Assembly (NCBI GenBank): GCA_028292435.1 | Contig: JAQGMI010000017.1 | Span: forward strand, 1 to 64,000 | Source: Betaproteobacteria bacterium | GTDB taxonomy: Bacteria > Pseudomonadota > Gammaproteobacteria > Burkholderiales > SG8-41 | DNA: 64,000 bases | Reading direction: 5' to 3' | Shown: positions 1 through 64,000 of the stretch, piece after piece | How positions within the stretch are numbered: the stretch's first letter is position 1 | Layout of the letters: every line of letters starts with the position of its first letter | Made by a program: the position numbers and the translations under genes | Notes under the pieces: model-generated | What the model was told of the DNA's origin: nothing | Seen by the model: only the letters and a program-made list of their open reading frames with translations | Databases searched by the model: none

Positions 1-573
1 GATTTTCAATCCGAAATATCAAACGTGTTTGAGCTGGGCTACCGAACCCAGCCGATAACAGCGGTGACATTCTCGCTCACGGGATTTCGTACGCTTAACA
101 ACAAACTGCGTAGCGGCCAACCGGCGCCAGCCTTCATTCAGAACATGATTGAAGGGTCGACCAACGGAGTGGAAGGCTGGGGCACCTACCAGGTGACGCC
201 CAAATGGCGATTAAGTGCCGGTTTTGTGGAATTGCGGCAGCAACTGGGCTTGGTCGCGGGAAGCCGTGATCCTACCGGTCCGGGCGCGCTGGGAACCGAT
301 CCCAAGCATCAATGGCAATTGCGCTCCGCCTTCAATCTGTCGGACAAGCATGAGTTTGATATGGCCGTGCGGCATGTCGCCTCTCTTGAGTATTCGACAG
401 TGCCTGCGTATACCGCCGTCGACATGCGCTTGGCCTGGCGTATGAGCAAATCGGCCGATTTATCGCTGACGCTCCAAAATCTCTTCGATCCGGGGCACAT
501 CGAATTCGGCGCTCCGGCAACGGCGAGCGAGATCGCGCGCGGCGCCTACTTGAAGCTGCTATGGAAAATGTAA
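1..573 (+). CDS. TonB-dependent receptor, C-terminal part (5' end outside window)
   Basis: The frame is open from base 1 and ends at TAA 571-573, giving about 190 residues of an outer-membrane beta-barrel. Alternating polar/hydrophobic strands, the phrase SLTLQNLFDPGHIEFG near the end and a terminal aromatic-rich strand (YLKLLWKM) are typical of the last strands of TonB-dependent receptors. Such receptors import siderophores, cobalamin or other large ligands using energy from TonB-ExbBD. The plug domain and TonB box lie upstream and cannot be seen, so the ligand is unknown. The next gene starts inside its last codons, so the receptor is probably the first visible member of an operon with the YfiR-like protein and the histidine kinase. 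Confidence 0.8.
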   Translation, partial: DFQSEISNVFELGYRTQPITAVTFSLTGFRTLNNKLRSGQPAPAFIQNMIEGSTNGVEGWGTYQVTPKWRLSAGFVELRQQLGLVAGSRDPTGPGALGTDPKHQWQLRSAFNLSDKHEFDMAVRHVASLEYSTVPAYTAVDMRLAWRMSKSADLSLTLQNLFDPGHIEFGAPATASEIARGAYLKLLWKM

Positions 574-1190
574 TCAATGCACTGCAATTTAATTTTGCCG
601 CGGTGCCTATGAGAGCCGGCAGGTTAAGGGGATGGCTCGCATTCATCTGTCTGACATCCATACTTTGCATCACGCTATCGCTATCGCAAGCGCAAACACA
701 AACCCAGGACGGAAGTGGTCAGTCTGCTCCTGAGCGAGCGGTAAAGGCTGCGTTCCTGTACAAGTTTGCGGGCTATGTCGATTGGCCCACCGGTACCTTC
801 GCGCGCGCGGACACGCCGCTGACGATCGCGGTGATGGGGGACGATCAGTTTGCGGATGTGCTCGCGGAGTACGTCACGGGCAGGACGGTGGATGAACGGC
901 CGATATCGGTAAAAAAGCAAAAGGATGATGGCGTCGCGGAAGGCATCAACATAGTGTTCATTGCGCGCGGCGATAAGACGGGACTGCGCACGGCGGCAAA
1001 CTCGCCGCGGCCTGTGCTGATCGTCACTGAATCGGATGGCGCGCTCGCTCAGGGAAGCGCGATCAACTTTGTTGTAAGCGGCGGACGCGTTCGCTTCGAA
1101 GCGTCGACGGAAAATGCCGAAAAGCGCCGGCTCAAACTCGCTTCCGGCTTGCTCAGAGTGGCCCTCAACACGCGCGCGACGCCGCCTTGA
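561..1190 (+). CDS. YfiR/DUF4154 family periplasmic protein
   Basis: This is a 209-residue exported protein. After a hydrophobic leader (LAFICLTSILCITLSLSQA) comes the YfiR core: VKAAFLYKFAGYVDWP, an internal IAVMGDDQFADVL and a late INFVVSGGRVRFEAS. In Pseudomonas YfiR is a periplasmic repressor of the diguanylate cyclase YfiN. Many family members instead sit beside a TonB receptor and a histidine kinase, as here, and their role there is not established. The first ATG (561) overlaps the receptor's end by 13 bp. ATG 609 would give a more conventional signal peptide, so the start is uncertain. The stop codon TGA overlaps the next ATG by one base, which implies translational coupling with the kinase. 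Confidence 0.8.
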   Translation: MENVINALQFNFAAVPMRAGRLRGWLAFICLTSILCITLSLSQAQTQTQDGSGQSAPERAVKAAFLYKFAGYVDWPTGTFARADTPLTIAVMGDDQFADVLAEYVTGRTVDERPISVKKQKDDGVAEGINIVFIARGDKTGLRTAANSPRPVLIVTESDGALAQGSAINFVVSGGRVRFEASTENAEKRRLKLASGLLRVALNTRATPP

Positions 1191-2668
1191 TGTTATTCAA
1201 AGGTACTAAATCCGTCAGTCACAAGTTATTGATGGTAGTCGCCGCGACGACCCTGGTGGCGCTCGTGACCACCGGTGTCGCAATGGTCATTTATGAGCTT
1301 CGCACCTATCAGCAGTCGTGGGTGAACGATCTCATGACGCAGGCCGACATTCTCGGGCAGGCAAGCTCGCCGGCGCTCGCTTTCGATGACCCGAAGACGG
1401 CCCGTGAAAGTATGTCGTCGCTCAAGGCGCGGCCGCAAATATCGGCCGCCGCCATCTATACGGCGAAGGGCGGGCTTTTCGCGCGTTATTCAAAGGCCGG
1501 GACTGACGAACAATATCCTGAACTGCCGGAGGCGGACGGCTACCAGGTAGAGGGCAAAGAGCTGGTCGTCTATAAGCGCATCGTCGACAACAAGGAGATC
1601 CTCGGCACCGTTTACCTGAAGGCGCGGTATGAGTTGTTCGATCGTCTGCGGGACTACCTCGAAATTCTGGGCGCCGTTATGGCTGTCAGCCTGCTGGTTG
1701 CCATTCTGCTGTCGTACTGGATGAGTTCCTCGATTACAAAACCGATCCTCGCTATCAGCGATATCGCGCGCAAGGTCATCGAGAGCCGCGACTTCACCTT
1801 GCGCGCAAAGAAAACAACCGAAGACGAGATCGGGTATCTGGCGGACGGTTTTAACGGCATGTTGGCCGAAATCGGCCGGCGCGCCGATGATCAACAGCGA
1901 GCGGAAGAGGCGTTGCGGCAGGTCAATGCCGAACTCGAACAACGAGTGACTGCCCGCACGGCCGAACTCGAATCATCCAACAAGGAACTCGAAAGCTTCA
2001 GCTATTCGGTTTCGCACGATCTGCGGGCACCGGTGCGCGCCATCACGGGTTACTCGCGGATGCTGGCGGAAGATCATGAAGCTGAATTGGTGGAAGAGGC
2101 AAAGCGCAAGCTGGGAATAATCGAAAGCGAAGCACTTCGCATGGGCGTTCTCATCGATGATCTGCTGGCTTTCTCGCGACTTGGACGCCTGGCGATTCAG
2201 CGTGTCGAACTGGACATGGGAAAACTCGCAGGCAATATGTTCGAACGCCTTTTAGCCCAGCATGACGGCCCGCAACCCGAACTTCGACTCGGTACGCTGC
2301 CCGCCGTTTCCGGAGACCGCGTTCTGCTCGAGCAGGTATGGGTAAACCTGATTTCGAATGCGATGAAATTTTCCGCCAAGCGGGAAAAGCCCGTCATTGA
2401 AATCGGCGCCATCAGCGATGACAAGGAACACACTTTTTTCGTTCGCGACAATGGGGCGGGTTTCGATCCGCGTTATCGCGCCAAGCTCTTCGGTGTGTTT
2501 CAACGTCTGCACGAATCTGCGGATTTCGCAGGCACCGGAGTTGGCCTTGCCTTGGTCAGCCGGATCGTCAACAGGCATGGCGGCCGCGTGTGGGCTGACG
2601 GAAAGCCCGATCAGGGCGCGACATTTTATTTTGCGTTATCAAAGGAGGCACCCGGTGGAAGTTGCTGA
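1190..2668 (+). CDS. Membrane sensor histidine kinase (HAMP, HisKA, HATPase)
   Basis: A 492-residue kinase. Order: TM helix about 12-34, a roughly 120-residue periplasmic sensor, TM helix about 160-178, a HAMP linker, a short coiled coil (residues 235-268), then the H-box FSYSVSHDLRAPVR with the phosphorylated His near 276. The ATPase part has the N-box (NLISNAMKFS), DNGAGFD and the G2 box GTGVGLALVSRIV, so it looks catalytically complete. The HisKA subtype (ESFSYSVSHDLRAPVRAI) resembles phytochrome-like and bacteriophytochrome kinases that pair with single-domain regulators. ATG 1190 shares its A with the YfiR stop. A TTG one codon earlier is possible but less likely. The two response regulators that follow are the obvious partners. 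Confidence 0.88.
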   Translation: MLFKGTKSVSHKLLMVVAATTLVALVTTGVAMVIYELRTYQQSWVNDLMTQADILGQASSPALAFDDPKTARESMSSLKARPQISAAAIYTAKGGLFARYSKAGTDEQYPELPEADGYQVEGKELVVYKRIVDNKEILGTVYLKARYELFDRLRDYLEILGAVMAVSLLVAILLSYWMSSSITKPILAISDIARKVIESRDFTLRAKKTTEDEIGYLADGFNGMLAEIGRRADDQQRAEEALRQVNAELEQRVTARTAELESSNKELESFSYSVSHDLRAPVRAITGYSRMLAEDHEAELVEEAKRKLGIIESEALRMGVLIDDLLAFSRLGRLAIQRVELDMGKLAGNMFERLLAQHDGPQPELRLGTLPAVSGDRVLLEQVWVNLISNAMKFSAKREKPVIEIGAISDDKEHTFFVRDNGAGFDPRYRAKLFGVFQRLHESADFAGTGVGLALVSRIVNRHGGRVWADGKPDQGATFYFALSKEAPGGSC

Positions 2669-3098
2669 CCAGATGGAGATTCTGCTCGTCGAAGACAATC
2701 CGCTCGATGCGGAAATGACGTTGAGAGGTCTCAAGGACCAGAATCTGGACAGTCATTGTGTCTGGGTGAAAGACGGCCAGCAGGCGCTGGACTACATCTT
2801 TCGCAAAGGGATTTATTCCGACCGAACCAATTCCGATCCGCGGCTGATTCTGCTCGATCTCAAAATGCCGCGCGTCGATGGCATCGAAGTATTGAGAGGG
2901 ATCAAGGCGGATGAAAAAACCAAGCGAATTCCCGTTGTGGTGATGACGTCTTCGCAGGAAGAGACTGATATCGTGGCGAGTTACGATCTCGGCGCCAATA
3001 GCTACGTGGTAAAGCCGATCGATTTCAAAGGGCTGATGAGCGTAGCGCGACAGGCCGGACTTTACTGGGTCGGCGTCAATCGACCTGCCCAACGCTAA
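2655..3098 (+). CDS. Single-domain response regulator (Rcp1-like)
   Basis: A 147-residue stand-alone receiver domain. The acidic pair is in LLVEDNPLDAEMTLR, the phosphoacceptor Asp is about residue 68 (LILLDLKMPRVDG), the Thr/Ser switch is in VVMTSS and the conserved Lys is in VVKPID. Length and motifs match the Rcp1/CheY group that accepts phosphate from phytochrome-type kinases. I chose the GTG at 2655 because an AAAGGAGG ribosome site ends at 2648, six bases before it. The start overlaps the kinase's end by 14 bp. There is no output domain, so it either relays phosphate or works by protein contact. Confidence 0.88.
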   Translation: MEVADQMEILLVEDNPLDAEMTLRGLKDQNLDSHCVWVKDGQQALDYIFRKGIYSDRTNSDPRLILLDLKMPRVDGIEVLRGIKADEKTKRIPVVVMTSSQEETDIVASYDLGANSYVVKPIDFKGLMSVARQAGLYWVGVNRPAQR

Positions 3099-3122
3099 CC
3101 AGCCTCACGTTCGTCAACGCAA

Positions 3123-3542
3123 ATGGCAGAAAACGCTAAAGATCAAGCGCCAGCCGGCGCACTCAGGCTGCTTCACGTCGAGGATTCGCCAATCGACGCC
3201 GAATTGATATTGCGCCAGCTCAAGCGGCAGGGATTGCGGATCGAGAGCAGGCGCGTCTACACCGAAAAAAGCTTTCGCGAAGGGCTTGCAGTTTTTGTCC
3301 CCGATATCGTCTTGTCCGACTACTCGATGCCGGAGTTCGATGGATTGAGCGCGCTTGGAATAATGCGCGAAATCGCGCCGCATACGCCATTCATCTTTGT
3401 TTCAGGCTCGATCCGCCCGGATGACGCGGCCCGGGCGTTCAAGCAAGGCGCCGCCGATTTTCTAACGAAGGAAGATTTGGGACGGCTTCGGCCGGCGATT
3501 GAAAAAGCATTGAAGCTATCCGGCGCGCACCCTCGTTTGTAG
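3123..3542 (+). CDS. Single-domain response regulator (CheY-like)
   Basis: A 139-residue receiver domain and nothing else. It has the acidic cluster HVEDSPIDAEL, phosphoacceptor Asp near 66 (VLSDYSMPEFDG) and a conserved Lys in FLTKEDL. It starts 24 bp after the previous regulator and is in the same operon. Its sequence is close in style to the receiver domain of the large GAF/EAL protein at 36966 (both have SDxSMPxFDGxSAL and FIFVSG), so the two may respond to related kinases. It probably competes with, or acts after, the Rcp1-like regulator. Confidence 0.85.
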   Translation: MAENAKDQAPAGALRLLHVEDSPIDAELILRQLKRQGLRIESRRVYTEKSFREGLAVFVPDIVLSDYSMPEFDGLSALGIMREIAPHTPFIFVSGSIRPDDAARAFKQGAADFLTKEDLGRLRPAIEKALKLSGAHPRL

Positions 3543-3687
3543 AGCCGCCGAGGTATCCTGGCGCCGGATTGGCTTGCCGACAACCAGTTACGCCTTAATG
3601 GCCTGACCCTTCAACCGTAAATCATTACAGGCGTGTTATGTCACACCGGGTCGTTTTGACATCGGTGCACGAACCGTGGAGATTCCC

Positions 3688-5358
3688 TCAGAAGCCGAGC
3701 GCAAGGCCGCCGGGCCGCGGATCGGTTGCTCCGCGCAGCACACCGTTCTTTCGATCGAGCTGAATCAGTTGGACGGCGCCGCCGCCGCCCCATGCACCGA
3801 GCGGTTCTACGGTGTGGCCCATGCGTGTCAATGCGTCACGCGTCGCCTGCGGCACGCGGTCTTCGGCTTTAACGACCGGCGGACGCCCAAGGTTGACAGG
3901 GTCGGTCCCGGGGAAACTGTGAAATCGCGGCGCTTCGACGGCTTGCTGTACCGACATGCCATGATCGATGAGGTTGCTGATCATCTGCGTATTCCATTGC
4001 GTTTGCTGATCGCCGCCGGGCGTGCCGCCGACGAGCCACGGCTGACCGTCGCGATAAACCATATAGGCGTTCAATGTGTGCATCGTGCGGCGTCCCGGCG
4101 CGATGCAATTCGGATGCGCCGGGTCAAGGCTGAATCCGCGGCCGGCGCGATTATTGAGCGTAATGCCGGTCTCACCCGCGACCACGCATGAGCCGAATGC
4201 GTTCGACAGGCTGTGGATGAACGATATCGCGTTGCCGTTGCCGTCTGCGACCGCGAAGTAGCTCGTGTCCCCGGCGTGCTCTGGCACCAATGCGCCATCC
4301 GGCCAGCGCGCATGCGCCGGATCGATTTCAGCCCGGCGGAGGGTGGCATGTTCCTTCGAGATGAGTGTATTCAGCGGCCATTTGACGAAAGCGGGATCGC
4401 CGGCATAGCGATTGCGATCGGCGAACGCGAGTTTTTTCGCTTCGATCAGCAAATGCATGCGCTCGGGGCTGTACGCGGCGAGCGCTGCGAGATCGAAACC
4501 CTCCAGGATGTTGAGCTGTTCGAGCACGAGAAAGCCTTGCGAAGGCGGCGAAGTTGAGTACACCGCCGCATCGCGATACTGAGTGGAGATCGGCGTGTAG
4601 CTGACGGCCTGTTGCTGCGCGAAATCGCCGGCGGTAAACGTCTGGCCTTCCTGCTTGAAAAATGCGAGCATTTTCTCGGCGAGCTCGCCGCGGTAAAAAG
4701 CGTCGGCCCCGCCTTTTGCGATAGTGCGCAGGCTTTTTGCGAGATTCGGTGCACGCCAGCGCTCGCCGGGCGCGGGAACACGACCGTTCGGCAGAAACTG
4801 CGCTTTCGAGTGTTCAAACGTAGCAAGCGTTTCGGCGCAATCGGCGAAGCGCGCGCTGATGTATTGCGTGATTGCAATGCCTTCGTCGGCGAGACGGATT
4901 GCGGGCTCCCAGAGTTCCGCCCAGTCCATCGTGCAGTAACGCTTCCACAGCGCTTCGTATACGGATACCGCGCCGGGCACGCTGACGGCATGCACGCCGT
5001 TGAGCGGCATCGTCTTATGGCCGCGGCTGCGGTAATAGTCCGCCGTGGCGCCTGCGGCTGATACGCCGCTGCCGTTGAAGCCCACCGTTTCATGTTTGCG
5101 CGCGTCGTGCATGACGACGAAAGCGTCGCCGCCGAGCCCGCATTTCATCGGCAGTACGACGCCCTCGGCCGCAGCTACAGCGATCGCCGCGTCAAATGCG
5201 TTGCCGCCGCGCTGCAGAATAGTCAAGCCGATGAACGCCGCGACCGGATGCGCCGAGCACACCATGCCCCGCATGCCGAAAGCATCCGGCCGCCGCTGCA
5301 TGCGTTTCGCTTCGGCTGCACTCAAACTCCAGGAACCGTCATCGATCTTCACATTCAT
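3688..5358 (-). CDS. Gamma-glutamyltransferase family protein
   Basis: A 556-residue protein of the Ntn-hydrolase GGT family, which cleaves or transfers gamma-glutamyl and related acyl-amide groups. The N-terminal signature is AAFIGLTILQRGGNAFDAAIAVAAAEGVV. The probable autoprocessing nucleophile is the Thr in HAGDTSYFAVADGNGNAIS. The C-terminal GGTPGGDQQ and GRPPVVKAEDRVP are also family hallmarks. No signal peptide is evident, unlike periplasmic glutathione-degrading GGTs, so a cytoplasmic GGT-like amidase is possible. An AGGAG site precedes the ATG. It is the last gene of a long minus-strand cluster, 50 bp after a Bug binding protein. Confidence 0.85.
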   Translation of the reverse strand: MNVKIDDGSWSLSAAEAKRMQRRPDAFGMRGMVCSAHPVAAFIGLTILQRGGNAFDAAIAVAAAEGVVLPMKCGLGGDAFVVMHDARKHETVGFNGSGVSAAGATADYYRSRGHKTMPLNGVHAVSVPGAVSVYEALWKRYCTMDWAELWEPAIRLADEGIAITQYISARFADCAETLATFEHSKAQFLPNGRVPAPGERWRAPNLAKSLRTIAKGGADAFYRGELAEKMLAFFKQEGQTFTAGDFAQQQAVSYTPISTQYRDAAVYSTSPPSQGFLVLEQLNILEGFDLAALAAYSPERMHLLIEAKKLAFADRNRYAGDPAFVKWPLNTLISKEHATLRRAEIDPAHARWPDGALVPEHAGDTSYFAVADGNGNAISFIHSLSNAFGSCVVAGETGITLNNRAGRGFSLDPAHPNCIAPGRRTMHTLNAYMVYRDGQPWLVGGTPGGDQQTQWNTQMISNLIDHGMSVQQAVEAPRFHSFPGTDPVNLGRPPVVKAEDRVPQATRDALTRMGHTVEPLGAWGGGGAVQLIQLDRKNGVLRGATDPRPGGLALGF

Positions 5359-5408
5359 CTCCTGTTCGTAATTTCGGTATTGGGATTAGTACGAGCAAAA
5401 CTGGCGCT

Positions 5409-6401
5409 TCACTCCACTACGATCTTCGCGGCCTTGACGACCTTCGTCCACCGCGCCATCTCCGATTTAATGTACGCGTTGGTCGCGGGAAGCGGTTCGC
5501 CCGCTGGTTCGAGGCCGAGCGCGGCAAGCCGATCTTTAAGATCGGGCCCATGAAAAATTTTGATGACCTCGCTGTTCAATTGCGCAAGCACTTCTTTCGG
5601 CGTCGCGGCGGGCGCGAATACCGCGTACCAGTTGTCCACCGCATAGCCGGGCACACCGGCTTCGGCAATTGTCGGCAAATCCGGCATGGCGAGCGAGCGC
5701 TTCGTGCCGGGCGTCGCCAACTGACGCAGCTTTCCCTGTTTGATGTACTCGAGCGAAGAAGCGATGCCGGTTATCGTGAGCGAAATCCGTCCAGCGAGCA
5801 GATCGACCATCCCGGGGCCGGTGCCCTTGTAGGGAACATGCAGCATGTCGGTACCGGTCGCAAGCTTGAATGCCTCGAGCATGAGATGCGCAGCGGCGCC
5901 ATTGCCGCCGGACGAATAGCTGAGCGCACCAGGATGCGCCTTCGCGAAGGCAATGAGTTCCTTCACCGACTTGACCGGCACCGACGGGTGCACAACGAGT
6001 ATGTTGGCCGCATTCACCATTACCCCAACCGGCGTAAGATCATGGACGGGATCATAGGGCAGATTTTTGTGTGAGCTGGGTATGACCGCGTAAGCGATAC
6101 TCGCGGTGAGCAGCGTATAACCATCCGCCGGCGCTTTGGCGACGAGATCGCTGCCTACCGCGCCGCCCGCGCCGGGCCGGTTTTCGACCACCACCTGCTG
6201 GCTCAGGTGCTCGCTCAGCTTCTGCGCGAACATGCGCGAAGTTACGTCCATGCCGCCAGCCGGAGCCAGGCTTACGATGAGGCGAATCGGTTTTGCGGGA
6301 TAGGATTGGGCCGAAGCGAACTGCGTCATCACGGTCAGCGCCGTCACGCAGGCGACCGCTATCCGCCGACAGTACACCGGAGCAGGCGACTTAACTTGCA
6401 T
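5409..6401 (-). CDS. Tripartite tricarboxylate transporter substrate-binding protein (Bug family) 1
   Basis: A 330-residue periplasmic binding protein. A signal peptide (residues 1-31, ending TQFASAQ) is followed by the Bug signature YPAKPIRLIVSLAPAGGMDV, the ligand-loop RPGAGGAVGSDLVAKAPADGYTLL and HVPYKGTGPGMVDLLAGR. Bug proteins capture small carboxylates or amides for TctAB-type permeases, but no TctA or TctB gene is present in this window. The ATG overlaps the end of the upstream serine hydrolase by 11 bp, so the two are translationally coupled. The ligand cannot be deduced from sequence; the adjacent hydrolase and GGT suggest an amide or glutamyl compound. Confidence 0.9.
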   Translation of the reverse strand: MQVKSPAPVYCRRIAVACVTALTVMTQFASAQSYPAKPIRLIVSLAPAGGMDVTSRMFAQKLSEHLSQQVVVENRPGAGGAVGSDLVAKAPADGYTLLTASIAYAVIPSSHKNLPYDPVHDLTPVGVMVNAANILVVHPSVPVKSVKELIAFAKAHPGALSYSSGGNGAAAHLMLEAFKLATGTDMLHVPYKGTGPGMVDLLAGRISLTITGIASSLEYIKQGKLRQLATPGTKRSLAMPDLPTIAEAGVPGYAVDNWYAVFAPAATPKEVLAQLNSEVIKIFHGPDLKDRLAALGLEPAGEPLPATNAYIKSEMARWTKVVKAAKIVVE

Positions 6402-7584
6402 GCACCGCCTCCAATAGTCGATTTACGAAGCCGTCGATCTGCGGCCGGTCGATCCACCGCAACACGGCGACGAGATCGTTTTCCGGATCGACGTAAACGA
6501 AGTTAGTGCCGTTGCCCTGAAGGCCGAAGGCGCTCGCCGGCGCGCTCGGCATGAACCTGCGGTCTTTGTTCACGTAAAAATTCATAAAGCCGTAGTCAGG
6601 TTCGACAGACGTGGGCGTGAGCGCTTTTTCAAACCATTGCTCGGAAATGAGCTGATGGTCTTTCCACCGGCCGCGGTTCAGCGCGAGATATCCGAACCGC
6701 GCCATGTCATACGCGTTGATGAAAAGCCCGCCGCCCCAATGGCCGCCGCCGGTCACCGATTGCACCGGCAGGCCGTCGAGCACGATCCACGAGTTCTCAT
6801 AGCCGAACCAGCGCCAGGTGTTCGATGCGCCGATCGGATCGAGCACGTTTTCTTTGAGTACTTGCGGCAGCGGCCGGCGCCACACGTTGAGTGCCGACAA
6901 AGCGAGCGCGTTGGTGCGCACGTCGTTGTATTGGTACGCCGTGCCCGGCTTGTGGCGCGGCCGTGTTCCCCACTCAGCGGCGTTGGCGCTGGGGCGGTCT
7001 GCCCAGTCGGGCTTGCCCCACAATGTGCCTTCCCAGTCGCTGACCTGGCGCAGCATGTGGTTCCACGTGATCGTGCGGTTGTGCGGCGTCTCGAAAAGAT
7101 AAAGCAGGTCCGAGCCGCCCATGCGGTCTGACTTGTTGCCATCCGGTGTCGGCTGATAAATCTGGATCGGCGGTACGTATTCGCGCACCGTATCGTCGAC
7201 GCTGCGAATCAGGCCGCGATCAATCGCGATTCCCACGACGCTCGTGAGCATGCATTTGGTAATGCTATGCGTCATGTCGACGCGCTCAGGCTCCCCCCAC
7301 TCGGCGACGATTTGACCTTTGTGCACGACGAGGCCGGTCTGGTCGCCGCGTTCCTTGATCGGTCCGATCGCATAGCCGAAAGGCTCGCGGCCGAACGTCT
7401 GATAATGATTCAGCGCCAGATCGCGCGGATTTTTCATTTCTGCGGCGATCGCGTGATCGATAGCTGCGCGCAGCCGCGTGGCGTCGATGCCGGCGGCGGC
7501 GGGCGTCTTGCGCTGCCAGACGGCGTCAGGGAAGTAGCGGCCCTGCGAGCGGGAAGGAGCTGAAATATTATCCATAGAGTTCAC
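6391..7584 (-). CDS. Serine hydrolase of the beta-lactamase/penicillin-binding fold
   Basis: A 397-residue enzyme related to class C beta-lactamases, esterase EstB and 6-aminohexanoate-oligomer hydrolase. The SxxK nucleophile motif is SITK (in DMTHSITKCMLTSVVG) and the YxN-type motif is YQYNDV. HWGGGLF may correspond to the third active-site strand. No convincing signal peptide is visible, so a cytoplasmic amide or ester hydrolase is more likely than a secreted beta-lactamase. The start is GTG 7584. ATG 7575, three codons in, is an alternative because neither has a clear ribosome site. It overlaps the Bug gene downstream. Confidence 0.82.
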   Translation of the reverse strand: MNSMDNISAPSRSQGRYFPDAVWQRKTPAAAGIDATRLRAAIDHAIAAEMKNPRDLALNHYQTFGREPFGYAIGPIKERGDQTGLVVHKGQIVAEWGEPERVDMTHSITKCMLTSVVGIAIDRGLIRSVDDTVREYVPPIQIYQPTPDGNKSDRMGGSDLLYLFETPHNRTITWNHMLRQVSDWEGTLWGKPDWADRPSANAAEWGTRPRHKPGTAYQYNDVRTNALALSALNVWRRPLPQVLKENVLDPIGASNTWRWFGYENSWIVLDGLPVQSVTGGGHWGGGLFINAYDMARFGYLALNRGRWKDHQLISEQWFEKALTPTSVEPDYGFMNFYVNKDRRFMPSAPASAFGLQGNGTNFVYVDPENDLVAVLRWIDRPQIDGFVNRLLEAVHAS

Positions 7585-7687
7585 TCATAAGGTCGAAAGT
7601 TTGATTCAATCGCGGTCGGTCGAAATTCGAATTGGCGGCTCTTTTGATGAATTCGCCGGAGCAAATAGTGAGCGGCTTTGAGTCGGC

Positions 7688-8662
7688 TCAGTTCTCGAGC
7701 TTTATTTTTGCATCCTTCACGATTTTCTGAATTTTCCGCACATCCGCGCGCATGATCGCGTCGAATTCTTCCGGCCCTGCCGGCGCCGGATAGATACCGG
7801 CTTTAAGCAGCGCCTCTCGTACTTCCGGCACCTGCATGGCGCGCAGCATTTCGGCGCTGACACGATCAATCGTTTCTTTCGGCGCACCTGAGCGCACGAC
7901 GGCGCCGAGATTGCTCGTCAAATCGAATTCGGTGAGCCCCGATTCGGCGAGCGTCGGCACTTCCTTCAGCTGTTCCGCGCGTACTCGCGAGGTCACGGCG
8001 AGCGGGCGCAGTTTGTTGCCGGCCAGTGCGGGAACGAGCGCAGGCACGGTCGACATCAGGATGGGCGCGTGGCCTCCCATCACCGCGATGAGAGAAGGTC
8101 CGCCGCCCTGGTAAGGCACATGCAATAGATCGATGCCGGTCTGGAGCTTCAGCCATTCGCCGGTCAGATGCTGGCCGGTGCCATTGCCGTTAGTCGCATA
8201 GGCAAGCTGCCCCGGCCGCGCGCGTGCGAATGCAATCAGTTCCTTGATGGTTTTTGCCGGCAGGGATGGATGGACCGAAATGACGAACGGACCGCTGTCG
8301 AAGCGCGCAACCCCGGTAAAGTCCTTGATCGTGTCATAGGGCAGGTCCGAACGCAGCCCGGCATTCGCAAACCACGAGAAGCCGATGATGAGCAGCGTAT
8401 TGCCGTCGGCAGGCGCGCGCGCGACGAAGCTGGTCGCAATTATGCCGCTCGCGCCCGGGCGATTGTCGACGATGACGCTTTGACCGAGTGCGCGGCTCAA
8501 CGACGGCGCGAGTATCCGCGCGACGGTGTCGTTGCTGCCGCCGGGCGGGAAGGGGATGACCATGCGCACGGTCTTCGCTTGTGGCGCCTGCGCCAACGTG
8601 AAGCCGGCGTTCAGACTGCCCGCCACCAGCAGCAGGAAGCGACAAAACCATTTTGCTCTCAT
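7688..8662 (-). CDS. Bug family substrate-binding protein 2
   Basis: A 324-residue protein with a signal peptide (MRAKWFCRFLLL...TLAQ) followed by VRMVIPFPPGGSNDTVARIL, RPGASGIIATSFVARAPADG and LLHVPYQGGGPSLIAVMGG, the standard landmarks of the Bug/TctC family. It lies between the serine hydrolase (103 bp downstream) and the class V aminotransferase (37 bp upstream). It has no permease partner in the window. The ligand is unknown. Confidence 0.9.
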   Translation of the reverse strand: MRAKWFCRFLLLVAGSLNAGFTLAQAPQAKTVRMVIPFPPGGSNDTVARILAPSLSRALGQSVIVDNRPGASGIIATSFVARAPADGNTLLIIGFSWFANAGLRSDLPYDTIKDFTGVARFDSGPFVISVHPSLPAKTIKELIAFARARPGQLAYATNGNGTGQHLTGEWLKLQTGIDLLHVPYQGGGPSLIAVMGGHAPILMSTVPALVPALAGNKLRPLAVTSRVRAEQLKEVPTLAESGLTEFDLTSNLGAVVRSGAPKETIDRVSAEMLRAMQVPEVREALLKAGIYPAPAGPEEFDAIMRADVRKIQKIVKDAKIKLEN

Positions 8663-8699
8663 CGGGCACGCCTTGCGGTCATCATCATTAATACGCCGT

Positions 8700-9845
8700 T
8701 CAGGCAGCCAGTTCGCGTTTGATCGCGCGGATCGCCTTGTCGAGGTCTTCTTCGTTGTTGCAGAACGACATCGACAATCTCAGCATACCGTCCTTGACGT
8801 TGACGACGACGCGGTTCTTATCGCGCAAACGCTCCATCAGTTCGTCGGCATTCGGCACCACCACGTTCACGATCTGGGCGCGTTGTCCCCACTCCGACGG
8901 CGTCTGTGTCTGCAGCCCGGCGTCCTTGAGCAGCTTCAGGCATGTCGTGGTGAGCTCGCGCACGCGCTGCTCGATGTTCGCTATGCCGATCGACTGCAGA
9001 AACTCAGCGCCCCGCCGAAGCACGCGAACGCCGAGGAAGTTGGGATTCCCGAACTCGAAGCGGTGGGCGATCCGCACGTAATCGAACTGGCTGTTGATGT
9101 TGGCCCGCGCGGTCGCCGAACCCGCGGCTACCGGCGCTTTGATGAACGGCGTTTTGAGTTGGTCGACGAGTTCTTCGCGACAGTACACGAGTCCGCTGCC
9201 GGTCAACCCGAACAAGCCCTTGTGGCCGCCGATCGCGATGATGTCCGCGCCCAATTCGGACAGCGGCGTTGCGAGGATGCCTGCCGCCTGCACGCCGTCG
9301 ACCACCAGCCTGATATTGCGTTCGCGGCAGACTTTTCCCAGCGCCGGCAAATCGACGCGATAACCATTGCCATACGTCACGTAAGCCGTCGAGACGACGC
9401 GGGTGCGCGCATCCATTTTCGCGACGAAAGATTCGAGCGGCAGTCTGCCGTCGCGATGCTCGGCATAACGAATTTCAACGCCTTTGGCCTCCCAGTGTTT
9501 CCACACCCAGATGTTGGCGACGTGCTCGAGATCGGTGAGCACGATGTTGTCGCCCGGCTTGAGATCGAAACCGTGGGCGGCGATATTGAGCCCCTCGGTG
9601 GTATTCTTGGTGAACGCGATTTCTGCAGGCTTGGCGCCGAGAAGCTGCGCCAGCAGCGTGCGCGTCTCGGCGACATTCAGCGCGGACCACGCGTCGGCGC
9701 CGGCATTCTCATAAATGTCGCGCGTATATTCCTGCAACGCGAGTTCCTGACAGCGCGGCGGCGCGGTTTTGCGCGCGACGTCGAGGTACGTCCAATTCTT
9801 CAGCAGCGGAAATTCGTTGCGGATCGCAGTCCAGTCGGGTGTCAT
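8700..9845 (-). CDS. Aminotransferase class V (cysteine desulfurase-like fold)
   Basis: A PLP enzyme of about 381 residues. The Schiff-base Lys is in IIAIGGHKGLFG, and upstream there are FTKNTTEGLNIAAHGFDLKPGDNIVLT (cofactor phosphate binding) and LVVDGVQAAG (Asp contacting the pyridine N). The fold covers cysteine desulfurases, serine-glyoxylate transaminases and epimerases, and motifs alone do not separate these. I start at ATG 9845 (MTPDWTAIRNEF) because the reading matches family N-termini. ATG 9899 is possible. The longest frame (from 9977) would overlap the threonine aldolase by 59 bp and is unlikely. It is probably co-transcribed with its neighbours. Confidence 0.85.
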   Translation of the reverse strand: MTPDWTAIRNEFPLLKNWTYLDVARKTAPPRCQELALQEYTRDIYENAGADAWSALNVAETRTLLAQLLGAKPAEIAFTKNTTEGLNIAAHGFDLKPGDNIVLTDLEHVANIWVWKHWEAKGVEIRYAEHRDGRLPLESFVAKMDARTRVVSTAYVTYGNGYRVDLPALGKVCRERNIRLVVDGVQAAGILATPLSELGADIIAIGGHKGLFGLTGSGLVYCREELVDQLKTPFIKAPVAAGSATARANINSQFDYVRIAHRFEFGNPNFLGVRVLRRGAEFLQSIGIANIEQRVRELTTTCLKLLKDAGLQTQTPSEWGQRAQIVNVVVPNADELMERLRDKNRVVVNVKDGMLRLSMSFCNNEEDLDKAIRAIKRELAA

Positions 9846-9918
9846 TGTGAGGCTCTGTCCTTCCTTCGTAAGGTTCTTGTTGATTGCCCGCTCGCGCATC
9901 GTGCCGATGCGGACGCAG

Positions 9919-10953
9919 TTACTTATTTTCCCACACGGCCGCAAATGCGCTGATCGCCTGGTCGACCTCGGCGTCACCGATATGGCGGTGGGTCACGAAA
10001 CGCAGATCCCACGCCGCGCACGGACTCACCATGATGCCGCGCTGTTTAAGTGCCGCGGAACAGTCGGCCGCTTTACGCCCGCTGACGCCGACACTGACGC
10101 GCACGAGGTTCGTCTCTACCGCTGCCGGGTCGACGATACGCGCATCTATCCGGTGCAGTCCCACGGCGAGGCGTTTAGCAGTACGGTGATCTTCGGGCAG
10201 GCGCGCGACCATATTCTCGAGCGCGACGATGCCGGCTGCCGCGATGGGACCGGCCTGCCGCATATTGCCGCCCACCATGCGGCGAAAACCGCGCGCCCGC
10301 TCGATGAAGTCGTGCGATCCGCAGATAAGCGAGCCGACCGGCGCCGACAATCCTTTCGAAATGCAAAAGGACACCGTGTCGGCATGGCTGCAAACTTCTT
10401 TGGCGTCAACGCCGAGCGCCGCGGCCGCATTGAAAATTCGCGCACCGTCGATGTGGACGGGAACGCCCTGCTCATGCGCAATTGCCTTAGCCTCGGACAT
10501 ATGCGTGAGCGGCAGCACGGCACCGCCCGCAGCGTTGTGCGTGGTTTCGACCCACACAAGCGAAGTGCCTTGCTTGTTCGCGGTCATGCGCGCACGCGTG
10601 TGCGCCCGCAATTCGTCGAGATCCATGGCGCCGCGCGCGCCGGGCAGGCCGCGGTAGTACATACCGGCGAGCGTGCTCACCCCGCCCAGTTCCGAATTGA
10701 AAATATGCGACGTCGCCTCGGCGACCAGTTCGCCACCGCGATTCGCATGCGCGAGCATCGCCACCAGGTTGGACATGGTTCCGCTCGGCACGAATACGCC
10801 GGCTTGCTTGCCGACCTTTGCGGCGCCGAGCGCTTCCAGCTGCTGCACAGTGGCATCGCCATCGCGCGAATCGTCGCCGAATGTCGCGCTTTGCATAGCG
10901 CCGAGCATGGCTTCAGTCGGTTTGGTAACAGTGTCGCTTCTGAGATCGATCAT
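9919..10953 (-). CDS. ltaE: Low-specificity threonine aldolase
   Basis: A 344-residue PLP enzyme that splits L-threonine or L-allo-threonine, or related beta-hydroxy amino acids, into glycine and an aldehyde. It opens with IDLRSDTVTKPTEAMLGAM, the strongly conserved family start. The PLP Lys is in FCISKGLSAPVGSLICG, and GVPVHIDGARIFNAAAALG gives the Asp-Gly-Ala-Arg cofactor motif. Length is normal and the ATG is clear. It sits between the class V aminotransferase and a Bug protein. Production of glycine would fit with the serine-glyoxylate type aminotransferase at 18982. Confidence 0.92.
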   Translation of the reverse strand: MIDLRSDTVTKPTEAMLGAMQSATFGDDSRDGDATVQQLEALGAAKVGKQAGVFVPSGTMSNLVAMLAHANRGGELVAEATSHIFNSELGGVSTLAGMYYRGLPGARGAMDLDELRAHTRARMTANKQGTSLVWVETTHNAAGGAVLPLTHMSEAKAIAHEQGVPVHIDGARIFNAAAALGVDAKEVCSHADTVSFCISKGLSAPVGSLICGSHDFIERARGFRRMVGGNMRQAGPIAAAGIVALENMVARLPEDHRTAKRLAVGLHRIDARIVDPAAVETNLVRVSVGVSGRKAADCSAALKQRGIMVSPCAAWDLRFVTHRHIGDAEVDQAISAFAAVWENK

Positions 10954-10997
10954 GATGTTTGCACTTTGTTATGGCCGGAATTTGGCCTGCGTACTGC

Positions 10998-12020
10998 TCA
11001 TTCCGGTTTGATGTTAGCGGCCTTGACCACTTTTGCCCACCGCGGGATATCGGAGGCAATCGCTTCGCGCAGTTCGTTCGGCGAACTCGCGACGATCTCC
11101 ACGCCCAGCGCCGCAAAGCGTTCGCGGTTATTCGGGTCTTTCAGTATGCGGCCGAATTCGGCGGCCAGCTTATCGATGATGGGCTTCGGCGTGCCGTGCG
11201 GCGCGAGTACTGCCAGCCAATCGCGTACGACGATGTTCGGCACGCCGGCCTCCGCCATCGTCGGCACGTCGGGCAGCTGGCTCGAGCGCTGCTGCGAAAC
11301 GACGGCAAGCGCACGCAGGCGACCGCTTCGGATGAAGGCGAGCGTCGAGCTCATCGTCGCAAAGCTCATGCTCACGTTGCCGGCGATGAGATCGGTGATC
11401 GCCGGTCCGCCGCCCTTATACGGGATATGCGTGAGCTTGATGCCCGTGTTCAAAGCGAAGAACTCGCCGATCAGGTGCGGGCCGCCGCCGGCGCCAGAGG
11501 AAGCGAACGTGAGTTCTCCCGGCTTCTGCTTTGCGAGCGCAATCAACTCGCTCACAGAGTTGAGTGGCGCCTTTGGATTTACCACCAGCACCGAGTCAAA
11601 CATCGCCGCCATGGTGACCGGTTCAAAATCTTTGACCGTATCGTATGGCAGCTTGTTGTACATGCTCGGGTTCACCGAGTGCCGCACGGTGGCGAGCATG
11701 ATCGTATAGCCGTCGGGCGTCGCCTTGGCGACGATGTCGCTGCCGATGATGCCGCCGGCCCCGGGGCGGTTGTCGACCAGCACCTGCTGGCCTAAGTTTT
11801 CGCTGAGGCGCGGGGCAATCGTGCGCGCCATCGCATCGCTGCCGCCGCCCGGCGCCACCAACAACACGAGGCGAATCGGGCGGTTCGGAAAGCCGGCGGC
11901 AGCGTCACGTGCGACGCTCTGCGCACACGCGTCCGCGCCGATCAATGAAAGCGCCAGAGCGCCGGCGGCCAGGTCCCGGCAAGCTATCGCTCCCCTTTTT
12001 CGTTGTGCAAACGGATCCAC
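10998..12020 (-). CDS. Bug family substrate-binding protein 3
   Basis: A 340-residue exported binding protein. The leader (ACRDLAAGALALSLIGADACAQ) is followed by RPIRLVLLVAPGGGSDAMAR, RPGAGGIIGSDIVAKATPDGYTI and LTHIPYKGGGPAITDLIAGN. The start is GTG 12020, only 7 bp after the amidase stop, so the pair is almost certainly one transcript and the ligand may be the amidase substrate or product. Without TctA/TctB nearby it must use a permease encoded elsewhere, or act as a sensor. Confidence 0.9.
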   Translation of the reverse strand: MDPFAQRKRGAIACRDLAAGALALSLIGADACAQSVARDAAAGFPNRPIRLVLLVAPGGGSDAMARTIAPRLSENLGQQVLVDNRPGAGGIIGSDIVAKATPDGYTIMLATVRHSVNPSMYNKLPYDTVKDFEPVTMAAMFDSVLVVNPKAPLNSVSELIALAKQKPGELTFASSGAGGGPHLIGEFFALNTGIKLTHIPYKGGGPAITDLIAGNVSMSFATMSSTLAFIRSGRLRALAVVSQQRSSQLPDVPTMAEAGVPNIVVRDWLAVLAPHGTPKPIIDKLAAEFGRILKDPNNRERFAALGVEIVASSPNELREAIASDIPRWAKVVKAANIKPE

Positions 12021-12027
12021 GGCGCAG

Positions 12028-13626
12028 CTACCTGAGTCCTGGAGCGCTCGCCGGAGCTTTACGTATTTTTGCCGCTTGCTCGAACGAGTATGCGAGCGAC
12101 AGCAATAACGGTTCGCTGTAGTCGCGTCCGAGCAACTCGGCGCCGACCGGAATGCCGAGCGGCGCGGTTGTCGATGGCGTTGAGAATCCGCCCGGGAAAG
12201 TGACGGCGGGAAAACCCGTGCCGTTGGACAGTGTGCCGTTGCGCTCGGGTTGTTCTTCCTGACCGACCGGCACGACGAGAATTTTCTGCAGCGGATACAG
12301 AATCGCGTCGAGCTTGAGTTCGGCCATTTTTGCTGAGACAGCCAGCCGCAGCTTGTCGCGGCTCAACGTACGGTCCTTGTACGTCGGATTGTTCATGCCG
12401 TCGTCGATCGCGATTTCTGCTTCGAGCGCTTTCTGAATGTACGGCGCAGCGGTTTTTGTATCGACTAGTTGCCGAAAGCTGGTAACGGGAGCAGCGGGGC
12501 CGAGGTCGGCAAAGTATTTGTCCATAACGGTGCGCGCCTCCCACTGGCTGGTAGCGAGCGTCGGCGCGATTGCGTCATATTCCGGCAGCGTGAAGCGAAT
12601 AATCGTCGCTCCTTTCGCTTGCATCGTTTTGATGACTTGCTCCATGACTTTGTTGACTTCGGCATGGCGTTCGTCTTTGCCGTACAAGTTCGTCATCACG
12701 CCGATGTGCGCGCCTCTCAGGGCGTTCGCTTTGAGTCCCGCCGCGTAACTCGCGGGAGGCTTGCCGATGCCGAACGCGGTGATCGGATCTTTGGGATCGT
12801 AACCGGCCATGACATCGAGCAGCCTCGCTGCGTCCTTCACCGTGCGAGTGATGGGCCCAAGTTCGTCCTGCGTATAGCTGTTCGGAATGACGCCAGCGCG
12901 GCTGACCAGGCCGCGAGTCGGTCGGATGCCGACCAGATTATTGGCAGAGGCGGGCGAGCGAACCGACTGGCCGGTATCGCTGCCAAGTCCCAATACGGCA
13001 AAGTTCGCGGCGATCGCGGCGCCGGTGCCGCCGCTCGATCCGCCCGGGGTACGGGTGAGATCGTAGGGATTCAAAACCTGGCCGCCGAGGCTGCTGATCG
13101 ACGTGCCGCCGCGCGCGAACTCCTGCAGGTTCGCTTTCGCAAGGATAAGAGCGCCGGCCTTGCGCAGATTGTCGACAGTGAACGCGTCGGCGGCCGGCGC
13201 CGAGTTTTTCATTGCGACATTGCCGCCGGAGGTCGGCATGTCGTGCGTGTTGTAATTGTCTTTGAGGATGACCGGGATGCAATGCAACGGACCGACGCGG
13301 CCTTTGTTGTGTTTGTACTGTTGATCGAGCCTGGCCGCGATCGTGAGCGCAGCGGGGTTGACGGTGATAATGGCGCGCAGCGCCGGACCCTGCTTGTCGT
13401 ACGCTTCGATGCGCGCGAGATACTTTTTCACCAACTCCGTGCAGGTAAGGGTTCCATTGGCCAATGCAGCGTGGATGCTGTCGATCGTGGCTTCCTCGAC
13501 GACGAAAGATTTTGCCTGCTTCATATTTTCTCCGGTCGCGGGATATACGGTGGACGGCCATGCGCCGGCGGCCAGCAGGGCGGCGGACAAGAAAAAAATA
13601 TCGTTCATCGTATGGCGCAGCTTCAT
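12028..13626 (-). CDS. Amidase signature family amidohydrolase, probably exported
   Basis: A 532-residue enzyme with the Ser-cisSer-Lys triad: Lys in PVILKDNYNTHDMPTSGGN and the two serines in TPGGSSGGTGAAIAANFAVLGLGSDTGQS. It hydrolyses a carboxamide to acid and ammonia. The N-terminus (FFLSAALLAAGAWPSTVYPA) looks like a Sec signal, which sets it apart from GatA and most cytoplasmic amidases and suggests action in the periplasm, where the adjacent Bug protein would collect the product. The ribosome site AGGGAGA is 8-9 bp before ATG 13626. It is likely the first gene of its own transcript, because 322 bp without a gene lies upstream. Confidence 0.88.
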   Translation of the reverse strand: MKLRHTMNDIFFLSAALLAAGAWPSTVYPATGENMKQAKSFVVEEATIDSIHAALANGTLTCTELVKKYLARIEAYDKQGPALRAIITVNPAALTIAARLDQQYKHNKGRVGPLHCIPVILKDNYNTHDMPTSGGNVAMKNSAPAADAFTVDNLRKAGALILAKANLQEFARGGTSISSLGGQVLNPYDLTRTPGGSSGGTGAAIAANFAVLGLGSDTGQSVRSPASANNLVGIRPTRGLVSRAGVIPNSYTQDELGPITRTVKDAARLLDVMAGYDPKDPITAFGIGKPPASYAAGLKANALRGAHIGVMTNLYGKDERHAEVNKVMEQVIKTMQAKGATIIRFTLPEYDAIAPTLATSQWEARTVMDKYFADLGPAAPVTSFRQLVDTKTAAPYIQKALEAEIAIDDGMNNPTYKDRTLSRDKLRLAVSAKMAELKLDAILYPLQKILVVPVGQEEQPERNGTLSNGTGFPAVTFPGGFSTPSTTAPLGIPVGAELLGRDYSEPLLLSLAYSFEQAAKIRKAPASAPGLR

Positions 13627-13948
13627 TCCCTTATCTCCCTGGTATTAAATCCTGAAAGCCGAGCGCTTGCATAGCCGACCGGTAAGATACCCGCCGACGA
13701 CGACAAGAAAGCATAGCTCGGGTCTGCCAATAAATACATTTCGCCTTGCTGAATTCCATTCCATCTGCATGGACACGCTCCGTCGCGGCGCAACTTCGGC
13801 TGCTTACGCACTGCAAATAAGCGCAAGTTGCCGATGCGGAAGACGTTATATTCACGGACAAGGCACATGACCTCCAACGCGGTACAGTAAGCACGAGACG
13901 TGCCGGGCTCCGCTTATGCTGAAGTCCGGCATCGACGTTACATTTTTT
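13627..13948. other. 322-bp stretch without a gene
   Basis: It lies between the amidase (start side) and the 3' end of the ketopantoate reductase-like gene, both on the minus strand. It must hold the amidase leader and promoter. Open frames on both strands here are short and have no recognisable protein features. I see no strong inverted repeat or terminator. Confidence 0.5.
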
Positions 13949-15016
13949 TCAGGACTTCATTCGATTGATCTGCAGCCGTGCGTCGATCATGGCCACCGTT
14001 TTGTCGAGCTCGTCGCACTGCATGCCGTTTTGTTTCGCGATGGTTTGCACGAGGCGGTCGACGCGCTCGATGTTGGGGGCGCCGGCGAAGAGCGCGCGCG
14101 CCGCCGACGACGGACTTTCGAGCGAGAGCGCGGCATTGGCGTACTTTTCAAATGGCACGAGATCTTTTTCTCCCGCGCCGAGCGATACGCATAACTTGAC
14201 CACCCAGTTATACACCGCGCGAGTGGCTTCGAGGTCCGTATGCACGGCTTCCTTGATCGAACGCGCCGCCTGCGGCTGCACGCACCGATAGTTGCCGGCG
14301 ATCAGCATGCTCCATTTCGCGAGCGGCACGAACACCGAATCATGCGTCTTGAGTTTGACCGGCAATTCGATTTCGCCCGCCCCGGTGTCGAAGCGTACCG
14401 CATCAATATCTTTCTCCAGGTCGCGCAGGATCGCGGTGTGCGCATCGGAATCGAAGCGCGCCACCTTGAAATTGGTCGGCAGGCGAACTTGCAGCACGTT
14501 GACTTTTTCGGCGGGGGGGCGAAAGGCCTGCGGATCGGGACTGCACAGCGTCATCAGCTTCGGGCCGAAGTCATTCCACACCGAATAATCCGTGTACGCG
14601 GATTTGCAGTTGTCGGCATCTACTCCCGGAATGCGCTTCAGGTACGTGAGCGGCGGCATATTCATGATCGACATGCACGGCACAGTCGCGCTGGCCACGG
14701 CATCGAGCATTTTGCGTACGTCGGGCGAGCGGTATTGCGGCTCCTGCATCGCGAGCGCGACGAGATCGAAGTCGCCCGGCTTGACGTCCCGGGTGCCGCC
14801 CGCAGTGATTTTACCCGGCAGGTTTTTTGAATTGATCTCGACGAGTCCTTTATGACCCTTGACCGGCATGCGCACGATCGCGCCTTCGGTATTGATGAGA
14901 TCCGCTTCGGCGGGCAGGCAAATGAGGTGCACCGAATGTCCCGCCAGCGCAAGCTTCGTTCCCAGCAGCGATCCGTACGATGCGCCCATGATCATTATCT
15001 TGTACGTCTTTTGCAT
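13949..15016 (-). CDS. Ketopantoate reductase (ApbA/PanE)-like oxidoreductase
   Basis: A 355-residue protein with an N-terminal Rossmann motif in variant form (IMIMGASYGSLLGTKLALAGHSVHLIC) and the two-domain layout of ApbA/PanE reductases, which reduce 2-oxo acids with NADPH. Several canonical features are weak: the nucleotide loop is GASYGS rather than GxGxxG, and it is some 50 residues longer than PanE. Pantothenate synthesis is therefore not assured. I use ATG 15016 (MQKTYKIMIMG) since the longer frame needs a TTG. It belongs to the minus-strand catabolic cluster and lies 67 bp after Bug protein 4. Confidence 0.75.
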   Translation of the reverse strand: MQKTYKIMIMGASYGSLLGTKLALAGHSVHLICLPAEADLINTEGAIVRMPVKGHKGLVEINSKNLPGKITAGGTRDVKPGDFDLVALAMQEPQYRSPDVRKMLDAVASATVPCMSIMNMPPLTYLKRIPGVDADNCKSAYTDYSVWNDFGPKLMTLCSPDPQAFRPPAEKVNVLQVRLPTNFKVARFDSDAHTAILRDLEKDIDAVRFDTGAGEIELPVKLKTHDSVFVPLAKWSMLIAGNYRCVQPQAARSIKEAVHTDLEATRAVYNWVVKLCVSLGAGEKDLVPFEKYANAALSLESPSSAARALFAGAPNIERVDRLVQTIAKQNGMQCDELDKTVAMIDARLQINRMKS

Positions 15017-15083
15017 TTGAATTACTTTGCCCTTGCGTTGGATTGAAGTGTGACTTGATGTGCTCAAGTTGCCGGTCGCCGCC

Positions 15084-16106
15084 TTAGTCGGGCCGCGCGC
15101 CGGAATCCCGAATGGCCTTTGCGTACTTGGCCATGTCGGATTTGATCAATGCGACGACTTGTTCGGGCGTGCCGCCCATGGCGGTCGCGCCGAGACTCAT
15201 CAGCCGTTCAATGAACTCCGGCTGGACGAGAATCTTGTTGATTTCGGAATTTAAACGGGTCGCCACCGGCGTCGGCATTCCCGCCGGTCCCATGACGGAG
15301 TACCAGCCGATGATCTCCATATTGATACCGCGCTCTATCAGCGTCGGTACATCGGGCAGAATCGGTGAGCGCCTGGCGGAGGTAACGGCGAGCGCGTGCA
15401 GCCGTCCGGCCTTAACGTAAGACACGATCGGCGGCATATTGGGAAACATGAAGGACAACTGGCCGCCAAGCAAATCGACGAGCGCCGGCCCGTCACTTTT
15501 GTACGGCACGTGCACTGCGCGAATGCCGGTTGCGGCCTTGAAAATCTCCGCGGTCAGATGGCCGGTGCCGCCGGTGCCCGAAGAGCCGTGATTGAGCTTG
15601 CCGTTCTGGGCGATGCCATAAGCGATGAAGTCTTTCAGATTCTGTGCGGGAAACGCAGGCGTGACTACCAGCGCGGTCGGCACGCCGGCGACGTTGACTA
15701 TGGGCGTGAAATCCTTGATCGGATCGTACGGCAATTCGCGAAACAGGCCGGGGTTGATCGCATGCGAAGCGTTGCTGGCGAGCAGCAATGTATAGCCGTC
15801 GGGCGACGCCTTAGCGGCAATCGTAGTCCCGATGATCGAGCTGCCGCCGCTGCGGTTGTCGACGACTACCGTTTGGCCGAGGCTCTCGGTCAGGCGCGCG
15901 GCGATCAACCGCGCAATGATATCGGTCCCGCCACCCGGCGCGACGGCGACAAGCATGCGGACCGGGCGCACCGGATAAGGCTGAGCATACGACGATCGCG
16001 GCGGCATCAACGTGCATATCACGAGCGCCAGCACGCCACCCGCCGCGATGTTCAGCAGTGCGTATCGCCGCCGCTGTCGCTGGTGCGATGCGCCGGGTCC
16101 GCTCAT
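15084..16106 (-). CDS. Bug family substrate-binding protein 4
   Basis: About 340 residues. The transmembrane-like leader (YALLNIAAGGVLALVICTLMPP) precedes RPVRMLVAVAPGGGTDIIAR, NRSGGSSIIGTTIAAKASPDGYTLL and AVHVPYKSDGPALVDLLGGQ. The start is set by the overlap TGATG at 16104-16108, where the RidA stop and this ATG share a base. This means strict co-translation with RidA. The longer open frame reading into RidA is therefore not used. No permease partner is seen. Confidence 0.9.
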   Translation of the reverse strand: MSGPGASHQRQRRRYALLNIAAGGVLALVICTLMPPRSSYAQPYPVRPVRMLVAVAPGGGTDIIARLIAARLTESLGQTVVVDNRSGGSSIIGTTIAAKASPDGYTLLLASNASHAINPGLFRELPYDPIKDFTPIVNVAGVPTALVVTPAFPAQNLKDFIAYGIAQNGKLNHGSSGTGGTGHLTAEIFKAATGIRAVHVPYKSDGPALVDLLGGQLSFMFPNMPPIVSYVKAGRLHALAVTSARRSPILPDVPTLIERGINMEIIGWYSVMGPAGMPTPVATRLNSEINKILVQPEFIERLMSLGATAMGGTPEQVVALIKSDMAKYAKAIRDSGARPD

Positions 16107-16459
16107 CAGGGTTGTGCGGCTACAACCATGATTTCGACCAGGATCTCCGGCGCGCCGAGGCGGGTCTCGACGCATGCGCGCGCGGGCTTGTTGTTCGGAT
16201 CGACCCATGCGAGCCACGCCTCGTCCATTTGCGCCTTGAGCCGCATATCTGTGACGTAGATCAGCGTCGACAGCAGGCGCGACTTGTCGGTGCCGGCGAC
16301 CTTGAGCAGCGCGTCGATTTTTTTCAGGATCTGTTCGGTCTGGCTTTTCATCGACGCGCGCACGTCGTCGGCAGTGAGGCCGGCAAGGTAGACGACGCCA
16401 TTGTGGGTTACGACGCGTGAAAGGCGCGCGTCGGATTGATCGCGGGTAATGGTGCTCAT
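16106..16459 (-). CDS. RidA family protein
   Basis: A 117-residue protein of the RidA/YjgF/UK114 family, which hydrolyses reactive enamine/imine intermediates released by PLP enzymes. The conserved middle (VVYLAGLTADD, ILKKIDALLKVAGTDKSRLL) and the C-terminal ACVETRLGAPEILVEIMVVA with the Arg that binds the substrate carboxylate are present. A RidA beside PLP enzymes (threonine aldolase, two transaminases) is a sensible damage-control partner. It is followed without a gap by Bug protein 4 and preceded by Bug protein 5 at 37 bp. Confidence 0.88.
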   Translation of the reverse strand: MSTITRDQSDARLSRVVTHNGVVYLAGLTADDVRASMKSQTEQILKKIDALLKVAGTDKSRLLSTLIYVTDMRLKAQMDEAWLAWVDPNNKPARACVETRLGAPEILVEIMVVAAQP

Positions 16460-16496
16460 AACGTGGTCTCCGGTTGAAAGTAGGGATGAAAAGAAA

Positions 16497-17480
16497 TTAG
16501 TCGGCTTTCGCGCCGGAATTCTTTACGAGTTTCGCGTAGCGTTCGAAATCTTCCTGCATGACGGCAGCAAACTCGGCAGGGGAGTTGCCCACGGGCTCGG
16601 CGCCGCCGTCTTCAATCGCTTTGCGTATCCCCGGCGTGCGCAGCGCCTTCACGATTTCGCGGTTCAGGAGCGCGATGATCTGCGCTGGCGTGCCCGCTGC
16701 CGTCAGATAGCCATGCCACAGGCTGGTGCTGAAGCCCGGATAGAAAGTTGCCATCGCGGGTACGGCCGGCAATGCAGGCAGCGGCTTCAAACTGGTCACT
16801 GCGATGGCGCGCATGCGGCCGCTCTGTATGTAGGGCATCGCCGAAAATACGGTTGTGACGCCGATTTCCACTTCGCCCGACAGCACGGCGGTCATCAACG
16901 GGCCGGCACCCTTGTACGGAATGTGTACGTTATTTAGTCCGGCAGCATTGTTAAACAGCACGCCGCTTAACTGGTTGGTCGATCCGGGCCCGGTCGATCC
17001 ATAGGTAAGTCCGCCGCGTTTCTTCGCGAGCGCGACGAGCTCCGGCACGGTCTTCGCGGGCACCGACGGATGCACCGAGAATACCAGCGGAAAGCTCGCG
17101 ACCAGCGAGATCGGCGCGAGCTCCTTCAAGGTGTAATTGACTTTGGGGTTCAGCGTCGGGTTCACCACGACCGAATTCGTGCAGTAGAGCAGCGAATACC
17201 CGTCGGGTGCGGCATGCGCGACGATTTCGGTGCCGACAGCGCCGCCGCCGCCGCCATGATTGTCGACGATAACGGATTGGCCGAGCGATTCAGACAGCCG
17301 CTGCGCATACATGCGCCCGAGCAGATCGTTCGCGCCGCCGGGTGCGGCCGCGACGATCATGCGAACGGGTTTTTGCGGAAAATTCTGTGCGCTCGTCGTG
17401 GAGATCGCGAGAATACAAAGTAAAACCGGGGTGGCGATGCCGCAAGCGAAAGCGCGCGCGATTCGATAGTTTGAAATCAT
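16497..17480 (-). CDS. Bug family substrate-binding protein 5
   Basis: A 327-residue exported protein: leader (ACGIATPVLLCILAISTTSAQ), then KPVRMIVAAAPGGANDLLGR, GGGGGAVGTEIVAHAAPDGYSLL and NVHIPYKGAGPLMTAVLSGE. The NHGGGGGAVGTE loop is unusually glycine-rich for the ligand-contact region. It overlaps the DUF1028 gene upstream by 4 bp, so ligand capture and the DUF1028 proteins are coupled in expression. Confidence 0.9.
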   Translation of the reverse strand: MISNYRIARAFACGIATPVLLCILAISTTSAQNFPQKPVRMIVAAAPGGANDLLGRMYAQRLSESLGQSVIVDNHGGGGGAVGTEIVAHAAPDGYSLLYCTNSVVVNPTLNPKVNYTLKELAPISLVASFPLVFSVHPSVPAKTVPELVALAKKRGGLTYGSTGPGSTNQLSGVLFNNAAGLNNVHIPYKGAGPLMTAVLSGEVEIGVTTVFSAMPYIQSGRMRAIAVTSLKPLPALPAVPAMATFYPGFSTSLWHGYLTAAGTPAQIIALLNREIVKALRTPGIRKAIEDGGAEPVGNSPAEFAAVMQEDFERYAKLVKNSGAKAD

Positions 17481-18184
17481 GCGGCCCTGACATTCAAGGC
17501 GGCGACGAATTCCTCCTCGGTCGCCGCTGCCTGCGGGTTCGCTTCGCGCGCCGCATAGTGATCGCGATAGCGCTTAAATTCGTCGAGAATGCGGCGCAGC
17601 TCCGCGACGGTCTTGTCGTGCAAATCAACCCGCACGTCGATTTCCGGAAAATCGAGCCGGTCGACCACCCTGATCCATGCGGAACGCTCGGGCCGCGGAA
17701 TGCCTTTTGACATCTGGCCGCCGGCATCGCGTCCACCTTCGAGCGCCAGCATGAGGCGGTCTTCGAGCGGCGCATCCGGCTGCTTCAAAAATCCCGCAAC
17801 GATGCCGGCGACTGTTTGCGGACCGGCGAGACCGTTGCCATACGCTGCGTAGTACGGACCAACCGTGTGGCCAGCCCACTGGCCGCAGCCGGGACCGGTG
17901 TGCGCGACGACATTGTTTTCACGATCGATAATGCCGAACTGGCGGTAGTCGAAATCCGGATCGTCGGCGGCGAGCACGCGCACGATGTGCTGCGGCGTAT
18001 AACCCTGCGCGAGCATGTTCAAGGCGAGCGGATCAACGTAGCGCAGGTAAAACGCCTGCGACTTGCTGACGCCGACATTCGGCCGCACGCTTTCATTGCG
18101 GCGTCCGCACGCCATCGAGAACGTCGTGGAGCCGACGCCGAAGCGGCCGGTGCGCGGGCACCGTGCGATGATGGAATAGGTCAT
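17477..18184 (-). CDS. DUF1028 family protein, copy 2
   Basis: A 235-residue protein beginning MTYSIIARCPRTGRFGVGSTTFS, the conserved DUF1028 start, and containing the tract VAHTGPGCGQWAGHTVGPYYAAYGNGLAG. From memory, the family has an Ntn-hydrolase-like fold, but no reaction is established to my knowledge. It is a diverged duplicate of the next gene upstream; both share the start, the GxxCxxWAGH or LRKWAGH tract, LEGGRDAGG/LEAGRDAGG and RVDLHxxxxxELRR. Both ends overlap neighbours by 4 bp. Confidence 0.85.
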   Translation of the reverse strand: MTYSIIARCPRTGRFGVGSTTFSMACGRRNESVRPNVGVSKSQAFYLRYVDPLALNMLAQGYTPQHIVRVLAADDPDFDYRQFGIIDRENNVVAHTGPGCGQWAGHTVGPYYAAYGNGLAGPQTVAGIVAGFLKQPDAPLEDRLMLALEGGRDAGGQMSKGIPRPERSAWIRVVDRLDFPEIDVRVDLHDKTVAELRRILDEFKRYRDHYAAREANPQAAATEEEFVAALNVRAA

Positions 18185-18903
18185 GTGGTTTCCTTGGCTT
18201 GTTGCGTCTTCAGCATGTCGGCGAATTCCATCGCCGGTATCGCATTGCGCGGGCTGCGTGCGCGTTGTTCGTAGTACGCGATCGACGGTTTGTAGTCGAC
18301 GTAGACACGACGCAGTTCTTCAATCGCGCGCTCGTGCAGGTCGACGCGCAAATCGACTTCGTTGTAGGTGCGGTTGCCCCACAACACCATCGCCGCCGAG
18401 CGCTCGGGCAAGCGGGCTTTGCCGCCGACAATGCCGCCGGCGTCACGGCCCGCTTCGAGCGCCGCGAGTATTTGCTCGTCGAGTCCGGCTTCCGGATTCC
18501 GCTCGAAACCCGCTGCCATGGCGTCTAACACCTGCTCACGCGCCAGCATGTCGCCGAATACGACATAGCCGTTGCCCACGCGATGCCCGGCCCATTTGCG
18601 TAACTGAGCGCCAGAATGAACGATCGCGGTGTTTTCACGATCGACGATCGCGACCTGGCGATACGCGTTGTCGGGATCGTTGGCGATGAGTTCGGTCATC
18701 GCCTGGCCGGCCGTACGACCTTGAGCAAGCAGATTGATTGCAAGATAGTTATTGCGCGGCAGCGGATTGCCGAGCGTCAACGTGGCGCCGGTATTGGCGC
18801 GCACCGCGCCATCGCAATAGCGGCCGATCGCCATCGAATAACTCGCAATACCGATGCCGAACTGGCCGCTGCGCGGACAGCGGGCGATAATTGAATAGGT
18901 CAT
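18181..18903 (-). CDS. DUF1028 family protein, copy 1
   Basis: A 240-residue paralogue of the adjacent DUF1028 gene, with MTYSIIARCPRSGQFGIGIAS at the start, IVHSGAQLRKWAGHRVGNGYVVFGDML in the middle, and LEAGRDAGGIVGGKARLPERSAAM. It lies 78 bp downstream of the serine-glyoxylate-type aminotransferase and overlaps copy 2 by 4 bp. Two complete copies in tandem suggest either a heteromer or distinct substrates. The substrate is unknown; context points to peptide or amide breakdown. Confidence 0.85.
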   Translation of the reverse strand: MTYSIIARCPRSGQFGIGIASYSMAIGRYCDGAVRANTGATLTLGNPLPRNNYLAINLLAQGRTAGQAMTELIANDPDNAYRQVAIVDRENTAIVHSGAQLRKWAGHRVGNGYVVFGDMLAREQVLDAMAAGFERNPEAGLDEQILAALEAGRDAGGIVGGKARLPERSAAMVLWGNRTYNEVDLRVDLHERAIEELRRVYVDYKPSIAYYEQRARSPRNAIPAMEFADMLKTQQAKETT

Positions 18904-18981
18904 GCTGGATTCCCGGTTGAATGATTCGTCAAAACGAAAGCGTGGATTTCAATGAGGGCCACTCGATCGGCCGCCATCGCG

Positions 18982-20250
18982 CTAGGCTGCAATTTGCGTA
19001 TGGCCGCCCGGCGGTGCTTTATTTGTGCCGACGCCTGCGGGTTGGCTCGCGAAATATTCCATCGCGACCTGCACGCCGCTGGCCGCAAGCTTGATTCCGG
19101 AGAGCTTCAGCCCGATTTCGCAACCCATCAAAGTGGCGAGCACGGTGAGATCATTGCTGTTGCCGAGATGACCGATGCGAAACATGCGGCCCTTGACCTT
19201 GCCGAGACCGGTGCCGAGCGACATATCGAAGCGTTCATAGATCAGCCGTCGCACGGCATCGGCATCGATGTCGGGCGGGGTAATCACGCCGGTGAGCACC
19301 GGCGAATATACAGCGGGGTCGGCGCATTGAATCGGCAAGCCCCATGCGCGGACTGCAGCGCGCACACCGGCGGCCCACCGCTGATGGCGCGCAAACACGT
19401 TGTCCAGTCCCTCGCTTTGCAGCATGTCGAGCGATTCGGCAAGCCCGTACAGCAGATTGGTATTTGGCGTGTACGGCCAGTAGCCATCCGCGTTCATCGC
19501 AATGATTTCGTCCCACGCGAGGCAAGACCGCGGCAGTTTTGCCTGCTTCATCGCTTCAAGTGCTTTCGGCGAGACCGCATTGAAGCTGATGCCAGGCGGC
19601 AGCATCAATCCCTTTTGCGAGCCCGAGACAGTCACGTCCACGCCCCATTCGTCGTGGCGGTAATCGGCGCTCGCCAAACCCGAGATGGAATCCACCAGCA
19701 AGAGGGCAGGATGCCGCGCAGCGTCGATCGCCCGCCGTACTGCGGCGATATCTGACGTCGCGCCGGTGGAAGTTTCGTTGTGAACCACGCACACTGCTTT
19801 AATGCGGTGATCAATATCCTGGCGCAGGCGGTGCTCGATCAGTTCAGCCTGCACACCGTGGCGCCAACCGGCGACTCCGGGTAGAACCTCATCGGCGCCT
19901 TGCCAAGTGAGTACTTCGGGTGCGAGCCCGAGCCGCGTAGCCATCTTGACCCACAACCACGCGAAGTGCCCGGTCTCATACATGAGAACGTGATCGCCGG
20001 GGCTCAGCGTGTTGGACAGCGCGGCTTCCCACGCGCCGGTGCCCGTAGCCGGATAAATGATCACGGGATGGCGCGTCTTGAAAATTTTCTTGATATCCGC
20101 GAGCAGTTTCAATCCCAGCGCCGCGAACTCAGGTCCGCGGTGATCGATCGTGGGCAGGCTGATTGCGCGCAGTATCCGGTCCGGGACGGGACTGGGTCCC
20201 GGAATTTGCAGCAGATGACGGCCGGACGGATGGAAGTCGAGGTTCAGCAT
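18982..20250 (-). CDS. Serine/alanine--glyoxylate aminotransferase family protein
   Basis: A 422-residue class V PLP transaminase. It begins HLLQIPGPSPVPDRILRAISLPTIDHRGPEF, the standard SGAT/AGAT opening. LLLVDSISGLASADYRHDEWGVD holds the PLP-contacting Asp, and the Schiff-base Lys is in VSGSQKGLMLPPG. The family converts serine or alanine plus glyoxylate to glycine plus a keto acid. It is the first gene of the minus-strand cluster, facing away from the LysR regulator across 282 bp, and is probably the promoter-proximal regulated gene. Confidence 0.88.
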   Translation of the reverse strand: MLNLDFHPSGRHLLQIPGPSPVPDRILRAISLPTIDHRGPEFAALGLKLLADIKKIFKTRHPVIIYPATGTGAWEAALSNTLSPGDHVLMYETGHFAWLWVKMATRLGLAPEVLTWQGADEVLPGVAGWRHGVQAELIEHRLRQDIDHRIKAVCVVHNETSTGATSDIAAVRRAIDAARHPALLLVDSISGLASADYRHDEWGVDVTVSGSQKGLMLPPGISFNAVSPKALEAMKQAKLPRSCLAWDEIIAMNADGYWPYTPNTNLLYGLAESLDMLQSEGLDNVFARHQRWAAGVRAAVRAWGLPIQCADPAVYSPVLTGVITPPDIDADAVRRLIYERFDMSLGTGLGKVKGRMFRIGHLGNSNDLTVLATLMGCEIGLKLSGIKLAASGVQVAMEYFASQPAGVGTNKAPPGGHTQIAA

Positions 20251-20532
20251 GAGATATCTTTCAGCGCGCTAATGAGGTAAATGATGATGGCGTAAAACAC
20301 GATGAGCCTGCCAATGCGAACTGTTTCCGCCGCGGTCCCGGCAGCGGGTGCATCGATGCCGCGCGACGGGGCGGCGGGTATCGCGTCATAATCCCGCAAC
20401 CGGCCGGGTCGTTTGGCAGGCGGTGCGCGGTGCGTTGCGCATCCGGAAAGAGGCGTGCAAACATCAATGGATCGATACTGCTACTGCGGGAAACAGAATG
20501 GAAATGAATTAAATGAATAGCGGGAATTCCGT

Positions 20533-21429
20533 ATGAGCATAGACCTCGATTTGCGCCGGCTCAGGCTGTTTGTCGAAGTGGTGCGGCAAGGGGGATTTTC
20601 GCAAGCCGCGAAGGTGGTCTTTGCGACGCAGCCGACGGTCAGCAAGGCGGTCAAGCAACTCGAGGACGAACTGGGCATGCCGCTGCTCGTGCGCGTCGGC
20701 CAACGCAGCGAACTGACAACGGCGGGGAAGGCGGTCTATCGCCGTGCGCTCGGCCTGCTTACCGAAAGCGGTGACCTGATCACCGAGCTCGACGAATTGC
20801 GCGGACTCAAGCGTGGCACCCTGCGCATCGGATTTCCGCGGCTCGGCAGCAGCGCATTGTTCGCGCCATTGTACGTCTCGTACCGCCGGCGTTATCCCGA
20901 TGTCGAGGTGGATATTGCTATACAGGACAGCAAAGACCTCGAAGAGCTGCTGCGCGCAGGCGAGCTCGACATCGCCGCGCTCGCATACCCGATATCGCCG
21001 GATTTCGATTCGCAGGACGTGCGCACGGAGCCGTTGGTCGTGCTGCTGCCGCCCGACCACGCGCTCGCCGGACGCAAGTCGATCAAGCTCGCGAGCCTCG
21101 CCAACTTTCCGCTGATTCTGTTTGACGAGGCGAAGGTCAATGAAATGATACTCAAAGCGTGTGCTGACGAAGGCATCTCCCCGAAAATCGCCGCGCACAG
21201 CAGCCAGGCCGATTTCATCGTCGAACTCGTGGCTGCCGGATTCGGTATCGGATTTCTGCCGCGCATGATTGCGGAAAGCCGGCCGCCACGTTCCGTGCGC
21301 CATGCGTTGCTCGACAATGCCAAATGCCGGTGGCGCGTCGCGCTTGCATGGCGTCGCGGCGGCTTTCTGTCGCATGCCGCGCATGCCTGGCTCGCGCATG
21401 CGCGCGAGGACCAGGTCAAAAAAGCTTGA
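20533..21429 (+). CDS. LysR family transcriptional regulator
   Basis: A 298-residue regulator. The winged helix-turn-helix spans residues 6-64 (LRRLRLFVEVVRQGGFSQAA, QPTVSKAVKQLEDELG), followed by a periplasmic-binding-protein-like effector domain (GTLRIGFPRLGSSALFAPL onwards). LysR proteins commonly control a divergent operon in response to a pathway metabolite. The 282-bp intergenic region to the aminotransferase at 20250 is the expected operator region, and the minus-strand catabolic cluster is the likely target. It is not obviously related to the metal cluster that follows. Confidence 0.9.
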   Translation: MSIDLDLRRLRLFVEVVRQGGFSQAAKVVFATQPTVSKAVKQLEDELGMPLLVRVGQRSELTTAGKAVYRRALGLLTESGDLITELDELRGLKRGTLRIGFPRLGSSALFAPLYVSYRRRYPDVEVDIAIQDSKDLEELLRAGELDIAALAYPISPDFDSQDVRTEPLVVLLPPDHALAGRKSIKLASLANFPLILFDEAKVNEMILKACADEGISPKIAAHSSQADFIVELVAAGFGIGFLPRMIAESRPPRSVRHALLDNAKCRWRVALAWRRGGFLSHAAHAWLAHAREDQVKKA

Positions 21430-21570
21430 ACGTCGGTATGGCTTTGTCCCGCTTGTAATACTTTAGTCGCCTGCATCACTTCCCGGCTTTTTTCAGGTTG
21501 CTCGCGGCGCGAGCGCTGCTGATTCGTCATGTTTTACTGCCGGCGCGAGAGGTCTGCCCGGCCCCGGAAA

Positions 21571-21586
21571 ATTACGAAATCGTAAT
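21571..21586. promoter_or_regulatory. Metal-response palindrome 1 (ATTACG-N4-CGTAAT)
   Basis: A perfect inverted repeat, ATTACGAAATCGTAAT, 108 bp before the first CzcE-like gene. Related palindromes occur at 24314, 24587 and 26585, each in an upstream region of the metal cluster. The form fits the binding boxes I recall for CopR/CusR-type regulators (TGACA-N5-GTAAT), and the CusR-like regulator at 22080 is the obvious binder. A -10-like CAACAT is centred 44 bp downstream of the repeat's centre. Confidence 0.6.
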
Positions 21587-21694
21587 GTCGCGGTAAGTCT
21601 GCCGACAGCGCGTGACGCTCAACATGGCGTCACTATCGGATGGTCCGATAGGTAGCAAATCCAACCGTTAGCAAACATTATTAAGGAGATTCAC

Positions 21695-21991
21695 ATGAAA
21701 AGCATCATTCGTATCGGCACTGCCGCAGCCGCACTTGCAGTTGCGATGACATTGGCGCCGGCGGCATATTCCGCCGACGAGACTGTCAAGATCACCCCGG
21801 CCACCCATTCAGTTGGCGTGTACCGCGGCGATACCGTCAAGTTCACTGACGTGCAGACGGGCCAAAGTTTTAACGCTCGCTTTGACTCGGCAACGCCAAC
21901 CGATCTGAACCAGATCGCGCCGGCCGGTGCACTGGGCGACCAGCATGTCACCGTGTATGTCTGGGACCAAGTCGGCGAGGCCAATGGCTAA
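21695..21991 (+). CDS. CzcE-like periplasmic metal-binding protein, copy 1
   Basis: A 98-residue secreted protein with a signal peptide ending AAYSA. The mature part (VKITPATHSVGVYRGDTVKF, NQIAPAGALGDQHVTVYVWD) matches the CzcE type of small periplasmic proteins that in Cupriavidus bind copper and are made under metal stress. AAGGAG lies 8 bp before the ATG. It is preceded by palindrome 1 and followed by a strong terminator, so it is expected to be an abundant monocistronic product. A diverged copy lies at 24698. Few His residues are visible, so the metal-binding mode may differ from CzcE. Confidence 0.72.
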   Translation: MKSIIRIGTAAAALAVAMTLAPAAYSADETVKITPATHSVGVYRGDTVKFTDVQTGQSFNARFDSATPTDLNQIAPAGALGDQHVTVYVWDQVGEANG

Positions 21992-22011
21992 GTGCTGAAC
22001 TACCTGCAATC

Positions 22012-22041
22012 AAGGTGTCACGGGTCAGTGACACCTTTTTT
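22012..22041 (+). terminator. Rho-independent terminator after CzcE-like gene 1
   Basis: A perfect 10-bp stem (AAGGTGTCAC and GTGACACCTT), a 6-base loop (GGGTCA) and a run of six T form a textbook terminator 21 bp after the CzcE-like stop. It separates that gene from the two-component system, which starts about 40 bp later and would then depend on read-through or on a weak promoter in this short gap. Confidence 0.85.
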
Positions 22042-22079
22042 GCTTTCCGCAGCCGGCGCCTGATATGCTAAATCCAACC

Positions 22080-22751
22080 ATGCGAATCCTCGTCGTCGAA
22101 GATGAGTCGAAGACTGCCTGCTATCTGCGCAAGGGGCTGACTGAGAGCGGCTTTAATGTGGATGTGGCCAGCAATGGCAATGATGGGGCGCATCTGGCGC
22201 TGACTGAAGATTACGACCTGATACTGCTCGACGTCATGCTGCCGGGCAGCGATGGCTGGTCGATATTGCAGTCGTTACGCCGCACCCGGCAGACACCAGT
22301 TTTGTTTTTAACGGCGAAGGGCACGGTCGAAGACCGCGTCAAAGGTCTGGAACTCGGGGCCGACGACTATCTCGTCAAGCCGTTTGCCTTTTCCGAACTG
22401 CTGGCGCGGGTGCGCTCGATTCTGCGGCGGGGAACGGCGCGGCAGCCCGACGTGCTGCAGGTGGCGGACCTCATGATCGATCTGCCACGGCATCGCGTAT
22501 GCCGCGGCGACGAGCGTATCGATCTGACCGCCAAAGAATTCAACCTGCTGCTGCTGCTGACGCGGCGCGCGGGCGAAGTCCTGTCGCGCACGCTGATCGC
22601 GGAGCAGGTGTGGGACATGAATTTCGACAGCGACACCAATGTGGTCGACGTCGCGATCCGCCGCTTGCGCGCTAAGGTCGACGATCCATTCGAGCGCAAG
22701 CTGATCCACAACGTCCGGGGCGTTGGTTACGTACTGGAAGACCGGCAATAG
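22080..22751 (+). CDS. OmpR-family response regulator (CusR/CopR/CzcR type)
   Basis: A 223-residue regulator: receiver domain 1-112 ([18 protein letters not shown], phosphoacceptor Asp in [14 protein letters not shown], Lys in [11 protein letters not shown]) and a C-terminal winged helix ([40 protein letters not shown]). The [13 protein letters not shown] linker and [10 protein letters not shown] opening are typical of heavy-metal regulators. ATG 22080 matches family N-termini; ATG 22065 is an in-frame alternative. One base separates its stop from the kinase ATG. It is the natural candidate to bind the four palindromes of this cluster. Confidence 0.9.
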
Positions 22752-22752
22752 C

Positions 22753-24177
22753 ATGGGGCCGCGGGTGGATTTTCGCCGCTGGTCCATCACCTCGCGATTG
22801 ACTTTCCTGTTCGCGGTCAGCTCTTTGGTGCTGGTCGCCGTGCTCGGCATCTATTTATACCAGGCGAGCGACGACCAGCTCGATCACGAGATCACGGAGC
22901 TGCTTGCTGACATGGTCGATTCCGCCCGCGCGATTGTCGCCCGGCAGGAGGACGCCGCTGCGCTCATGCGTCCGCATTTCTGGAACAGCTTCAGCGAGGT
23001 GGACAGCCGCCTTCACGTGCGCATCACTGATGAACAAGACAAAGTACTGGTGGCGACATCCGCACTGGATATTCCCGCCGCGCAGTTGCCCCCGCCGGCC
23101 GCCAACGGTGAGCGCGCCAACAAACCGGTGTCGTTGAGCGCATCCGGCGGCCGTCGCTACCGGGTGGTGTCGGGCGTTGGCGCGTTCGGGGTGGCCGGCG
23201 AGTATCCGGTGCGTATCGTTCTCGCGCTCGATGTAACCGCCGAGCAGCGGCGCCTGGGTGCTTATCACCGGACTTTGTTCGGTGCGCTGCTAGTCGGTGC
23301 ATTGAGCGCCGCCGCACTTGGCTACTTCATCGTTCGCCGCGGACTCGCGCCTCTGCGGCGAATTGCGAAGCGGGCGAGCGAAATTACCTCGGCGCGGCTG
23401 GAAAAGAAACTGGCGCTCGACGATGCCCCCGCCGAACTCCGCGACCTCGTTGCCGCTTTTAATGGAATGCTCGACCGGCTCCATGATTCATTCTCACGCC
23501 TGTCGCAGTTTTCTTCCGACATCGCCCATGAGCTGCGCACCCCGGTCAATAACCTCATGGGGGAAGCGCAGGTCGCGTTGTCGCGGGCACGCACCGCGCA
23601 GGAATATCGCGAGGCGCTTGAGTCTATCGTCGAGGAATATGAGCGCCTGTCGCGGATGATTGAAAGCATGCTGTTCCTCGCGCGCGCGGACGATCCGCAA
23701 ACCAAAATCTCGGCCGTGCCAATCGACGCCCGCGTTGAGCTCGAGAAAATTTGCGAGTTTTATGAGGTCGTCGCCGACGACTCCGGGGTGAGCTTGCGCT
23801 GCGACGGCAATGGAACGATTTTTGCCGATCCTTTGCTGTTCCGCCGCGCGATTGGCAACCTGCTCTCCAATGCGCTGCGGCATACGCCGCGCGATGGCGA
23901 AATCGTGCTCGAAGTGCACATGGAACGCGACGGCGCGGCGACCACGACGGTGACTAATCCGGGCGCCGGCATCGCCGCTCAGCATCTCGTCAAGATCTTC
24001 GACCGCTTGTACCGGATCGATACGTCGCGCGAAAAAACAATCGAGGGCTCCGGACTCGGACTCGCAATCGTCAAGTCGATCATGGAGCTGCATCGCGGCA
24101 CCGTGAACGTTACGAGCACGCCCGGCGGACTGACTGTTTTCAGGCTGCGCTTCCCGCCCGTTGATGCGTCCGCCTGA
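22753..24177 (+). CDS. Heavy-metal sensor histidine kinase (CusS/CzcS type)
   Basis: A 474-residue membrane kinase: TM1 about 15-35, a periplasmic sensor about 36-170, TM2 about 172-192, HAMP, H-box FSSDIAHELRTPVNNLMGEAQ, N-box NLLSNALRHTPRDG and GSGLGLAIVKSIMELHRG. These match the heavy-metal sensor kinase family, which detects periplasmic copper, silver, zinc or cadmium. The ATG at 22753 is one base past the regulator's stop; the longer TTG frame lies inside that gene. The sensor segment is poor in His and Met, so the metal cannot be named. Confidence 0.9.
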   Translation: MGPRVDFRRWSITSRLTFLFAVSSLVLVAVLGIYLYQASDDQLDHEITELLADMVDSARAIVARQEDAAALMRPHFWNSFSEVDSRLHVRITDEQDKVLVATSALDIPAAQLPPPAANGERANKPVSLSASGGRRYRVVSGVGAFGVAGEYPVRIVLALDVTAEQRRLGAYHRTLFGALLVGALSAAALGYFIVRRGLAPLRRIAKRASEITSARLEKKLALDDAPAELRDLVAAFNGMLDRLHDSFSRLSQFSSDIAHELRTPVNNLMGEAQVALSRARTAQEYREALESIVEEYERLSRMIESMLFLARADDPQTKISAVPIDARVELEKICEFYEVVADDSGVSLRCDGNGTIFADPLLFRRAIGNLLSNALRHTPRDGEIVLEVHMERDGAATTTVTNPGAGIAAQHLVKIFDRLYRIDTSREKTIEGSGLGLAIVKSIMELHRGTVNVTSTPGGLTVFRLRFPPVDASA

Positions 24178-24313
24178 CGGCGGACACGTCTCGCAATAAT
24201 CCAACCGAGTTAATTCAGGATTGACGTGTCAGTCCGGGCTGCGCTCGCGCGTGACCATGGCGTGGCGCGCGCCGGTATTTTCGCTCGCGTTTGCGATCAG
24301 GTAATCGCCTGGA

Positions 24314-24329
24314 ATGACAAAAAAGTAAT
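24314..24329. promoter_or_regulatory. Metal-response palindrome 2 (imperfect)
   Basis: ATGACAAAAAAGTAAT fits TGACA-N5-GTAAT and is the least symmetric of the four related sites. It lies 115 bp before the 42-aa lipoprotein gene. A -10-like CACTAT (24363-24368) is centred 44 bp from the site's centre, the same spacing as at the other sites. Confidence 0.5.
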
Positions 24330-24444
24330 TTTCCGGTCAGCAGTTCGTCAGTGCAGACCCTGCACTATGAGCATGCCAATCAAATGAGTTGATCGGCCGC
24401 GTCGAATCCAACGCGCATTTGAACCAACATGCAAGGAGATAGCT

Positions 24445-24573
24445 ATGAGCACGAAATACTTGAAATCCCTGATCGCCGTTGCGCTACTGGCGGCGCTTGC
24501 GGGTTGTGCGACCGAAGGGGCGAGTTATTCCCCGGATTACCCGTCGAGCGCTTCGGGCGAAGCAGTAGGTTGA
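24445..24573 (+). CDS. Small lipoprotein (42 aa)
   Basis: This short gene has an excellent AAGGAG site (24433-24438) six bases before its ATG. The product starts MSTKYLKSLIAVALLAALAGC, a complete lipoprotein signal with lipobox LAGC, so Cys21 would be lipidated and the mature peptide is only about 22 residues (ATEGASYSPDYPSSASGEAVG after the Cys). It sits between metal-response palindromes 2 and 3, so it is probably metal-induced. I do not recognise a family. Tyr, Ser and acidic residues dominate the mature part, with no His or Met metal ligands. Confidence 0.7.
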   Translation: MSTKYLKSLIAVALLAALAGCATEGASYSPDYPSSASGEAVG

Positions 24574-24584
24574 TGCAGGCCGGT

Positions 24585-24604
24585 GCATTACAGAAATGTA
24601 ATGC
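24585..24604. promoter_or_regulatory. Metal-response palindrome 3 (GCATTACA-N4-TGTAATGC)
   Basis: A perfect repeat with 8-bp arms, the longest of the four, 94 bp upstream of CzcE-like gene 2. A -10-like CAGCAT lies centred 44 bp downstream. It overlaps nothing coding and begins 12 bp after the lipoprotein stop, so CzcE-like gene 2 seems to have its own regulated promoter. Confidence 0.6.
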
Positions 24605-24697
24605 CCGGGTCAGCATTCCGATGGCATCAAAGCTTCAGCATTGCATATGCCGGCGGGATTTCCCCGCAGGCAGTGTCAACTAACCAAGGAGATGAAC

Positions 24698-25051
24698 ATG
24701 AAATCGTTTATTCGCAACAGTGTAGTAACCGCGGTCCTGATGGCGACTTTGTCAGGTGTGGGCCATGCGGCGTATCTGCCGCCGTCGTTTCATGACTTCG
24801 GGCAGGCCTCAGACAGCCAATATCCCGGCCGCATTATCAAGATAAAGCCGGACACCCGATCGATTGGCGTCTATCGACTGGAGACCGTGAAATTCGTCGA
24901 CGAGCAAACCGGCAAGAGCTTCACGTGGAAGTTCGATACGCTGCACGCCGGTAATTTTCCCCTCCGCGACATCGCTCCTGCCGGGACGCTCGGCGACCAG
25001 GCCGTACAGGCGTACGTCTGGGACAGCCCAAGCAACGACAGTCAGCCGTAA
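24698..25051 (+). CDS. CzcE-like periplasmic protein, copy 2
   Basis: A 117-residue secreted protein; the leader ends GVGHAA. The mature core repeats the copy-1 pattern: IKPDTRSIGVYRLETVKFVDEQ, SFTWKFDT, then IAPAGTLGDQAVQAYVWD. SFTWKFDT is closer to CzcE than copy 1 is. Start chosen at 24698, six bases after AAGGAG; ATG 24692 is also in frame. It is followed at about 118 bp by the COG4280-like membrane protein. Function is inferred from family and from the adjacent metal sensor. Confidence 0.72.
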   Translation: MKSFIRNSVVTAVLMATLSGVGHAAYLPPSFHDFGQASDSQYPGRIIKIKPDTRSIGVYRLETVKFVDEQTGKSFTWKFDTLHAGNFPLRDIAPAGTLGDQAVQAYVWDSPSNDSQP

Positions 25052-25169
25052 CGGCGCGCGGCCTGTGGGCTCGCGTAGTCAGGGCGCCATTTGTCAGTTG
25101 CCCTGCACCGAGCCCCGGGCCACGCCTTACCTGAATCCATTTTCTTATCGTTGAACAGGAGTCTATCAA

Positions 25170-25925
25170 ATGCTTGACGTGGTACATGCCGGACCTTCAA
25201 TCGCGGCTGCGTTCGCCGGCTCGATGGTGGAAGCGGTGGAAGCGATGACGATAGTCCTCGCGGTTGGAACCGTGCGCGGCTGGCGTTCCGCGCTCACCGG
25301 CGCCGCGGCCGGTTTAGCTGTACTTGCGCTCGTGGTTATCATTTTCGGCCCGGCGATTGCGCGAATCCCGATCGGGCTCATGCAAATTATGATCGGCTCG
25401 CTGCTGGTGCTCTTTGGATTGCGCTGGCTGCGCAAGGCGATTCTGCGTTCTGCCGGCGTCATTCCGCTGCACGATGAAGATGCGGCATTTGCGCGTGAAA
25501 GTCACTCCATGCGCAGCGCCGCGTCGTCCGCGGGTCAGGTGTGGGACCCGATCGCGATTGCGACCGCTTTCAAGGCGATCCTTCTCGAAGGCACCGAGGT
25601 TGTCGTGATCGTTATCGGCGTCGGCGCGGTTGGTGGGCTGCTCGTGCCGGCGAGCGTCGGCGCGCTGGCGGCGTGCGTGCTCGTCTCGGCTGTCGGCGTA
25701 CTCGCGCATCGACCGTTGGCGCGCGTGCCTGAAAACTCGCTCAAATTCGCGGTTGGCCTGCTGATCTCGGCGTTCGGCCTGTTCTGGTTTGGCGAGGGTC
25801 TCGGCGTCGTCTGGCCATACAAAGACGCCGCGATCCTGGGCATCGCCGCGATCCTGTTAATTGTTTCATGGCTTACGGTTCGCCTCGCGCGGCGCGCGAC
25901 CCGGCCACAAGCCATTCTGTCTTAG
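25170..25925 (+). CDS. COG4280-like multi-pass membrane protein
   Basis: A 251-residue integral membrane protein with about seven hydrophobic helices. Two halves repeat an acidic intramembrane motif: SMVEAVEAMTIVLAVG (residues 19-34) and ILLEGTEVVVIVIGVG (about 140-155). This E-x2-E / EGTE arrangement recalls cation transporters such as UPF0016/GDT1 and FTR1, and suggests metal-ion transport, though the family is uncharacterised. AGGAG lies 8 bp before the ATG. It stands between CzcE-like gene 2 and two tiny membrane proteins, which supports a metal-related role by context only. Confidence 0.7.
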   Translation: MLDVVHAGPSIAAAFAGSMVEAVEAMTIVLAVGTVRGWRSALTGAAAGLAVLALVVIIFGPAIARIPIGLMQIMIGSLLVLFGLRWLRKAILRSAGVIPLHDEDAAFARESHSMRSAASSAGQVWDPIAIATAFKAILLEGTEVVVIVIGVGAVGGLLVPASVGALAACVLVSAVGVLAHRPLARVPENSLKFAVGLLISAFGLFWFGEGLGVVWPYKDAAILGIAAILLIVSWLTVRLARRATRPQAILS

Positions 25926-25937
25926 GAGCCGGAAAAC

Positions 25938-26147
25938 ATGGACACGGTAATCAAAATCGGCCGCGAGTTGATCGGGCTTTTCGTCGATGACGGCAGTCTG
26001 GCCCTCGCGGTCGTGGGTCTGCTGGGCGCAATCGCTTTGCTGATGCATGCAGGATTAATAGACGTCGGCCTCGCCGCATTTCTGCTGGTTGCGGGAAGTA
26101 TTGCGGCGCTGGTCGAAAACGTTGTCCGCAGCATTCGACAGAAATAG
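25938..26147 (+). CDS. Small membrane protein (69 aa)
   Basis: The product has two hydrophobic segments (LALAVVGLLGAIALLMHAGLI and VGLAAFLLVAGSIAAL) in 69 residues, with a Lys/Arg-rich C-terminus (RSIRQK). AGGAG precedes its ATG and it begins 12 bp after the COG4280-like gene, so it may be an accessory subunit of that transporter. I recognise no family. Confidence 0.6.
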   Translation: MDTVIKIGRELIGLFVDDGSLALAVVGLLGAIALLMHAGLIDVGLAAFLLVAGSIAALVENVVRSIRQK

Positions 26148-26223
26148 TGACCGAAATCTCATGTGGCTTTGAGTATGAAGCAGTCGCCGGATAATTATGG
26201 CCGCCGGTGTGTTGATCACTTGA

Positions 26224-26523
26224 ATGATGTCTGACAGCAGACTTTCGGACCATATTCTCCCGACGTCCGCGACGATGGTAGGCGTGTGCATGACGCTCAT
26301 CAGCATTCTGACGCTGAGCAAGCGCGCCGGCCTCAGCGCTTATGTTGATGAAATGCTGGCCGTGGACAGTGCAATTTTCATGCTGAGCTGCATATTTTCG
26401 TACCTGTCCATTCGCGCCGTTCGCCACAGAGCCCGGCGTGAATCGGTCGCCGACATCCTCTTTCTGATCGGGCTCGTGCTGATGGTTGTCGCCGCGTTTG
26501 TCCTGGCATTCGAATTGATTTAA
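26224..26523 (+). CDS. Small membrane protein (99 aa)
   Basis: A 99-residue protein with three predicted helices (residues about 15-33, 47-62 and 78-97). The central charged stretch is VRHRARRESVADI. It has the look of two- or three-helix stress membrane proteins common in metal clusters, but I cannot name the family. No strong ribosome site precedes either start ATG (26224 or 26227), so expression strength is uncertain. It is the last gene before palindrome 4. Confidence 0.55.
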   Translation: MMSDSRLSDHILPTSATMVGVCMTLISILTLSKRAGLSAYVDEMLAVDSAIFMLSCIFSYLSIRAVRHRARRESVADILFLIGLVLMVVAAFVLAFELI

Positions 26524-26584
26524 GGACCAGTCGCCGGTTTAAAAATCGCCTGGCATTCGCGGGCGTCTATCCCGGCCCGGCCCG

Positions 26585-26600
26585 ATTACAGGAATGTAAT
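26585..26600. promoter_or_regulatory. Metal-response palindrome 4 (ATTACA-N4-TGTAAT)
   Basis: A perfect repeat, ATTACAGGAATGTAAT, 103 bp before the aldo/keto reductase. An A/T-rich -10 candidate (CAATAAT, 26633-26639) is centred 44 bp downstream, matching the other three sites. This places the two oxidoreductases, and perhaps the RND operon beyond, in the same regulon. Confidence 0.6.
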
Positions 26601-26703
26601 GGTCCCGTCACCACCTTGTTGGCGCCCGTTCGCAATAATGACTCTTAGTATGGATTGAAATCAATTGTGCCGATCATGATTAACTTTCACATAGGAGCTG
26701 TAT

Positions 26704-27714
26704 ATGGAAACGATCACTATTAACGGCCTCTCGACGCGTGCATCCAGGATTGCACTCGGCACCTGGGCGCTCGGCGGATGGATGTGGGGCGGCAGCGACG
26801 ACAACGCTGCGATACGTACGATCCACGCCGCGCTTGACAATGGCATCAACCTCATCGACACCGCGCCCGTCTATGGCTTCGGCAAGTCGGAAGAGCTGGT
26901 CGGCAGGGCGCTGGCCGACGGCCGTCGTCAGCATGCGCTGATTGCAACCAAGGTCGGCCTCGACTGGCGCGACGGCAAGCCGTTTCGCGATTCATCGCCC
27001 GCGCGTTTACGCCGTGAGCTCGAGGCGTCGCTGCGCCGCCTGGGCACCGACGTGATTGACCTTTATCAGGTTCACTGGCCCGACGAATCGACGCCGATCG
27101 AAGAGACGGCCGCGGTGCTCGAAGAATTCCGGCGCGAAGGAAAAATTCGCGCCATCGGCGTAAGCAACTACGGTCCGGCCCAGATGGATCTATTTCGCAG
27201 CGTGGCGCCGATCGCCTCCGTCCAGCCGCCATATAACCTGTTTGAACGCGAGTCCGAGCGCGACGTGCTGCCGTACGCCGCACAAAACAACCTGGCGGTG
27301 CTCGCGTACGGTTCGCTGTGCCGCGGTTTGTTGACCGGCAAGATCACCGCTGCCACCCGATTCGAAGGCGATGACTTGCGCAAGTCGGACCCGAAGTTTC
27401 GCCAGCCGCGACTGACTCAATATCTGTCGGCCGTCGCCGCGCTCGATCGTCTCGCGCGCGAGCGCTACGGCAAGGACGTGCTCGCGCTGGCCGTGCGCTG
27501 GCTGCTTGACCGCGGCAACATCGTAGCGCTGTGGGGCGCCCGGCGGCCCGAGCAGCTCGCACCGGTGAATGCGGCACTCGGCTGGTCGCTCGATGAGCGC
27601 ACGATGCGCGACATCGATCGGATCCTCGACGAGACCATAGACGATCCGGTGGGCCCGCAATTCATGGCGCCGCCGACGCGCGAACGGATTTCACCTGAAG
27701 CGGTGCAATCATGA
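26704..27714 (+). CDS. Aldo/keto reductase
   Basis: A 336-residue NADPH-dependent reductase of the AKR superfamily. The catalytic tetrad is readable: Asp and Tyr in NLIDTAPVYGFGKSEELVG, Lys in LIATKVGLDW and His in DLYQVHWPDE. A TIM barrel without membrane segments implies a cytosolic enzyme that reduces aldehydes or ketones. It is preceded by AGGAG and by metal-response palindrome 4, and overlaps the next oxidoreductase by 4 bp. A role in detoxifying stress-derived carbonyls is plausible but inferred. Confidence 0.9.
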   Translation: METITINGLSTRASRIALGTWALGGWMWGGSDDNAAIRTIHAALDNGINLIDTAPVYGFGKSEELVGRALADGRRQHALIATKVGLDWRDGKPFRDSSPARLRRELEASLRRLGTDVIDLYQVHWPDESTPIEETAAVLEEFRREGKIRAIGVSNYGPAQMDLFRSVAPIASVQPPYNLFERESERDVLPYAAQNNLAVLAYGSLCRGLLTGKITAATRFEGDDLRKSDPKFRQPRLTQYLSAVAALDRLARERYGKDVLALAVRWLLDRGNIVALWGARRPEQLAPVNAALGWSLDERTMRDIDRILDETIDDPVGPQFMAPPTRERISPEAVQS

Positions 27715-28619
27715 CCGCCGCCAATACAACGCAGCGTCCGCGATTGGGCTTTATCGGCATGGGTGGCATGGGTAGCCGCATGGCGGGGCGGCTGCTGGCT
27801 GCCGGTTACGACCTGACGGTATACAACCGGTCGCGCGAACGCACGCAGTCGCTTGCCGAGCGCGGCGCCAAGGTTGCTGCCAGCCCCGCTGAACTGGCAG
27901 AGGGCGTTGAGATCGTCCTGTCTTCATTGGCGGATGACGCGGCGGTCGAAACCGTGATGATGGCGCCGCACGGGGCGATCTTTGCAGCCCGGGCCGGCAC
28001 CATCTTCGTCGATATGAGCACCGTCTCGCCCGCGCTGTCTCGTCGGCTTCATGCAGCAGGGCGTCGCAACTGGGTTTTCGTTCTGGACGCGCCGGTTTCA
28101 GGGACGACCTCAGTCGCAGAGCAGGGCGAGCTTTCGATATTCGTGGGTGGCGAGCGAGCCGTCTATGAGCGGTGCAAACCGATTTTCGAGGCAATCAGTA
28201 AGGCGTCGCTCCATATGGGCCCAGCCGGCTCCGGCGTGATGACGAAGCTCTGCGCCAACACCATGCTGGGACTTGGAATGCAGGCGTTGGCGGAAGCCGT
28301 CACGCTGGGCACGCGGGGAGGCTTGCAGCGGGACGGCCTGCTCGACGCGCTCGCCGGCACTGCTGTCGTGTCACCGAGCCAGAAATCGAAGCTGGAAAAT
28401 GTCCGCAACGGCGTGTATCCGCCAGCTTTCCCGTTGCAGTTGATGGCCAAAGATTTTCGGTTGATCCAAAGCGCGGCTGCGGATCTCGCGATGGCGATGC
28501 CCGGCACCGCAGCTGCCGCCCAAGTGGCCGCCAACGAAGCCGACCGGCAGTCCGCGCTGGGCCATGACGAAGATTTCTCGTCGGTAGTTCGCGCGGTCGA
28601 ACAGATGGCCACGGCATAG
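27711..28619 (+). CDS. 3-hydroxyisobutyrate dehydrogenase-family NAD(P)-dependent oxidoreductase
   Basis: A 302-residue beta-hydroxyacid dehydrogenase. The N-terminal dinucleotide motif is LGFIGMGGMGSRMAGRLLAAG. DAPVSGTTSVAEQGELSIFVGG is the substrate-binding signature, and the catalytic Lys is in TKLCANTMLGLGMQ. The family covers 3-hydroxyisobutyrate, tartronate semialdehyde and glyoxylate/succinic semialdehyde reductases, which these motifs do not separate. Its ATG overlaps the AKR stop by 4 bp, so the two act together. The RND operon starts 53 bp downstream. Confidence 0.88.
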   Translation: MTAANTTQRPRLGFIGMGGMGSRMAGRLLAAGYDLTVYNRSRERTQSLAERGAKVAASPAELAEGVEIVLSSLADDAAVETVMMAPHGAIFAARAGTIFVDMSTVSPALSRRLHAAGRRNWVFVLDAPVSGTTSVAEQGELSIFVGGERAVYERCKPIFEAISKASLHMGPAGSGVMTKLCANTMLGLGMQALAEAVTLGTRGGLQRDGLLDALAGTAVVSPSQKSKLENVRNGVYPPAFPLQLMAKDFRLIQSAAADLAMAMPGTAAAAQVAANEADRQSALGHDEDFSSVVRAVEQMATA

Positions 28620-28672
28620 CGCAACCGCCGCTCGCCAAAAACCCGATCAATTGAATAAACGCGGAGATATTC

Positions 28673-30001
28673 GTGAAGACACGCAATGAATTATTTCGCA
28701 TCGCTGCCGTTTCGGCGTTGATCGTTGGCCTGTTCGCCGGTTGCGCCAAGGGAAAACAAGCTGCACCTGCGGCGCAGACGCCGGAGGTTGGGGTGGCGAC
28801 GGCCCAGCGCGCGAGTGTGCCGGTGACGATCGACCTGCCGGGCCGCACGAATCCATATCTCGTTGCGCAGGTGCGCGCGCGCGTCGACGGCATTGTGCTC
28901 AAGCGCGACTTCAAGGAAGGCGCGGACCTGAAGGCCGGACAGCGGCTCTATCAGATCGATCCGGCGCCATATCGCGCGGCGCTCGACAGCGCGATCGGCA
29001 CATTGCAGAAGGCGCAAGCCAATTTGGACGCACAGACCGCGCTGGAGGAGCGCTACAAACAACTGGTCGCCGGAAACGCCGTCAGCAAACAGGACTATGA
29101 CAACGCAGTCTCGACCAAAGGTCAGGCTGCCGCCGACGTCGCATTGGGGAAGGCGGCCGTGCAAACCGCGAAAATCAATCTCGGCTACACGGATGTCATG
29201 GCGCCGATCACGGGCCGCGTCGGCATGTCGATGGTTACCGAAGGTGCGTTGGTGCAGGCGAGTGCCGCGACGCTCATGACCACCATCCAGCGCATCGATC
29301 CAATCTATGTCGATGTCAACCAGTCGAGCGTGCAGGGTCTGCAACTGCGCCGCGATATTGCGAGCGGCAAAGTGAAAGTGAACGGGCCGAATGAGGCAAA
29401 GGTAACGGTATTTCTCGAAGATGGAACGCAATATCCGATTGCAGGAACGCTGCAATTCACCGATATCACGGTCGACCCGAATACGGGCTCCGTCACGGTG
29501 CGCGCGATCGTTCCGAACCCGCGCCACGTTCTGTTGCCGGGCATGTTCGTACGCGCTCGCATCGACGAAGGCGTCGACGATAACGCATTGCTCGTCCCGC
29601 AGACGGGCGTGACTCGCGATCCGCAGGGAAACGCTACTGCGCTCGTCGTCGGCCCCGACAACAAGGTGGCTCTGCGCACGATTCAGGCGACGCGCACCTT
29701 CGGCAGCAACTGGGTCGTGGACGGTGGGCTTAACGAGGGGGAAAAGGTCATCGTCGCCGGAGTCCAGAAAGTACAGCCGGGCATGCTTGTTCGCGTCACC
29801 GCGCCCGCGCCCGCGTCCCCGAACGCTGCAGCATCGAAGGACGCGGGTCCGGTGCAGCAGCCGGCGTCAACGCAGCAGCCGGCACGATCAGCCCCGCAGA
29901 CACAATCCGCGCACAGCAAAGTTTCCGCTGGGCACACGCAACTGAGCTCAGCATTGGGAATGACGTTGCTGAGCATGCTGCAATTCGGGTCTGTCAGGTA
30001 A
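28673..30001 (+). CDS. RND efflux periplasmic adaptor (MexE/AcrA family lipoprotein)
   Basis: A 442-residue membrane-fusion protein. The signal ends in the lipobox LFAGC (Cys23), anchoring it to the inner membrane. It then shows the barrel-sandwich half-motif VRARVDGIVLKRDFKEGADLKAGQ, a helical hairpin (about residues 100-165) and the matching half INLGYTDVMAPITGRVGMS. The C-terminal 50 residues are rich in Ala, Pro, Gln and Ser and are longer than usual. Start is GTG 28673. It is the first gene of a complete three-gene efflux operon, with the pump 12 bp downstream. Confidence 0.92.
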   Translation: MKTRNELFRIAAVSALIVGLFAGCAKGKQAAPAAQTPEVGVATAQRASVPVTIDLPGRTNPYLVAQVRARVDGIVLKRDFKEGADLKAGQRLYQIDPAPYRAALDSAIGTLQKAQANLDAQTALEERYKQLVAGNAVSKQDYDNAVSTKGQAAADVALGKAAVQTAKINLGYTDVMAPITGRVGMSMVTEGALVQASAATLMTTIQRIDPIYVDVNQSSVQGLQLRRDIASGKVKVNGPNEAKVTVFLEDGTQYPIAGTLQFTDITVDPNTGSVTVRAIVPNPRHVLLPGMFVRARIDEGVDDNALLVPQTGVTRDPQGNATALVVGPDNKVALRTIQATRTFGSNWVVDGGLNEGEKVIVAGVQKVQPGMLVRVTAPAPASPNAAASKDAGPVQQPASTQQPARSAPQTQSAHSKVSAGHTQLSSALGMTLLSMLQFGSVR

Positions 30002-30013
30002 CGCGAGGTTACG

Positions 30014-33000
30014 ATGGCCAAGTTCTTCATCAACCGGCCGATCTTCGCGATCGTGCTCGCGCTGCTGATCATGCTGACGGGCGGGCTCTCGATCCTGAGC
30101 CTGCCGATCGACCAGTACCCGCCCATCGCGCCGCCCACGGTGCAGATCAGCACCTCCTATGCGGGCGCGTCAGCAAACACCGTCAACAATGTGGTCGTGC
30201 AGGTGATCGAGCAGCAGATGAGCGGCATCGATAACCTTATTTACATGTCGTCCACGAGCGACGACACCGGCCAGTCGGTCACCACGCTTACGTTTACGCC
30301 GGGCACCAACCCGGACATCGCGCAGGTGCAGGTGCAGAACAAGCTCCAGCTCGCGGTGCCGCTGCTTCCGCCGCAGGTCCAGCAATCCGGAGTGCGCGTG
30401 ACGAAGTCGACCAGCGCGTTTCTCATGTTCGTTGGCTTCATTTCCACCGACAACAGCATGTCGAAGTACGACCTCGCGAATTACGTGGTCTCGCATGTCC
30501 AGGACCCCCTGAGCCGCGTGAACGGCGTCGGCAACATGAACGTCCAGGGCACCCAGTATGCAATGCGCGTGTGGCTCGACCTGAACAAGCTGAACAACTT
30601 CGCGCTCACCCCGCTCGACGTAAGCGGGGCGCTGCTCGCCCAGAACGTGCAGATTTCGGGCGGCCAGTTGGGTGGCACGCCGGCGGTGAACAACCAGCAG
30701 CTCACCGCGACGATCACGGAATCGACGCTCTTCAACACGCCAGAGCAATTCGGCGCCATCGTGTTGAAAGCGCTGCCGGACGGCTCGCAGGTACGCTTGC
30801 GCGACGTCGCCCGCGTCGCCCTTGGCCCGGAAAGCTTCAACATCGACAACAAGTACAACGGCGTGCCGGCCATGGCGATCGGCGTCCAGCTCGCGACCGG
30901 CGCCAACGCGCTCGACACCGCGAATGCCGTGCGCGCCAAGCTCGCCGATCTCACGCCGTACTTTCCGCACGGTCTGAAAGTCGTATACCCGAACGACGTG
31001 ACCCCGTTCATCAAGATCTCGATGCTGGAGGTGGTGAAGACCCTGCTGGAGGGCATTGCGCTGGTGGTGCTGGTGATGTTCCTTTTCCTGCAGAATTGGC
31101 GCGCGACGCTGATTCCCGCGGTCACGGTGCCGGTGGTGCTGCTCGGCACTTTCGGCCTCATGGCCCTCGCAGGTTTCAGCATCAACACGCTGTCAATGTT
31201 CGGCCTCGTGCTTGCGATCGGACTCCTGGTCGACGACGCCATCGTCGTGGTGGAGAACGTCGAGCGCGTCATGACCGAGGAAAAGCTCGGCCCCAGAGAG
31301 GCGACTGAAAAGGCGATGAGTCAGATTACGGGCGCCCTGATCGGGGTGGCGATGGTGTTGTCCGCGGTTTTCATTCCCGTGGCCATGTCGAGCGGAACCG
31401 TCGGCGCCATCTATCGCCAGTTCTCGCTCACCATCGTCGCGGCAATGCTGCTGTCCGTCTTCGTGGCTCTGACGCTGACGCCCGCGCTCTGCGCCACACT
31501 CTTAAAGGCACCGGATCGCGAGCATGCCGTGCGCCACGGATTCTTCGGCTGGTTCAACCGCGTCGTCGACCGCACGCGCGAGCTCTACGTCGGCGGCGTT
31601 CGCGGCGTGATGGCGCGATTTGCGCGCTGGTTCGTGATCTATGCGGCGATCGTCGGCGCGGTGGGACTTCTCTATGTGAAGCTACCCACTGCATTCGTGC
31701 CGAACGAGGACCAGGGCTATTTCTTCGTGCAGGTGCAGACGCCTCCCGGAGCCACGCAGCAGCGCACGTGGGCCCCGCTCGACGCGGTCTCGCAATATCT
31801 TCTCGACAAGGAAGCGGCCAGCGTCGACGCGACCTACGAGATCAATGGCAACAACTTCGCTGGCCGCGGGCAGAGCCAGGGCATGGTCTACGTCCACCTG
31901 AAGGACTGGAGCGAGCGCACGGCGAAGGACCAGTCCGTGCAGGCGATCATCGCGCGCACCACGGCGCAGTTTTCCAGCTACCAAGACGCGACCATCACCC
32001 CCGTCAACCCGCCGCCGATCCGCGGGCTGGGCACCTCTTCGGGCTTCGACTTCGAGCTCGAAGACCGCGGCGGAGTGGGCTACGACGCGCTCCTCAAGGC
32101 GAAGAATCAGCTCCTCGCACTGGCGGCGAAGGACTCGACGCTCGCGCAGGTGCGATTCAATGGCGTGGCCGACAACCCGACATTCCGCATCGACGTGGAT
32201 CGCGAAAAGGCCAGCGTCCTCGGCGCGGACCCGAGCGACATCGACCAGACCTTCTCATATGCGTGGGGCTCGCGATACGTGAACAATTTTCTGGACACCG
32301 ACAATCGCATCAAGCGGGTGTACTTGCAGGCCGATGCGCCGTTTCGCATGAACCCCGAGGACTTGAGCCTGCTGTATGTGCGCAATTCGAAGGGGACGAT
32401 GGTGCCGTTCTCGTCCTTCTCCACGGGTCAGTGGACGTACGGCCCGCCTCAGTTGCAGCGCTACAACGGCGTGTCCGCGATGGAGATCCAGGGTTCGGCC
32501 GCGCCTGGTAAGAGCGCGGGCCAGGCGATGCTCGCAATGGAGTCGCTCGCTAAGCAGCTTCCCGCTGGCATCGGCTTCGAATGGACCGGCCTTTCGCTCC
32601 AGCAGCAGCAAGCGGGATCGCAGGCACCGTATCTCTACGCGCTTTCGATGCTCGTGGTGTTCCTGAGTCTCGCCGCGCTCTACGAGAGCTGGTCGATCCC
32701 GATTTCCGTGATCCTGGTGGTCCCGATTGGTGTGCTGGGGGCGCTGCTCTCGGCCACACTGCTCAAAGTGCCCAACGGCGTCTACTTTCAGGTGGCGGTG
32801 CTCACCACGATCGGATTGGGCGCCAAGAATGCAATCCTTATCGTCGAATTCGCGCGCGAGTTGCACGAAAAAGGCCGGTCCGCCATCGAGGCAGCGGTCG
32901 AGGCCGCGAAGATGCGGATGCGCCCGATTGTGATGACCTCGATGGCGTTCTTGCTGGGCGTCCTGCCGCTCGCGATCGCAAACGGCGCGGGCTCTGCCAG

Positions 33001-33163
33001 CCAGAACGAGATCGGCATTGCCGTTATCGGCGGAATGTTAACCGCGACTTTCCTCGGCCCGCTGGTCGTGCCGATGTTCTACATGGTGATCGTCGACAAG
33101 CTGCGCCGCCGCAAGACAGAGCGTGCAGAGCCGGCGGTCATCGCGACTCCAGGAGGACCATGA
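30014..33163 (+). CDS. RND multidrug efflux pump permease (AcrB/MexF, HAE1 family)
   Basis: A 1049-residue inner-membrane proton/drug antiporter. The N-terminus (FINRPIFAIVLALLIMLTGG), the porter-domain start (PIAPPTVQISTSYAGASA) and the proton-relay Asp pair near residues 405-406 (GLLVDDAIVVVENVER) are all present, as are the second-half equivalents (LTTIGLGAKNAILIVEFARE). Length is standard and intact. It extrudes hydrophobic compounds through the adaptor upstream and the outer-membrane factor downstream. The motifs place it with drug pumps (HAE1), not with heavy-metal CusA/CzcA pumps, despite the metal genes before it. Confidence 0.95.
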   Translation: MAKFFINRPIFAIVLALLIMLTGGLSILSLPIDQYPPIAPPTVQISTSYAGASANTVNNVVVQVIEQQMSGIDNLIYMSSTSDDTGQSVTTLTFTPGTNPDIAQVQVQNKLQLAVPLLPPQVQQSGVRVTKSTSAFLMFVGFISTDNSMSKYDLANYVVSHVQDPLSRVNGVGNMNVQGTQYAMRVWLDLNKLNNFALTPLDVSGALLAQNVQISGGQLGGTPAVNNQQLTATITESTLFNTPEQFGAIVLKALPDGSQVRLRDVARVALGPESFNIDNKYNGVPAMAIGVQLATGANALDTANAVRAKLADLTPYFPHGLKVVYPNDVTPFIKISMLEVVKTLLEGIALVVLVMFLFLQNWRATLIPAVTVPVVLLGTFGLMALAGFSINTLSMFGLVLAIGLLVDDAIVVVENVERVMTEEKLGPREATEKAMSQITGALIGVAMVLSAVFIPVAMSSGTVGAIYRQFSLTIVAAMLLSVFVALTLTPALCATLLKAPDREHAVRHGFFGWFNRVVDRTRELYVGGVRGVMARFARWFVIYAAIVGAVGLLYVKLPTAFVPNEDQGYFFVQVQTPPGATQQRTWAPLDAVSQYLLDKEAASVDATYEINGNNFAGRGQSQGMVYVHLKDWSERTAKDQSVQAIIARTTAQFSSYQDATITPVNPPPIRGLGTSSGFDFELEDRGGVGYDALLKAKNQLLALAAKDSTLAQVRFNGVADNPTFRIDVDREKASVLGADPSDIDQTFSYAWGSRYVNNFLDTDNRIKRVYLQADAPFRMNPEDLSLLYVRNSKGTMVPFSSFSTGQWTYGPPQLQRYNGVSAMEIQGSAAPGKSAGQAMLAMESLAKQLPAGIGFEWTGLSLQQQQAGSQAPYLYALSMLVVFLSLAALYESWSIPISVILVVPIGVLGALLSATLLKVPNGVYFQVAVLTTIGLGAKNAILIVEFARELHEKGRSAIEAAVEAAKMRMRPIVMTSMAFLLGVLPLAIANGAGSASQNEIGIAVIGGMLTATFLGPLVVPMFYMVIVDKLRRRKTERAEPAVIATPGGP

Positions 33164-34689
33164 TGAGCTGCTTATTTGACAAGCGCACGCCGCGACGTCT
33201 CGTGGCGGCCGTACTGATACTCATGTCGGGAGGCTGCTCGCTGATGCCGACTTTCCATCGGCCAGCGGCGCCAGTGGCCGGTCAATTTCCGAGCGGCGAC
33301 GCCTATAAGTACCCGGCCACGGGTCCGGGCGCCACGATGTTACCGGCCACAGAGATCGGCTGGCGCGACTTCATGGCCGATCCGCGCCTGCAGCGGCTGG
33401 TGGAAATCGCGCTCTCCAATAACCGCGACCTGCGGGTCGCCGCGCTGAACGTGCAGCAGATGCAGGCGCAGTACCGGATCCAGCGCGCCCAGCTTCTTCC
33501 GCAGGTCAGCGCTTTCGCGGACGCTCCACGGTCGCGATCCCCTTCGTCGGGCGGCGGCGGCAACGTTGCCCAGAGCGGCAACGTTACCCAGAGCTATTCC
33601 GCCGGATTGTCGGTGGCATGGGAAGCCGATTTATTCGGTCGCCTCGGTAGCCTCAGAGACGCCGCACTTCAGCAGTATTTCGCGACGGGTTACGCACGTC
33701 AGGGCATCGAGATACTGCTCGTGTCGCAAGTGGCCGATCAGTATCTCGCCATGCTCGCGTATGACGAACTGCTCGCCGTCACGCAGAGTACGCTGAAATA
33801 CGCGCAGGAGTATTACGACCTCGTCAAACTCCAGTACAGCACCGGCGTCGCCACCGAGCTCACGCTGCGTCAATCCGAAGGTGTGGTCGAGCAGGCCCAG
33901 GCAAATTACACCGCATACGTGCGGCTGCGCGCGCAGGCTGAAAACGCGCTGGTCCTTCTGCTCGGGCAACCGCTGCCGGCGGATTTGCCGCCGGTGGTGA
34001 CGTTGAACGATCAGACGCTCCTCGCCGACATTCCGCCCGGGCTGCCGTCCGCTCTGTTGACGCGTCGGCCCGATATCCAGCAGGCAGAGGCAACGCTGCG
34101 CGCAGCCAACGCGAACATCGGCGCTGCGCGCGCGGCGTTCTTTCCGGACATCAGTCTCACCGGCAATCTCGGCTTGGCAAGCTCAACACTGGGTGGGCTC
34201 TTTTCCGCCGGTTCCCTTGCATGGTCGTTTGTTCCGGCGCTTGTCGCGCCGATTTTCAACGGCGGCGCAAACCAGGCGAACCTGGATGTCGCGAAGCTTC
34301 AGAAGGACATCAACATCGCCACCTACGAAAAAACGATCCAGACCGCGTTTCGCGAAGTCGCCGACGGACTCGCTGCGCGCGGCACGTATGACGATCAGGT
34401 CGCCTCGCTCGAGCGCTACGTGCAGTCTCAGCAACGCCAGCTCGACCTGTCCATCATGCGCTACAAGAGCGGGATCGACAGCTATCTCATCGTGCTCACG
34501 GCGCAGACAAGCTACTACGCCGCGCAGCAGACGCTTGTTACGACGCGGCTGAACCGAATGACGAGCGTCGTCGACCTCTATCGAGCGCTGGGAGGCGGCT
34601 GGATACAGCGCACGGGCGAGCAGCCACGTCCGGCGGACATTGCGGCGCCAACCGCGTGGAGTCCGACGTTTTCGGCCAATAAAAAATGA
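33163..34689 (+). CDS. Outer-membrane efflux factor (NodT/OprM family lipoprotein)
   Basis: A 508-residue outer-membrane channel. The signal ends in lipobox MSGGC, followed by the typical WRDFMADPRLQRLVEIALSNNRDLRVAALNV. Two TolC-like repeats follow, with LRQSEGVVEQAQANYTAYV, RRPDIQQAEATLRAANANIGAARAAFFPDISLTG and LDLSIMRYKSGIDSYL. I start at ATG 33163, which shares a base with the pump's TGA and lies six bases after AGGAGG; ATG 33160 is the alternative. It completes the tripartite pump. Confidence 0.93.
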   Translation: MSCLFDKRTPRRLVAAVLILMSGGCSLMPTFHRPAAPVAGQFPSGDAYKYPATGPGATMLPATEIGWRDFMADPRLQRLVEIALSNNRDLRVAALNVQQMQAQYRIQRAQLLPQVSAFADAPRSRSPSSGGGGNVAQSGNVTQSYSAGLSVAWEADLFGRLGSLRDAALQQYFATGYARQGIEILLVSQVADQYLAMLAYDELLAVTQSTLKYAQEYYDLVKLQYSTGVATELTLRQSEGVVEQAQANYTAYVRLRAQAENALVLLLGQPLPADLPPVVTLNDQTLLADIPPGLPSALLTRRPDIQQAEATLRAANANIGAARAAFFPDISLTGNLGLASSTLGGLFSAGSLAWSFVPALVAPIFNGGANQANLDVAKLQKDINIATYEKTIQTAFREVADGLAARGTYDDQVASLERYVQSQQRQLDLSIMRYKSGIDSYLIVLTAQTSYYAAQQTLVTTRLNRMTSVVDLYRALGGGWIQRTGEQPRPADIAAPTAWSPTFSANKK

Positions 34690-34807
34690 ACCGCACGTCT
34701 CACTGGATGTTCGTTCGTATTCGATACAAAGACACCGCGCGAGCGCTGCCTGCAACCGCTCGCGTGAAGCTCCAGCCGGTGACAAAAAACGCCGGCGTTA
34801 TGACGTC

Positions 34808-34813
34808 TATAAT
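34808..34813 (+). promoter_or_regulatory. Possible -10 element (TATAAT) before the GAF-PAS regulator
   Basis: A perfect TATAAT lies 104 bp before the ATG at 34918 in an A/T-richer gap. No matching -35 is found at 16-18 bp, so this is only a candidate. Confidence 0.3.
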
Positions 34814-34917
34814 AAGTGCAGCTACTGCTAACCAAGTATTCTGCAGTGTGGAGGTAGTCTTTGCAGCTTGCATGCTGCGCTACTCCGCGCTCCTAATCGA
34901 AAAAATGGAGTTCAAAA

Positions 34918-36630
34918 ATGAATAGCAATCCTGTAGCTGCCCGTGGCACCCGGACTGCTTTGCTTGAAAGTCAGCGCAGGGTGCTCGAAAGGATTGCCAG
35001 CGCTGCGCCGCTCGCGCAGACGCTCGAAACGCTGGTACGGCTCATCGAAGAACAGGCTGTTGGCATGCGCTGCGCAGTGCTGCTGGCGGATAGCGTTCAG
35101 CAGTCATTGACTTTTATTGCTGCGCCGCACATTCCCGAGGAATACAAGACGGGTATCCGGCCATTTTTGCGCATCGCGCCTGATATGGGCTCATGCGGAA
35201 CTGCGGCATTTTTGCGCGAGCCCGTGTATACGCAGGACACCGCGACCGACCCGCGCTGGAAAGATTGCGCCGACATTGCCGTGCGCAACGGATTACGCGC
35301 AATCTGGTCGACCCCTGTTCTCGCCGACGACAATTCCGTGCTCGGGACCTTCGCAATGTATTACGGCGAGCCGCGGTTACCGTCGCCGGAACACATCGAA
35401 CTGATCGACATGGCAGTGCAGATGGCGCGCGTGGCCATCGACGCCAAACAGAGTGAAGAGGCTTTGCGCCGCGGCGAGGATCGCCTGCGAATCGTTATCG
35501 ATACAATTCCTACGATGGCATGGAGCGTTTTGCCTGGCGGCGCCGTAGATTTCGTCAACAAGCAATGGCTGGAATATACGGGATTCTCTTTCGAGGAAGG
35601 TCTGCACCAGTCCGACCACGCAGTGCATCCGGACGATCTTCCAAATGTCATCGAGAAGTGGACCGTCGATATGGCTGCTGGCGGAGCTTGCGAATATGAA
35701 TTGCGCTTGCGCCGCGCCGATGGGGAATATCACTCGTTCCTTGTGCGCACGGTGCCGTTGCGCGATGAACAGGGAAACATCGTCAAGTGGTACGGAACGG
35801 CAGTCGATATTGAAGACCGCAAGCGGGTCGAAGATGCGCTGCGCCTGAGCGAAGACCGGCTTCGGCATGTCATCGATTCGATCCCCGCGATTGTCTGGAG
35901 CGCGTCGCCTGACGGGGCCGTAGATTTCGTCAACGACCGCTCGCTGCAATATACCGGCTTGTCGAAGGACGACTCGATGGGTTCGCGCTGGACGAGCGTG
36001 ATTCATCCGGACGATATCCCCGCCACGACGGATCACTGGGGTGCTACTTTACGGAGCGGGCAACCGGCGGAAATCGAACATCGACTGCGGCGGCATGACG
36101 GGCAGTTCCGCTGGTTTCTCTGCCGGCATGTGCCGGTCCGGGATAGTGCTGGCAACATCGTGAGGTGGTATGGAATATGTGCCGACATAGAGGACAGAAG
36201 ACAGGCCGAGCAAGCACTGCGACGAAACCAGAGTTTCTTGATCGCCGAGGCGCAGCATATTGGCGGCCTCCTCAAATTGGAACTATCCGGCGGTCCGCGC
36301 GTGGATGACTTAGTCGACAAGAGCGCGCTAGCGGATCGGCACGCGCATGATTTAGGTTTACCTGCCGTCGTCGCCGGCGAGATTCAGAATCCTGATGAGG
36401 GCGCGCCTGTAGCCGAGCGCCGCGCGATCGCCTCGCTGACCGCCAACGAGCGCTCAATCTTCAGTTTGATTGCTGCAGGCAAGTCCAATACTCAGATGGC
36501 GAAGGTCCTGCATCTGTCGCCGCGTACGGTCGAGACTTACCGCTCACGATTAATGCACAAGCTGCAGCTCGACGACATCGTTGCGCTGGTCAAACTGGCA
36601 ATACGTCACAAATTGACTCCGCTAAATTGA
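34918..36630 (+). CDS. GAF-PAS-PAS-LuxR transcriptional regulator
   Basis: A 570-residue soluble protein. A GAF domain (about 20-175, with DMGSCGTAAFLREPVYTQD) is followed by two PAS/PAC units (about 185-305 and 310-430; each has VxWSxxPxGAVDFVN and a closing WYGxxxDIEDR) and a C-terminal LuxR helix-turn-helix (LTANERSIFSLIAAGKSNTQMAKVLHLSPRTVETYRSRL, about 500-540). It therefore senses a small molecule or redox state and binds DNA directly, without a kinase or receiver domain. The two PAS units look like an internal duplication. It stands alone with no operon partner; its targets are unknown. Confidence 0.88.
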   Translation: MNSNPVAARGTRTALLESQRRVLERIASAAPLAQTLETLVRLIEEQAVGMRCAVLLADSVQQSLTFIAAPHIPEEYKTGIRPFLRIAPDMGSCGTAAFLREPVYTQDTATDPRWKDCADIAVRNGLRAIWSTPVLADDNSVLGTFAMYYGEPRLPSPEHIELIDMAVQMARVAIDAKQSEEALRRGEDRLRIVIDTIPTMAWSVLPGGAVDFVNKQWLEYTGFSFEEGLHQSDHAVHPDDLPNVIEKWTVDMAAGGACEYELRLRRADGEYHSFLVRTVPLRDEQGNIVKWYGTAVDIEDRKRVEDALRLSEDRLRHVIDSIPAIVWSASPDGAVDFVNDRSLQYTGLSKDDSMGSRWTSVIHPDDIPATTDHWGATLRSGQPAEIEHRLRRHDGQFRWFLCRHVPVRDSAGNIVRWYGICADIEDRRQAEQALRRNQSFLIAEAQHIGGLLKLELSGGPRVDDLVDKSALADRHAHDLGLPAVVAGEIQNPDEGAPVAERRAIASLTANERSIFSLIAAGKSNTQMAKVLHLSPRTVETYRSRLMHKLQLDDIVALVKLAIRHKLTPLN

Positions 36631-36965
36631 GGTGACCTTGGCCGCGCTCATGACTGGAGTCGGGAATGTCCGATTCCAGATGTCGTAGTTTTACGATATG
36701 CAGTCGTGCACGTAAAAGCTACGATAGGTCATGCAATTGGAGCCCGACGTTAAAGCGTGCGAAGCGGCGTAACACGGGAAAGCGGTGGGTCAAACCGCAG
36801 TCCGGCGTGCCGAAGCCAGGGAGTGCCCAGCGGGAAACTGGGGTTCGACGATCAAACCGGTGTGTCTTGATCAGATTCGCAAGTCCGGAATTACAAATAT
36901 CGCTCAAATAATGTTCGCCTGCATCAGCAGTGCACTGGGAAGCGGTGTGACGCAATAGGGACTAG
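36631..36965. other. 335-bp stretch without a gene
   Basis: It separates the GAF-PAS regulator from the large GAF/EAL protein. Overlapping short frames of 78-81 codons exist on both strands but lack ribosome sites and recognisable features. A short dyad, TCGTAGTTTTACGA (36686-36699), is present but has no terminator T-run. It presumably contains the promoter of the next gene. Confidence 0.45.
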
Positions 36966-39900
36966 ATGAGCGAGTTGCTGAGAATATTGCTGGTCGAAGA
37001 CGTCGAGACAGACGCTGCGCTTATCCGTCGACATATTGAGCGCGGCGGTATATCGGTTGCCGTGCGGCGGGTGGAATCCGAGGACGAGTATCGGAAAGCA
37101 CTCACGGAATTTGCGCCCGAGTTAATCTTGTCAGATTTTTCCATGCCGCATTTTGATGGCATAAGCGCGCTGACGATCGCTCGCGAGTCCTACCCGGACA
37201 TTCCATTCATCTTTGTGTCGGGCACGATGGGGGAAGAACGCGCAATCGATGCGCTCAAAGGCGGTGCAACCGATTACGTCCTAAAACAGAACCTGCCCCG
37301 CCTGCCTGCTGCCGTTAAAAGGGCGATGGACGACGCGAAAGCGCTTGTCGAGCGGCACGCGATGGAAGCCGGACTGCGTCGCGCGCAGCATTTGGCCAAG
37401 CTAGCGCATGTCATCACGGGTCCTGATGGTTCTTTTGAGAGCTGGTCGGAGACTTTGCCGCAATTAATCGGTATCGATCCGTCGGCAATGCCCAAAAGTA
37501 CGCGCGAATGGCTCGACCTGGTTCATCCGGACGACCGGTCGGTATTACGTGATCGGGCCATCGAATCCCGATCCAAAGGCATACGTGTAAACGTTGATTA
37601 TCGGTTGCGGCGCGCGGACGATAAGTGGATGCATATGCGGCAGGTAATTGAACCGCTCCAGGGAGAAATCCGCGCAGACGAAGCAAGTCGATGGTTCAAC
37701 ACCTTGCAGGACGTAAGCGAGCAAATCGAGGCTCAGGAAAAGATAGCGCGTCTAAATCGCATTTATGCCGTGATGAGCGGCATCAATAATCTTGTTGTGC
37801 GGGTGCGCGACCGGCAGGAATTGTTCACCGAGGCATGTCGAATTGCCTTTGAGCACGGCAAATTGGCGATGGCATGGATCGGCTCACTCGATCTCAAAAC
37901 GATGGACGTCACGCCTGTCGCCTGGGCCGGCGAAATGGCGGAGGAATTCACAAAAATAAAATCGTCCGCCCGCGACGACATCAAAGCTGGCAAGGGAGCG
38001 GTAGGCCTTGCCATCAGGACTCGTCGCCTTGTGTTCAACAATGACATCGTAGCCCGTGATTTCGGCGGGCCGCGGCTGCAGGAAATTCTAAGACTTGGGT
38101 TTCGATCCAACATCACCCTACCATTGTTCGAAGGACCCACGCTCGTGGCGACCTTCACAATGTATGCATACGAGAAAAATTACTTCAACGAAGATGAACT
38201 CAAGCTGCTTACGGAGCTCGCGGCCGACATTTCGTTCGCACTGGAGCATATAGGCAAGGAGGAAAAGGTCGTAAGGCTGAGCCGTGTTAAAGCGGTAATG
38301 AGCAACATCAATGCATTGATCGCACGCGCGCGGGACCGTCAGGCGCTTTTCGATGGCGCGTGCCGCATTGCAGTTGAGCATGGCAAGTTCGGCACGGCCT
38401 GGATTGGCGCGTTCGATCCCGTTGCGGTTACTGTATCGCCGGTCGCATGGGCGGCTGGAAACGCGGAACGTCTGGCGGCAACCAGAGCTACTGCACATAC
38501 CGACGTTGCTCACGGACATGGCATTGTGGCTCGCGCAATCAAGACCAGACAGCCAGTATTCGAGAATGATCTTGCCGCCGATTCCCGAGTGCAATCCGTT
38601 CGAAGAGCCGAAGCCATTAAAGACGGCCTGCATTCCCTGATCGCGGTGCCATTTGTGGTCGAGGAATCGGTGGTCGGACATCTTTCGCTCTATGCGCGCG
38701 AAGTCAATTTTTTTGATGAAGACGAAGTCGCGTTGCTCGCCGAGGTCGCGACGAACATTTCGTTTGCGCTCGAGCATTTCCGCAAAGAAGAAAAAATTGC
38801 CCGCTTAAGCCGTATCCAGGCGGTAATGAGCGGCATTAATGCGCTGATCGTCCGGGCCGGGGACCGCCAAAGACTTTTCGACGGAGCGTGCCGTATCGCG
38901 GTCGAGCAGGGGCACTTTGGCATCGCGTGGATCGGGAAACTGGATCCGGTGTCGCTCGAGGTTATCCCTCTCGCGTCGGTTGGATTTGACCCTGCAGACG
39001 ATTTCGATCGTTATAAATCATCAGTTGATATCAATCATCCTCGCGGACGGGGCCTTGTAGGCGCAGCAATGCGAGGAAAAAAACCTGTCTTCAGCAATAA
39101 TATGGAGATGGGCGTAGGCGAAAGAACCAAAGAAGCGCTCAGGCGCGGGCACCGTTCGCGTATCGCATTGCCGCTGTTGAGCGACGGCGCTGTCGCCGCG
39201 GTGATGGTGTTGTACGCGAGCGAGCCGGACTTCTTCACTGCGGACGAACTTAGGTTGCTGACCGAGATTGCAGGCGATATCTCGTTTGCACTGGACCATA
39301 TCAGCAAAGAGGAAAAACTCAGTTATCTGGCTTTCTACGACGAACTGACCGGACTCCCGAATCGCACCTTGCTCCGAAATTACCTTGGGCGAGTCGCGCG
39401 CCGCGCCGGAGAGGACAAATCTAAAGCTGCACTGGTCATGTGCGATATCCAGCGCTTCAGCCACATCAACGAAACGCTGGGACGAGGCGCCGGCGATGCC
39501 CTGCTCCGCGAAGTGAGCGAGCGGCTAAGGCGAATTTGGCCGGAGGCGGACAATCTTGCGCGTCTTTCCGGGAATTGCTTTGGCGGCATCGTTGCTAACT
39601 TCAGGGATGTGTCCGAAATCGGGCATTTAATTGAAAAGAAGATTGCGGACGAACTGAGCCGGCCTTTTAATATCAACGGCGAAAAGCTGCGGATCTCAGT
39701 AACTGCCGCCATCGCGGTTTTTCCGTCGGATGGAAAAGATGCCGATACGCTGCTCAAAAATGCAGAAGCGGCGTTGAAGAAAGCCAAGGCATCCGGTGAG
39801 AGATACCTGTTTTATCATTCCAAAATGAATGCAGCGGTAACTGAAACGCTGTTGCTCGAAAACAAGCTGCGAGCAGCCATAGAGAACGAACAATTCGTCC

Positions 39901-40628
39901 TGCATTACCAGCCTAAGCTCAATCTCGTTACGGGAAAAATCAGCGGGCTGGAGGCGTTGATCCGCTGGAACGACCCCGAAAACGGACTGATTCCACCGGT
40001 GAAATTTATCCCATTGCTGGAAGAAACGGGAATGATACTCGCGGTTGGCGAGTGGGCGATCCGTCAGGCGCTTGCGGATCATCAAGCATGGCAAAGCAGT
40101 GGCCTGCGGCCGCCGCGAATCGCCGTCAATGTCTCAGCGATTCAGTTGCGGCAAAGAAATTTTGTCGAAATCGTCCGCAATGCAATCGCGGATACCAACT
40201 CGGCGCTGCACGGCCTCGACGTGGAAATTACCGAAAGCCTGCTTATGGAGGACATCGAGGACAACATCGCAAAACTTAAATTGCTGCGCGACATGAATAT
40301 CAACATTGCCATCGATGACTTCGGTACTGGTTATTCGTCCCTCGGATATTTGGCCCGCCTGCCGGTTGATCTTCTGAAGATCGACCGCTCATTCATTACG
40401 ACAATGACGCAGAACGCTGAAAGCAAGGCAATCGTTTCTACGATTATCTCGCTAGCGCATACTCTGAATATAAAAGTGATTGCGGAAGGCGTGGAAATCG
40501 AGGAGCAGGCCCGATTCCTGAAATTGCTCAAGTGCGACGAGATGCAGGGTTACTTGTTTAGTAAGCCAGTGCCGGCAGATCAATTGATCAAGATGCTCGA
40601 GCAAAATAACAAGAGTAAAGAGCAGTAA
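36966..40628 (+). CDS. Response regulator with PAS, three GAF domains, degenerate GGDEF and EAL
   Basis: A 1220-residue cytoplasmic signalling protein. Order: receiver (1-125, Asp about 57 in LSDFSMPHFDG), PAS (about 140-255), three consecutive GAF units (about 260-432, 433-610, 611-784), GGDEF-like (785-950) and EAL (960-1210). Where an active cyclase has GGDEF, this one reads SGNCFGG, so it should not make c-di-GMP. The EAL site is complete (EALIRW, NVSAIQLRQ, EITESLL, IDDFGTGYSSLGYL, KIDRSFI, KVIAEGVE), so it should degrade c-di-GMP. The three GAFs each begin RLxRxxAVMSxINxL and share ACRIA(V/F)E(H/Q)G: a clear triplication. No cognate kinase is adjacent. Confidence 0.9.
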   Translation: MSELLRILLVEDVETDAALIRRHIERGGISVAVRRVESEDEYRKALTEFAPELILSDFSMPHFDGISALTIARESYPDIPFIFVSGTMGEERAIDALKGGATDYVLKQNLPRLPAAVKRAMDDAKALVERHAMEAGLRRAQHLAKLAHVITGPDGSFESWSETLPQLIGIDPSAMPKSTREWLDLVHPDDRSVLRDRAIESRSKGIRVNVDYRLRRADDKWMHMRQVIEPLQGEIRADEASRWFNTLQDVSEQIEAQEKIARLNRIYAVMSGINNLVVRVRDRQELFTEACRIAFEHGKLAMAWIGSLDLKTMDVTPVAWAGEMAEEFTKIKSSARDDIKAGKGAVGLAIRTRRLVFNNDIVARDFGGPRLQEILRLGFRSNITLPLFEGPTLVATFTMYAYEKNYFNEDELKLLTELAADISFALEHIGKEEKVVRLSRVKAVMSNINALIARARDRQALFDGACRIAVEHGKFGTAWIGAFDPVAVTVSPVAWAAGNAERLAATRATAHTDVAHGHGIVARAIKTRQPVFENDLAADSRVQSVRRAEAIKDGLHSLIAVPFVVEESVVGHLSLYAREVNFFDEDEVALLAEVATNISFALEHFRKEEKIARLSRIQAVMSGINALIVRAGDRQRLFDGACRIAVEQGHFGIAWIGKLDPVSLEVIPLASVGFDPADDFDRYKSSVDINHPRGRGLVGAAMRGKKPVFSNNMEMGVGERTKEALRRGHRSRIALPLLSDGAVAAVMVLYASEPDFFTADELRLLTEIAGDISFALDHISKEEKLSYLAFYDELTGLPNRTLLRNYLGRVARRAGEDKSKAALVMCDIQRFSHINETLGRGAGDALLREVSERLRRIWPEADNLARLSGNCFGGIVANFRDVSEIGHLIEKKIADELSRPFNINGEKLRISVTAAIAVFPSDGKDADTLLKNAEAALKKAKASGERYLFYHSKMNAAVTETLLLENKLRAAIENEQFVLHYQPKLNLVTGKISGLEALIRWNDPENGLIPPVKFIPLLEETGMILAVGEWAIRQALADHQAWQSSGLRPPRIAVNVSAIQLRQRNFVEIVRNAIADTNSALHGLDVEITESLLMEDIEDNIAKLKLLRDMNINIAIDDFGTGYSSLGYLARLPVDLLKIDRSFITTMTQNAESKAIVSTIISLAHTLNIKVIAEGVEIEEQARFLKLLKCDEMQGYLFSKPVPADQLIKMLEQNNKSKEQ

Positions 40629-40645
40629 GCCAGTCATAGCCTTAG

Positions 40646-40682
40646 CGGTCCAGATTCTCTCGAAGGGACCGGCGAAGTTTTT
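40646..40682 (+). terminator. Possible terminator after the GAF/EAL gene
   Basis: A 6-bp stem (CGGTCC and GGACCG) with an inner TTC/GAA pairing is followed, after a short spacer, by five T. The spacer between stem and T-run is longer than ideal, so this is tentative. It begins 17 bp after the EAL stop codon. Confidence 0.35.
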
Positions 40683-40813
40683 CCGGTAATCTTGTGATGT
40701 CCCGCGAGCGGGGCGCGCTGCGTAAAATGAACTCCGCCATCGGGGCTTGTTTATCGCGTAGTGCCGCTCATGCTTTCGTTGCTCACATGTTCTCCTTACC
40801 GCGAGTCACGGGA

Positions 40814-41824
40814 ATGATTGCTGAAGCAACGCAACGATCAAAGGCTGCGAAGAGCATAGCGACCGCGCTGGCGTACACGCTGCTGCTGCCCGGCATGACT
40901 GTAAACCCAGCCTGCGCTCAAGAATATCCTGTCAAAAGTGTGCGCATCGTCGCGCCGTTTCCCGCCGGCGGCGGCACCGACCTCAACGTAAGGCGGCTCG
41001 CCGAGCAGCTCGGCAAGCTATGGGGCCAGCCGGTGGTCGTGGAGAATATCGCTGGCGCAGCCGGCGGCGTTGCCGCAGTCAATGTGGCGAGGTCGAAGCC
41101 GGACGGCTATACGCTGTTTCTCATTACGCATCCAATACTCGCGATCAATCCCGTGATCTACGACAAGCTCGCGTATGACGCCGACAAGGACTTTGCCGCC
41201 GTCGTGCAGGTAAGCGAAACACCAAGCGTGCTGGTGGTTAATCCATCTCTGCAGGTCGCGAAGGTCTCGGAACTCATCACCCTGGCGAAAGCGAATCCCG
41301 GCGCTCTGCGTTTTGGTTCAGGCGGCGTCGGGACCACCCTGCATCTCTCGGGCGAACTTTTCAAGGCGACAGCGGGCGTCGATATTACGCACGTGCCGTA
41401 CAAAGGCGGCGCACCAGCCGTGACCGCGCTGATCGGCAATGAGATTCAACTCCTGTTCGACAGCTCGTCCGCGGCTTTGCGCCACATGCAAACGGGACGT
41501 GTTAACGGAATCGCTGTCTCGAGCATGAACCGCCTTGCCGCGGCGCCGAATCTTCCTACGTTTGGCGAGAGCGGCCTCAAAGGTTTTGTTTCCACGCTCG
41601 CGCATGGCGTGGTCGTTCCCGCGGCAACTTCGCCGGCGCTGGTTGCGGCGATCAATCGCGGCGTCAATACCGTTTTGAAAAATTCCGAATACAGGAATCT
41701 CATGGCCGACGACGGCATCGACGTGGTCGGCGGCTCGCCCGAGCAGTTCGCGCAGTTTTTAACTAATGAGCGAAAGAAGTGGGGAGCGCTCATTCAGAAG
41801 CTTGGCCTCAAAGCGCAGTACTGA
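40814..41824 (+). CDS. Bug family substrate-binding protein 6
   Basis: About 336 residues from ATG 40814, which gives a 35-residue signal peptide ending NPACAQ. Longer starts (40694 GTG, 40727, 40787) are in frame but would give an abnormal leader. Family landmarks: VRIVAPFPAGGGTDLNVRRL, AGAAGGVAAVNVARSKPDGYTL and ITHVPYKGGAPAVTALIG. It is paired with another Bug protein 4 bp downstream. Tandem binding proteins without a permease are a known expansion pattern in Burkholderiales. Confidence 0.88.
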   Translation: MIAEATQRSKAAKSIATALAYTLLLPGMTVNPACAQEYPVKSVRIVAPFPAGGGTDLNVRRLAEQLGKLWGQPVVVENIAGAAGGVAAVNVARSKPDGYTLFLITHPILAINPVIYDKLAYDADKDFAAVVQVSETPSVLVVNPSLQVAKVSELITLAKANPGALRFGSGGVGTTLHLSGELFKATAGVDITHVPYKGGAPAVTALIGNEIQLLFDSSSAALRHMQTGRVNGIAVSSMNRLAAAPNLPTFGESGLKGFVSTLAHGVVVPAATSPALVAAINRGVNTVLKNSEYRNLMADDGIDVVGGSPEQFAQFLTNERKKWGALIQKLGLKAQY

Positions 41825-41828
41825 CGCG

Positions 41829-42797
41829 ATGAAGCGCAGGCTTATTATTCTGGTACGAAGAGCCTTGTGTGCCGGTCTGTGGATGACCTCGCTGGCGGGC
41901 GTTGCGCAGCCTTACCCCGAGCGGCCAATGCGCATCATCGTCAACGTTACCGCGGGCGGCGGCGTCGACTCGACGGCACGCGTCGTCGCGCAGCACTTGA
42001 ACGCGCTATACAAGCAGCCGGTCGTCGTCGAAAACCGGACCGGCGCGGGCGGTTCCATCGGCATTGAACTCGTTGCCAAGGCCACGCCGGATGGCTATAC
42101 GCTGCTGGTGTGCAGCAGCGGCATCATCACGAATGCGGCTTATCGCAAGCAGGGCTATGATCCTATCCGCGACTTTCAACCGGTCAGCATACTGACGTCG
42201 GCGCCTTATATCGTGGTGGCGACGCCGTCGCTGCCTGCAAAATCAATTAACGAACTCGTGACGCTGGCAAGGCGAAAACCGGACGCCGTGAGCTATGCAT
42301 CGTCCGGGGTTGGCGGCGTTACGCATCTGGCAGCCGAATTGCTCGCGATGCTTTCCGACACGAAAATGTTGCACGTGCCGTACAAGGGAGTCGTCGACGC
42401 GTATCCGGCGGTAGCGGCGGGAGAAGCGAACTGGATGATCGGCGCTTCTATCTCCGCGCTGCCGCTCGTCAGGGCCGGCCGCTTGCGCGCGCTGGCCGTG
42501 ACGACACCCAAGCGCAGCCGGGCGCTCCCCGATCTGCCGACCGTCGCGGAAAGCGTGCCCGGTTATGAATTTGCAGGCTGGTTCGGCATGTTCGCGCCGG
42601 CCGGCACGCCGCCAGAGTTGGTGCGCAAACTCAGCGTCGAAGCGAAACGCGCCATGCAAAGCCCGGCGTTTTTGAGCCACGCAGAATTCGATGGCACTGA
42701 GGTGGTTGGCAGTTCGCCGGCGGAGTTATCGCTGCTGATGAAAAACGAATTGGCCACCTGGCGCGAGGTGGTCGTGAAGGTGGGCATCGGCCAGTGA
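41829..42797 (+). CDS. Bug family substrate-binding protein 7
   Basis: A 322-residue exported protein (leader ALCAGLWMTSLAGVAQ) with RPMRIIVNVTAGGGVDSTAR, RTGAGGSIGIELVAKATPDGYTLL and MLHVPYKGVVDAYPAVAAGE. ATG 41829 is four bases after the stop of Bug protein 6, so both come from one mRNA. It converges with the flavin monooxygenase gene with an 11-bp gap. The MLHVPYKGVVDAYP loop departs from the usual GxGP pattern and hints at a different ligand. Confidence 0.88.
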   Translation: MKRRLIILVRRALCAGLWMTSLAGVAQPYPERPMRIIVNVTAGGGVDSTARVVAQHLNALYKQPVVVENRTGAGGSIGIELVAKATPDGYTLLVCSSGIITNAAYRKQGYDPIRDFQPVSILTSAPYIVVATPSLPAKSINELVTLARRKPDAVSYASSGVGGVTHLAAELLAMLSDTKMLHVPYKGVVDAYPAVAAGEANWMIGASISALPLVRAGRLRALAVTTPKRSRALPDLPTVAESVPGYEFAGWFGMFAPAGTPPELVRKLSVEAKRAMQSPAFLSHAEFDGTEVVGSSPAELSLLMKNELATWREVVVKVGIGQ

Positions 42798-42808
42798 AGT
42801 CGGTTGCC

Positions 42809-44626
42809 TTATTGCGTGGACAACGCTTTCGATAACAAGCCTTCCTCGATCGCCTTGATCTGCACCGCGACGTAACGCGAGTAATTCCGGCAGTTCGTGA
42901 AGCTGCCGCCAATGAACCACAACCCTTCCTGCACGGTGCGTTTCCACATGTTGTTCATTTCGCCGTCGGCACCGAAACCCCACACCGGGCCCACTTTCCT
43001 GGCGACTTCGTCTCCGAGGTACTGGCCGACCATCACTTCCGGCATGGCGAATCCCGTCGCCAGCACGATGAGATCCGCGGGTTTAACGGAACCGTCTTTC
43101 ATCAGCGCACCGGTCGCGACGAAACGTTCGATCTGATCGAACTGCATCAGGCCGACCTCACCATCGATGATGAGCTGCGCGCAGCCGGCATCGAGGTAGT
43201 AACCGCCGTAACGCGTGCGGACTTTCCACTGGTGGCCCGCGTTCTCTTCGCCGGCTTCCCACTTGAAGCCGCGCGAGACAAGGCCGTCGATCATTTTGCG
43301 GTCGAACTCCATCATGCGCGCCGTCAGCGCCTGCAGGTTTGTTTTTATGACCGGCTTCGTGTTCGTGGTTGCCAGCAAGTCGCCGTCTGCGAGCACGATT
43401 CCGTCATACAGCCCATAGACGAGTTTCGCTGAAGGATCGATGCTCAAGACGGTGCACGCGCCGCGCTGAACGATCGTCGCGTCGCACCCGTTCGCGTGCA
43501 AGTCTTGCGCAACATCATGCCCGCTCGAGCCGGTGCCGATGACGATGGCTTTCTTGCCGCGCCACCGGGCGCCATTCGTGAACTCGGTCGTATGCACGGC
43601 ACTGCCTTGAAAGTCCCGCAGGCCGGGCAGTTCCGGAATATTCGGAAAACCCACGAGGCCATTCGCAAAGACGAGGTGACGCGGATGCAGCGTGCGCTCG
43701 GTGCCATCGGCGTTGCGGACGACCGCGTTCCAGGTGCCGCTCGATTTATCGTACGTGCCGCTGATGAATTCCGTACTGGTCCAGAAATTAATTTCCATCG
43801 CCCACGCATAGGCTTCGAACCAATCGGCCACCATGTCTTTGGGCAGATACTTGGGCCACGAAATGGGAAACGGCATGTACGGCAGGTGATTCACTTCGGT
43901 GCTGTTGTGCAACGCGAGCGAGTGATAGCGCTTGCGCCAGCAGTCGCCGACGCGTTCATGACGATCGACGACTAACGCGTCCACACCTACTCTGCCGAGC
44001 GTCGCGGCGAGCGACAGACCGGCCTGACCGCCGCCGACAATGAGCACAACCGGCTCGCGGTCGGCATACCGCTGACTTTCGATGCGCTGTTCTTTCCAGT
44101 TCGCCCCGCCGAAATTGCGCGAGAACGCCTCACCGGTCGGCCGCCGCTTACCGATCGTTTCTTCAAAACCTTTGAGCTCATGCAGACCGGTCATGAGTTG
44201 AAACGCTTTGCCGGGCTCGGCTGCTATCAATCTCAGGACACCGAACCCGCGTCCGGCGCCGGTCTCAAACTGGAGAATTGCCTCGATGACATCGATGCCC
44301 GCGCGCTTGACGCGCCGCGGCGCCATGCGTCCTTCGGCAATGGCGAACGCGCATGCGTGCGCGGATTTCTGTCCGGCGATTATCAACGCCGCAATCGCAT
44401 CCGCGCCCTCGCACGGCGTAATCGTCCAGGTGAAAGCGAGGATGTCGCGCCAGTGACCGTCCTCCGCGAACAAGGATGCTACAGACGCCGTGCTGTTGCT
44501 TTGCAGTGCCGCATTCAGCTTGTCGAGCCATTGAGCGACGAGCTCTTTTTCCGAGCCGGCGGCCGCCTGCTGAAATTTTTCGAGCGAGGCGCCCGTTTGC
44601 AAAGCTGATTGCTTGGCGACGCTCAT
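42809..44626 (-). CDS. Flavin-containing monooxygenase with N-terminal NTF2-like domain
   Basis: A 605-residue flavoprotein. Residues 1-165 form an NTF2/SnoaL-like domain (ASVASLFAEDGHWRDILAFTW). The FAD motif VVLIVGGGQAGLSLAATLGR starts near 190, and the NADPH motif KKAIVIGTGSSGHDVAQDL near 365. FQGSAVHTTEF resembles the FMO/Baeyer-Villiger fingerprint. Such enzymes insert one O2 oxygen into ketones, amines or sulfides. Start ATG 44626 with AGGAG six bases before it. It faces the Ldh-type dehydrogenase across 208 bp; a shared substrate is possible but not shown. Confidence 0.85.
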   Translation of the reverse strand: MSVAKQSALQTGASLEKFQQAAAGSEKELVAQWLDKLNAALQSNSTASVASLFAEDGHWRDILAFTWTITPCEGADAIAALIIAGQKSAHACAFAIAEGRMAPRRVKRAGIDVIEAILQFETGAGRGFGVLRLIAAEPGKAFQLMTGLHELKGFEETIGKRRPTGEAFSRNFGGANWKEQRIESQRYADREPVVLIVGGGQAGLSLAATLGRVGVDALVVDRHERVGDCWRKRYHSLALHNSTEVNHLPYMPFPISWPKYLPKDMVADWFEAYAWAMEINFWTSTEFISGTYDKSSGTWNAVVRNADGTERTLHPRHLVFANGLVGFPNIPELPGLRDFQGSAVHTTEFTNGARWRGKKAIVIGTGSSGHDVAQDLHANGCDATIVQRGACTVLSIDPSAKLVYGLYDGIVLADGDLLATTNTKPVIKTNLQALTARMMEFDRKMIDGLVSRGFKWEAGEENAGHQWKVRTRYGGYYLDAGCAQLIIDGEVGLMQFDQIERFVATGALMKDGSVKPADLIVLATGFAMPEVMVGQYLGDEVARKVGPVWGFGADGEMNNMWKRTVQEGLWFIGGSFTNCRNYSRYVAVQIKAIEEGLLSKALSTQ

Positions 44627-44834
44627 CAATGACTCCTGTCTTACCGTTGATCCATCTGAGGAACCGCCGCGGACTGCGCAGCGGCATGATGCAGTTTGTC
44701 GATGCTAGCAGAAAAATTCTGTTTTTTTGTATGGCTTCGATTTGCTGGAACCGATGAAGCTGCCGACAAACGCGTTCCGCCCGGCGGTCGGGTTCTGGTA
44801 AATTGAATGCCACTTTATTTGCCCTCCGACTGCG

Positions 44835-45848
44835 ATGACCGAACGGCCGCTAGATATCGACAGCAACGAAACGGTTCGCCTGAGCGTGAGCGAGGCCCAG
44901 GCGCTGGGAGAAAGGGCGCTGTCCAGGGTCGGCTTCACTCCCGAGGATGCGAGCGTGGTTGCCGCACATTTAGTAGACGCTTCACTCTGGGGCTATGAGT
45001 TCGCCGGCCTCCCGCGCATTCTGGTCATTGCAGAACGTCCTGAGCTGAAGAAGCCGCGTGCGCCGATAGCGATCGTCAAAGAGACGCCAGTCTCGGCCTT
45101 GCTCGATGGCGGCAATCAAGTCGGATATGTCTCCTACCTGCGCGCGGCGGAAGTCGCGATCGAAAAAGTAAGCAAGTCGGGTGTTGCCGTCGTTGGCGTG
45201 AGAAACAGCTGGTTCGCCGGCCGCAATGCCTATTACCTCGAGAAAATTGCGCGCGCCGGATTCGCGTCAATCTCTTTCGGCAGCAGCACGCCAACGGTCG
45301 TGCCGCCGGGTGCCGTGCGCAAGATCCTGGGCACCAATCCGCTGGCCATCGCGCTGCCGGGCAAGGTCAACCCGTTCATATTCGACATGGGTACGGCATC
45401 CGTCATGTCGGGTGAAGTTCTGATGAAAGCATTTCTTGGCGAGGAATTTCCCGACGCTGTCGGTATCGACAGGAATGGAACGCCGACGCGCGTTGCGCGC
45501 GACATGCTGGAGGGCGGTGTCCTTCCGTTCGGCGGGCACAAGGGTTACGGCCTCTCAATCGCCATCCAGGCGCTCGGTCTGATGGCCGGCGCCCGGCTGC
45601 GCAACGGCGACGTCAGCGATTTCGGTTATCTTTTGATCGCGTTCGATCCGGGCCTGTTAATGCCGGCCGACCAGTTCACGTCCGAACTGGAGGAGTTGCT
45701 GACGAAAATAAAGAACCTGCCGCGACAACCGGGCGTCCCGGAGATTCGCATTCCTTCCGAGCGTGGATTTCGCGAACGCGAGATGCGCCGCCGCCAGGGC
45801 ATCCTCGTCAACAAGAAAGTGGTCGAGCGTTTGCAAACGATGTCGTAA
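44835..45848 (+). CDS. Ldh family malate/L-lactate-type dehydrogenase
   Basis: A 337-residue NAD(P)-dependent dehydrogenase of the Ldh2/MDH2 (YlbC/ComC/AllD) family, which oxidises 2-hydroxy acids such as malate, sulfolactate or ureidoglycolate. Diagnostic stretches are VGVRNSWFAGRNAYYLEKIARAGF, GTNPLAIALPG and LPFGGHKGYGLSIAIQALGLMAG. It is unrelated to classical Rossmann LDHs. The ATG is clear. It converges with ackA. Because a sulfurtransferase and a TauD-type dioxygenase follow, sulfolactate chemistry is conceivable but unproven. Confidence 0.88.
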   Translation: MTERPLDIDSNETVRLSVSEAQALGERALSRVGFTPEDASVVAAHLVDASLWGYEFAGLPRILVIAERPELKKPRAPIAIVKETPVSALLDGGNQVGYVSYLRAAEVAIEKVSKSGVAVVGVRNSWFAGRNAYYLEKIARAGFASISFGSSTPTVVPPGAVRKILGTNPLAIALPGKVNPFIFDMGTASVMSGEVLMKAFLGEEFPDAVGIDRNGTPTRVARDMLEGGVLPFGGHKGYGLSIAIQALGLMAGARLRNGDVSDFGYLLIAFDPGLLMPADQFTSELEELLTKIKNLPRQPGVPEIRIPSERGFREREMRRRQGILVNKKVVERLQTMS

Positions 45849-45874
45849 ACGGGCTGCCTGAAGTCTTGTAAACG

Positions 45875-47056
45875 TCACGCGCCGGCCAGGCGCCGCGTGT
45901 GTCGCGCGATCATCAATTCTTCGTTGGTCGGCATGACCCAAACTTTGACGCGGCTGCCGGTCGTGCTGATAAGCGGGCCGTCCGTCGCATTGCCGGCCGC
46001 GTCAAATTCGACGCCGAGCCACGCCGCGTCGCGGCATACCCGCTCGCGTATCACCGCCGCCTTTTCGCCGATGCCGGCGGTAAAAACGAGCGCATCGAGC
46101 CCACCGGTTGCGGCAGACAGCGATCCGAGTTCGCGGCCGATGCGGTAGACGAAAATATCAATGGCAAGCTTCGCGCGCGGTTCGGCGCTCGCAAGCAGCG
46201 CGCGCATGTCGCTTGAAACGCCGGAGACGCCGAGCAGGCCCGATTGTTGATAAATCAGTTTTTCGATCGCGCGCACATCCATCTTCATTTCGTCCATCAG
46301 GTAGAGCATTACCCCAGGATCGAGCGCGCCGCTGCGGGTGCCCATCGGCAGGCCATCGACGGCGGTAAAGCCCATCGTGCTCGCCATGCTGCGGCTGCCT
46401 TTCATTGCACACATGGACGCGCCGTTACCGAGATGGGCGACGACGGTGCGTCCGGCGGCAGCATTCTTGTCGACGCCCGGCAAAGCGCTTGCAATGTATT
46501 CGTACGACAGGCCGTGAAAACCATAACGTTTCACGCCGCGATCGGTGATCGAAGGCGGCAACGCGAATGCCTGCGCCACTTCGGGCTGGCCATGGTGAAA
46601 CGCCGTGTCAAAACACGCTACCTGCGCAAGCTGCGGCATGCGTTCAGCGACGATGCCGATCGGCGCAAGATTATGCGGCTGATGCAGCGGCGCCAGCGGC
46701 ACCAGTGCGGTGAGGCTTCGGATGACATCCGCTGTTATGAGCGTCGGCTTGGAAAATGCAGTGCCGCCGTGCACGACGCGATGCCCCACCGCCCTCAATT
46801 CATGAGTACCGCGATGCGTGCGCAAAAACTCAATCAAATAGTCGATGGCACCGCCGTGTTCCAGGCGCGTGCCCGGGTCCCACTCGCGGGATCCGACCGG
46901 ATTGCCGTCGTGATCAGACGCGGAGAATTTCGGCGTGGTGTAAATGCCCTCGATCTGGCCTTTGATCAAAAGATCGAGATTGCCCGCGCGCTCGGCGAAC
47001 ATCGAAAACTTGATGCTCGACGAGCCCGCGTTCAGGACGAGAATTGCATCCTTCAT
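45875..47056 (-). CDS. ackA: Acetate kinase
   Basis: A 393-residue ASKHA-fold kinase that interconverts acetate and acetyl phosphate with ATP. Signatures: ILVLNAGSSSIKFSMF at the start, RVVHGGTAFSKP with the catalytic Arg, RYGFHGLSYEYIA, and HLGNGASMCAMKGSRSMASTMGFT. Length is normal. Its usual partner pta (phosphotransacetylase) is not in this window on either side. An FNR-type box lies 153 bp upstream, consistent with expression under low oxygen. Confidence 0.95.
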   Translation of the reverse strand: MKDAILVLNAGSSSIKFSMFAERAGNLDLLIKGQIEGIYTTPKFSASDHDGNPVGSREWDPGTRLEHGGAIDYLIEFLRTHRGTHELRAVGHRVVHGGTAFSKPTLITADVIRSLTALVPLAPLHQPHNLAPIGIVAERMPQLAQVACFDTAFHHGQPEVAQAFALPPSITDRGVKRYGFHGLSYEYIASALPGVDKNAAAGRTVVAHLGNGASMCAMKGSRSMASTMGFTAVDGLPMGTRSGALDPGVMLYLMDEMKMDVRAIEKLIYQQSGLLGVSGVSSDMRALLASAEPRAKLAIDIFVYRIGRELGSLSAATGGLDALVFTAGIGEKAAVIRERVCRDAAWLGVEFDAAGNATDGPLISTTGSRVKVWVMPTNEELMIARHTRRLAGA

Positions 47057-47395
47057 GACATCACACTATGCCGGCTTCGCGTGCAATGAGACGATCGTAC
47101 TTTTCGTACGCGGATTTCATCCGGTTCGACCTTGGTAACGGCATCCATGAAGGCTACCCCTTGCGCGAGAAAAATAAAATCAGCTGACGTCGCCGATGCG
47201 GATGCGACTTGACCTACGTCAAATACTGACCGGTGCGACTGGTGTCAGAACTACAACCAGATAATTGGAACTGGTCTAAAATTCTGATATCGAGTTTGGT
47301 AAGACACAACCGCGCGATCACCAGCTATGCGTGGAAGCGCAACCCCATACTCGCACGAACTAAAAATTCAGCACTGATCTTCCACAAGGAAAAAG
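47057..47395. other. 339-bp divergent intergenic region (ackA / sulfurtransferase)
   Basis: No gene. It contains the start regions of both divergent genes, one FNR-type palindrome (47209-47222) and an A/T-rich stretch (47170-47180) near where an ackA -10 would fall. Confidence 0.5.
47209..47222. promoter_or_regulatory. FNR/ANR-type box (TTGAC-N4-GTCAA)
   Basis: TTGACCTACGTCAA is a perfect dyad close to the FNR consensus TTGAT-N4-ATCAA. It is upstream of ackA, a gene commonly induced under oxygen limitation, and lies 173 bp from the divergent sulfurtransferase gene. The regulator itself is not in the window. Confidence 0.5.
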
Positions 47396-48256
47396 ATGGC
47401 AGGCACGAGCGCAACAGGTGAACAGGCACTGGTTACCCCGGAGTGGGTGGAATCCCGAATAGGTGATCCGGCGGTGAAGGTGATCGAAATTGCCGGCATG
47501 GGGCAGGATCAGATGCAAGCTTATAAAGAGGGGCATATTCCGGGAGCCGCATGTTGGGAATGGAAGGATCTACTGTGGGATAGCCACGCGCGGGATTTCC
47601 CTTCGCCTGAAGAATTCGCCCGGCGTCTGGGCGCAGCCGGCATTTCACCGCAGACTACGGTGGTTTTCTACGGCGAGCCGATCCAGTTTGGCATTTACGC
47701 GTGGTGGACCTTCCGCTATTGCGGGCATCGCAATGTTAAGTTGCTCGACGGCGGACGTCAGCGCTGGAAGGCTGAAAACCGGAAGCTGACGGTTGATATG
47801 CCGGAGACCACCTCCCCAGAGTCCTATGCACCGGTTGCGCGTAATGAATCGATGCGCATGGGCCGCGATGAAGTGTTGGCTGCGCTGCACAAGCAGGGCA
47901 CGGTGATCGTGGATGGACGTTCCGCGGAGGAATATAGCGGACAGCGCGTAGGTGCGCCGGGAAATCCCGATACAGGCGCGCTGCGTTATGGACGGATACC
48001 GGGTGCCAAGCACCTCATGTTTGAGGAATTGCTCAATGCCGATAAGAGTTTTAAACCAGCGGCAGACATTCGGGCAAAATTCGAATCGCGCGGCGCTGTT
48101 TCGGGACGCGATATCATCACCTACTGTCGCATGAGTCACCGGGCCACGGTTCTATACTTCGCGCTTACGGAGCTGGCGGGTTATTCAGGCGTACGCGTCT
48201 ACGATGGATCGTGGACCGAGTGGGGTAATTTGGTGGGTGTTCCGATAGAACGCTAA
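47396..48256 (+). CDS. Sulfurtransferase with two rhodanese domains
   Basis: A 286-residue thiosulfate or 3-mercaptopyruvate sulfurtransferase. Domain 1 is about 10-130 (non-catalytic), domain 2 about 150-285. The active Cys is in DIITYCRMSHRAT; the loop CRMSHRA differs from the CG(S/T)GVTA loop of mercaptopyruvate enzymes and resembles thiosulfate-type rhodaneses. VIVDGRSAEEYSGQ is the classical second-domain start. It is followed at 24 bp by the TauD-type dioxygenase, so it probably handles sulfur released by, or needed with, that enzyme. Confidence 0.9.
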   Translation: MAGTSATGEQALVTPEWVESRIGDPAVKVIEIAGMGQDQMQAYKEGHIPGAACWEWKDLLWDSHARDFPSPEEFARRLGAAGISPQTTVVFYGEPIQFGIYAWWTFRYCGHRNVKLLDGGRQRWKAENRKLTVDMPETTSPESYAPVARNESMRMGRDEVLAALHKQGTVIVDGRSAEEYSGQRVGAPGNPDTGALRYGRIPGAKHLMFEELLNADKSFKPAADIRAKFESRGAVSGRDIITYCRMSHRATVLYFALTELAGYSGVRVYDGSWTEWGNLVGVPIER

Positions 48257-48280
48257 ACCCGAAACCGGAGAGCAGAAGAT

Positions 48281-49213
48281 ATGGAAGTCATACGAATGAA
48301 CGCTGCGTTAGGCGCCGAAGTTCGCTGCGGCGACCTGCGCAAACTTGACGATGCAGGTGTGGCAGCAGTACGTCAGGCATGGCTCGATAATCTGGTGATA
48401 CTGGTGCGTAACCAGGAGATGTCCGACGCCGAGCTGGTCGGATTTGGACGTCGCTTTGGTGAATTCCAGAAATCCAATCCGTTGCCGAGCCCGCTCGCGA
48501 ATGAAGGCAAGGTCATGCAAGGCGGTGGTGACAACCAGTTTCCCGAAGTAACGGTGGTCTCGAACATCGTCGAGAACGGCGTGGCGCAGGGCGGATTGGG
48601 TGACGGTGAGCTCGTCTGGCACACCGACATGTCCAGCTTCGAGATGCCGCCCAATCAGACCATTTTGCATTCGATTGAAGTGCCGTTGTCGGGCGGCAAT
48701 ACGGGTTTTAACAATATGTATCTTGCTTACGATACCTTGCCTGCAGAACTGCGGGAGCGCGTGGAGGGGCTTTCTCTCAAACATGACGCCACCATCGATG
48801 CGGCGGGTTATATCAGGAAGCAGTTCAAGGATGCGCCCGATGATTTACGTATCAGTCCGGGCGCTGTTCATCCGCTGGTTCGTACTCATCCGGAAACGGG
48901 GCGCAATTGCTTATTTTTAGGGCGACGCGTGAAATCGTACCTGATGGCTCTTGAGGTTGCGGATTCCGAACAGTTACTGGATGCGCTGTGGGCGCATGCC
49001 ATGCGGCCCGAACTCGAATGGTTCCATGAATGGAAACCCGGCGACTTGCTGATGTGGGACAACCGCTGCGCCATGCACCGGCGTGAACCGTTCGACGCCA
49101 ATGCGCGCCGTAAGCTTCATCGAGTCGTGGTCAAGGGAACGAAGCCTTATCGTACGCCGGGCCACTTGCCGGCGCATACGCGGGGTCATCAAGAAGTCGC
49201 CAGCGCCGCCTGA
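48281..49213 (+). CDS. TauD/TfdA family Fe(II)/2-oxoglutarate dioxygenase
   Basis: A 310-residue oxygenase. The iron triad is visible: His and Asp in LVWHTDMSSFEMPPN and the distal His in the C-terminal HRREPFDANARRKLHRVVVKG, with Arg that binds 2-oxoglutarate. The family hydroxylates sulfonates (taurine), 2,4-D and related acids so that sulfite or another group leaves. Pairing with a sulfurtransferase favours an organosulfur substrate. It converges with Bug protein 8, which may supply the ligand. Confidence 0.88.
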   Translation: MEVIRMNAALGAEVRCGDLRKLDDAGVAAVRQAWLDNLVILVRNQEMSDAELVGFGRRFGEFQKSNPLPSPLANEGKVMQGGGDNQFPEVTVVSNIVENGVAQGGLGDGELVWHTDMSSFEMPPNQTILHSIEVPLSGGNTGFNNMYLAYDTLPAELRERVEGLSLKHDATIDAAGYIRKQFKDAPDDLRISPGAVHPLVRTHPETGRNCLFLGRRVKSYLMALEVADSEQLLDALWAHAMRPELEWFHEWKPGDLLMWDNRCAMHRREPFDANARRKLHRVVVKGTKPYRTPGHLPAHTRGHQEVASAA

Positions 49214-49248
49214 GACTTCGCGGCATTGCCGAAGCGCTTTCCGAACCA

Positions 49249-50211
49249 TTATTCGGTTTTGATGCCGCCTTCTTTGACCACCTTGCGCCATTTCGCGACG
49301 TCATCGCGAAGACGGCTGGCGAACTGATCGACACTGCTACCGACCGGTTCGACCAGGCGTGCTTCAAGCAGGGTTTTATACTCTGACGTATGCACGATTT
49401 TGGCGATCGCGGCATTCAGTTTCGCCACGATATCTTTTGGGGTGCCAGCTGGCGCAAGAATTCCGGACCAGGCTTCCGCCTCGTAGCCTGGCACGCCGGA
49501 TTCGGCGATCGTGAGCAGTTCAGGCAGCAGGGTCGAACGTTTTGCGGTACTGATACCCAGCGCTTTGAGCTTGCCGGCCTTGACGAACGGCGTCCCCACT
49601 GAAGTAGGCAGGAACGTAAGCTCGACTTGACCGCCCATCACAGCGACTGCGGCGGGGCCGCCGCCGCTGTACGGGATATGCGTCCATTTAACGCCTGTCA
49701 TAATTTTGAACAGTTCCGCCGCCATGTGTGGATCCGTGCCATTTCCGGGTGATGAGTAGCTGAATTTATCCGGCTTGGCTTTGGATAGAGCAATGAGCTG
49801 TTTAACATTGCTGGCGGGAACCGATGGATGCACCGACAGCAGGTATGACGTCGTTCCAATCCAGATGACTGGCGCAAAATCCCTGACCGGATCGTACGGC
49901 AGGTTTGGATACATGCTGGGGCTGATCGTAAGCGCGGATAACGTGAGCAAAAGCATATAACCGTCCGGCGGTGCTTTAGCGACAATACTGGTACCGATAG
50001 TAGTTCCGCCCCCTGGACGATTATCGACCACGACCGGTTGGCCGAAGCTCTCGGATAACTTCTGCGCGATGGGGCGCCCAACGACATCCAGTCCACCACC
50101 GGGTGCGTAAGGCACCACGATGCGGATCACCTTAGCGGGGTACTCCAGGGCATAAACGGGGGCAGCCATCAAGCCTATTATCACCAGCAGAAAAACTGAA
50201 AACAACCTCAT
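49249..50211 (-). CDS. Bug family substrate-binding protein 8
   Basis: A 320-residue exported protein. ATG 50211 with AGGAG seven bases before it gives MRLFSVFLLVIIGLMAAPVYA as leader; a longer frame (50262) is not needed. Landmarks: KVIRIVVPYAPGGGLDVVGR, RPGGGTTIGTSIVAKAPPDGYML and WTHIPYSGGGPAAVAVMGGQ. It is the last gene before the tRNA-bounded segment. It is convergent with, and probably functionally linked to, the sulfurtransferase-dioxygenase pair. Confidence 0.9.
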   Translation of the reverse strand: MRLFSVFLLVIIGLMAAPVYALEYPAKVIRIVVPYAPGGGLDVVGRPIAQKLSESFGQPVVVDNRPGGGTTIGTSIVAKAPPDGYMLLLTLSALTISPSMYPNLPYDPVRDFAPVIWIGTTSYLLSVHPSVPASNVKQLIALSKAKPDKFSYSSPGNGTDPHMAAELFKIMTGVKWTHIPYSGGGPAAVAVMGGQVELTFLPTSVGTPFVKAGKLKALGISTAKRSTLLPELLTIAESGVPGYEAEAWSGILAPAGTPKDIVAKLNAAIAKIVHTSEYKTLLEARLVEPVGSSVDQFASRLRDDVAKWRKVVKEGGIKTE

Positions 50212-50374
50212 TGCGACGCTCCTGCTTTTGTTTTGTCTGCGTCGAGAGACTCGCGAGAGCAAGTCATTATCGCGACTCTCAAATGAATGTGACTCAAGAT
50301 GGGCAGGCGGAAGTTTGACCGTTCCATACTTTGTAAACGGAAAAGACGCGGATGGGAAGTAATGATTTAAATAC

Positions 50375-50415
50375 TTGGTGTGTCGTACTGGGATCGAACC
50401 AGTGGCCCCTGCCGT
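50375..50415 (-). repeat. Copy of the 3' part of tRNA-Val (possible att site, tRNA fragment)
   Basis: These 41 bp match 53359-53399, the 3' part of the complete tRNA-Val, at 40 positions. They run from the 3' side of the anticodon through the variable loop, T-arm, acceptor strand and CCA end. The 5' half is missing, so it is not a functional tRNA. The same orientation as the complete gene and the 2.98-kb spacing are the geometry left when an element integrates at a tRNA 3' end. Confidence 0.85.
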
Positions 50416-50954
50416 AGTAAATTTGCCGCAAGTAAGCCGTCATTCGTTGGTGCCGACCATATCGCGCGTTCGTTCTTAGGCATTCAGACGAGCGTAAGGC
50501 GTATCACAGGAGCGGTTCAGGAGAATCTTGAACGCTCGCCTGTTCAAGCGCGTCCTCTAAAAATCCGCAATTTCTTTGCTAAACGGGCGCGCGCTGTGCG
50601 ACCGTTGCACTTGCTTGATCAGGCCATCTGGATCATGCCAAGCCCAACCGAATGGTCTGTTTGAAGACCCGCGACACTTAGCGCTTCTGCAACATAGGCG
50701 CCCGCTTCGTGATGAACTGTAAGCACCTGCGCGAAAGTTTCGAGATGCGTCCGAAGGCTCGCACAATACGGGCGCATGGTAACAAACGGATGGGAATCGA
50801 TGCGACACATCAGCGGGGGCAAACGTCAGCAAAAAAAAGGACATTGCTCTGTATTCGATCCCTAGCATCGCTTATACGCTGGCTCCACTGGTGTAAACAC
50901 AGCACCAGAGTGTAATCAGTTTGACTTTTATCAATCACTACCAATGAGGGTCAC
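50416..50954. other. 539-bp stretch without a confident gene
   Basis: It holds the leader and promoter of the small precursor gene. Frames of 60-100 codons on both strands have no ribosome sites or family features and may be decayed coding sequence. I found no integrase. Confidence 0.45.
50921..50934. promoter_or_regulatory. FNR-like box (TTGAC-N4-ATCAA)
   Basis: TTGACTTTTATCAA matches the FNR/ANR consensus at nine of ten positions. It ends 20 bp before the ATG of the precursor gene, too close to act as a standard activator site for that gene, so it would more likely repress or be coincidental. Confidence 0.3.
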
Positions 50955-51239
50955 ATGTCAATCCATAAGCAAGCATTGAGTTCAGTCATAGCAATCGCCA
51001 TGGCAGGGGTGGCCTCTTTCGCCGTTGCCCAAGCGCCCGAGCAATCCGACAAGGCGCCTGTTCGTTTGACCGAAGCGCAGATGGAAAAAATCGTCGCAGG
51101 TGATTTCGTCGTCGACACGGCGGGCAACGGGAATCTGAGCCTGATTGCTACAGGGAACAGCATAAACAGCTGCAACAACGGGCAGTGCTATTGGGAGAAT
51201 CGAAATGGCAAGGAAATCGGTAAGCCCGTCGTATTCTGA
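50955..51239 (+). CDS. Small secreted precursor with double-glycine-like leader (94 aa)
   Basis: A 94-residue protein in three parts. Residues 1-25 form a Sec signal ending FAVA. Residues 38-49 (LTEAQMEKIVAG) follow the double-glycine leader pattern of C39-processed peptides: Leu -12, Met -7, Ile -4, Ala -2, Gly -1. The remaining 45-residue core (50-94) begins DFVVDTAGNGNLSLIATGNS, is Asn/Gly-rich like amyloid repeats, and has two Cys (73, 78) spaced for a small disulfide loop. The next gene encodes a C39 peptidase, the expected processor. A terminator follows the gene, which suggests it is made in excess over the peptidase. I recognise no named family. Confidence 0.8.
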   Translation: MSIHKQALSSVIAIAMAGVASFAVAQAPEQSDKAPVRLTEAQMEKIVAGDFVVDTAGNGNLSLIATGNSINSCNNGQCYWENRNGKEIGKPVVF

Positions 51240-51265
51240 GATCAGCAATTAGCATTTAAGCTTAC

Positions 51266-51293
51266 ACACACCCCTTCCCAGGGGTGTGTTTTT
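51266..51293 (+). terminator. Intra-operon terminator/attenuator
   Basis: A perfect 9-bp stem (ACACACCCC and GGGGTGTGT), a 6-base loop and a T5 run lie 26 bp after the precursor stop and just before the peptidase start. It should end most transcripts after the precursor, with limited read-through into the processing and export genes. Confidence 0.85.
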
Positions 51294-51296
51294 GAG

Positions 51297-51875
51297 GTGC
51301 CCGGATTGAACAAAAGCTTTGCTGTTCAGCGCTGGATTAATGCAATTGGTTGCATTGGCATGCTGTTATTCGCCGGCATGCAGGTCGCCGTGAGCGCCGA
51401 GTACGAGCGGAAGTTTTCGGTCACGTCGCTAAAAGAAATACGTGAGCGCGCCGTAGTCATGCAGCAGTGGGACAACAGTTGCGCTGCTGCAGCTTTAGCG
51501 ACGGTTTTGACCTATGGACTCGCCGACCCGGTGAGCGAGCGATACGTCGCGGCAAGAATGCTTGAAACCACCGACGCCCGGAAAGTGAAGACTCAGGGCG
51601 GGTTTTCCATGCTGGACATGAAGCGTTTCGTCGAAAGCCGCGGCTATGCGGTAGATGCGTTTCAGCATCTCTCCACCGACCAATTGGCGCTTTTCCGCGC
51701 GCCAATTGTTCCGATCAGGCCGTTCGGGAGCAATCATTATGTGGTGGTCAATTCGATCACCGAGGATGTGGTGCTGCTGGCGGATCCTGCATTCGGCAAC
51801 CGCTCGCTTACCCTGCGAGAATTCAAGGAAATGTGGTTTAACGGTCTCGCGTTCGTGATTGCAGAAGGTAAGTGA
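51297..51875 (+). CDS. Periplasmic C39 family peptidase (FapD-like)
   Basis: A roughly 190-residue peptidase with its own signal peptide (ending MQVAVSA) and no ABC transporter domains. The catalytic set is complete: oxyanion Gln57 and Cys62 in QQWDNSCAAAALATVL, His147 in FGSNHYVVV and Asp163 in LLADPAFG. The QxWDxSC(G/A)AAALATLL pattern is that of FapD, the stand-alone C39 protein of Fap amyloid operons, rather than of ABC-fused bacteriocin exporters. GTG 51297 has no ribosome site; TTG 51306, eight bases after GAGG, may be the true start. It overlaps no gene; the pore gene follows after one base. Confidence 0.85.
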   Translation: MPGLNKSFAVQRWINAIGCIGMLLFAGMQVAVSAEYERKFSVTSLKEIRERAVVMQQWDNSCAAAALATVLTYGLADPVSERYVAARMLETTDARKVKTQGGFSMLDMKRFVESRGYAVDAFQHLSTDQLALFRAPIVPIRPFGSNHYVVVNSITEDVVLLADPAFGNRSLTLREFKEMWFNGLAFVIAEGK

Positions 51876-51876
51876 T

Positions 51877-52920
51877 ATGCGCATCGGTAGCGCGGTTCTT
51901 TTCTTGGCATTGCTGCTCATAGCCAGCGCCGATGTGCAGGGTCAGGACAACGTCAACGAACTGCGCCAGCAACTCGAGGCGCAAAAAGCAATCAACGAAC
52001 AATTGATTCGACGGATACGTGAACTCGAAGCGCAAGCCGGAGGATCGCCTGTAGCTCCGCCCGGTCTGCGTGAGCGCATCGCAAAGTCAGGCGCCGGCGA
52101 TGACGTGTTGGACTTGCCGGAAACGACAACAGCAATACAGGAGGCGCTGGGCACTCGAGGTTTGGTGTTGTTGCCGGCGGGTTCGTATCGGGTTATCCCC
52201 GGCTTAAGCTGGGGACACACCGGTTCTGATTTCATCGGAACTCGAACTGATAGTTATGCGGCGAGTGTGACGATGCAGGCAGGGTTACCGTGGGATCTCA
52301 TGCTCACTGCGAGCGCACCTTATCTGCATCGCAGTACCAGCGCCGGTTCTAATAGCGGAATCTCAGACTGGTCCATCGGTCTTGCGAAGACGCTGACCGT
52401 TGAATCTGACGGGCGTCCGTCTGTCGTGGCGAGTGTGAACTATGTCGACAATAATGGTAGAACGCCGTTTGCGCAGGTCCCTATAGGCTATGGTTTTCCG
52501 GTAGCCGCAGGCAGACTTTCCGCCGTCAAGCGATTTGACCCCGTCGCAGTTTACGGCGACGTCTCATTCGCGCATCCCTTCGCGAGAGACGTGAGCGCGC
52601 CCAATCTTTTGGCCGAAGCGAATTTTGCCGGCCGTATTTCCCCGGGCAACACAATCAGCATCGGTGGCGGCGCGTCTCTCGCTGTAACGCCCGCCATCAA
52701 TTTTGATGCGGGCCTCTCAATGGCTTTCAAGCAGGGGGCAAGAATTCACTCGCGGGCGAACGGCGACTCCACGCAGCCTCGATCGACAATAGGGATGTTT
52801 ACCGCGGGTGCCGCATTCGTACTTAGTCGCCGACTATCGCTGATTCTGGGCGCCGGGACAGGTATAACGGCCGATGCGCCCGACTTCTTCTTTTCCGTCG
52901 CATTGCCATACCGCTTTTAA
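51877..52920 (+). CDS. Outer-membrane protein with N-terminal coiled coil (FapF-like)
   Basis: A 347-residue exported protein. The signal ends DVQGQ. Residues about 25-52 form a heptad-rich coiled coil (NVNELRQQLEAQKAINEQLI). About 290 residues of alternating strands follow, ending in a terminal aromatic (VALPYRF) as in outer-membrane barrels. A coiled coil before a barrel is the plan of FapF, the trimeric pore that exports Fap amyloid subunits. It starts one base after the peptidase stop. Function as the exporter of the small precursor is inferred from this order. An alternative is an unrelated porin-like transporter. Confidence 0.75.
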   Translation: MRIGSAVLFLALLLIASADVQGQDNVNELRQQLEAQKAINEQLIRRIRELEAQAGGSPVAPPGLRERIAKSGAGDDVLDLPETTTAIQEALGTRGLVLLPAGSYRVIPGLSWGHTGSDFIGTRTDSYAASVTMQAGLPWDLMLTASAPYLHRSTSAGSNSGISDWSIGLAKTLTVESDGRPSVVASVNYVDNNGRTPFAQVPIGYGFPVAAGRLSAVKRFDPVAVYGDVSFAHPFARDVSAPNLLAEANFAGRISPGNTISIGGGASLAVTPAINFDAGLSMAFKQGARIHSRANGDSTQPRSTIGMFTAGAAFVLSRRLSLILGAGTGITADAPDFFFSVALPYRF

Positions 52921-53359
52921 GAAATTTCACCGCGCAAATAGTCCAGTTATACGGCGGAGAGATGGTCAGCTTGCGGTCCGCGTTTTGCCTGGAGTCAGAT
53001 TCTGTGCTCGACGCACTTTGGAGAGCTTGGAAGTCTTGTAGGCCCCGCCGCGTCAGTAGCTCGATCGGTAGGGCTGGACACACTTTTTGCGTTCGGCCAA
53101 GTTAGTAGCATTATCGGCCTGCTTTTTGTCGAATATCTCGATGACTTGGCGCAGCGCGGATAGCGTTGGCCCGAGACGATCGGGCGCTAACGAGAAGTCA
53201 TTTCCGCCATATCGGAGAGTTGAGTTGTCCCCCGCGCAACGGCATTCATTGTCAGGTTTGCGGGCCGTTACTTGGTTTGTCGCATTGCCACGGCGCCTCC
53301 GTGTAATCTGCGATTTTCATACTCAGTTGGCTCAGGGTGGTCAACTGTTTGTTTTTTGT
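52921..53359. other. 439-bp stretch between the pore gene and tRNA-Val
   Basis: No confident gene. On the minus strand a frame of about 88 codons (53053-53316) is open but has no ATG, GTG or TTG near its start. It reads as plausible protein (LAPDRLGPTLSALRQVIEIF) and may be the remnant of a lost gene. The plus-strand frame at 53087-53428 runs antisense into the tRNA and is rejected. Confidence 0.45.
53053..53316 (-). pseudogene. Start-less open frame, possible gene remnant
   Basis: About 88 codons open from just after a TGA to TGA 53053-53055. It lacks any usual start codon until very late. Composition looks coding, with a helix-like tail (QVIEIFDKKQADNATNLAERK). It lies next to the tRNA end of the repeat-bounded segment, where an integrase or other element gene would be expected, but I see no integrase catalytic residues. 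Low confidence. Confidence 0.25.
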
Positions 53360-53434
53360 TGGTGGGTCGTACTGGGATCGAACCAGTGGCCCCTGCCGTG
53401 TGAAGGCAGTGCTCTACCGCTGAGCTAACGACCC
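53360..53434 (-). tRNA. tRNA-Val (anticodon CAC)
   Basis: A full cloverleaf on the minus strand: acceptor GGGTCGT/ACGACCC, D-arm GCTC...GAGC, anticodon stem CTGCC/GGCAG with loop TTCACAC (anticodon CAC, codon GUG), T-arm ACTGG-TTCGATC-CCAGT, discriminator A and an encoded CCA. Its 3' part is duplicated at 50375-50415, so it is the intact end of a probable insertion. Confidence 0.95.
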
Positions 53435-53645
53435 GTTGGGACTGCTGCGACGGGTGCGCATATTACCATTTTCATTACGCAGCACCAACTTTGGCCGAGG
53501 CATCCGACAGAGAACTCTGGCGGCCGAATCGGAAAAAATACTACAAGCACTTTCCCCCTTCGCCGGTAGGCGTTTTAGGTAGACGCCTGCTACTGTCCGT
53601 AGGACTTGTCGCAATACCACGGAATTGCTCGTTTGAAGGCCCCTG

Positions 53646-54329
53646 ATGTCATCGATTGATTCCACCTCCACCTCCACCTCGCCGAGGTCATTCTCTCGCT
53701 GCGTTGCTAACTGGCGTGAAACGGAAGGCAAGGGCGCCGAGAGCGAGCGCCAGCGAATCTCCCGCGACATTCACGACAGCACTATCCAGCCATACATTGG
53801 CCTGAAGTTCGCCCTCGAGGCATTGGCCCGTAAGGTCCCGCCCGACCATCCACTTGCCAAGGACATTGGAAAGCTCGTCGACATGACGACGATGGAGATC
53901 GCGGGCTTGCGGCGATACGTCAATGGACTGAAGGGCCAGCTCGGCGGTAAAGACGAGACGCTGGGTTCGATCCTGGAACAGAAGGCCGCCCGTTTCGCCG
54001 AAATTTTCAATATTAAGGTGAGCGTCGAGGTCGCGCAGGAGGGCAACGTCGAGAGTTGGCTTGCGGATGACATATGCCACATGATGGGCGAAGCGCTGAG
54101 CAACATCCGCCGTCATACGAACGCTCTTTTTGCGCGCGTCAGGCTGACGTGCGACAGCCGGATGCTCACGCTGGAGATCATCAATCCCCGCGATCGCGGC
54201 GTGGCGCTGCATATGTTTACGCCGCGCTCGATCGCCGAGCGCGCGCTCGCTTTAGGCGGGCGCTGCAAGGTGGAAACGGGCTCTGGTCGCTATACGGTAG
54301 TAATCATCGAAATACTGTTGCTACCCTGA
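53646..54329 (+). CDS. Sensorless NarX/DesK-type histidine kinase with degenerate ATP lid
   Basis: A 227-residue protein with no sensor or membrane domain. A low-complexity Ser/Thr start is followed directly by the HisKA_3 box ERQRISRDIHDSTIQPYIGLKF (His about 41) and a dimerisation helix pair. The ATPase-like part keeps an N-box (GEALSNIRRHTNA) but where DNGxG and GxGLxxM should be it reads NPRDRGVALHMFTPRSIAERALALGG. ATP binding is therefore doubtful; it may be a phosphatase or a partner-activated kinase. A TGA lies just upstream in frame, so this is not simply a missed longer start. The response regulator starts 10 bp downstream. Confidence 0.75.
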   Translation: MSSIDSTSTSTSPRSFSRCVANWRETEGKGAESERQRISRDIHDSTIQPYIGLKFALEALARKVPPDHPLAKDIGKLVDMTTMEIAGLRRYVNGLKGQLGGKDETLGSILEQKAARFAEIFNIKVSVEVAQEGNVESWLADDICHMMGEALSNIRRHTNALFARVRLTCDSRMLTLEIINPRDRGVALHMFTPRSIAERALALGGRCKVETGSGRYTVVIIEILLLP

Positions 54330-54339
54330 GCACTGTGAC

Positions 54340-55017
54340 ATGCAGCCCGGCGGAGCCGATGCAATCAGGGTATTTCTCGTCGACGACCATCCCACCATCC
54401 TGTGGGGGCTGGAGCGTCTGATCGAAACCGCCGAGCCGGCGATGGAAGTGGTTGGCCAGGCGTCAAGCAGCAGTGAATTGTTCGCGCGGGTGCCCGCCGT
54501 GAATCCCGATGTCATCGTGCTCGACCTCGATCTGAACGGCGAAAGTGGCCTCGACTGTCTGCCTAAGCTAAGCAAGCAAAGCGCGGCGCGCGTATTGGTG
54601 CTTACGGGAATCAGCGATCCGCTCCTGCACGAGAAAGCAGTGATGCAAGGCGCGCGCGGGGTCGTACACAAGCGCGAAGCAGCCACCATCATCCTTCGCG
54701 CCATCGAAAAGGTGCACCGCGGCGAAATTTGGCTAGACCGCAATTCGGTGGGACGCATTCTCAACGCGCTTGCGCGGGGACAAAGGGCCGATCCCGAAGC
54801 CGACAAGATCGCGGCGCTGACACCCAAGGAGCGGCATATCATTGCCATGCTCACGACGGAAAAGGGCGCCCGCAACAAGGTGATCGCCGACAAGCTGCAC
54901 ATGAGCGAGCACACCTTGCGCAATCATCTGACGACGATCTACAGCAAGCTGCAGGTCTCAGGTCGCCTCGAGCTCTATCTTTACGCCACGGGTCACCGGT
55001 TATCCGAGGCTCTTTGA
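54340..55017 (+). CDS. LuxR/NarL-family response regulator
   Basis: A 225-residue regulator: receiver 5-125 (FLVDDHPTILWGLERLIE, Asp in VIVLDLDLNGESG) and a C-terminal HTH (LTPKERHIIAMLTTEKGARNKVIADKLHMSEHTLRNHLTTIYSKL). It pairs with the kinase 10 bp upstream and lies directly before the Flp pilus locus, which it may control. The HTH has an unusual TTEKGARN insertion before helix 2. Confidence 0.9.
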   Translation: MQPGGADAIRVFLVDDHPTILWGLERLIETAEPAMEVVGQASSSSELFARVPAVNPDVIVLDLDLNGESGLDCLPKLSKQSAARVLVLTGISDPLLHEKAVMQGARGVVHKREAATIILRAIEKVHRGEIWLDRNSVGRILNALARGQRADPEADKIAALTPKERHIIAMLTTEKGARNKVIADKLHMSEHTLRNHLTTIYSKLQVSGRLELYLYATGHRLSEAL

Positions 55018-55525
55018 CGCCCCTTCTCTTGTAGTTCGCCCGACGCGGAAGGTGCGCCTAAGCCCACCGTCCAATTCCATTGGCATCGACGCATACATCG
55101 GCGCGCCCTGAATTCGCGTTTAGAACGCATGACAATTGTCCTCGCAAAAAAACGCATCTTCTCCCGTGCGGGCAGAGCGCAAGGCGGCTAGGCTAGCGCG
55201 TTTTTTTTAGTCGCGATGGAAACTCCGCCTCACACGCACGCTGAGGATCGGGTTCAGAACGAGCTCTGTGCGGGCGCCAATCGCTGGGACGGCTCATAAG
55301 ATATGACAGAGTCACGCCCGAGGCGACGGGACAAATGTCACTGACGCTTCTGCCAAGTCTCCCCCCAAAGTAAGGACTTTATTCAGATGTTTCCCTGGTG
55401 GCACGCCCCTAATCTGGCAGTGTGCTCCGCAAACTCTGACGTTGTAGTTTTGCTGCCGCCGAGGCGTGGGGTTACGGGTGGAGCACTAAAACGTTGTTTA
55501 ACTTTCAACTCCTCGAGGGAACGAT
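55018..55525. other. 508-bp regulatory gap before flp
   Basis: No gene is supported; short frames on both strands lack features. A GC-rich segment followed by eight T (55201-55208) could terminate the response-regulator transcript, but the stem is weak. The remaining 300 bp must hold the flp promoter; I found no convincing sigma-70 or sigma-54 match. Confidence 0.45.
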
Positions 55526-55756
55526 ATGAACCAAATGGACTTGTACAAAATGATGCTGGCACTCAAGAAAAGCGCCGTCGACTTTGGCCGTGACGAAGAA
55601 GGCGCGCAAATCGTCGAATACGGACTGATCATCGCAGTGGTGTCGATCGCTCTGGTCATCGCCTTGTCCGCTATCGCGGCCGGCGGCGGACCGTTCACAA
55701 ATTTCATCGCCCGTGTAACGACCTGCTTGACGGGTGCGGTCGGATCCTGCGTCTGA
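55526..55756 (+). CDS. flp: Flp family type IVb pilin
   Basis: A 76-residue major pilin. The type IVb processing site is clear: after DEEG, cleavage would leave AQIVEYGLIIAVVSIALVIAL, with the conserved Glu5-Tyr6 and a hydrophobic assembly helix. The C-terminus carries two Cys (TTCLTGAVGSCV), which may form a disulfide. GAGGGA precedes the ATG. It is the first gene of the Tad locus, and the prepilin peptidase follows at 87 bp. Confidence 0.93.
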   Translation: MNQMDLYKMMLALKKSAVDFGRDEEGAQIVEYGLIIAVVSIALVIALSAIAAGGGPFTNFIARVTTCLTGAVGSCV

Positions 55757-55843
55757 GGGTCGGAGCAGAAGCGTTTATCGCAACACCCGGGAAGCGGGGC
55801 ACCCGCCTCACTTCCCGCTCGTTACTCTCGTCAAAGGATATCC

Positions 55844-56434
55844 ATGCTTGACCCGGAACTAGCAGCAATGCTCGACCTGCTCGGCCGGTTGCTGCTGAAT
55901 GCCCGCACCGGGACGCTATTGGCATTGCTACTGTTGGCCGCTGTTTATGACTGTCGCTCGCACCGCATCCCGAACTGGTTGGTCGCGAGCGGAGCGGTGT
56001 ACGGCCTCATTTACACGACGGTCGCACCGCCGATAATGCACGGCACGGTTTTTTTCCCCTTAAGCGGACTTGCCGTCGGTTTTTCCTTGTTTTTTCCGCT
56101 CTACCTGCTACGCGCCATGGGCGCAGGCGACGTCAAGCTGCTGGCCATGACCGGCGCTTTTCTCGGGCCGCTCGATACGTTCTATTGCGCACTGGCAAGC
56201 GCGATTGCCGGCGGCGCACTGTCGCTCGTCTGGATTCTGTGGAACGGCAACGCGCCGCGGCTGCTGCAAAGCATAGTTTCGCTTGCTCAGTTCGGACCGG
56301 TCGGCGCAGTCGCAGGAGCGCCCGCTGGTTACGGGGTCTCGCCCAAAACTTCTCTGGGCAAGCTGCCCTATGCCGCCGCTATCGCCGTCGGCACAGGCGG
56401 CTATCTCTCACTTCATCAATTGGGCATGGTTTAA
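55844..56434 (+). CDS. cpaA: Prepilin peptidase TadV/CpaA
   Basis: A 196-residue membrane aspartic peptidase (A24 family) that trims Flp prepilin and the TadE/F pseudopilins. The two catalytic aspartates are in AVYDCRSHRIPN and MGAGDVKLLAM (GxGDxKL). About six helices. The product is longer than the minimal CpaA because of a C-terminal extension of about 40 residues (FGPVGAVAGAPAGYGVSPK onwards). Confidence 0.92.
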   Translation: MLDPELAAMLDLLGRLLLNARTGTLLALLLLAAVYDCRSHRIPNWLVASGAVYGLIYTTVAPPIMHGTVFFPLSGLAVGFSLFFPLYLLRAMGAGDVKLLAMTGAFLGPLDTFYCALASAIAGGALSLVWILWNGNAPRLLQSIVSLAQFGPVGAVAGAPAGYGVSPKTSLGKLPYAAAIAVGTGGYLSLHQLGMV

Positions 56435-56449
56435 AGGAAGGATGTGTTC

Positions 56450-57316
56450 ATGAAAAACGCACGTGCGGCAATCATGCTGGTTATATCGATTGTGCTGGGT
56501 TTGGCAGTAACTGCGCTCGCAGTTGTATGGGTATCGCAAAAAGCCGCGGTTGCGTCGAACAAGGTAGCGGTTGCCGCCGTCGATATCGAACTCGGCAGCC
56601 GGCTAAACGCCCAAATGCTGAAAGTCGTCGACTGGCCGAGCGGCTCGCTGCCCACCGGTGGTTTTGACGATATGAAAACGTTGCAGGATCGCGTCGTGCG
56701 GACTTCAATTCAGCGCGGTGAGGCGATCTTGAATTCAAAGCTCGCTCCCGAAGGAACGCAGGGCGGGCTTTCTGCGGTTATCGCAGAGGGCAAGCGCGCC
56801 ATGACGGTGCGCGTGAACGACGTAGTCGGGGTCGCCGGCTTTGCTTTGCCCGGAAATTATGTTGACGTCATGGTAAATTTTCAACAGGACGCGCCTGGAG
56901 GGAAGGGTGCCGATGAAAAGCAGCACATCAGTAAAACGGTGCTTACGCACGTCCTCGTGCTGGCAGTGGCACAGGAGGCGAGCCGCGATGACACCAAGCC
57001 AAAGGTCGTCAATGCGGTGACGCTTGAGCTGTCACTCGCGGACGCTGAGAAGCTCGATCTCGCGCGCAATATTGGCACGTTGTCTCTCGTCTTGCGAAAC
57101 CAGATCGACCAGGGAAATGCGACGACTGTCGGGGTGCGCAAGTCTGATTTGCTCGGTGAATCGGTGCGGCCGGCGGTCGCCATCACTCGCCCGGCTTCGC
57201 CGCGACCCACTATCCGCACGGAAGCCGCGGCGGCCCAAGTTCCAATGGCCGACAAATCGAAAGTCGAAGTGATCCGCGGAGTGCAAAAATCTCGCGCCGA
57301 TCTCGACTTGCTGTGA
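56450..57316 (+). CDS. cpaB: Flp pilus assembly protein CpaB/RcpC
   Basis: A 288-residue protein with one N-terminal TM helix (AAIMLVISIVLGLAVTALAVVWV) and a SAF/beta-clip domain (VAAVDIELGSRLNAQMLKVVDWP). It then has AMTVRVNDVVGVAGFALPGNYVDVMV, the CpaB/RcpC signature. It acts in the periplasm around the secretin. I use ATG 56450, eight bases after AGGAAGG, instead of GTG 56444. Confidence 0.92.
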   Translation: MKNARAAIMLVISIVLGLAVTALAVVWVSQKAAVASNKVAVAAVDIELGSRLNAQMLKVVDWPSGSLPTGGFDDMKTLQDRVVRTSIQRGEAILNSKLAPEGTQGGLSAVIAEGKRAMTVRVNDVVGVAGFALPGNYVDVMVNFQQDAPGGKGADEKQHISKTVLTHVLVLAVAQEASRDDTKPKVVNAVTLELSLADAEKLDLARNIGTLSLVLRNQIDQGNATTVGVRKSDLLGESVRPAVAITRPASPRPTIRTEAAAAQVPMADKSKVEVIRGVQKSRADLDLL

Positions 57317-57390
57317 TTTTGCGTTGACGTGCCGATGCAGGGCTTGTCGTGTCGACGTTCGATCGTGTGTTGCTTAAGAAGGAAGAAGAA

Positions 57391-58980
57391 ATGAACCAAG
57401 AACCCGCAGTCCACCAGCGCTCCCTGCCGCGCTCGCTGCTTTCGATCCTCGCCGTTTTTGTCTTGGCGTTCGCATGGCCAGCGTTTTCAGCGACGGCTCA
57501 GATGACGAAGCCGATCGCGCCTAAAACGCTGGTGCCCAAAAATGAGACCGCCGCCATGCCGGATACGTATGCGGGACCTGCAGTCATCGGGCCGACTATG
57601 ACGCTCGTTACGGGAAAATCTACGCTGTTGCGACTCGAGGCATCGATCGACCGTGTGTCCGTCGGCAACCCCGCAATAGCGGACGTTACGATAATCAGCC
57701 CGCGCGAACTCTACATCCTAGGCAAAACCCATGGTTCAACTAACGTAATTCTGTGGCAGCGCAACGGCCCGACTACTGCGATCGATATCGTCGTCAACAT
57801 CGACGCCGGTCTGTTGCAGGAGACGATTGCGCGACTGCTGCCTGGTGAAAAAAATATTCATGTTAGTTCTGCGTCCGATTCGGTGGTGCTTTCAGGGATC
57901 GTAAGCAGTGCATTGCAAGCGCAACAGGCCGTGGCGATCACGGAAGCCTACGTTCGGAGTATGAATCGCGGACTGGTCCTGCCGATCATTGCGGGCGACG
58001 GCATGGCCAAGCCTGGCACCTCGGTCACCGTGAGCCAGCCGACTGGCAGCGCGACCGGCACCGCGGTTGCGACGGCGGGTGCACGCGTAATCAATCTGCT
58101 CAAGGTAGCATCGCCCCAGCAGGTCATGCTCGAAGTGAAAGTCGCCGAGGTCTCCCGCACGCTTCTCGACAAACTCGGCACTCAGTTTAACTGGACGCGT
58201 ACGAACGGCAGCTGGATTTACTCGATTCTCACAGGCTTCCTTACCAATAGCGCCGGCACCGGTAGCATTGCGAAGTCGAACAACGGCAATGGCTTGTCAT
58301 TCGATGCGGCGAAGCAAGACGGCCTTATTAAAATTCTCGCCGAGCCGAACATAGTCGCCATCAGCGGGCAAGAAGGCAGTTTTCTCGCTGGCGGTAAAAT
58401 TTTCATCCCGACTTCATCCAACAGCCAACTGGGCTTTGCGACGATCACGCTGACGGAAAAAGAGTTCGGTGTAGGGCTTAAGTTTACGCCGACCGTGCTG
58501 GAAGCCGGACTTATCCATCTTAAGGTCACCCCGGAAGTGTCGGAACTTTCACAAACCGGATCGCCGTTCACGACGGTCAATGGCATTACGTCCGTGCTGC
58601 CTTCATTCACCACGCGCCGCGCGGAAACGAGCGTGCAGCTATACGACGGCCAGAGCTTCGCAATTGCCGGGCTCATTAAGAACAACGTGACTGAGACGGT
58701 CAAGCGGTTCCCGTTTCTCGGCGAGTTGCCGTACATAGGCGCGCTCTTCCGGTCAAGCGAATTCCAGACGGACAAAACGGAATTGATGTTCCTCGTCACG
58801 CCGCGGCTCGTCAAGGCGATGACGCAGGACGTTGTGTTGCCCACCGACAGTTTCAATCCACCGACACGCGGCGAATTTTTCCTCGAAGGCAAGATGGAGG
58901 GCGCGGCGCCGAACGAGGGCAGGAAAATCGTGCAGCCGTCGAACGCCACGCCGGCAAACGGCGGATTCGAAGTCAAGTAA
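57391..58980 (+). CDS. cpaC: Flp pilus outer-membrane secretin CpaC/RcpA
   Basis: A 529-residue secretin. The signal peptide ends FSATAQ. The pilus N-domain reads TLLRLEASIDRVSVGNPAIADV and IISPRELYILGKTHGSTNVILW. The C-terminal secretin domain (about 240-470) has VMLEVKVAEVSRTLLDKLGTQFNW, GLKFTPTVLEAGLIHLKVTPEVSEL and GELPYIGALFRSSEFQTDKTELMFLVTPRLV. It forms the outer-membrane channel for the pilus. ATG 57391 follows an AAGGAAGA site. Confidence 0.93.
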   Translation: MNQEPAVHQRSLPRSLLSILAVFVLAFAWPAFSATAQMTKPIAPKTLVPKNETAAMPDTYAGPAVIGPTMTLVTGKSTLLRLEASIDRVSVGNPAIADVTIISPRELYILGKTHGSTNVILWQRNGPTTAIDIVVNIDAGLLQETIARLLPGEKNIHVSSASDSVVLSGIVSSALQAQQAVAITEAYVRSMNRGLVLPIIAGDGMAKPGTSVTVSQPTGSATGTAVATAGARVINLLKVASPQQVMLEVKVAEVSRTLLDKLGTQFNWTRTNGSWIYSILTGFLTNSAGTGSIAKSNNGNGLSFDAAKQDGLIKILAEPNIVAISGQEGSFLAGGKIFIPTSSNSQLGFATITLTEKEFGVGLKFTPTVLEAGLIHLKVTPEVSELSQTGSPFTTVNGITSVLPSFTTRRAETSVQLYDGQSFAIAGLIKNNVTETVKRFPFLGELPYIGALFRSSEFQTDKTELMFLVTPRLVKAMTQDVVLPTDSFNPPTRGEFFLEGKMEGAAPNEGRKIVQPSNATPANGGFEVK

Positions 58981-58990
58981 GGAGCGAAAT

Positions 58991-59281
58991 ATGAACAGGC
59001 AACGCATTATCCTGGTTTCCATCGTGCTGAGTGTCGGCGCGGGCTGCATTCCAATTCATCCGAGAGTTGACACGCGCGCAGGCGATGCGGTGGTCGAGGC
59101 ACGAGGCGCGCAAACGTTGTATCCAGCCGGCATGAATGTAAACGCCGGGCCCCCGGGTATTGACGCGCGCGCGGCGAAAGAATCGATTGACCGCTACATC
59201 GATTCCTTCAAGGCGCCGCCGCCTACGATGAATGTCATCAACATCGGCGGCTCGCTAACGGAGGGCGGCTCTGGCCGCTAG
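58991..59281 (+). CDS. Small Tad-locus lipoprotein
   Basis: A 96-residue lipoprotein (lipobox GAGC, Cys about 17). It has RAGDAVVEARGAQTLYPAGM and SFKAPPPTMNVINIGGSL, motifs I associate with short lipoproteins following the secretin in betaproteobacterial Tad loci. In other bacteria the longer CpaD/TadD proteins fill this position; this is probably the secretin's pilotin-like or accessory partner. It starts 10 bp after cpaC. Confidence 0.75.
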   Translation: MNRQRIILVSIVLSVGAGCIPIHPRVDTRAGDAVVEARGAQTLYPAGMNVNAGPPGIDARAAKESIDRYIDSFKAPPPTMNVINIGGSLTEGGSGR

Positions 59282-59298
59282 TTTTTAAGGCGTTCGAG

Positions 59299-60558
59299 AT
59301 GCAAACCAAACAAAGGGTCAAGGCACGGCAGGGCGGCGCAGTCATTCTGACCGTTGCGCTCGCCATGCTTTTCTTGCTCGGCTTTATGGGAATAGCGCTT
59401 GATTTTGGGCATTTGTTCATCGTTAAGACAGAACTGCAAACCGCAATGGATAGTTGCGCACTGGCAGCCGCACAGGAACTCGACGGTGCCTCCGACTCGC
59501 TTACTCGTGCGACCAGCGCAGGCGTAACCGCGGCGAATCTCAACCGCGTGAATTTTCAAGGTGCGCCGACCTTCCAAGGTTTGACCGGAGCGCAAATCGC
59601 GACGCGGGTGACTTTCAGCGACTCGCTGGTCGGCGCTTATAGCAGTACCTTTGCACCGGTCGCCAACGCACGCTACGCCAGTTGCACGCATACGCGCACC
59701 GGCATGCTGCCGTGGATGCTGCAAGCCATGCAGGCGTTTAGCGGCAACGCCGCGTATGGTGCAACTCAGGGTGTGCAGGCGCTCGGTATAGCCACGCGGG
59801 CGCCTTCGCAATCGAACTGCGCGCTGCCAATCGGTATTTGCTCCAAGCCCGGTGGTTACCAAAACGGTGAATGGATCCTGGGCGCGGTAAATTCGAGCGA
59901 GCAGGTCACCGGCCAATTTCGCTGGCTCGACTTCACCGCCAACGGCGGTGGCGCGCGCGAACTGAAGGACGTACTCACCGGCGAGGGCCAATGCAATCTG
60001 CCTGGCAACAACACCCTTGCGGGCAAACCGGGCAACAACGGCAGCGCCGCCGACGCTTACAACACCCGGTTCGGTATTTATCAAGGCAGCCGTGCGCCGC
60101 CCGATGATGGGGTTCCGGACCTGACTGGCTATGCGTGGTACCAAAACAATGCAATCGTGCAGCCGCCCTATCCGAACAAGTATCCGGGGTTCGTCGCCAA
60201 GCGAAGGATCAATGCTCCGTACGAAGGCGACAATCAGAGTCCTGACACGGTGGGACTGAGTACGAACGGGCGCATTTACAGTGGATCGCTTGCCACAGTC
60301 GGCAGCGACCGCAGGATCGTGCCAGTGCCAGTGGTTAACTGTGCCGCCTTCGATGGCCTTAGCGGCTCCGGCAGGATTCAGATCCAGAGTCTTGCCTGCG
60401 TTTTGCTGCTGCACCCGATCAAAAAAGGCGCCGGCCCCAACAGCACCAAGATGTGGATCGAATACGTAGCCGCCGCGAACTCGCCCACCAGTCCGTGCAC
60501 GACGCTGGGACTCGCGGGCGGCGTGGGCGGCCCACTCGTACCGGTGCTCGTCAGGTAG
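59299..60558 (+). CDS. TadG-like pilus assembly protein
   Basis: A 419-residue protein. The N-terminal Tad helix (GGAVILTVALAMLFLLGFMGIALDFGHLF) is followed by VKTELQTAMDSCALAAAQELDG, the pattern of Tad/TadG pseudopilin-like proteins. The rest is a large periplasmic part rich in Asn, Gly and Thr. No clear VWA MIDAS motif is visible. It belongs to the pilus locus by position and N-terminus, and may anchor or terminate pilus growth. Confidence 0.85.
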   Translation: MQTKQRVKARQGGAVILTVALAMLFLLGFMGIALDFGHLFIVKTELQTAMDSCALAAAQELDGASDSLTRATSAGVTAANLNRVNFQGAPTFQGLTGAQIATRVTFSDSLVGAYSSTFAPVANARYASCTHTRTGMLPWMLQAMQAFSGNAAYGATQGVQALGIATRAPSQSNCALPIGICSKPGGYQNGEWILGAVNSSEQVTGQFRWLDFTANGGGARELKDVLTGEGQCNLPGNNTLAGKPGNNGSAADAYNTRFGIYQGSRAPPDDGVPDLTGYAWYQNNAIVQPPYPNKYPGFVAKRRINAPYEGDNQSPDTVGLSTNGRIYSGSLATVGSDRRIVPVPVVNCAAFDGLSGSGRIQIQSLACVLLLHPIKKGAGPNSTKMWIEYVAAANSPTSPCTTLGLAGGVGGPLVPVLVR

Positions 60559-60568
60559 GGAGCGCGCG

Positions 60569-60997
60569 ATGAAAAGGAAACAAAACGGTGTGGCCTTGGT
60601 CGAATTTGCGCTCGTACTGCCGTTCTTGCTTTTGATGACGTTCATCGTCGTCGAATACAGCCGCGCGCTTTATCAATACAACACGCTCACTAAATCTGTG
60701 CGCGACGCGGCACGCTACCTCTCCGTGCAAAGCCCCGGCTCGAACATCTCGCAAGCGAAGAATCTCGTGGTCTATGGCAATCCAGCGGGGACTGGCACGC
60801 CACTCACGCTCGGACTGACGACTGCGCAGGTGCCCAATCCGGTGTGGACTTTCGCCGGCGCCGGGCCGGTGATCAACACGGTGACCGTCACAATTACTGG
60901 GTATAGGTTCGTGCCTATTTTTGCGAGTGCGTTCGGCGTGAACTTCGGCAATATTACGTATAACAACATCAGCGCAACCATGCGGGCGCCACTATGA
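60569..60997 (+). CDS. TadE-like pseudopilin
   Basis: A 142-residue minor pilin: NGVALVEFALVLPFLLLMTFIVVEYSRALYQYNTL is the TadE signature, with the Gly before the cleavage and Glu5. It starts 10 bp after the TadG-like gene and overlaps the next TadE-like gene by 4 bp. Confidence 0.9.
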   Translation: MKRKQNGVALVEFALVLPFLLLMTFIVVEYSRALYQYNTLTKSVRDAARYLSVQSPGSNISQAKNLVVYGNPAGTGTPLTLGLTTAQVPNPVWTFAGAGPVINTVTVTITGYRFVPIFASAFGVNFGNITYNNISATMRAPL

Positions 60998-61440
60998 GGC
61001 AGACTCAGTCAGGCGCCACGATCGTTGAGTTTTCTCTGGTGCTGATTATCTTTCTGACGTTTTTCCTTGGCATCATTGATTTTGCGCGGATGTTGTGGAC
61101 GTGGAATGCGGCGAACGAAGCGACCCGCTGGGGCGCTCGCGTGTCGGTAGTATGCAATCGAGGTGCTGCGGCGGTGCTGGCCAGAATGCAGAATTTTCTG
61201 CCGCAACTCACCGCGGCGAACCTGCAGATCGATTGGTATAACGCGGCGGGCGCTGTGAGCGCAACATGCGATTCCACCAATTGCGCGGGCGTCAACGTGC
61301 GCATTACCGGCCTCAACTATCAATGGATCTCACCAATCGGGTTCGCGTCGCATGCGGCAATTCCGATGCCTGGCTTCTCAACGTATCTGCCGCGCGAAAT
61401 CATGGGGCAGGACCCGAACAGCAATTCAGTTTGCAGCTAA
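60994..61440 (+). CDS. TadE/TadF-like pseudopilin
   Basis: A 148-residue second minor pilin with SGATIVEFSLVLIIFLTFFLGIIDFARMLWTW (Gly-Ala cleavage and Glu5). The C-terminal part has four Cys (VVCNRG, SATCDSTNCAG, SVCS), which may stabilise it. It overlaps the previous TadE-like gene by 4 bp, implying a pair assembled together. Confidence 0.9.
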   Translation: MRQTQSGATIVEFSLVLIIFLTFFLGIIDFARMLWTWNAANEATRWGARVSVVCNRGAAAVLARMQNFLPQLTAANLQIDWYNAAGAVSATCDSTNCAGVNVRITGLNYQWISPIGFASHAAIPMPGFSTYLPREIMGQDPNSNSVCS

Positions 61441-61457
61441 CCAGCTCAGGAATCATA

Positions 61458-62618
61458 GTGAAAATCGCCGTAATCTCGCCGAGCACGAAATCATTGCACG
61501 ATTTGACGATGATGCTCGAGCGGGGCAACCCGCCCGTCACGTTGTCGCGCCATGAGGGCGGCATCACGAAGTTGCGTAATGTCGCCGAGCAGGACAAGCC
61601 GGACGTCATCATAGTGGAGGGCATGTTTCACGACGCGAGCGAAATGGCGCCGGTCGAGTTCGTGACCGCGCATTATCCGCACATGATCGTTATCATGCTA
61701 TGCCCGCAGCACACGTCCGAATTTTTAATCAATGCCATGCGCGCCGGCGTGCGTGAAGTGCTGCCATCGCCGGTATCGAAGCCGGCGCTCGAGGCGGCCG
61801 TTATGCGCGCTGAGGCCAAACTTGGCTTGCGCAGCGCCCAGCGCAGCGCCCGCGTCCTTGCTTTCGTCTCATGCAAAGGCGGTAGCGGCTCGACTTTTCT
61901 CGCAACCAATCTCGGCTACCAGCTCGGCTCGGAAGGCAGGAAAGTGATGCTGATCGATCTTAATCTGCAACTCGGCGAGGCAGTCCTGACGGTGCACGAC
62001 CGCAAGGCGACCAGCGACATCGCCGAAGTTGCGCGCAATCTGGCGCGCCTCGATGCGTCGTATTTGAGCGCTTCTGTCGTGCCGGTGACCGCCAACTTCG
62101 AGATTCTGGCGGCGCCGGAAGATCCCGCACAGTCGATGCAGGTGAAGCCTGAGCATCTCGATGCGATTTTGAATGTTGCATCGAACCAGTTCGATTTCAT
62201 CATTCTTGACTTGAGCAATACGGTGGACGACCTGGCAATCAAGGCGCTCGACCGGGCGCACCAGATTTTCCTGGTGATACAGACTACGCTGCCGCACGTG
62301 CGTAATGCGAAACGGATGATGGCGATGTTCCGCTCGCTCGGCTATCCGCCAGACAAGGTCGAGTTGATCATCAACCGCTTCACGAAGGGCGGGGAAATCG
62401 GCGCGGACGACATCCGCACCAGCCTCGGCGTTCCGAAAATACGCATGATTCCGAATGGCTACAAGGAAGTGGCGAAGGCTGTAAACCAGGGCGTGCCGCT
62501 GGCTGCAATATCTAAAACGAGTTTCGTGCTTAAAGCGATCAATGAGCTCGCGCAGACGCTCTTGCCAAAAACGGAACCGGTTCCCGGCGGCTTGTTTGGC
62601 CGCCTGTTAAAACGCTAG
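61458..62618 (+). CDS. cpaE: Pilus assembly localisation ATPase CpaE/TadZ
   Basis: A 386-residue cytoplasmic protein. The N-terminal 120 residues form an atypical receiver-like domain (IAVISPSTKSLHDLTMMLE). A MinD/ParA-type ATPase then begins with the deviant P-loop CKGGSGSTFLATNLGYQLG. It continues with MLIDLNLQLGEAV and DFIILDLSNTVDDLAIKAL. TadZ/CpaE sets the pole or site of pilus assembly. Start is GTG 61458 with AGGA seven bases before it; the longer frame reads through the previous gene. Confidence 0.9.
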   Translation: MKIAVISPSTKSLHDLTMMLERGNPPVTLSRHEGGITKLRNVAEQDKPDVIIVEGMFHDASEMAPVEFVTAHYPHMIVIMLCPQHTSEFLINAMRAGVREVLPSPVSKPALEAAVMRAEAKLGLRSAQRSARVLAFVSCKGGSGSTFLATNLGYQLGSEGRKVMLIDLNLQLGEAVLTVHDRKATSDIAEVARNLARLDASYLSASVVPVTANFEILAAPEDPAQSMQVKPEHLDAILNVASNQFDFIILDLSNTVDDLAIKALDRAHQIFLVIQTTLPHVRNAKRMMAMFRSLGYPPDKVELIINRFTKGGEIGADDIRTSLGVPKIRMIPNGYKEVAKAVNQGVPLAAISKTSFVLKAINELAQTLLPKTEPVPGGLFGRLLKR

Positions 62619-62634
62619 ACGAAAGAGCACGCAC

Positions 62635-64000
62635 ATGGGCATTCGCGACATCAGAGATTTACTGGGCAGCAGAAAAGAGGAAGTAAAGCCAATAGGACTC
62701 GTTGGTGCGCAAGCACCAGAACCGCAGTCGGGCGTTTCGCCGGCCGCGCTCGCGTACGTGAAGCTAAAGAACAAGTTGCACCACGCGATTTTAGAGAAGG
62801 TCGACCTCGCTTCACTCGAGTCGATGTCGGAATCCCGGCTGCGCCAGGAAATTGCGACTTTGGTTGAATTGCTGCTCACGGAGGACCCGGCGCTGATCAA
62901 CGATATCGAGCGGCGCATGCTGGTGCGGGATATCCAGAACGAGATGCTAGGACTCGGCCCGCTTGAATTGCTCATGGCCGACTCGGCGGTGTCTGACATC
63001 CTGGTCAACAGCTATGACCAGATCTACGTCGAGCGCTATGGCCGTCTTGAGTTGACCGAGGTCGTGTTCTCAGACGACAAGCATTTGTTGCGCATCATCG
63101 ACAAGATCGTTTCCCGCGTCGGCCGGCGCATCGACGAATCGAGTCCGATGGTCGACGCCCGGTTGCCGGACGGCTCCCGCGTCAACGCGATCATCCCGCC
63201 GGTGGCGCTGGACGGGCCGATGGTGTCGATCCGTCGGTTTTCAGTCGTTCCGCTGAAAATGGGCGACCTCGTGAGCCGCTATAAATCGCTGACGCCTGAC
63301 ATGGCGATGACGCTGGAGGGCCTCGCAAAGTCGAAAATCAACATGCTCGTTTCGGGCGGCACGGGGTCGGGCAAGACGACGCTGCTTAATATCCTCTCCG
63401 GCTACATTCCAGAAACCGAACGCATCATCACTATCGAAGACGCAGCAGAGCTTCAACTTCAGCAGGAACACGTGATCCGGCTGGAAACTCGTCCGCCCAA
63501 CATAGAGGGCAAAGGCGAAGTCAATCAACGCGCACTGGTGCGCAACGCGCTGCGGATGCGGCCCGATCGCATCGTGATCGGCGAGGTGCGCGGCGCGGAA
63601 GCGGTGGACATGATGCAGGCGATGAACACCGGCCACGAAGGATCGCTGACGACGATACACGCCAACAACGCCCGCGATGCGATCGCACGTCTTGAAAACA
63701 TGGTGGGCATGGCGGGCATCAATTTGCCTCACAAGGCCGCGCGCCAGCAGATTGCCTCGGCGATTACGGTCATTGTGCAAGTGAACCGGCTCACCGATGG
63801 CCAACGTAAAGTCATCAGCATCCAGGAAATCACCGGCATGGAAGGCGACATCATCACGATGCAGGAAATTTTCACCTACCGCCAGACCGGCGTCGACGCG
63901 AACGGAAAAATCAGCGGCCACTTTCAGGCGACAGGCATTCGCCCGAAGTTCGCCGACAAGTTGAGGAATCACGGCATCGATTTGCCGGATGAAATTTTTG
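62635..64000 (+). CDS. cpaF: Pilus assembly ATPase CpaF/TadA (3' end outside window)
   Basis: The first 455 codons of the secretion ATPase that drives Flp pilus assembly. It has [22 protein letters not shown], the Walker A motif [13 protein letters not shown] (about residue 240), the Asp-box [38 protein letters not shown] (Walker B region) and [13 protein letters not shown]. The frame is open to the last base, so the end and the TadB/TadC membrane proteins lie beyond the window. It starts 16 bp after cpaE. Confidence 0.95.

Follow-up and report, generated by a model that had tools for sequence, protein, structure and literature searches.

The Fap system of Pseudomonas has a signal-bearing C39 peptidase with its catalytic set (FapD) and a FapF-type pore with 12 strands, a coiled coil and a plug, encoded by genes that lie close together, and these features are shared by a three-gene unit in the DNA analysed here, a window of 64,000 nucleotides from contig JAQGMI010000017.1 of a Betaproteobacteria bacterium (estimated contamination of the source assembly 8%). 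Unlike Fap, the unit lacks FapA, FapB, FapC and FapE neighbours and has a precursor of 94 aa instead of large repeat amyloids; neither FapB/FapC repeat amyloids nor FapE were found beside it when the ORF list was read and four further ORFs were searched with Pfam. The Fil locus of Acinetobacter also has a C39 peptidase beside a FapF-type barrel, and NCBIfam FilB and FilC both match in the window, but Fil has a large FilA cargo and a downstream FadL-like gene (a resemblance judged by eye). The exporters PCAT1 and ComA and the class II microcins share the C39 fold, and the leaders of ABC exporters and class II microcins show the same double-glycine-type register as the window, whereas the window peptidase is free-standing and export would be of the Sec type rather than by an ABC exporter. 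Pairs of fapD and fapF outside Fap operons have been described in five further phyla, and unlike the window no small precursor or leader motif is named for them in the accessible part of that paper (PMC6173800). A precedent for the architecture exists in Neisseria gonorrhoeae, whose nap locus (PLoS Biol 2025) is, according to the part of the paper at hand, a small horizontally acquired island encoding small GG peptides (NapA-C), a C39 peptidase (NapP) and a FapF homologue (NapF), with cleavage proposed to be periplasmic (PMC11798529). The same combination of small peptide, C39 peptidase and FapF homologue on a small island is present in the window, with a leader ending in AG and not GG, and in contrast to nap the window precursor has a Sec-type signal, the locus is bounded by a tRNA, and no counterpart of napI, napR or napH was recognised. 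The first-pass annotation had read the peptidase and pore as Fap-type and linked the three genes, which holds, but it missed the nap island and the tRNA-Val repeats.

All three genes are genuine, make up one unit and lie next to each other on the plus strand as first annotated. The first (50955..51239, +) encodes the 94-aa Sec-exported precursor, identified from its ORF and translation and from positional equivalents in related loci. Its signal peptide MSIHKQALSSVIAIAMAGVASFAVA (residues 1–25; 50955..51029, +) was judged by eye, and signal peptides in general were called by eye and with a crude script. The double-glycine-type leader motif LTEAQMEKIVAG is located at residues 38–49 (51066..51101, +), with a predicted cut after G49 and a counterpart in 19 class-A precursors (defined below), and is followed by the predicted mature peptide of 45 aa (51102..51236, +), with two Cys and a calculated pI of 4.8. 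Leader position, core length and both cysteines agree with the first description, which had also called the core Asn/Gly-rich; the Asn richness is moderate only (N+Q 20%, G+S 20%). Between the precursor and peptidase genes there is a hairpin of 10 perfect pairs followed by TTTT (51266..51293, +), with a folding energy of -18.2 kcal/mol (z -5.25) that was equalled in 0 of 200 shuffles, and perfect stems of 10–16 bp follow the precursor in seven of the ten class-A loci checked. Counts of promoters and terminators showed no excess over shuffles.

The second gene (51297..51875, +), with a GTG start, encodes a protein of 192 aa with an N-terminal signal or anchor, which judged from its sequence is a FapD-related C39 enzyme. 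It matches Pfam Peptidase_C39 (PF03412) with 56.5 bits against a cut-off of 22 (3.5e-15), and NCBIfam C39_FapD (96.7 bits, E 1.2e-27; cut-off 330 bits) and FilB (91.9 bits, 4.4e-26; cut-off 475) below their cut-offs. The Gln/Cys/His/Asp set reported in the first annotation is intact, Q56, C62, H147 and D163 being invariant in all six aligned peptidases, the window included, and the predicted structure matches the peptidase domains of PCAT1 and ComA (best E 6e-7). No ABC domain was found in the 192-aa peptidase by Pfam, PADLOC gave no match for the unit, and in PHROGs there was only a weak ABC-transporter (C39) match, on the peptidase (9e-4). The motif QxWDxSC had been put forward as typical of FapD in general, which does not stand: the window has QQWDNSC and the W is present in five of the six nearest sequences, but Pseudomonas FapD reads QKTDFSC, and L155 and L156, in the same clade as the window, have no W. 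In phylogenetic trees the window peptidase falls in a separate clade, clade A (17 loci from 16 genomes), which includes neither FapD of Pseudomonas nor NapP of Neisseria. Its support is 99/95 in a first tree of the 17 class-A loci, 31 of 91 other loci and four of six canonical FapD, and 100/98 in a second tree that omitted L160, L148 and five more. Class A was defined by a profile score of at least 165 bits together with adjacency of peptidase and pore, and two loci were excluded before counting: L157, which lacks a pore and lies at a contig end, and L006, which has just the pore and lies at a contig edge. Adjacency alone is also found in L028, L054, L057, L071, L086, L169 and L171, five of which belong to another clade.

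The third gene (51877..52920, +) encodes 347 aa counted from the ATG, with a predicted signal peptide, and on profile and model evidence is a FapF-related outer-membrane pore. NCBIfam FapF matches it with 71.7 bits (E 4.9e-20), below the cut-off of 700 bits, so that peptidase and barrel go to FapD and FapF respectively, as first assigned, both under the curated cut-offs. The model (mean pLDDT 75.8) has a long helix at residues 22–55, a short helix at 86–93 and 12 long strands, which correspond to the coiled coil, plug helix and 12-strand barrel of the FapF fold, and its best 18 matches in the PDB are all FapF chains (E 1e-19 to 1e-17), in agreement with the FapF plan with an N-terminal coiled coil proposed at first pass. 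The coiled-coil stretch is absent from the pore of L005/L152.

Searches of Pfam, PADLOC, PHROGs and NCBIfam gave no family for the precursor (the best NCBIfam value, 0.69, is for residues 4–39), three of its relatives have no Pfam family, four have no NCBIfam match above cut-off, and phmmer with the window precursor found no relative in the first 86 loci beyond its own locus. The relatives were recognised by position and leader, and 13 of the 17 class-A loci have one to four short Sec-type precursors just upstream of the peptidase, in tandem in L146 (three) and L147 (four). A precursor with the strict motif is upstream on the same strand in 12 of the 17 (11 besides the window), while in L158 the upstream precursor has a variant leader ending in VARG; in L007 and L156 a precursor is located close by on the opposite strand, and none was found in L155 or in L154, where the upstream sequence comprises 534 bp. 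The same gene order with varied precursors, which the first-pass annotation had suggested looking for, is thus found in related genomes, and its converse, peptidases consistently without a nearby leader precursor, is contradicted. The class-A leader has a double-glycine-type consensus of about [LM][ST]xA[QE][ML]DxVxAG. Among the 19 class-A precursors the mean pairwise identity is 0.52 in the leader motif and 0.19 in the cores (0.16 when shuffled), indicating the shared leader and variable core that had been anticipated; the cores are 17–93 aa long, mostly unalignable and without a common composition.

In 108 FapD loci, 37 exported ORFs bearing the motif are located within 2.5 kb of the peptidase and none further away, and after removal of four duplicate loci the numbers are 35 ORFs in 500 kb of near sequence and 0 in 575 kb of far sequence, for a motif that was defined after examples had been seen, a rule tuned on those examples and genomes that are related. 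All 35 are on the same strand as the peptidase, and the rule is passed by 12 of the 17 loci in class A and by 19 of the 87 deduplicated loci outside it. Together with the same-leader precursors upstream in relatives, this split argues that the three genes belong together, as first proposed. Such a leader might be expected to recur widely among small exported proteins of other kinds, which the pattern searches did not show. A DNA pattern derived from the leader gave a single match in the 5.17-Mb genome of the window, at the window precursor (reversed control 0), and a related pattern gave 13 matches in 369 genomes of the class (reversed control 7). Four of these 13 are in exported precursors, all beside peptidase-pore pairs, and the other nine are in ORFs where no signal peptide can be recognised ahead of the motif. 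In a search of six genomes, only G075 matched among the five other genomes with known precursors (reversed control 1), the pattern missing the known precursors of G035, G074, G076 and G077. With these insensitive patterns, orphan leader precursors away from peptidase-pore pairs were seen neither in the window's own genome nor in the 369 genomes; they may still exist, since the patterns demand exact codons and miss variants, the 369-genome pattern even the Glu variant of the window itself.

The unit is probably a compact two-step peptide export system, with Sec translocation, periplasmic trimming and a FapF-type pore, and the cleavage, secretion and product function that we infer would be as follows. 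The precursor would enter the periplasm via Sec and lose its signal peptide. The periplasmic C39 peptidase would then read LTEAQMEKIVAG as the C39 domains of ABC exporters read double-glycine leaders, in which hydrophobic residues stand at -12, -7 and -4, Q or E at -8, a small residue at -2 and Gly at -1, and the leader would be removed after Gly49. Once freed, the peptide (about 45 aa) would leave through the pore, with gating by its coiled coil and plug helix predicted by analogy with FapF. Leader, peptidase and pore would be the constant parts, and the core a cargo that differs between lineages.

For the product, a surface or matrix peptide is slightly favoured over an antagonistic one. That the unit is a minimal Fap relative, with a small product that forms short fibres of amyloid or matrix type, is quite possible although doubtful: the nearest machinery is amyloid machinery, the cores of L152, L147 and L146 are repetitive or rich in Asn, Gly or Tyr, and stretches like VIQNxxNNxxIQ occur in proteins of larger FapD operons, but no GN-type repeats of Fap were seen in the window core, and the cores differ in composition and length with an identity close to that of shuffled sequences. 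A Nap-like antagonistic or autolytic peptide (bacteriocin-like or self-lysing, the role proposed for Neisseria napABC), exported by the same route, is rather unlikely. The three functions and the island of similar size (3 kb) in the available part of the nap description (PMC11798529) speak for it, as do related C39 genes carried by small mobilizable plasmids in E. coli and Acinetobacter; however, NapP is placed outside clade A (100/98, with a long-branch warning at NapP) and is 33% identical, the core of the window is acidic whereas the mature Naps are cationic (pI 9–10.1 in the same part of the paper), the term 'signal peptide' has 0 occurrences in the Nap paper (PMC11798529), and no immunity candidate was recognised, the four other ORFs of the segment having no Pfam match. 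The bacteriocin reading is kept as a rival and is not preferred. It is improbable that the peptidase acts on another protein, such as the linker of the pore, and leaves the precursor uncut; cleavage of the FapF linker was raised as a possibility by Rouse et al. in the part of their paper at hand (PMC5557850), but this would leave unexplained a C39-type leader shared across unrelated cores. Chance neighbours, or a small ORF that is not a gene, would fit the lack of any family and of phmmer relatives, but this very improbable reading is rejected in view of the co-conserved leader precursors, the near/far split, the single match in the own genome and the hairpin.

The same leader logic probably extends to the larger FapD operons, where FapE-like proteins have a leader L[ST]xxELxxLRGG. 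By hhalign (E 8.8e-9) these align with FapE over 48 columns, from the signal through the leader into the beginning of the mature part, and in Pseudomonas the leader appears in degenerate form as LRG[RK] in FapE and as SG in FapA. Since FapE keeps the leader in this form it is probably the FapD substrate, and FapA perhaps, although the -1 residue in FapE is Arg or Lys. In the accessible part of the published work, FapD is essential for the secretion of Fap amyloid, which requires its active Cys, and its target is called unclear, and by mass spectrometry FapE alone had complete N-terminal processing, whereas FapA peptides were seen along the whole chain and read as unprocessed (PMC5557850), which counts against FapA as a substrate. 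With a confidence somewhat short of even, we propose a Gram-negative Sec-then-double-glycine pathway in which a periplasmic C39 peptidase would read a leader code and supply a FapF-type pore. Its minimal version, located here on a small tRNA island, would dispense hypervariable short peptides in general, and LRG[RK] in FapE and SG in FapA would be worn-down forms of the code and the missing FapD recognition signal in the secretion of biofilm amyloids. The leader comparison names exact candidate sites in FapE and FapA, and clade A, with a likely substrate that is short, single and has a recognisable leader, would be the simplest system for studying FapD-type cleavage and pore opening. A further gain is a group of small, variable exported peptides that have no family annotation, and a two-gene export tool for short peptides is possible.

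The unit sits in an island-like segment of 3.0 kb between a tRNA-Val gene and a 41-nt sequence that repeats the 3' end of this gene. The intact tRNA-Val(cac) is at 53360..53434 on the minus strand (ARAGORN; Rfam tRNA 68.5 bits), and its 3' end (53359–53399) forms the right repeat, identical in 40 of 41 nt to the att-like left repeat (50375..50415, no strand assigned) at a spacing of 2984. The 30-nt core of the repeat occurs twice in the window against a mean of 0.00 in shuffles, and direct repeats derived from the tRNA 3' end thus bound the segment, as expected of a tRNA island. Pfam searches of the three genes and of four further ORFs in the segment found no integrase. In the relative L201 an integrase is located at the same tRNA, and an empty site in a relative is possible. 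No tRNA gene is present beside any of 17 other loci (16 of class A and L151; stretches of 6.5–13 kb), and the tRNA setting is therefore seen in the window copy only. Loci L009 and L010 have different flanking direct repeats.

The first-pass annotation had described three adjacent plus-strand genes, and their order, strand and motifs were confirmed by the ORFs and translations of the window: a 94-aa precursor (50955–51239), a C39 peptidase (51297–51875) and a FapF-related pore (51877–52920). The peptidase matches Pfam Peptidase_C39 (3.5e-15) and, among the NCBIfam models, FapD (1.2e-27) and FilB of the Acinetobacter Fil system (4.4e-26), both under the curated cut-offs. The barrel matches FapF (4.9e-20, also under the cut-off), FilC (1.2e-5) and the FapF crystal sequences (5e-13). 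AlphaFold models of barrel and peptidase, computed from alignments of six sequences, had a mean pLDDT of 75.8 and 79.5 respectively. The barrel model has a long helix at residues 22–55, a helix at 86–93 and 12 long strands, with pLDDT under 50 at 1–6, 12–24, 56–82, 196–205 and 242–248, and all of its 18 best PDB matches are FapF chains. The best structural matches of the peptidase model, where pLDDT is under 50 at 1–3 and at 40–59, the latter including the start of the catalytic motif, are the peptidase domains of PCAT1 and ComA. The trio is a real and coherent unit of the FapD/FapF type, in a variant form, and its nearest functional parallel is the Neisseria nap island described in PMC11798529; co-located fapD and fapF homologues are reported from five further phyla in PMC6173800. 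Comparison with related loci lends good support to the proposed mechanism, in which the precursor would be processed after export.

A scan of genome contigs with the window peptidase gave 570 confirmed stretches, of which the best 80 were kept. Among these, the layout of short precursor, peptidase and pore recurs in three of the four nearest loci (L008–L010) and in G035 (L005/L152), a genome of the window's family. The remaining one of the four, L007, combines a peptidase-pore pair with a leader-bearing precursor located ~2.5 kb past the pore on the opposite strand. Class A was defined as those loci where the peptidase scores at least 165 bits and a pore adjoins it on the same strand (17 loci in 16 genomes). 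In a 52-row tree all 17 class-A peptidases fall on one side of a branch with support 99/95, apart from the four rows of canonical FapD and from 31 peptidases that belong to other operons. A second tree, in which the added rows (the nap peptidase NapP and two plasmid peptidases) carry a long-branch warning, again placed 15 class-A peptidases together (100/98). A precursor with the strict motif lies directly upstream in 12 of the 17 loci, in tandem arrays of three in L146 and four in L147; L158 has a precursor with a VARG variant, and L007 and L156 have one nearby on the opposite strand. No precursor was found in L155, nor in the 534 bp examined upstream in L154. G971 bears two class-A copies (L159 and L160) whose precursor cores are 92% alike, and direct repeats flank the trio in L009 (2074–2306 and 5169–5404) and L010 (1646–1945 and 7665–7964), with 72–81% and 93% identity. 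A literature search, which reached few subscription papers or preprints, brought up no entry that describes the class-A system. At 1e-25 the peptidase profile detects 40 of 369 sampled genomes of the window's class and, in the class to which G077 (Ruegeria) belongs, 19 of 337; in the family of G077 it detects two of 248 at 1e-20. The pore is rare near the window's own lineage, being present at 1e-10 in 3 of 74 genomes of the family, the window's own counted, and in none of the other 14 of the genus.

Mean pairwise identity among 19 precursors is 0.52 for the 12-residue leader motif, a value inflated by the use of the motif as selection criterion, and 0.19 for the cores, against 0.16 for shuffled cores; four of the five core pairs above 0.4 lie within L149/L159/L160 and L146a/b. 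The leader DNA pattern has one match in the 5.17-Mb genome of origin, at the window precursor gene (reversed control 0), and in six further genomes it matches only G075, at its trio and a second time inside a long ORF unrelated to the system. It misses four genomes with known precursors and is therefore insensitive. A related pattern gave 13 matches in 369 genomes, compared to 7 in the reversed control; four are exported precursors adjoining peptidase-pore pairs (three in G496, one in G571) and nine are ORFs without a recognisable signal peptide. At 108 FapD loci, 37 motif-bearing exported ORFs are found, none of them more than 2.5 kb away from the peptidase. With four duplicate loci removed the numbers are 35 in 500 kb near and 0 in 575 kb far, a split whose reading as a probability is limited by kinship among the loci and by a rule shaped on examples. 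All 35 share the strand of the peptidase; 12 of the 17 class-A loci together hold 16 of them, and 19 of the 87 others hold one each.

The main form in these 19 other loci is L[ST]xxELxxLRGGF. Eight such LRGG-type proteins align with five FapE proteins of canonical fap operons across the signal, the leader and the beginning of the mature chain (hhalign E 8.8e-9, 48 columns), and a degenerate double-glycine leader, E[LM]A-x-[LM]RG[RK]Y, is kept in all six FapE proteins examined (L220–L225). In the same operons FapA has the motif LSDxD[IF]xx[IV]xSG in four and the variant LGDADFARVSGG in one, and neither was found in the sixth, L225. Rouse et al. (PMC5557850) report that the active Cys of FapD is essential and that the target of FapD is unclear; in their data FapA to FapD were covered along their whole length, and only FapE gave no peptides from the N-terminal ~70 residues. 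The predicted FapE site fits these mass-spectrometry data, and the putative FapA site goes against their published reading. The text on FapD or FapE in two later papers (PMC11787515, PMC12392863) names no FapD site. In the Fil system (L227, 1681–2520), FilA bears MDDAALSAATGQDG after its signal peptide, resembling the TGREG stretch in small proteins of other FapD operons, and this is a possible FilB site.

The gap between the window precursor and peptidase holds a perfect 10-bp hairpin (-18.2 kcal/mol, z -5.25) with T's after it. Perfect stems of 10–16 bp are present in 7 of 10 loci checked, out of 13 with an upstream precursor; in L010, L153 and L160 no stem exceeds 5 bp. The L149 stem falls inside the peptidase ORF when this is read at its longest, and T's do not follow every stem. 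A terminator or 3' stabiliser yielding more precursor than machinery would fit.

The unit is located in an island-like segment of 3.0 kb whose ends are att-like, since the 3' end of tRNA-Val(cac) (53360–53434, minus strand) is directly repeated, with 40 of 41 nt, at 50375–50415, the copy at the tRNA being 53359–53399. No integrase was found in the segment. A 1031-nt query starting at the tRNA found matches in 13 of the 15 genomes in the genus; in 12, own included, the match covers the tRNA, and the surrounding stretches of nine were compared. L202 (G039) may be an empty site: the trio is absent there, and ~40 bp from the intact tRNA stands a solute-receptor gene that shares family and orientation with the one upstream of the left repeat in the window. 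However, the receptor identity is only 38%, and two other receptors in L202 are better matches. None of the nine stretches was found to contain a gene that the window has past the tRNA. In another genome of the genus, G047, the same tRNA and a 29-nt partial repeat enclose a tyrosine integrase gene (PF00589, 3.3e-9), in an element of ~5 kb (L201, 3370–8638). A tRNA scan of 17 other loci found none. Just past the tRNA the window contains (53646–57316) a histidine kinase and a LuxR-type regulator, then a Flp/Fap-type pilin scoring just under the Pfam cut-off and apparent tad pilus genes.

Two small mobilizable plasmids, E. coli pSCU-111-4 (L087) and Acinetobacter pTR11_4 (L228), carry genes for a signal-bearing C39 peptidase and for a small protein, exported or Gly-rich, plus a barrel-like gene or a fragment of one, and possibly represent Nap-like cassettes. 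The pTR11_4 peptidase groups with NapP (99/99), and the pore profile gives the E. coli barrel a score of just 2 bits. On the 6.5-kb Acidithiobacillus plasmid p5 (L088, 634–2173) a C39 peptidase spans two frames, and after it comes an exported protein that by eye resembles FapE.
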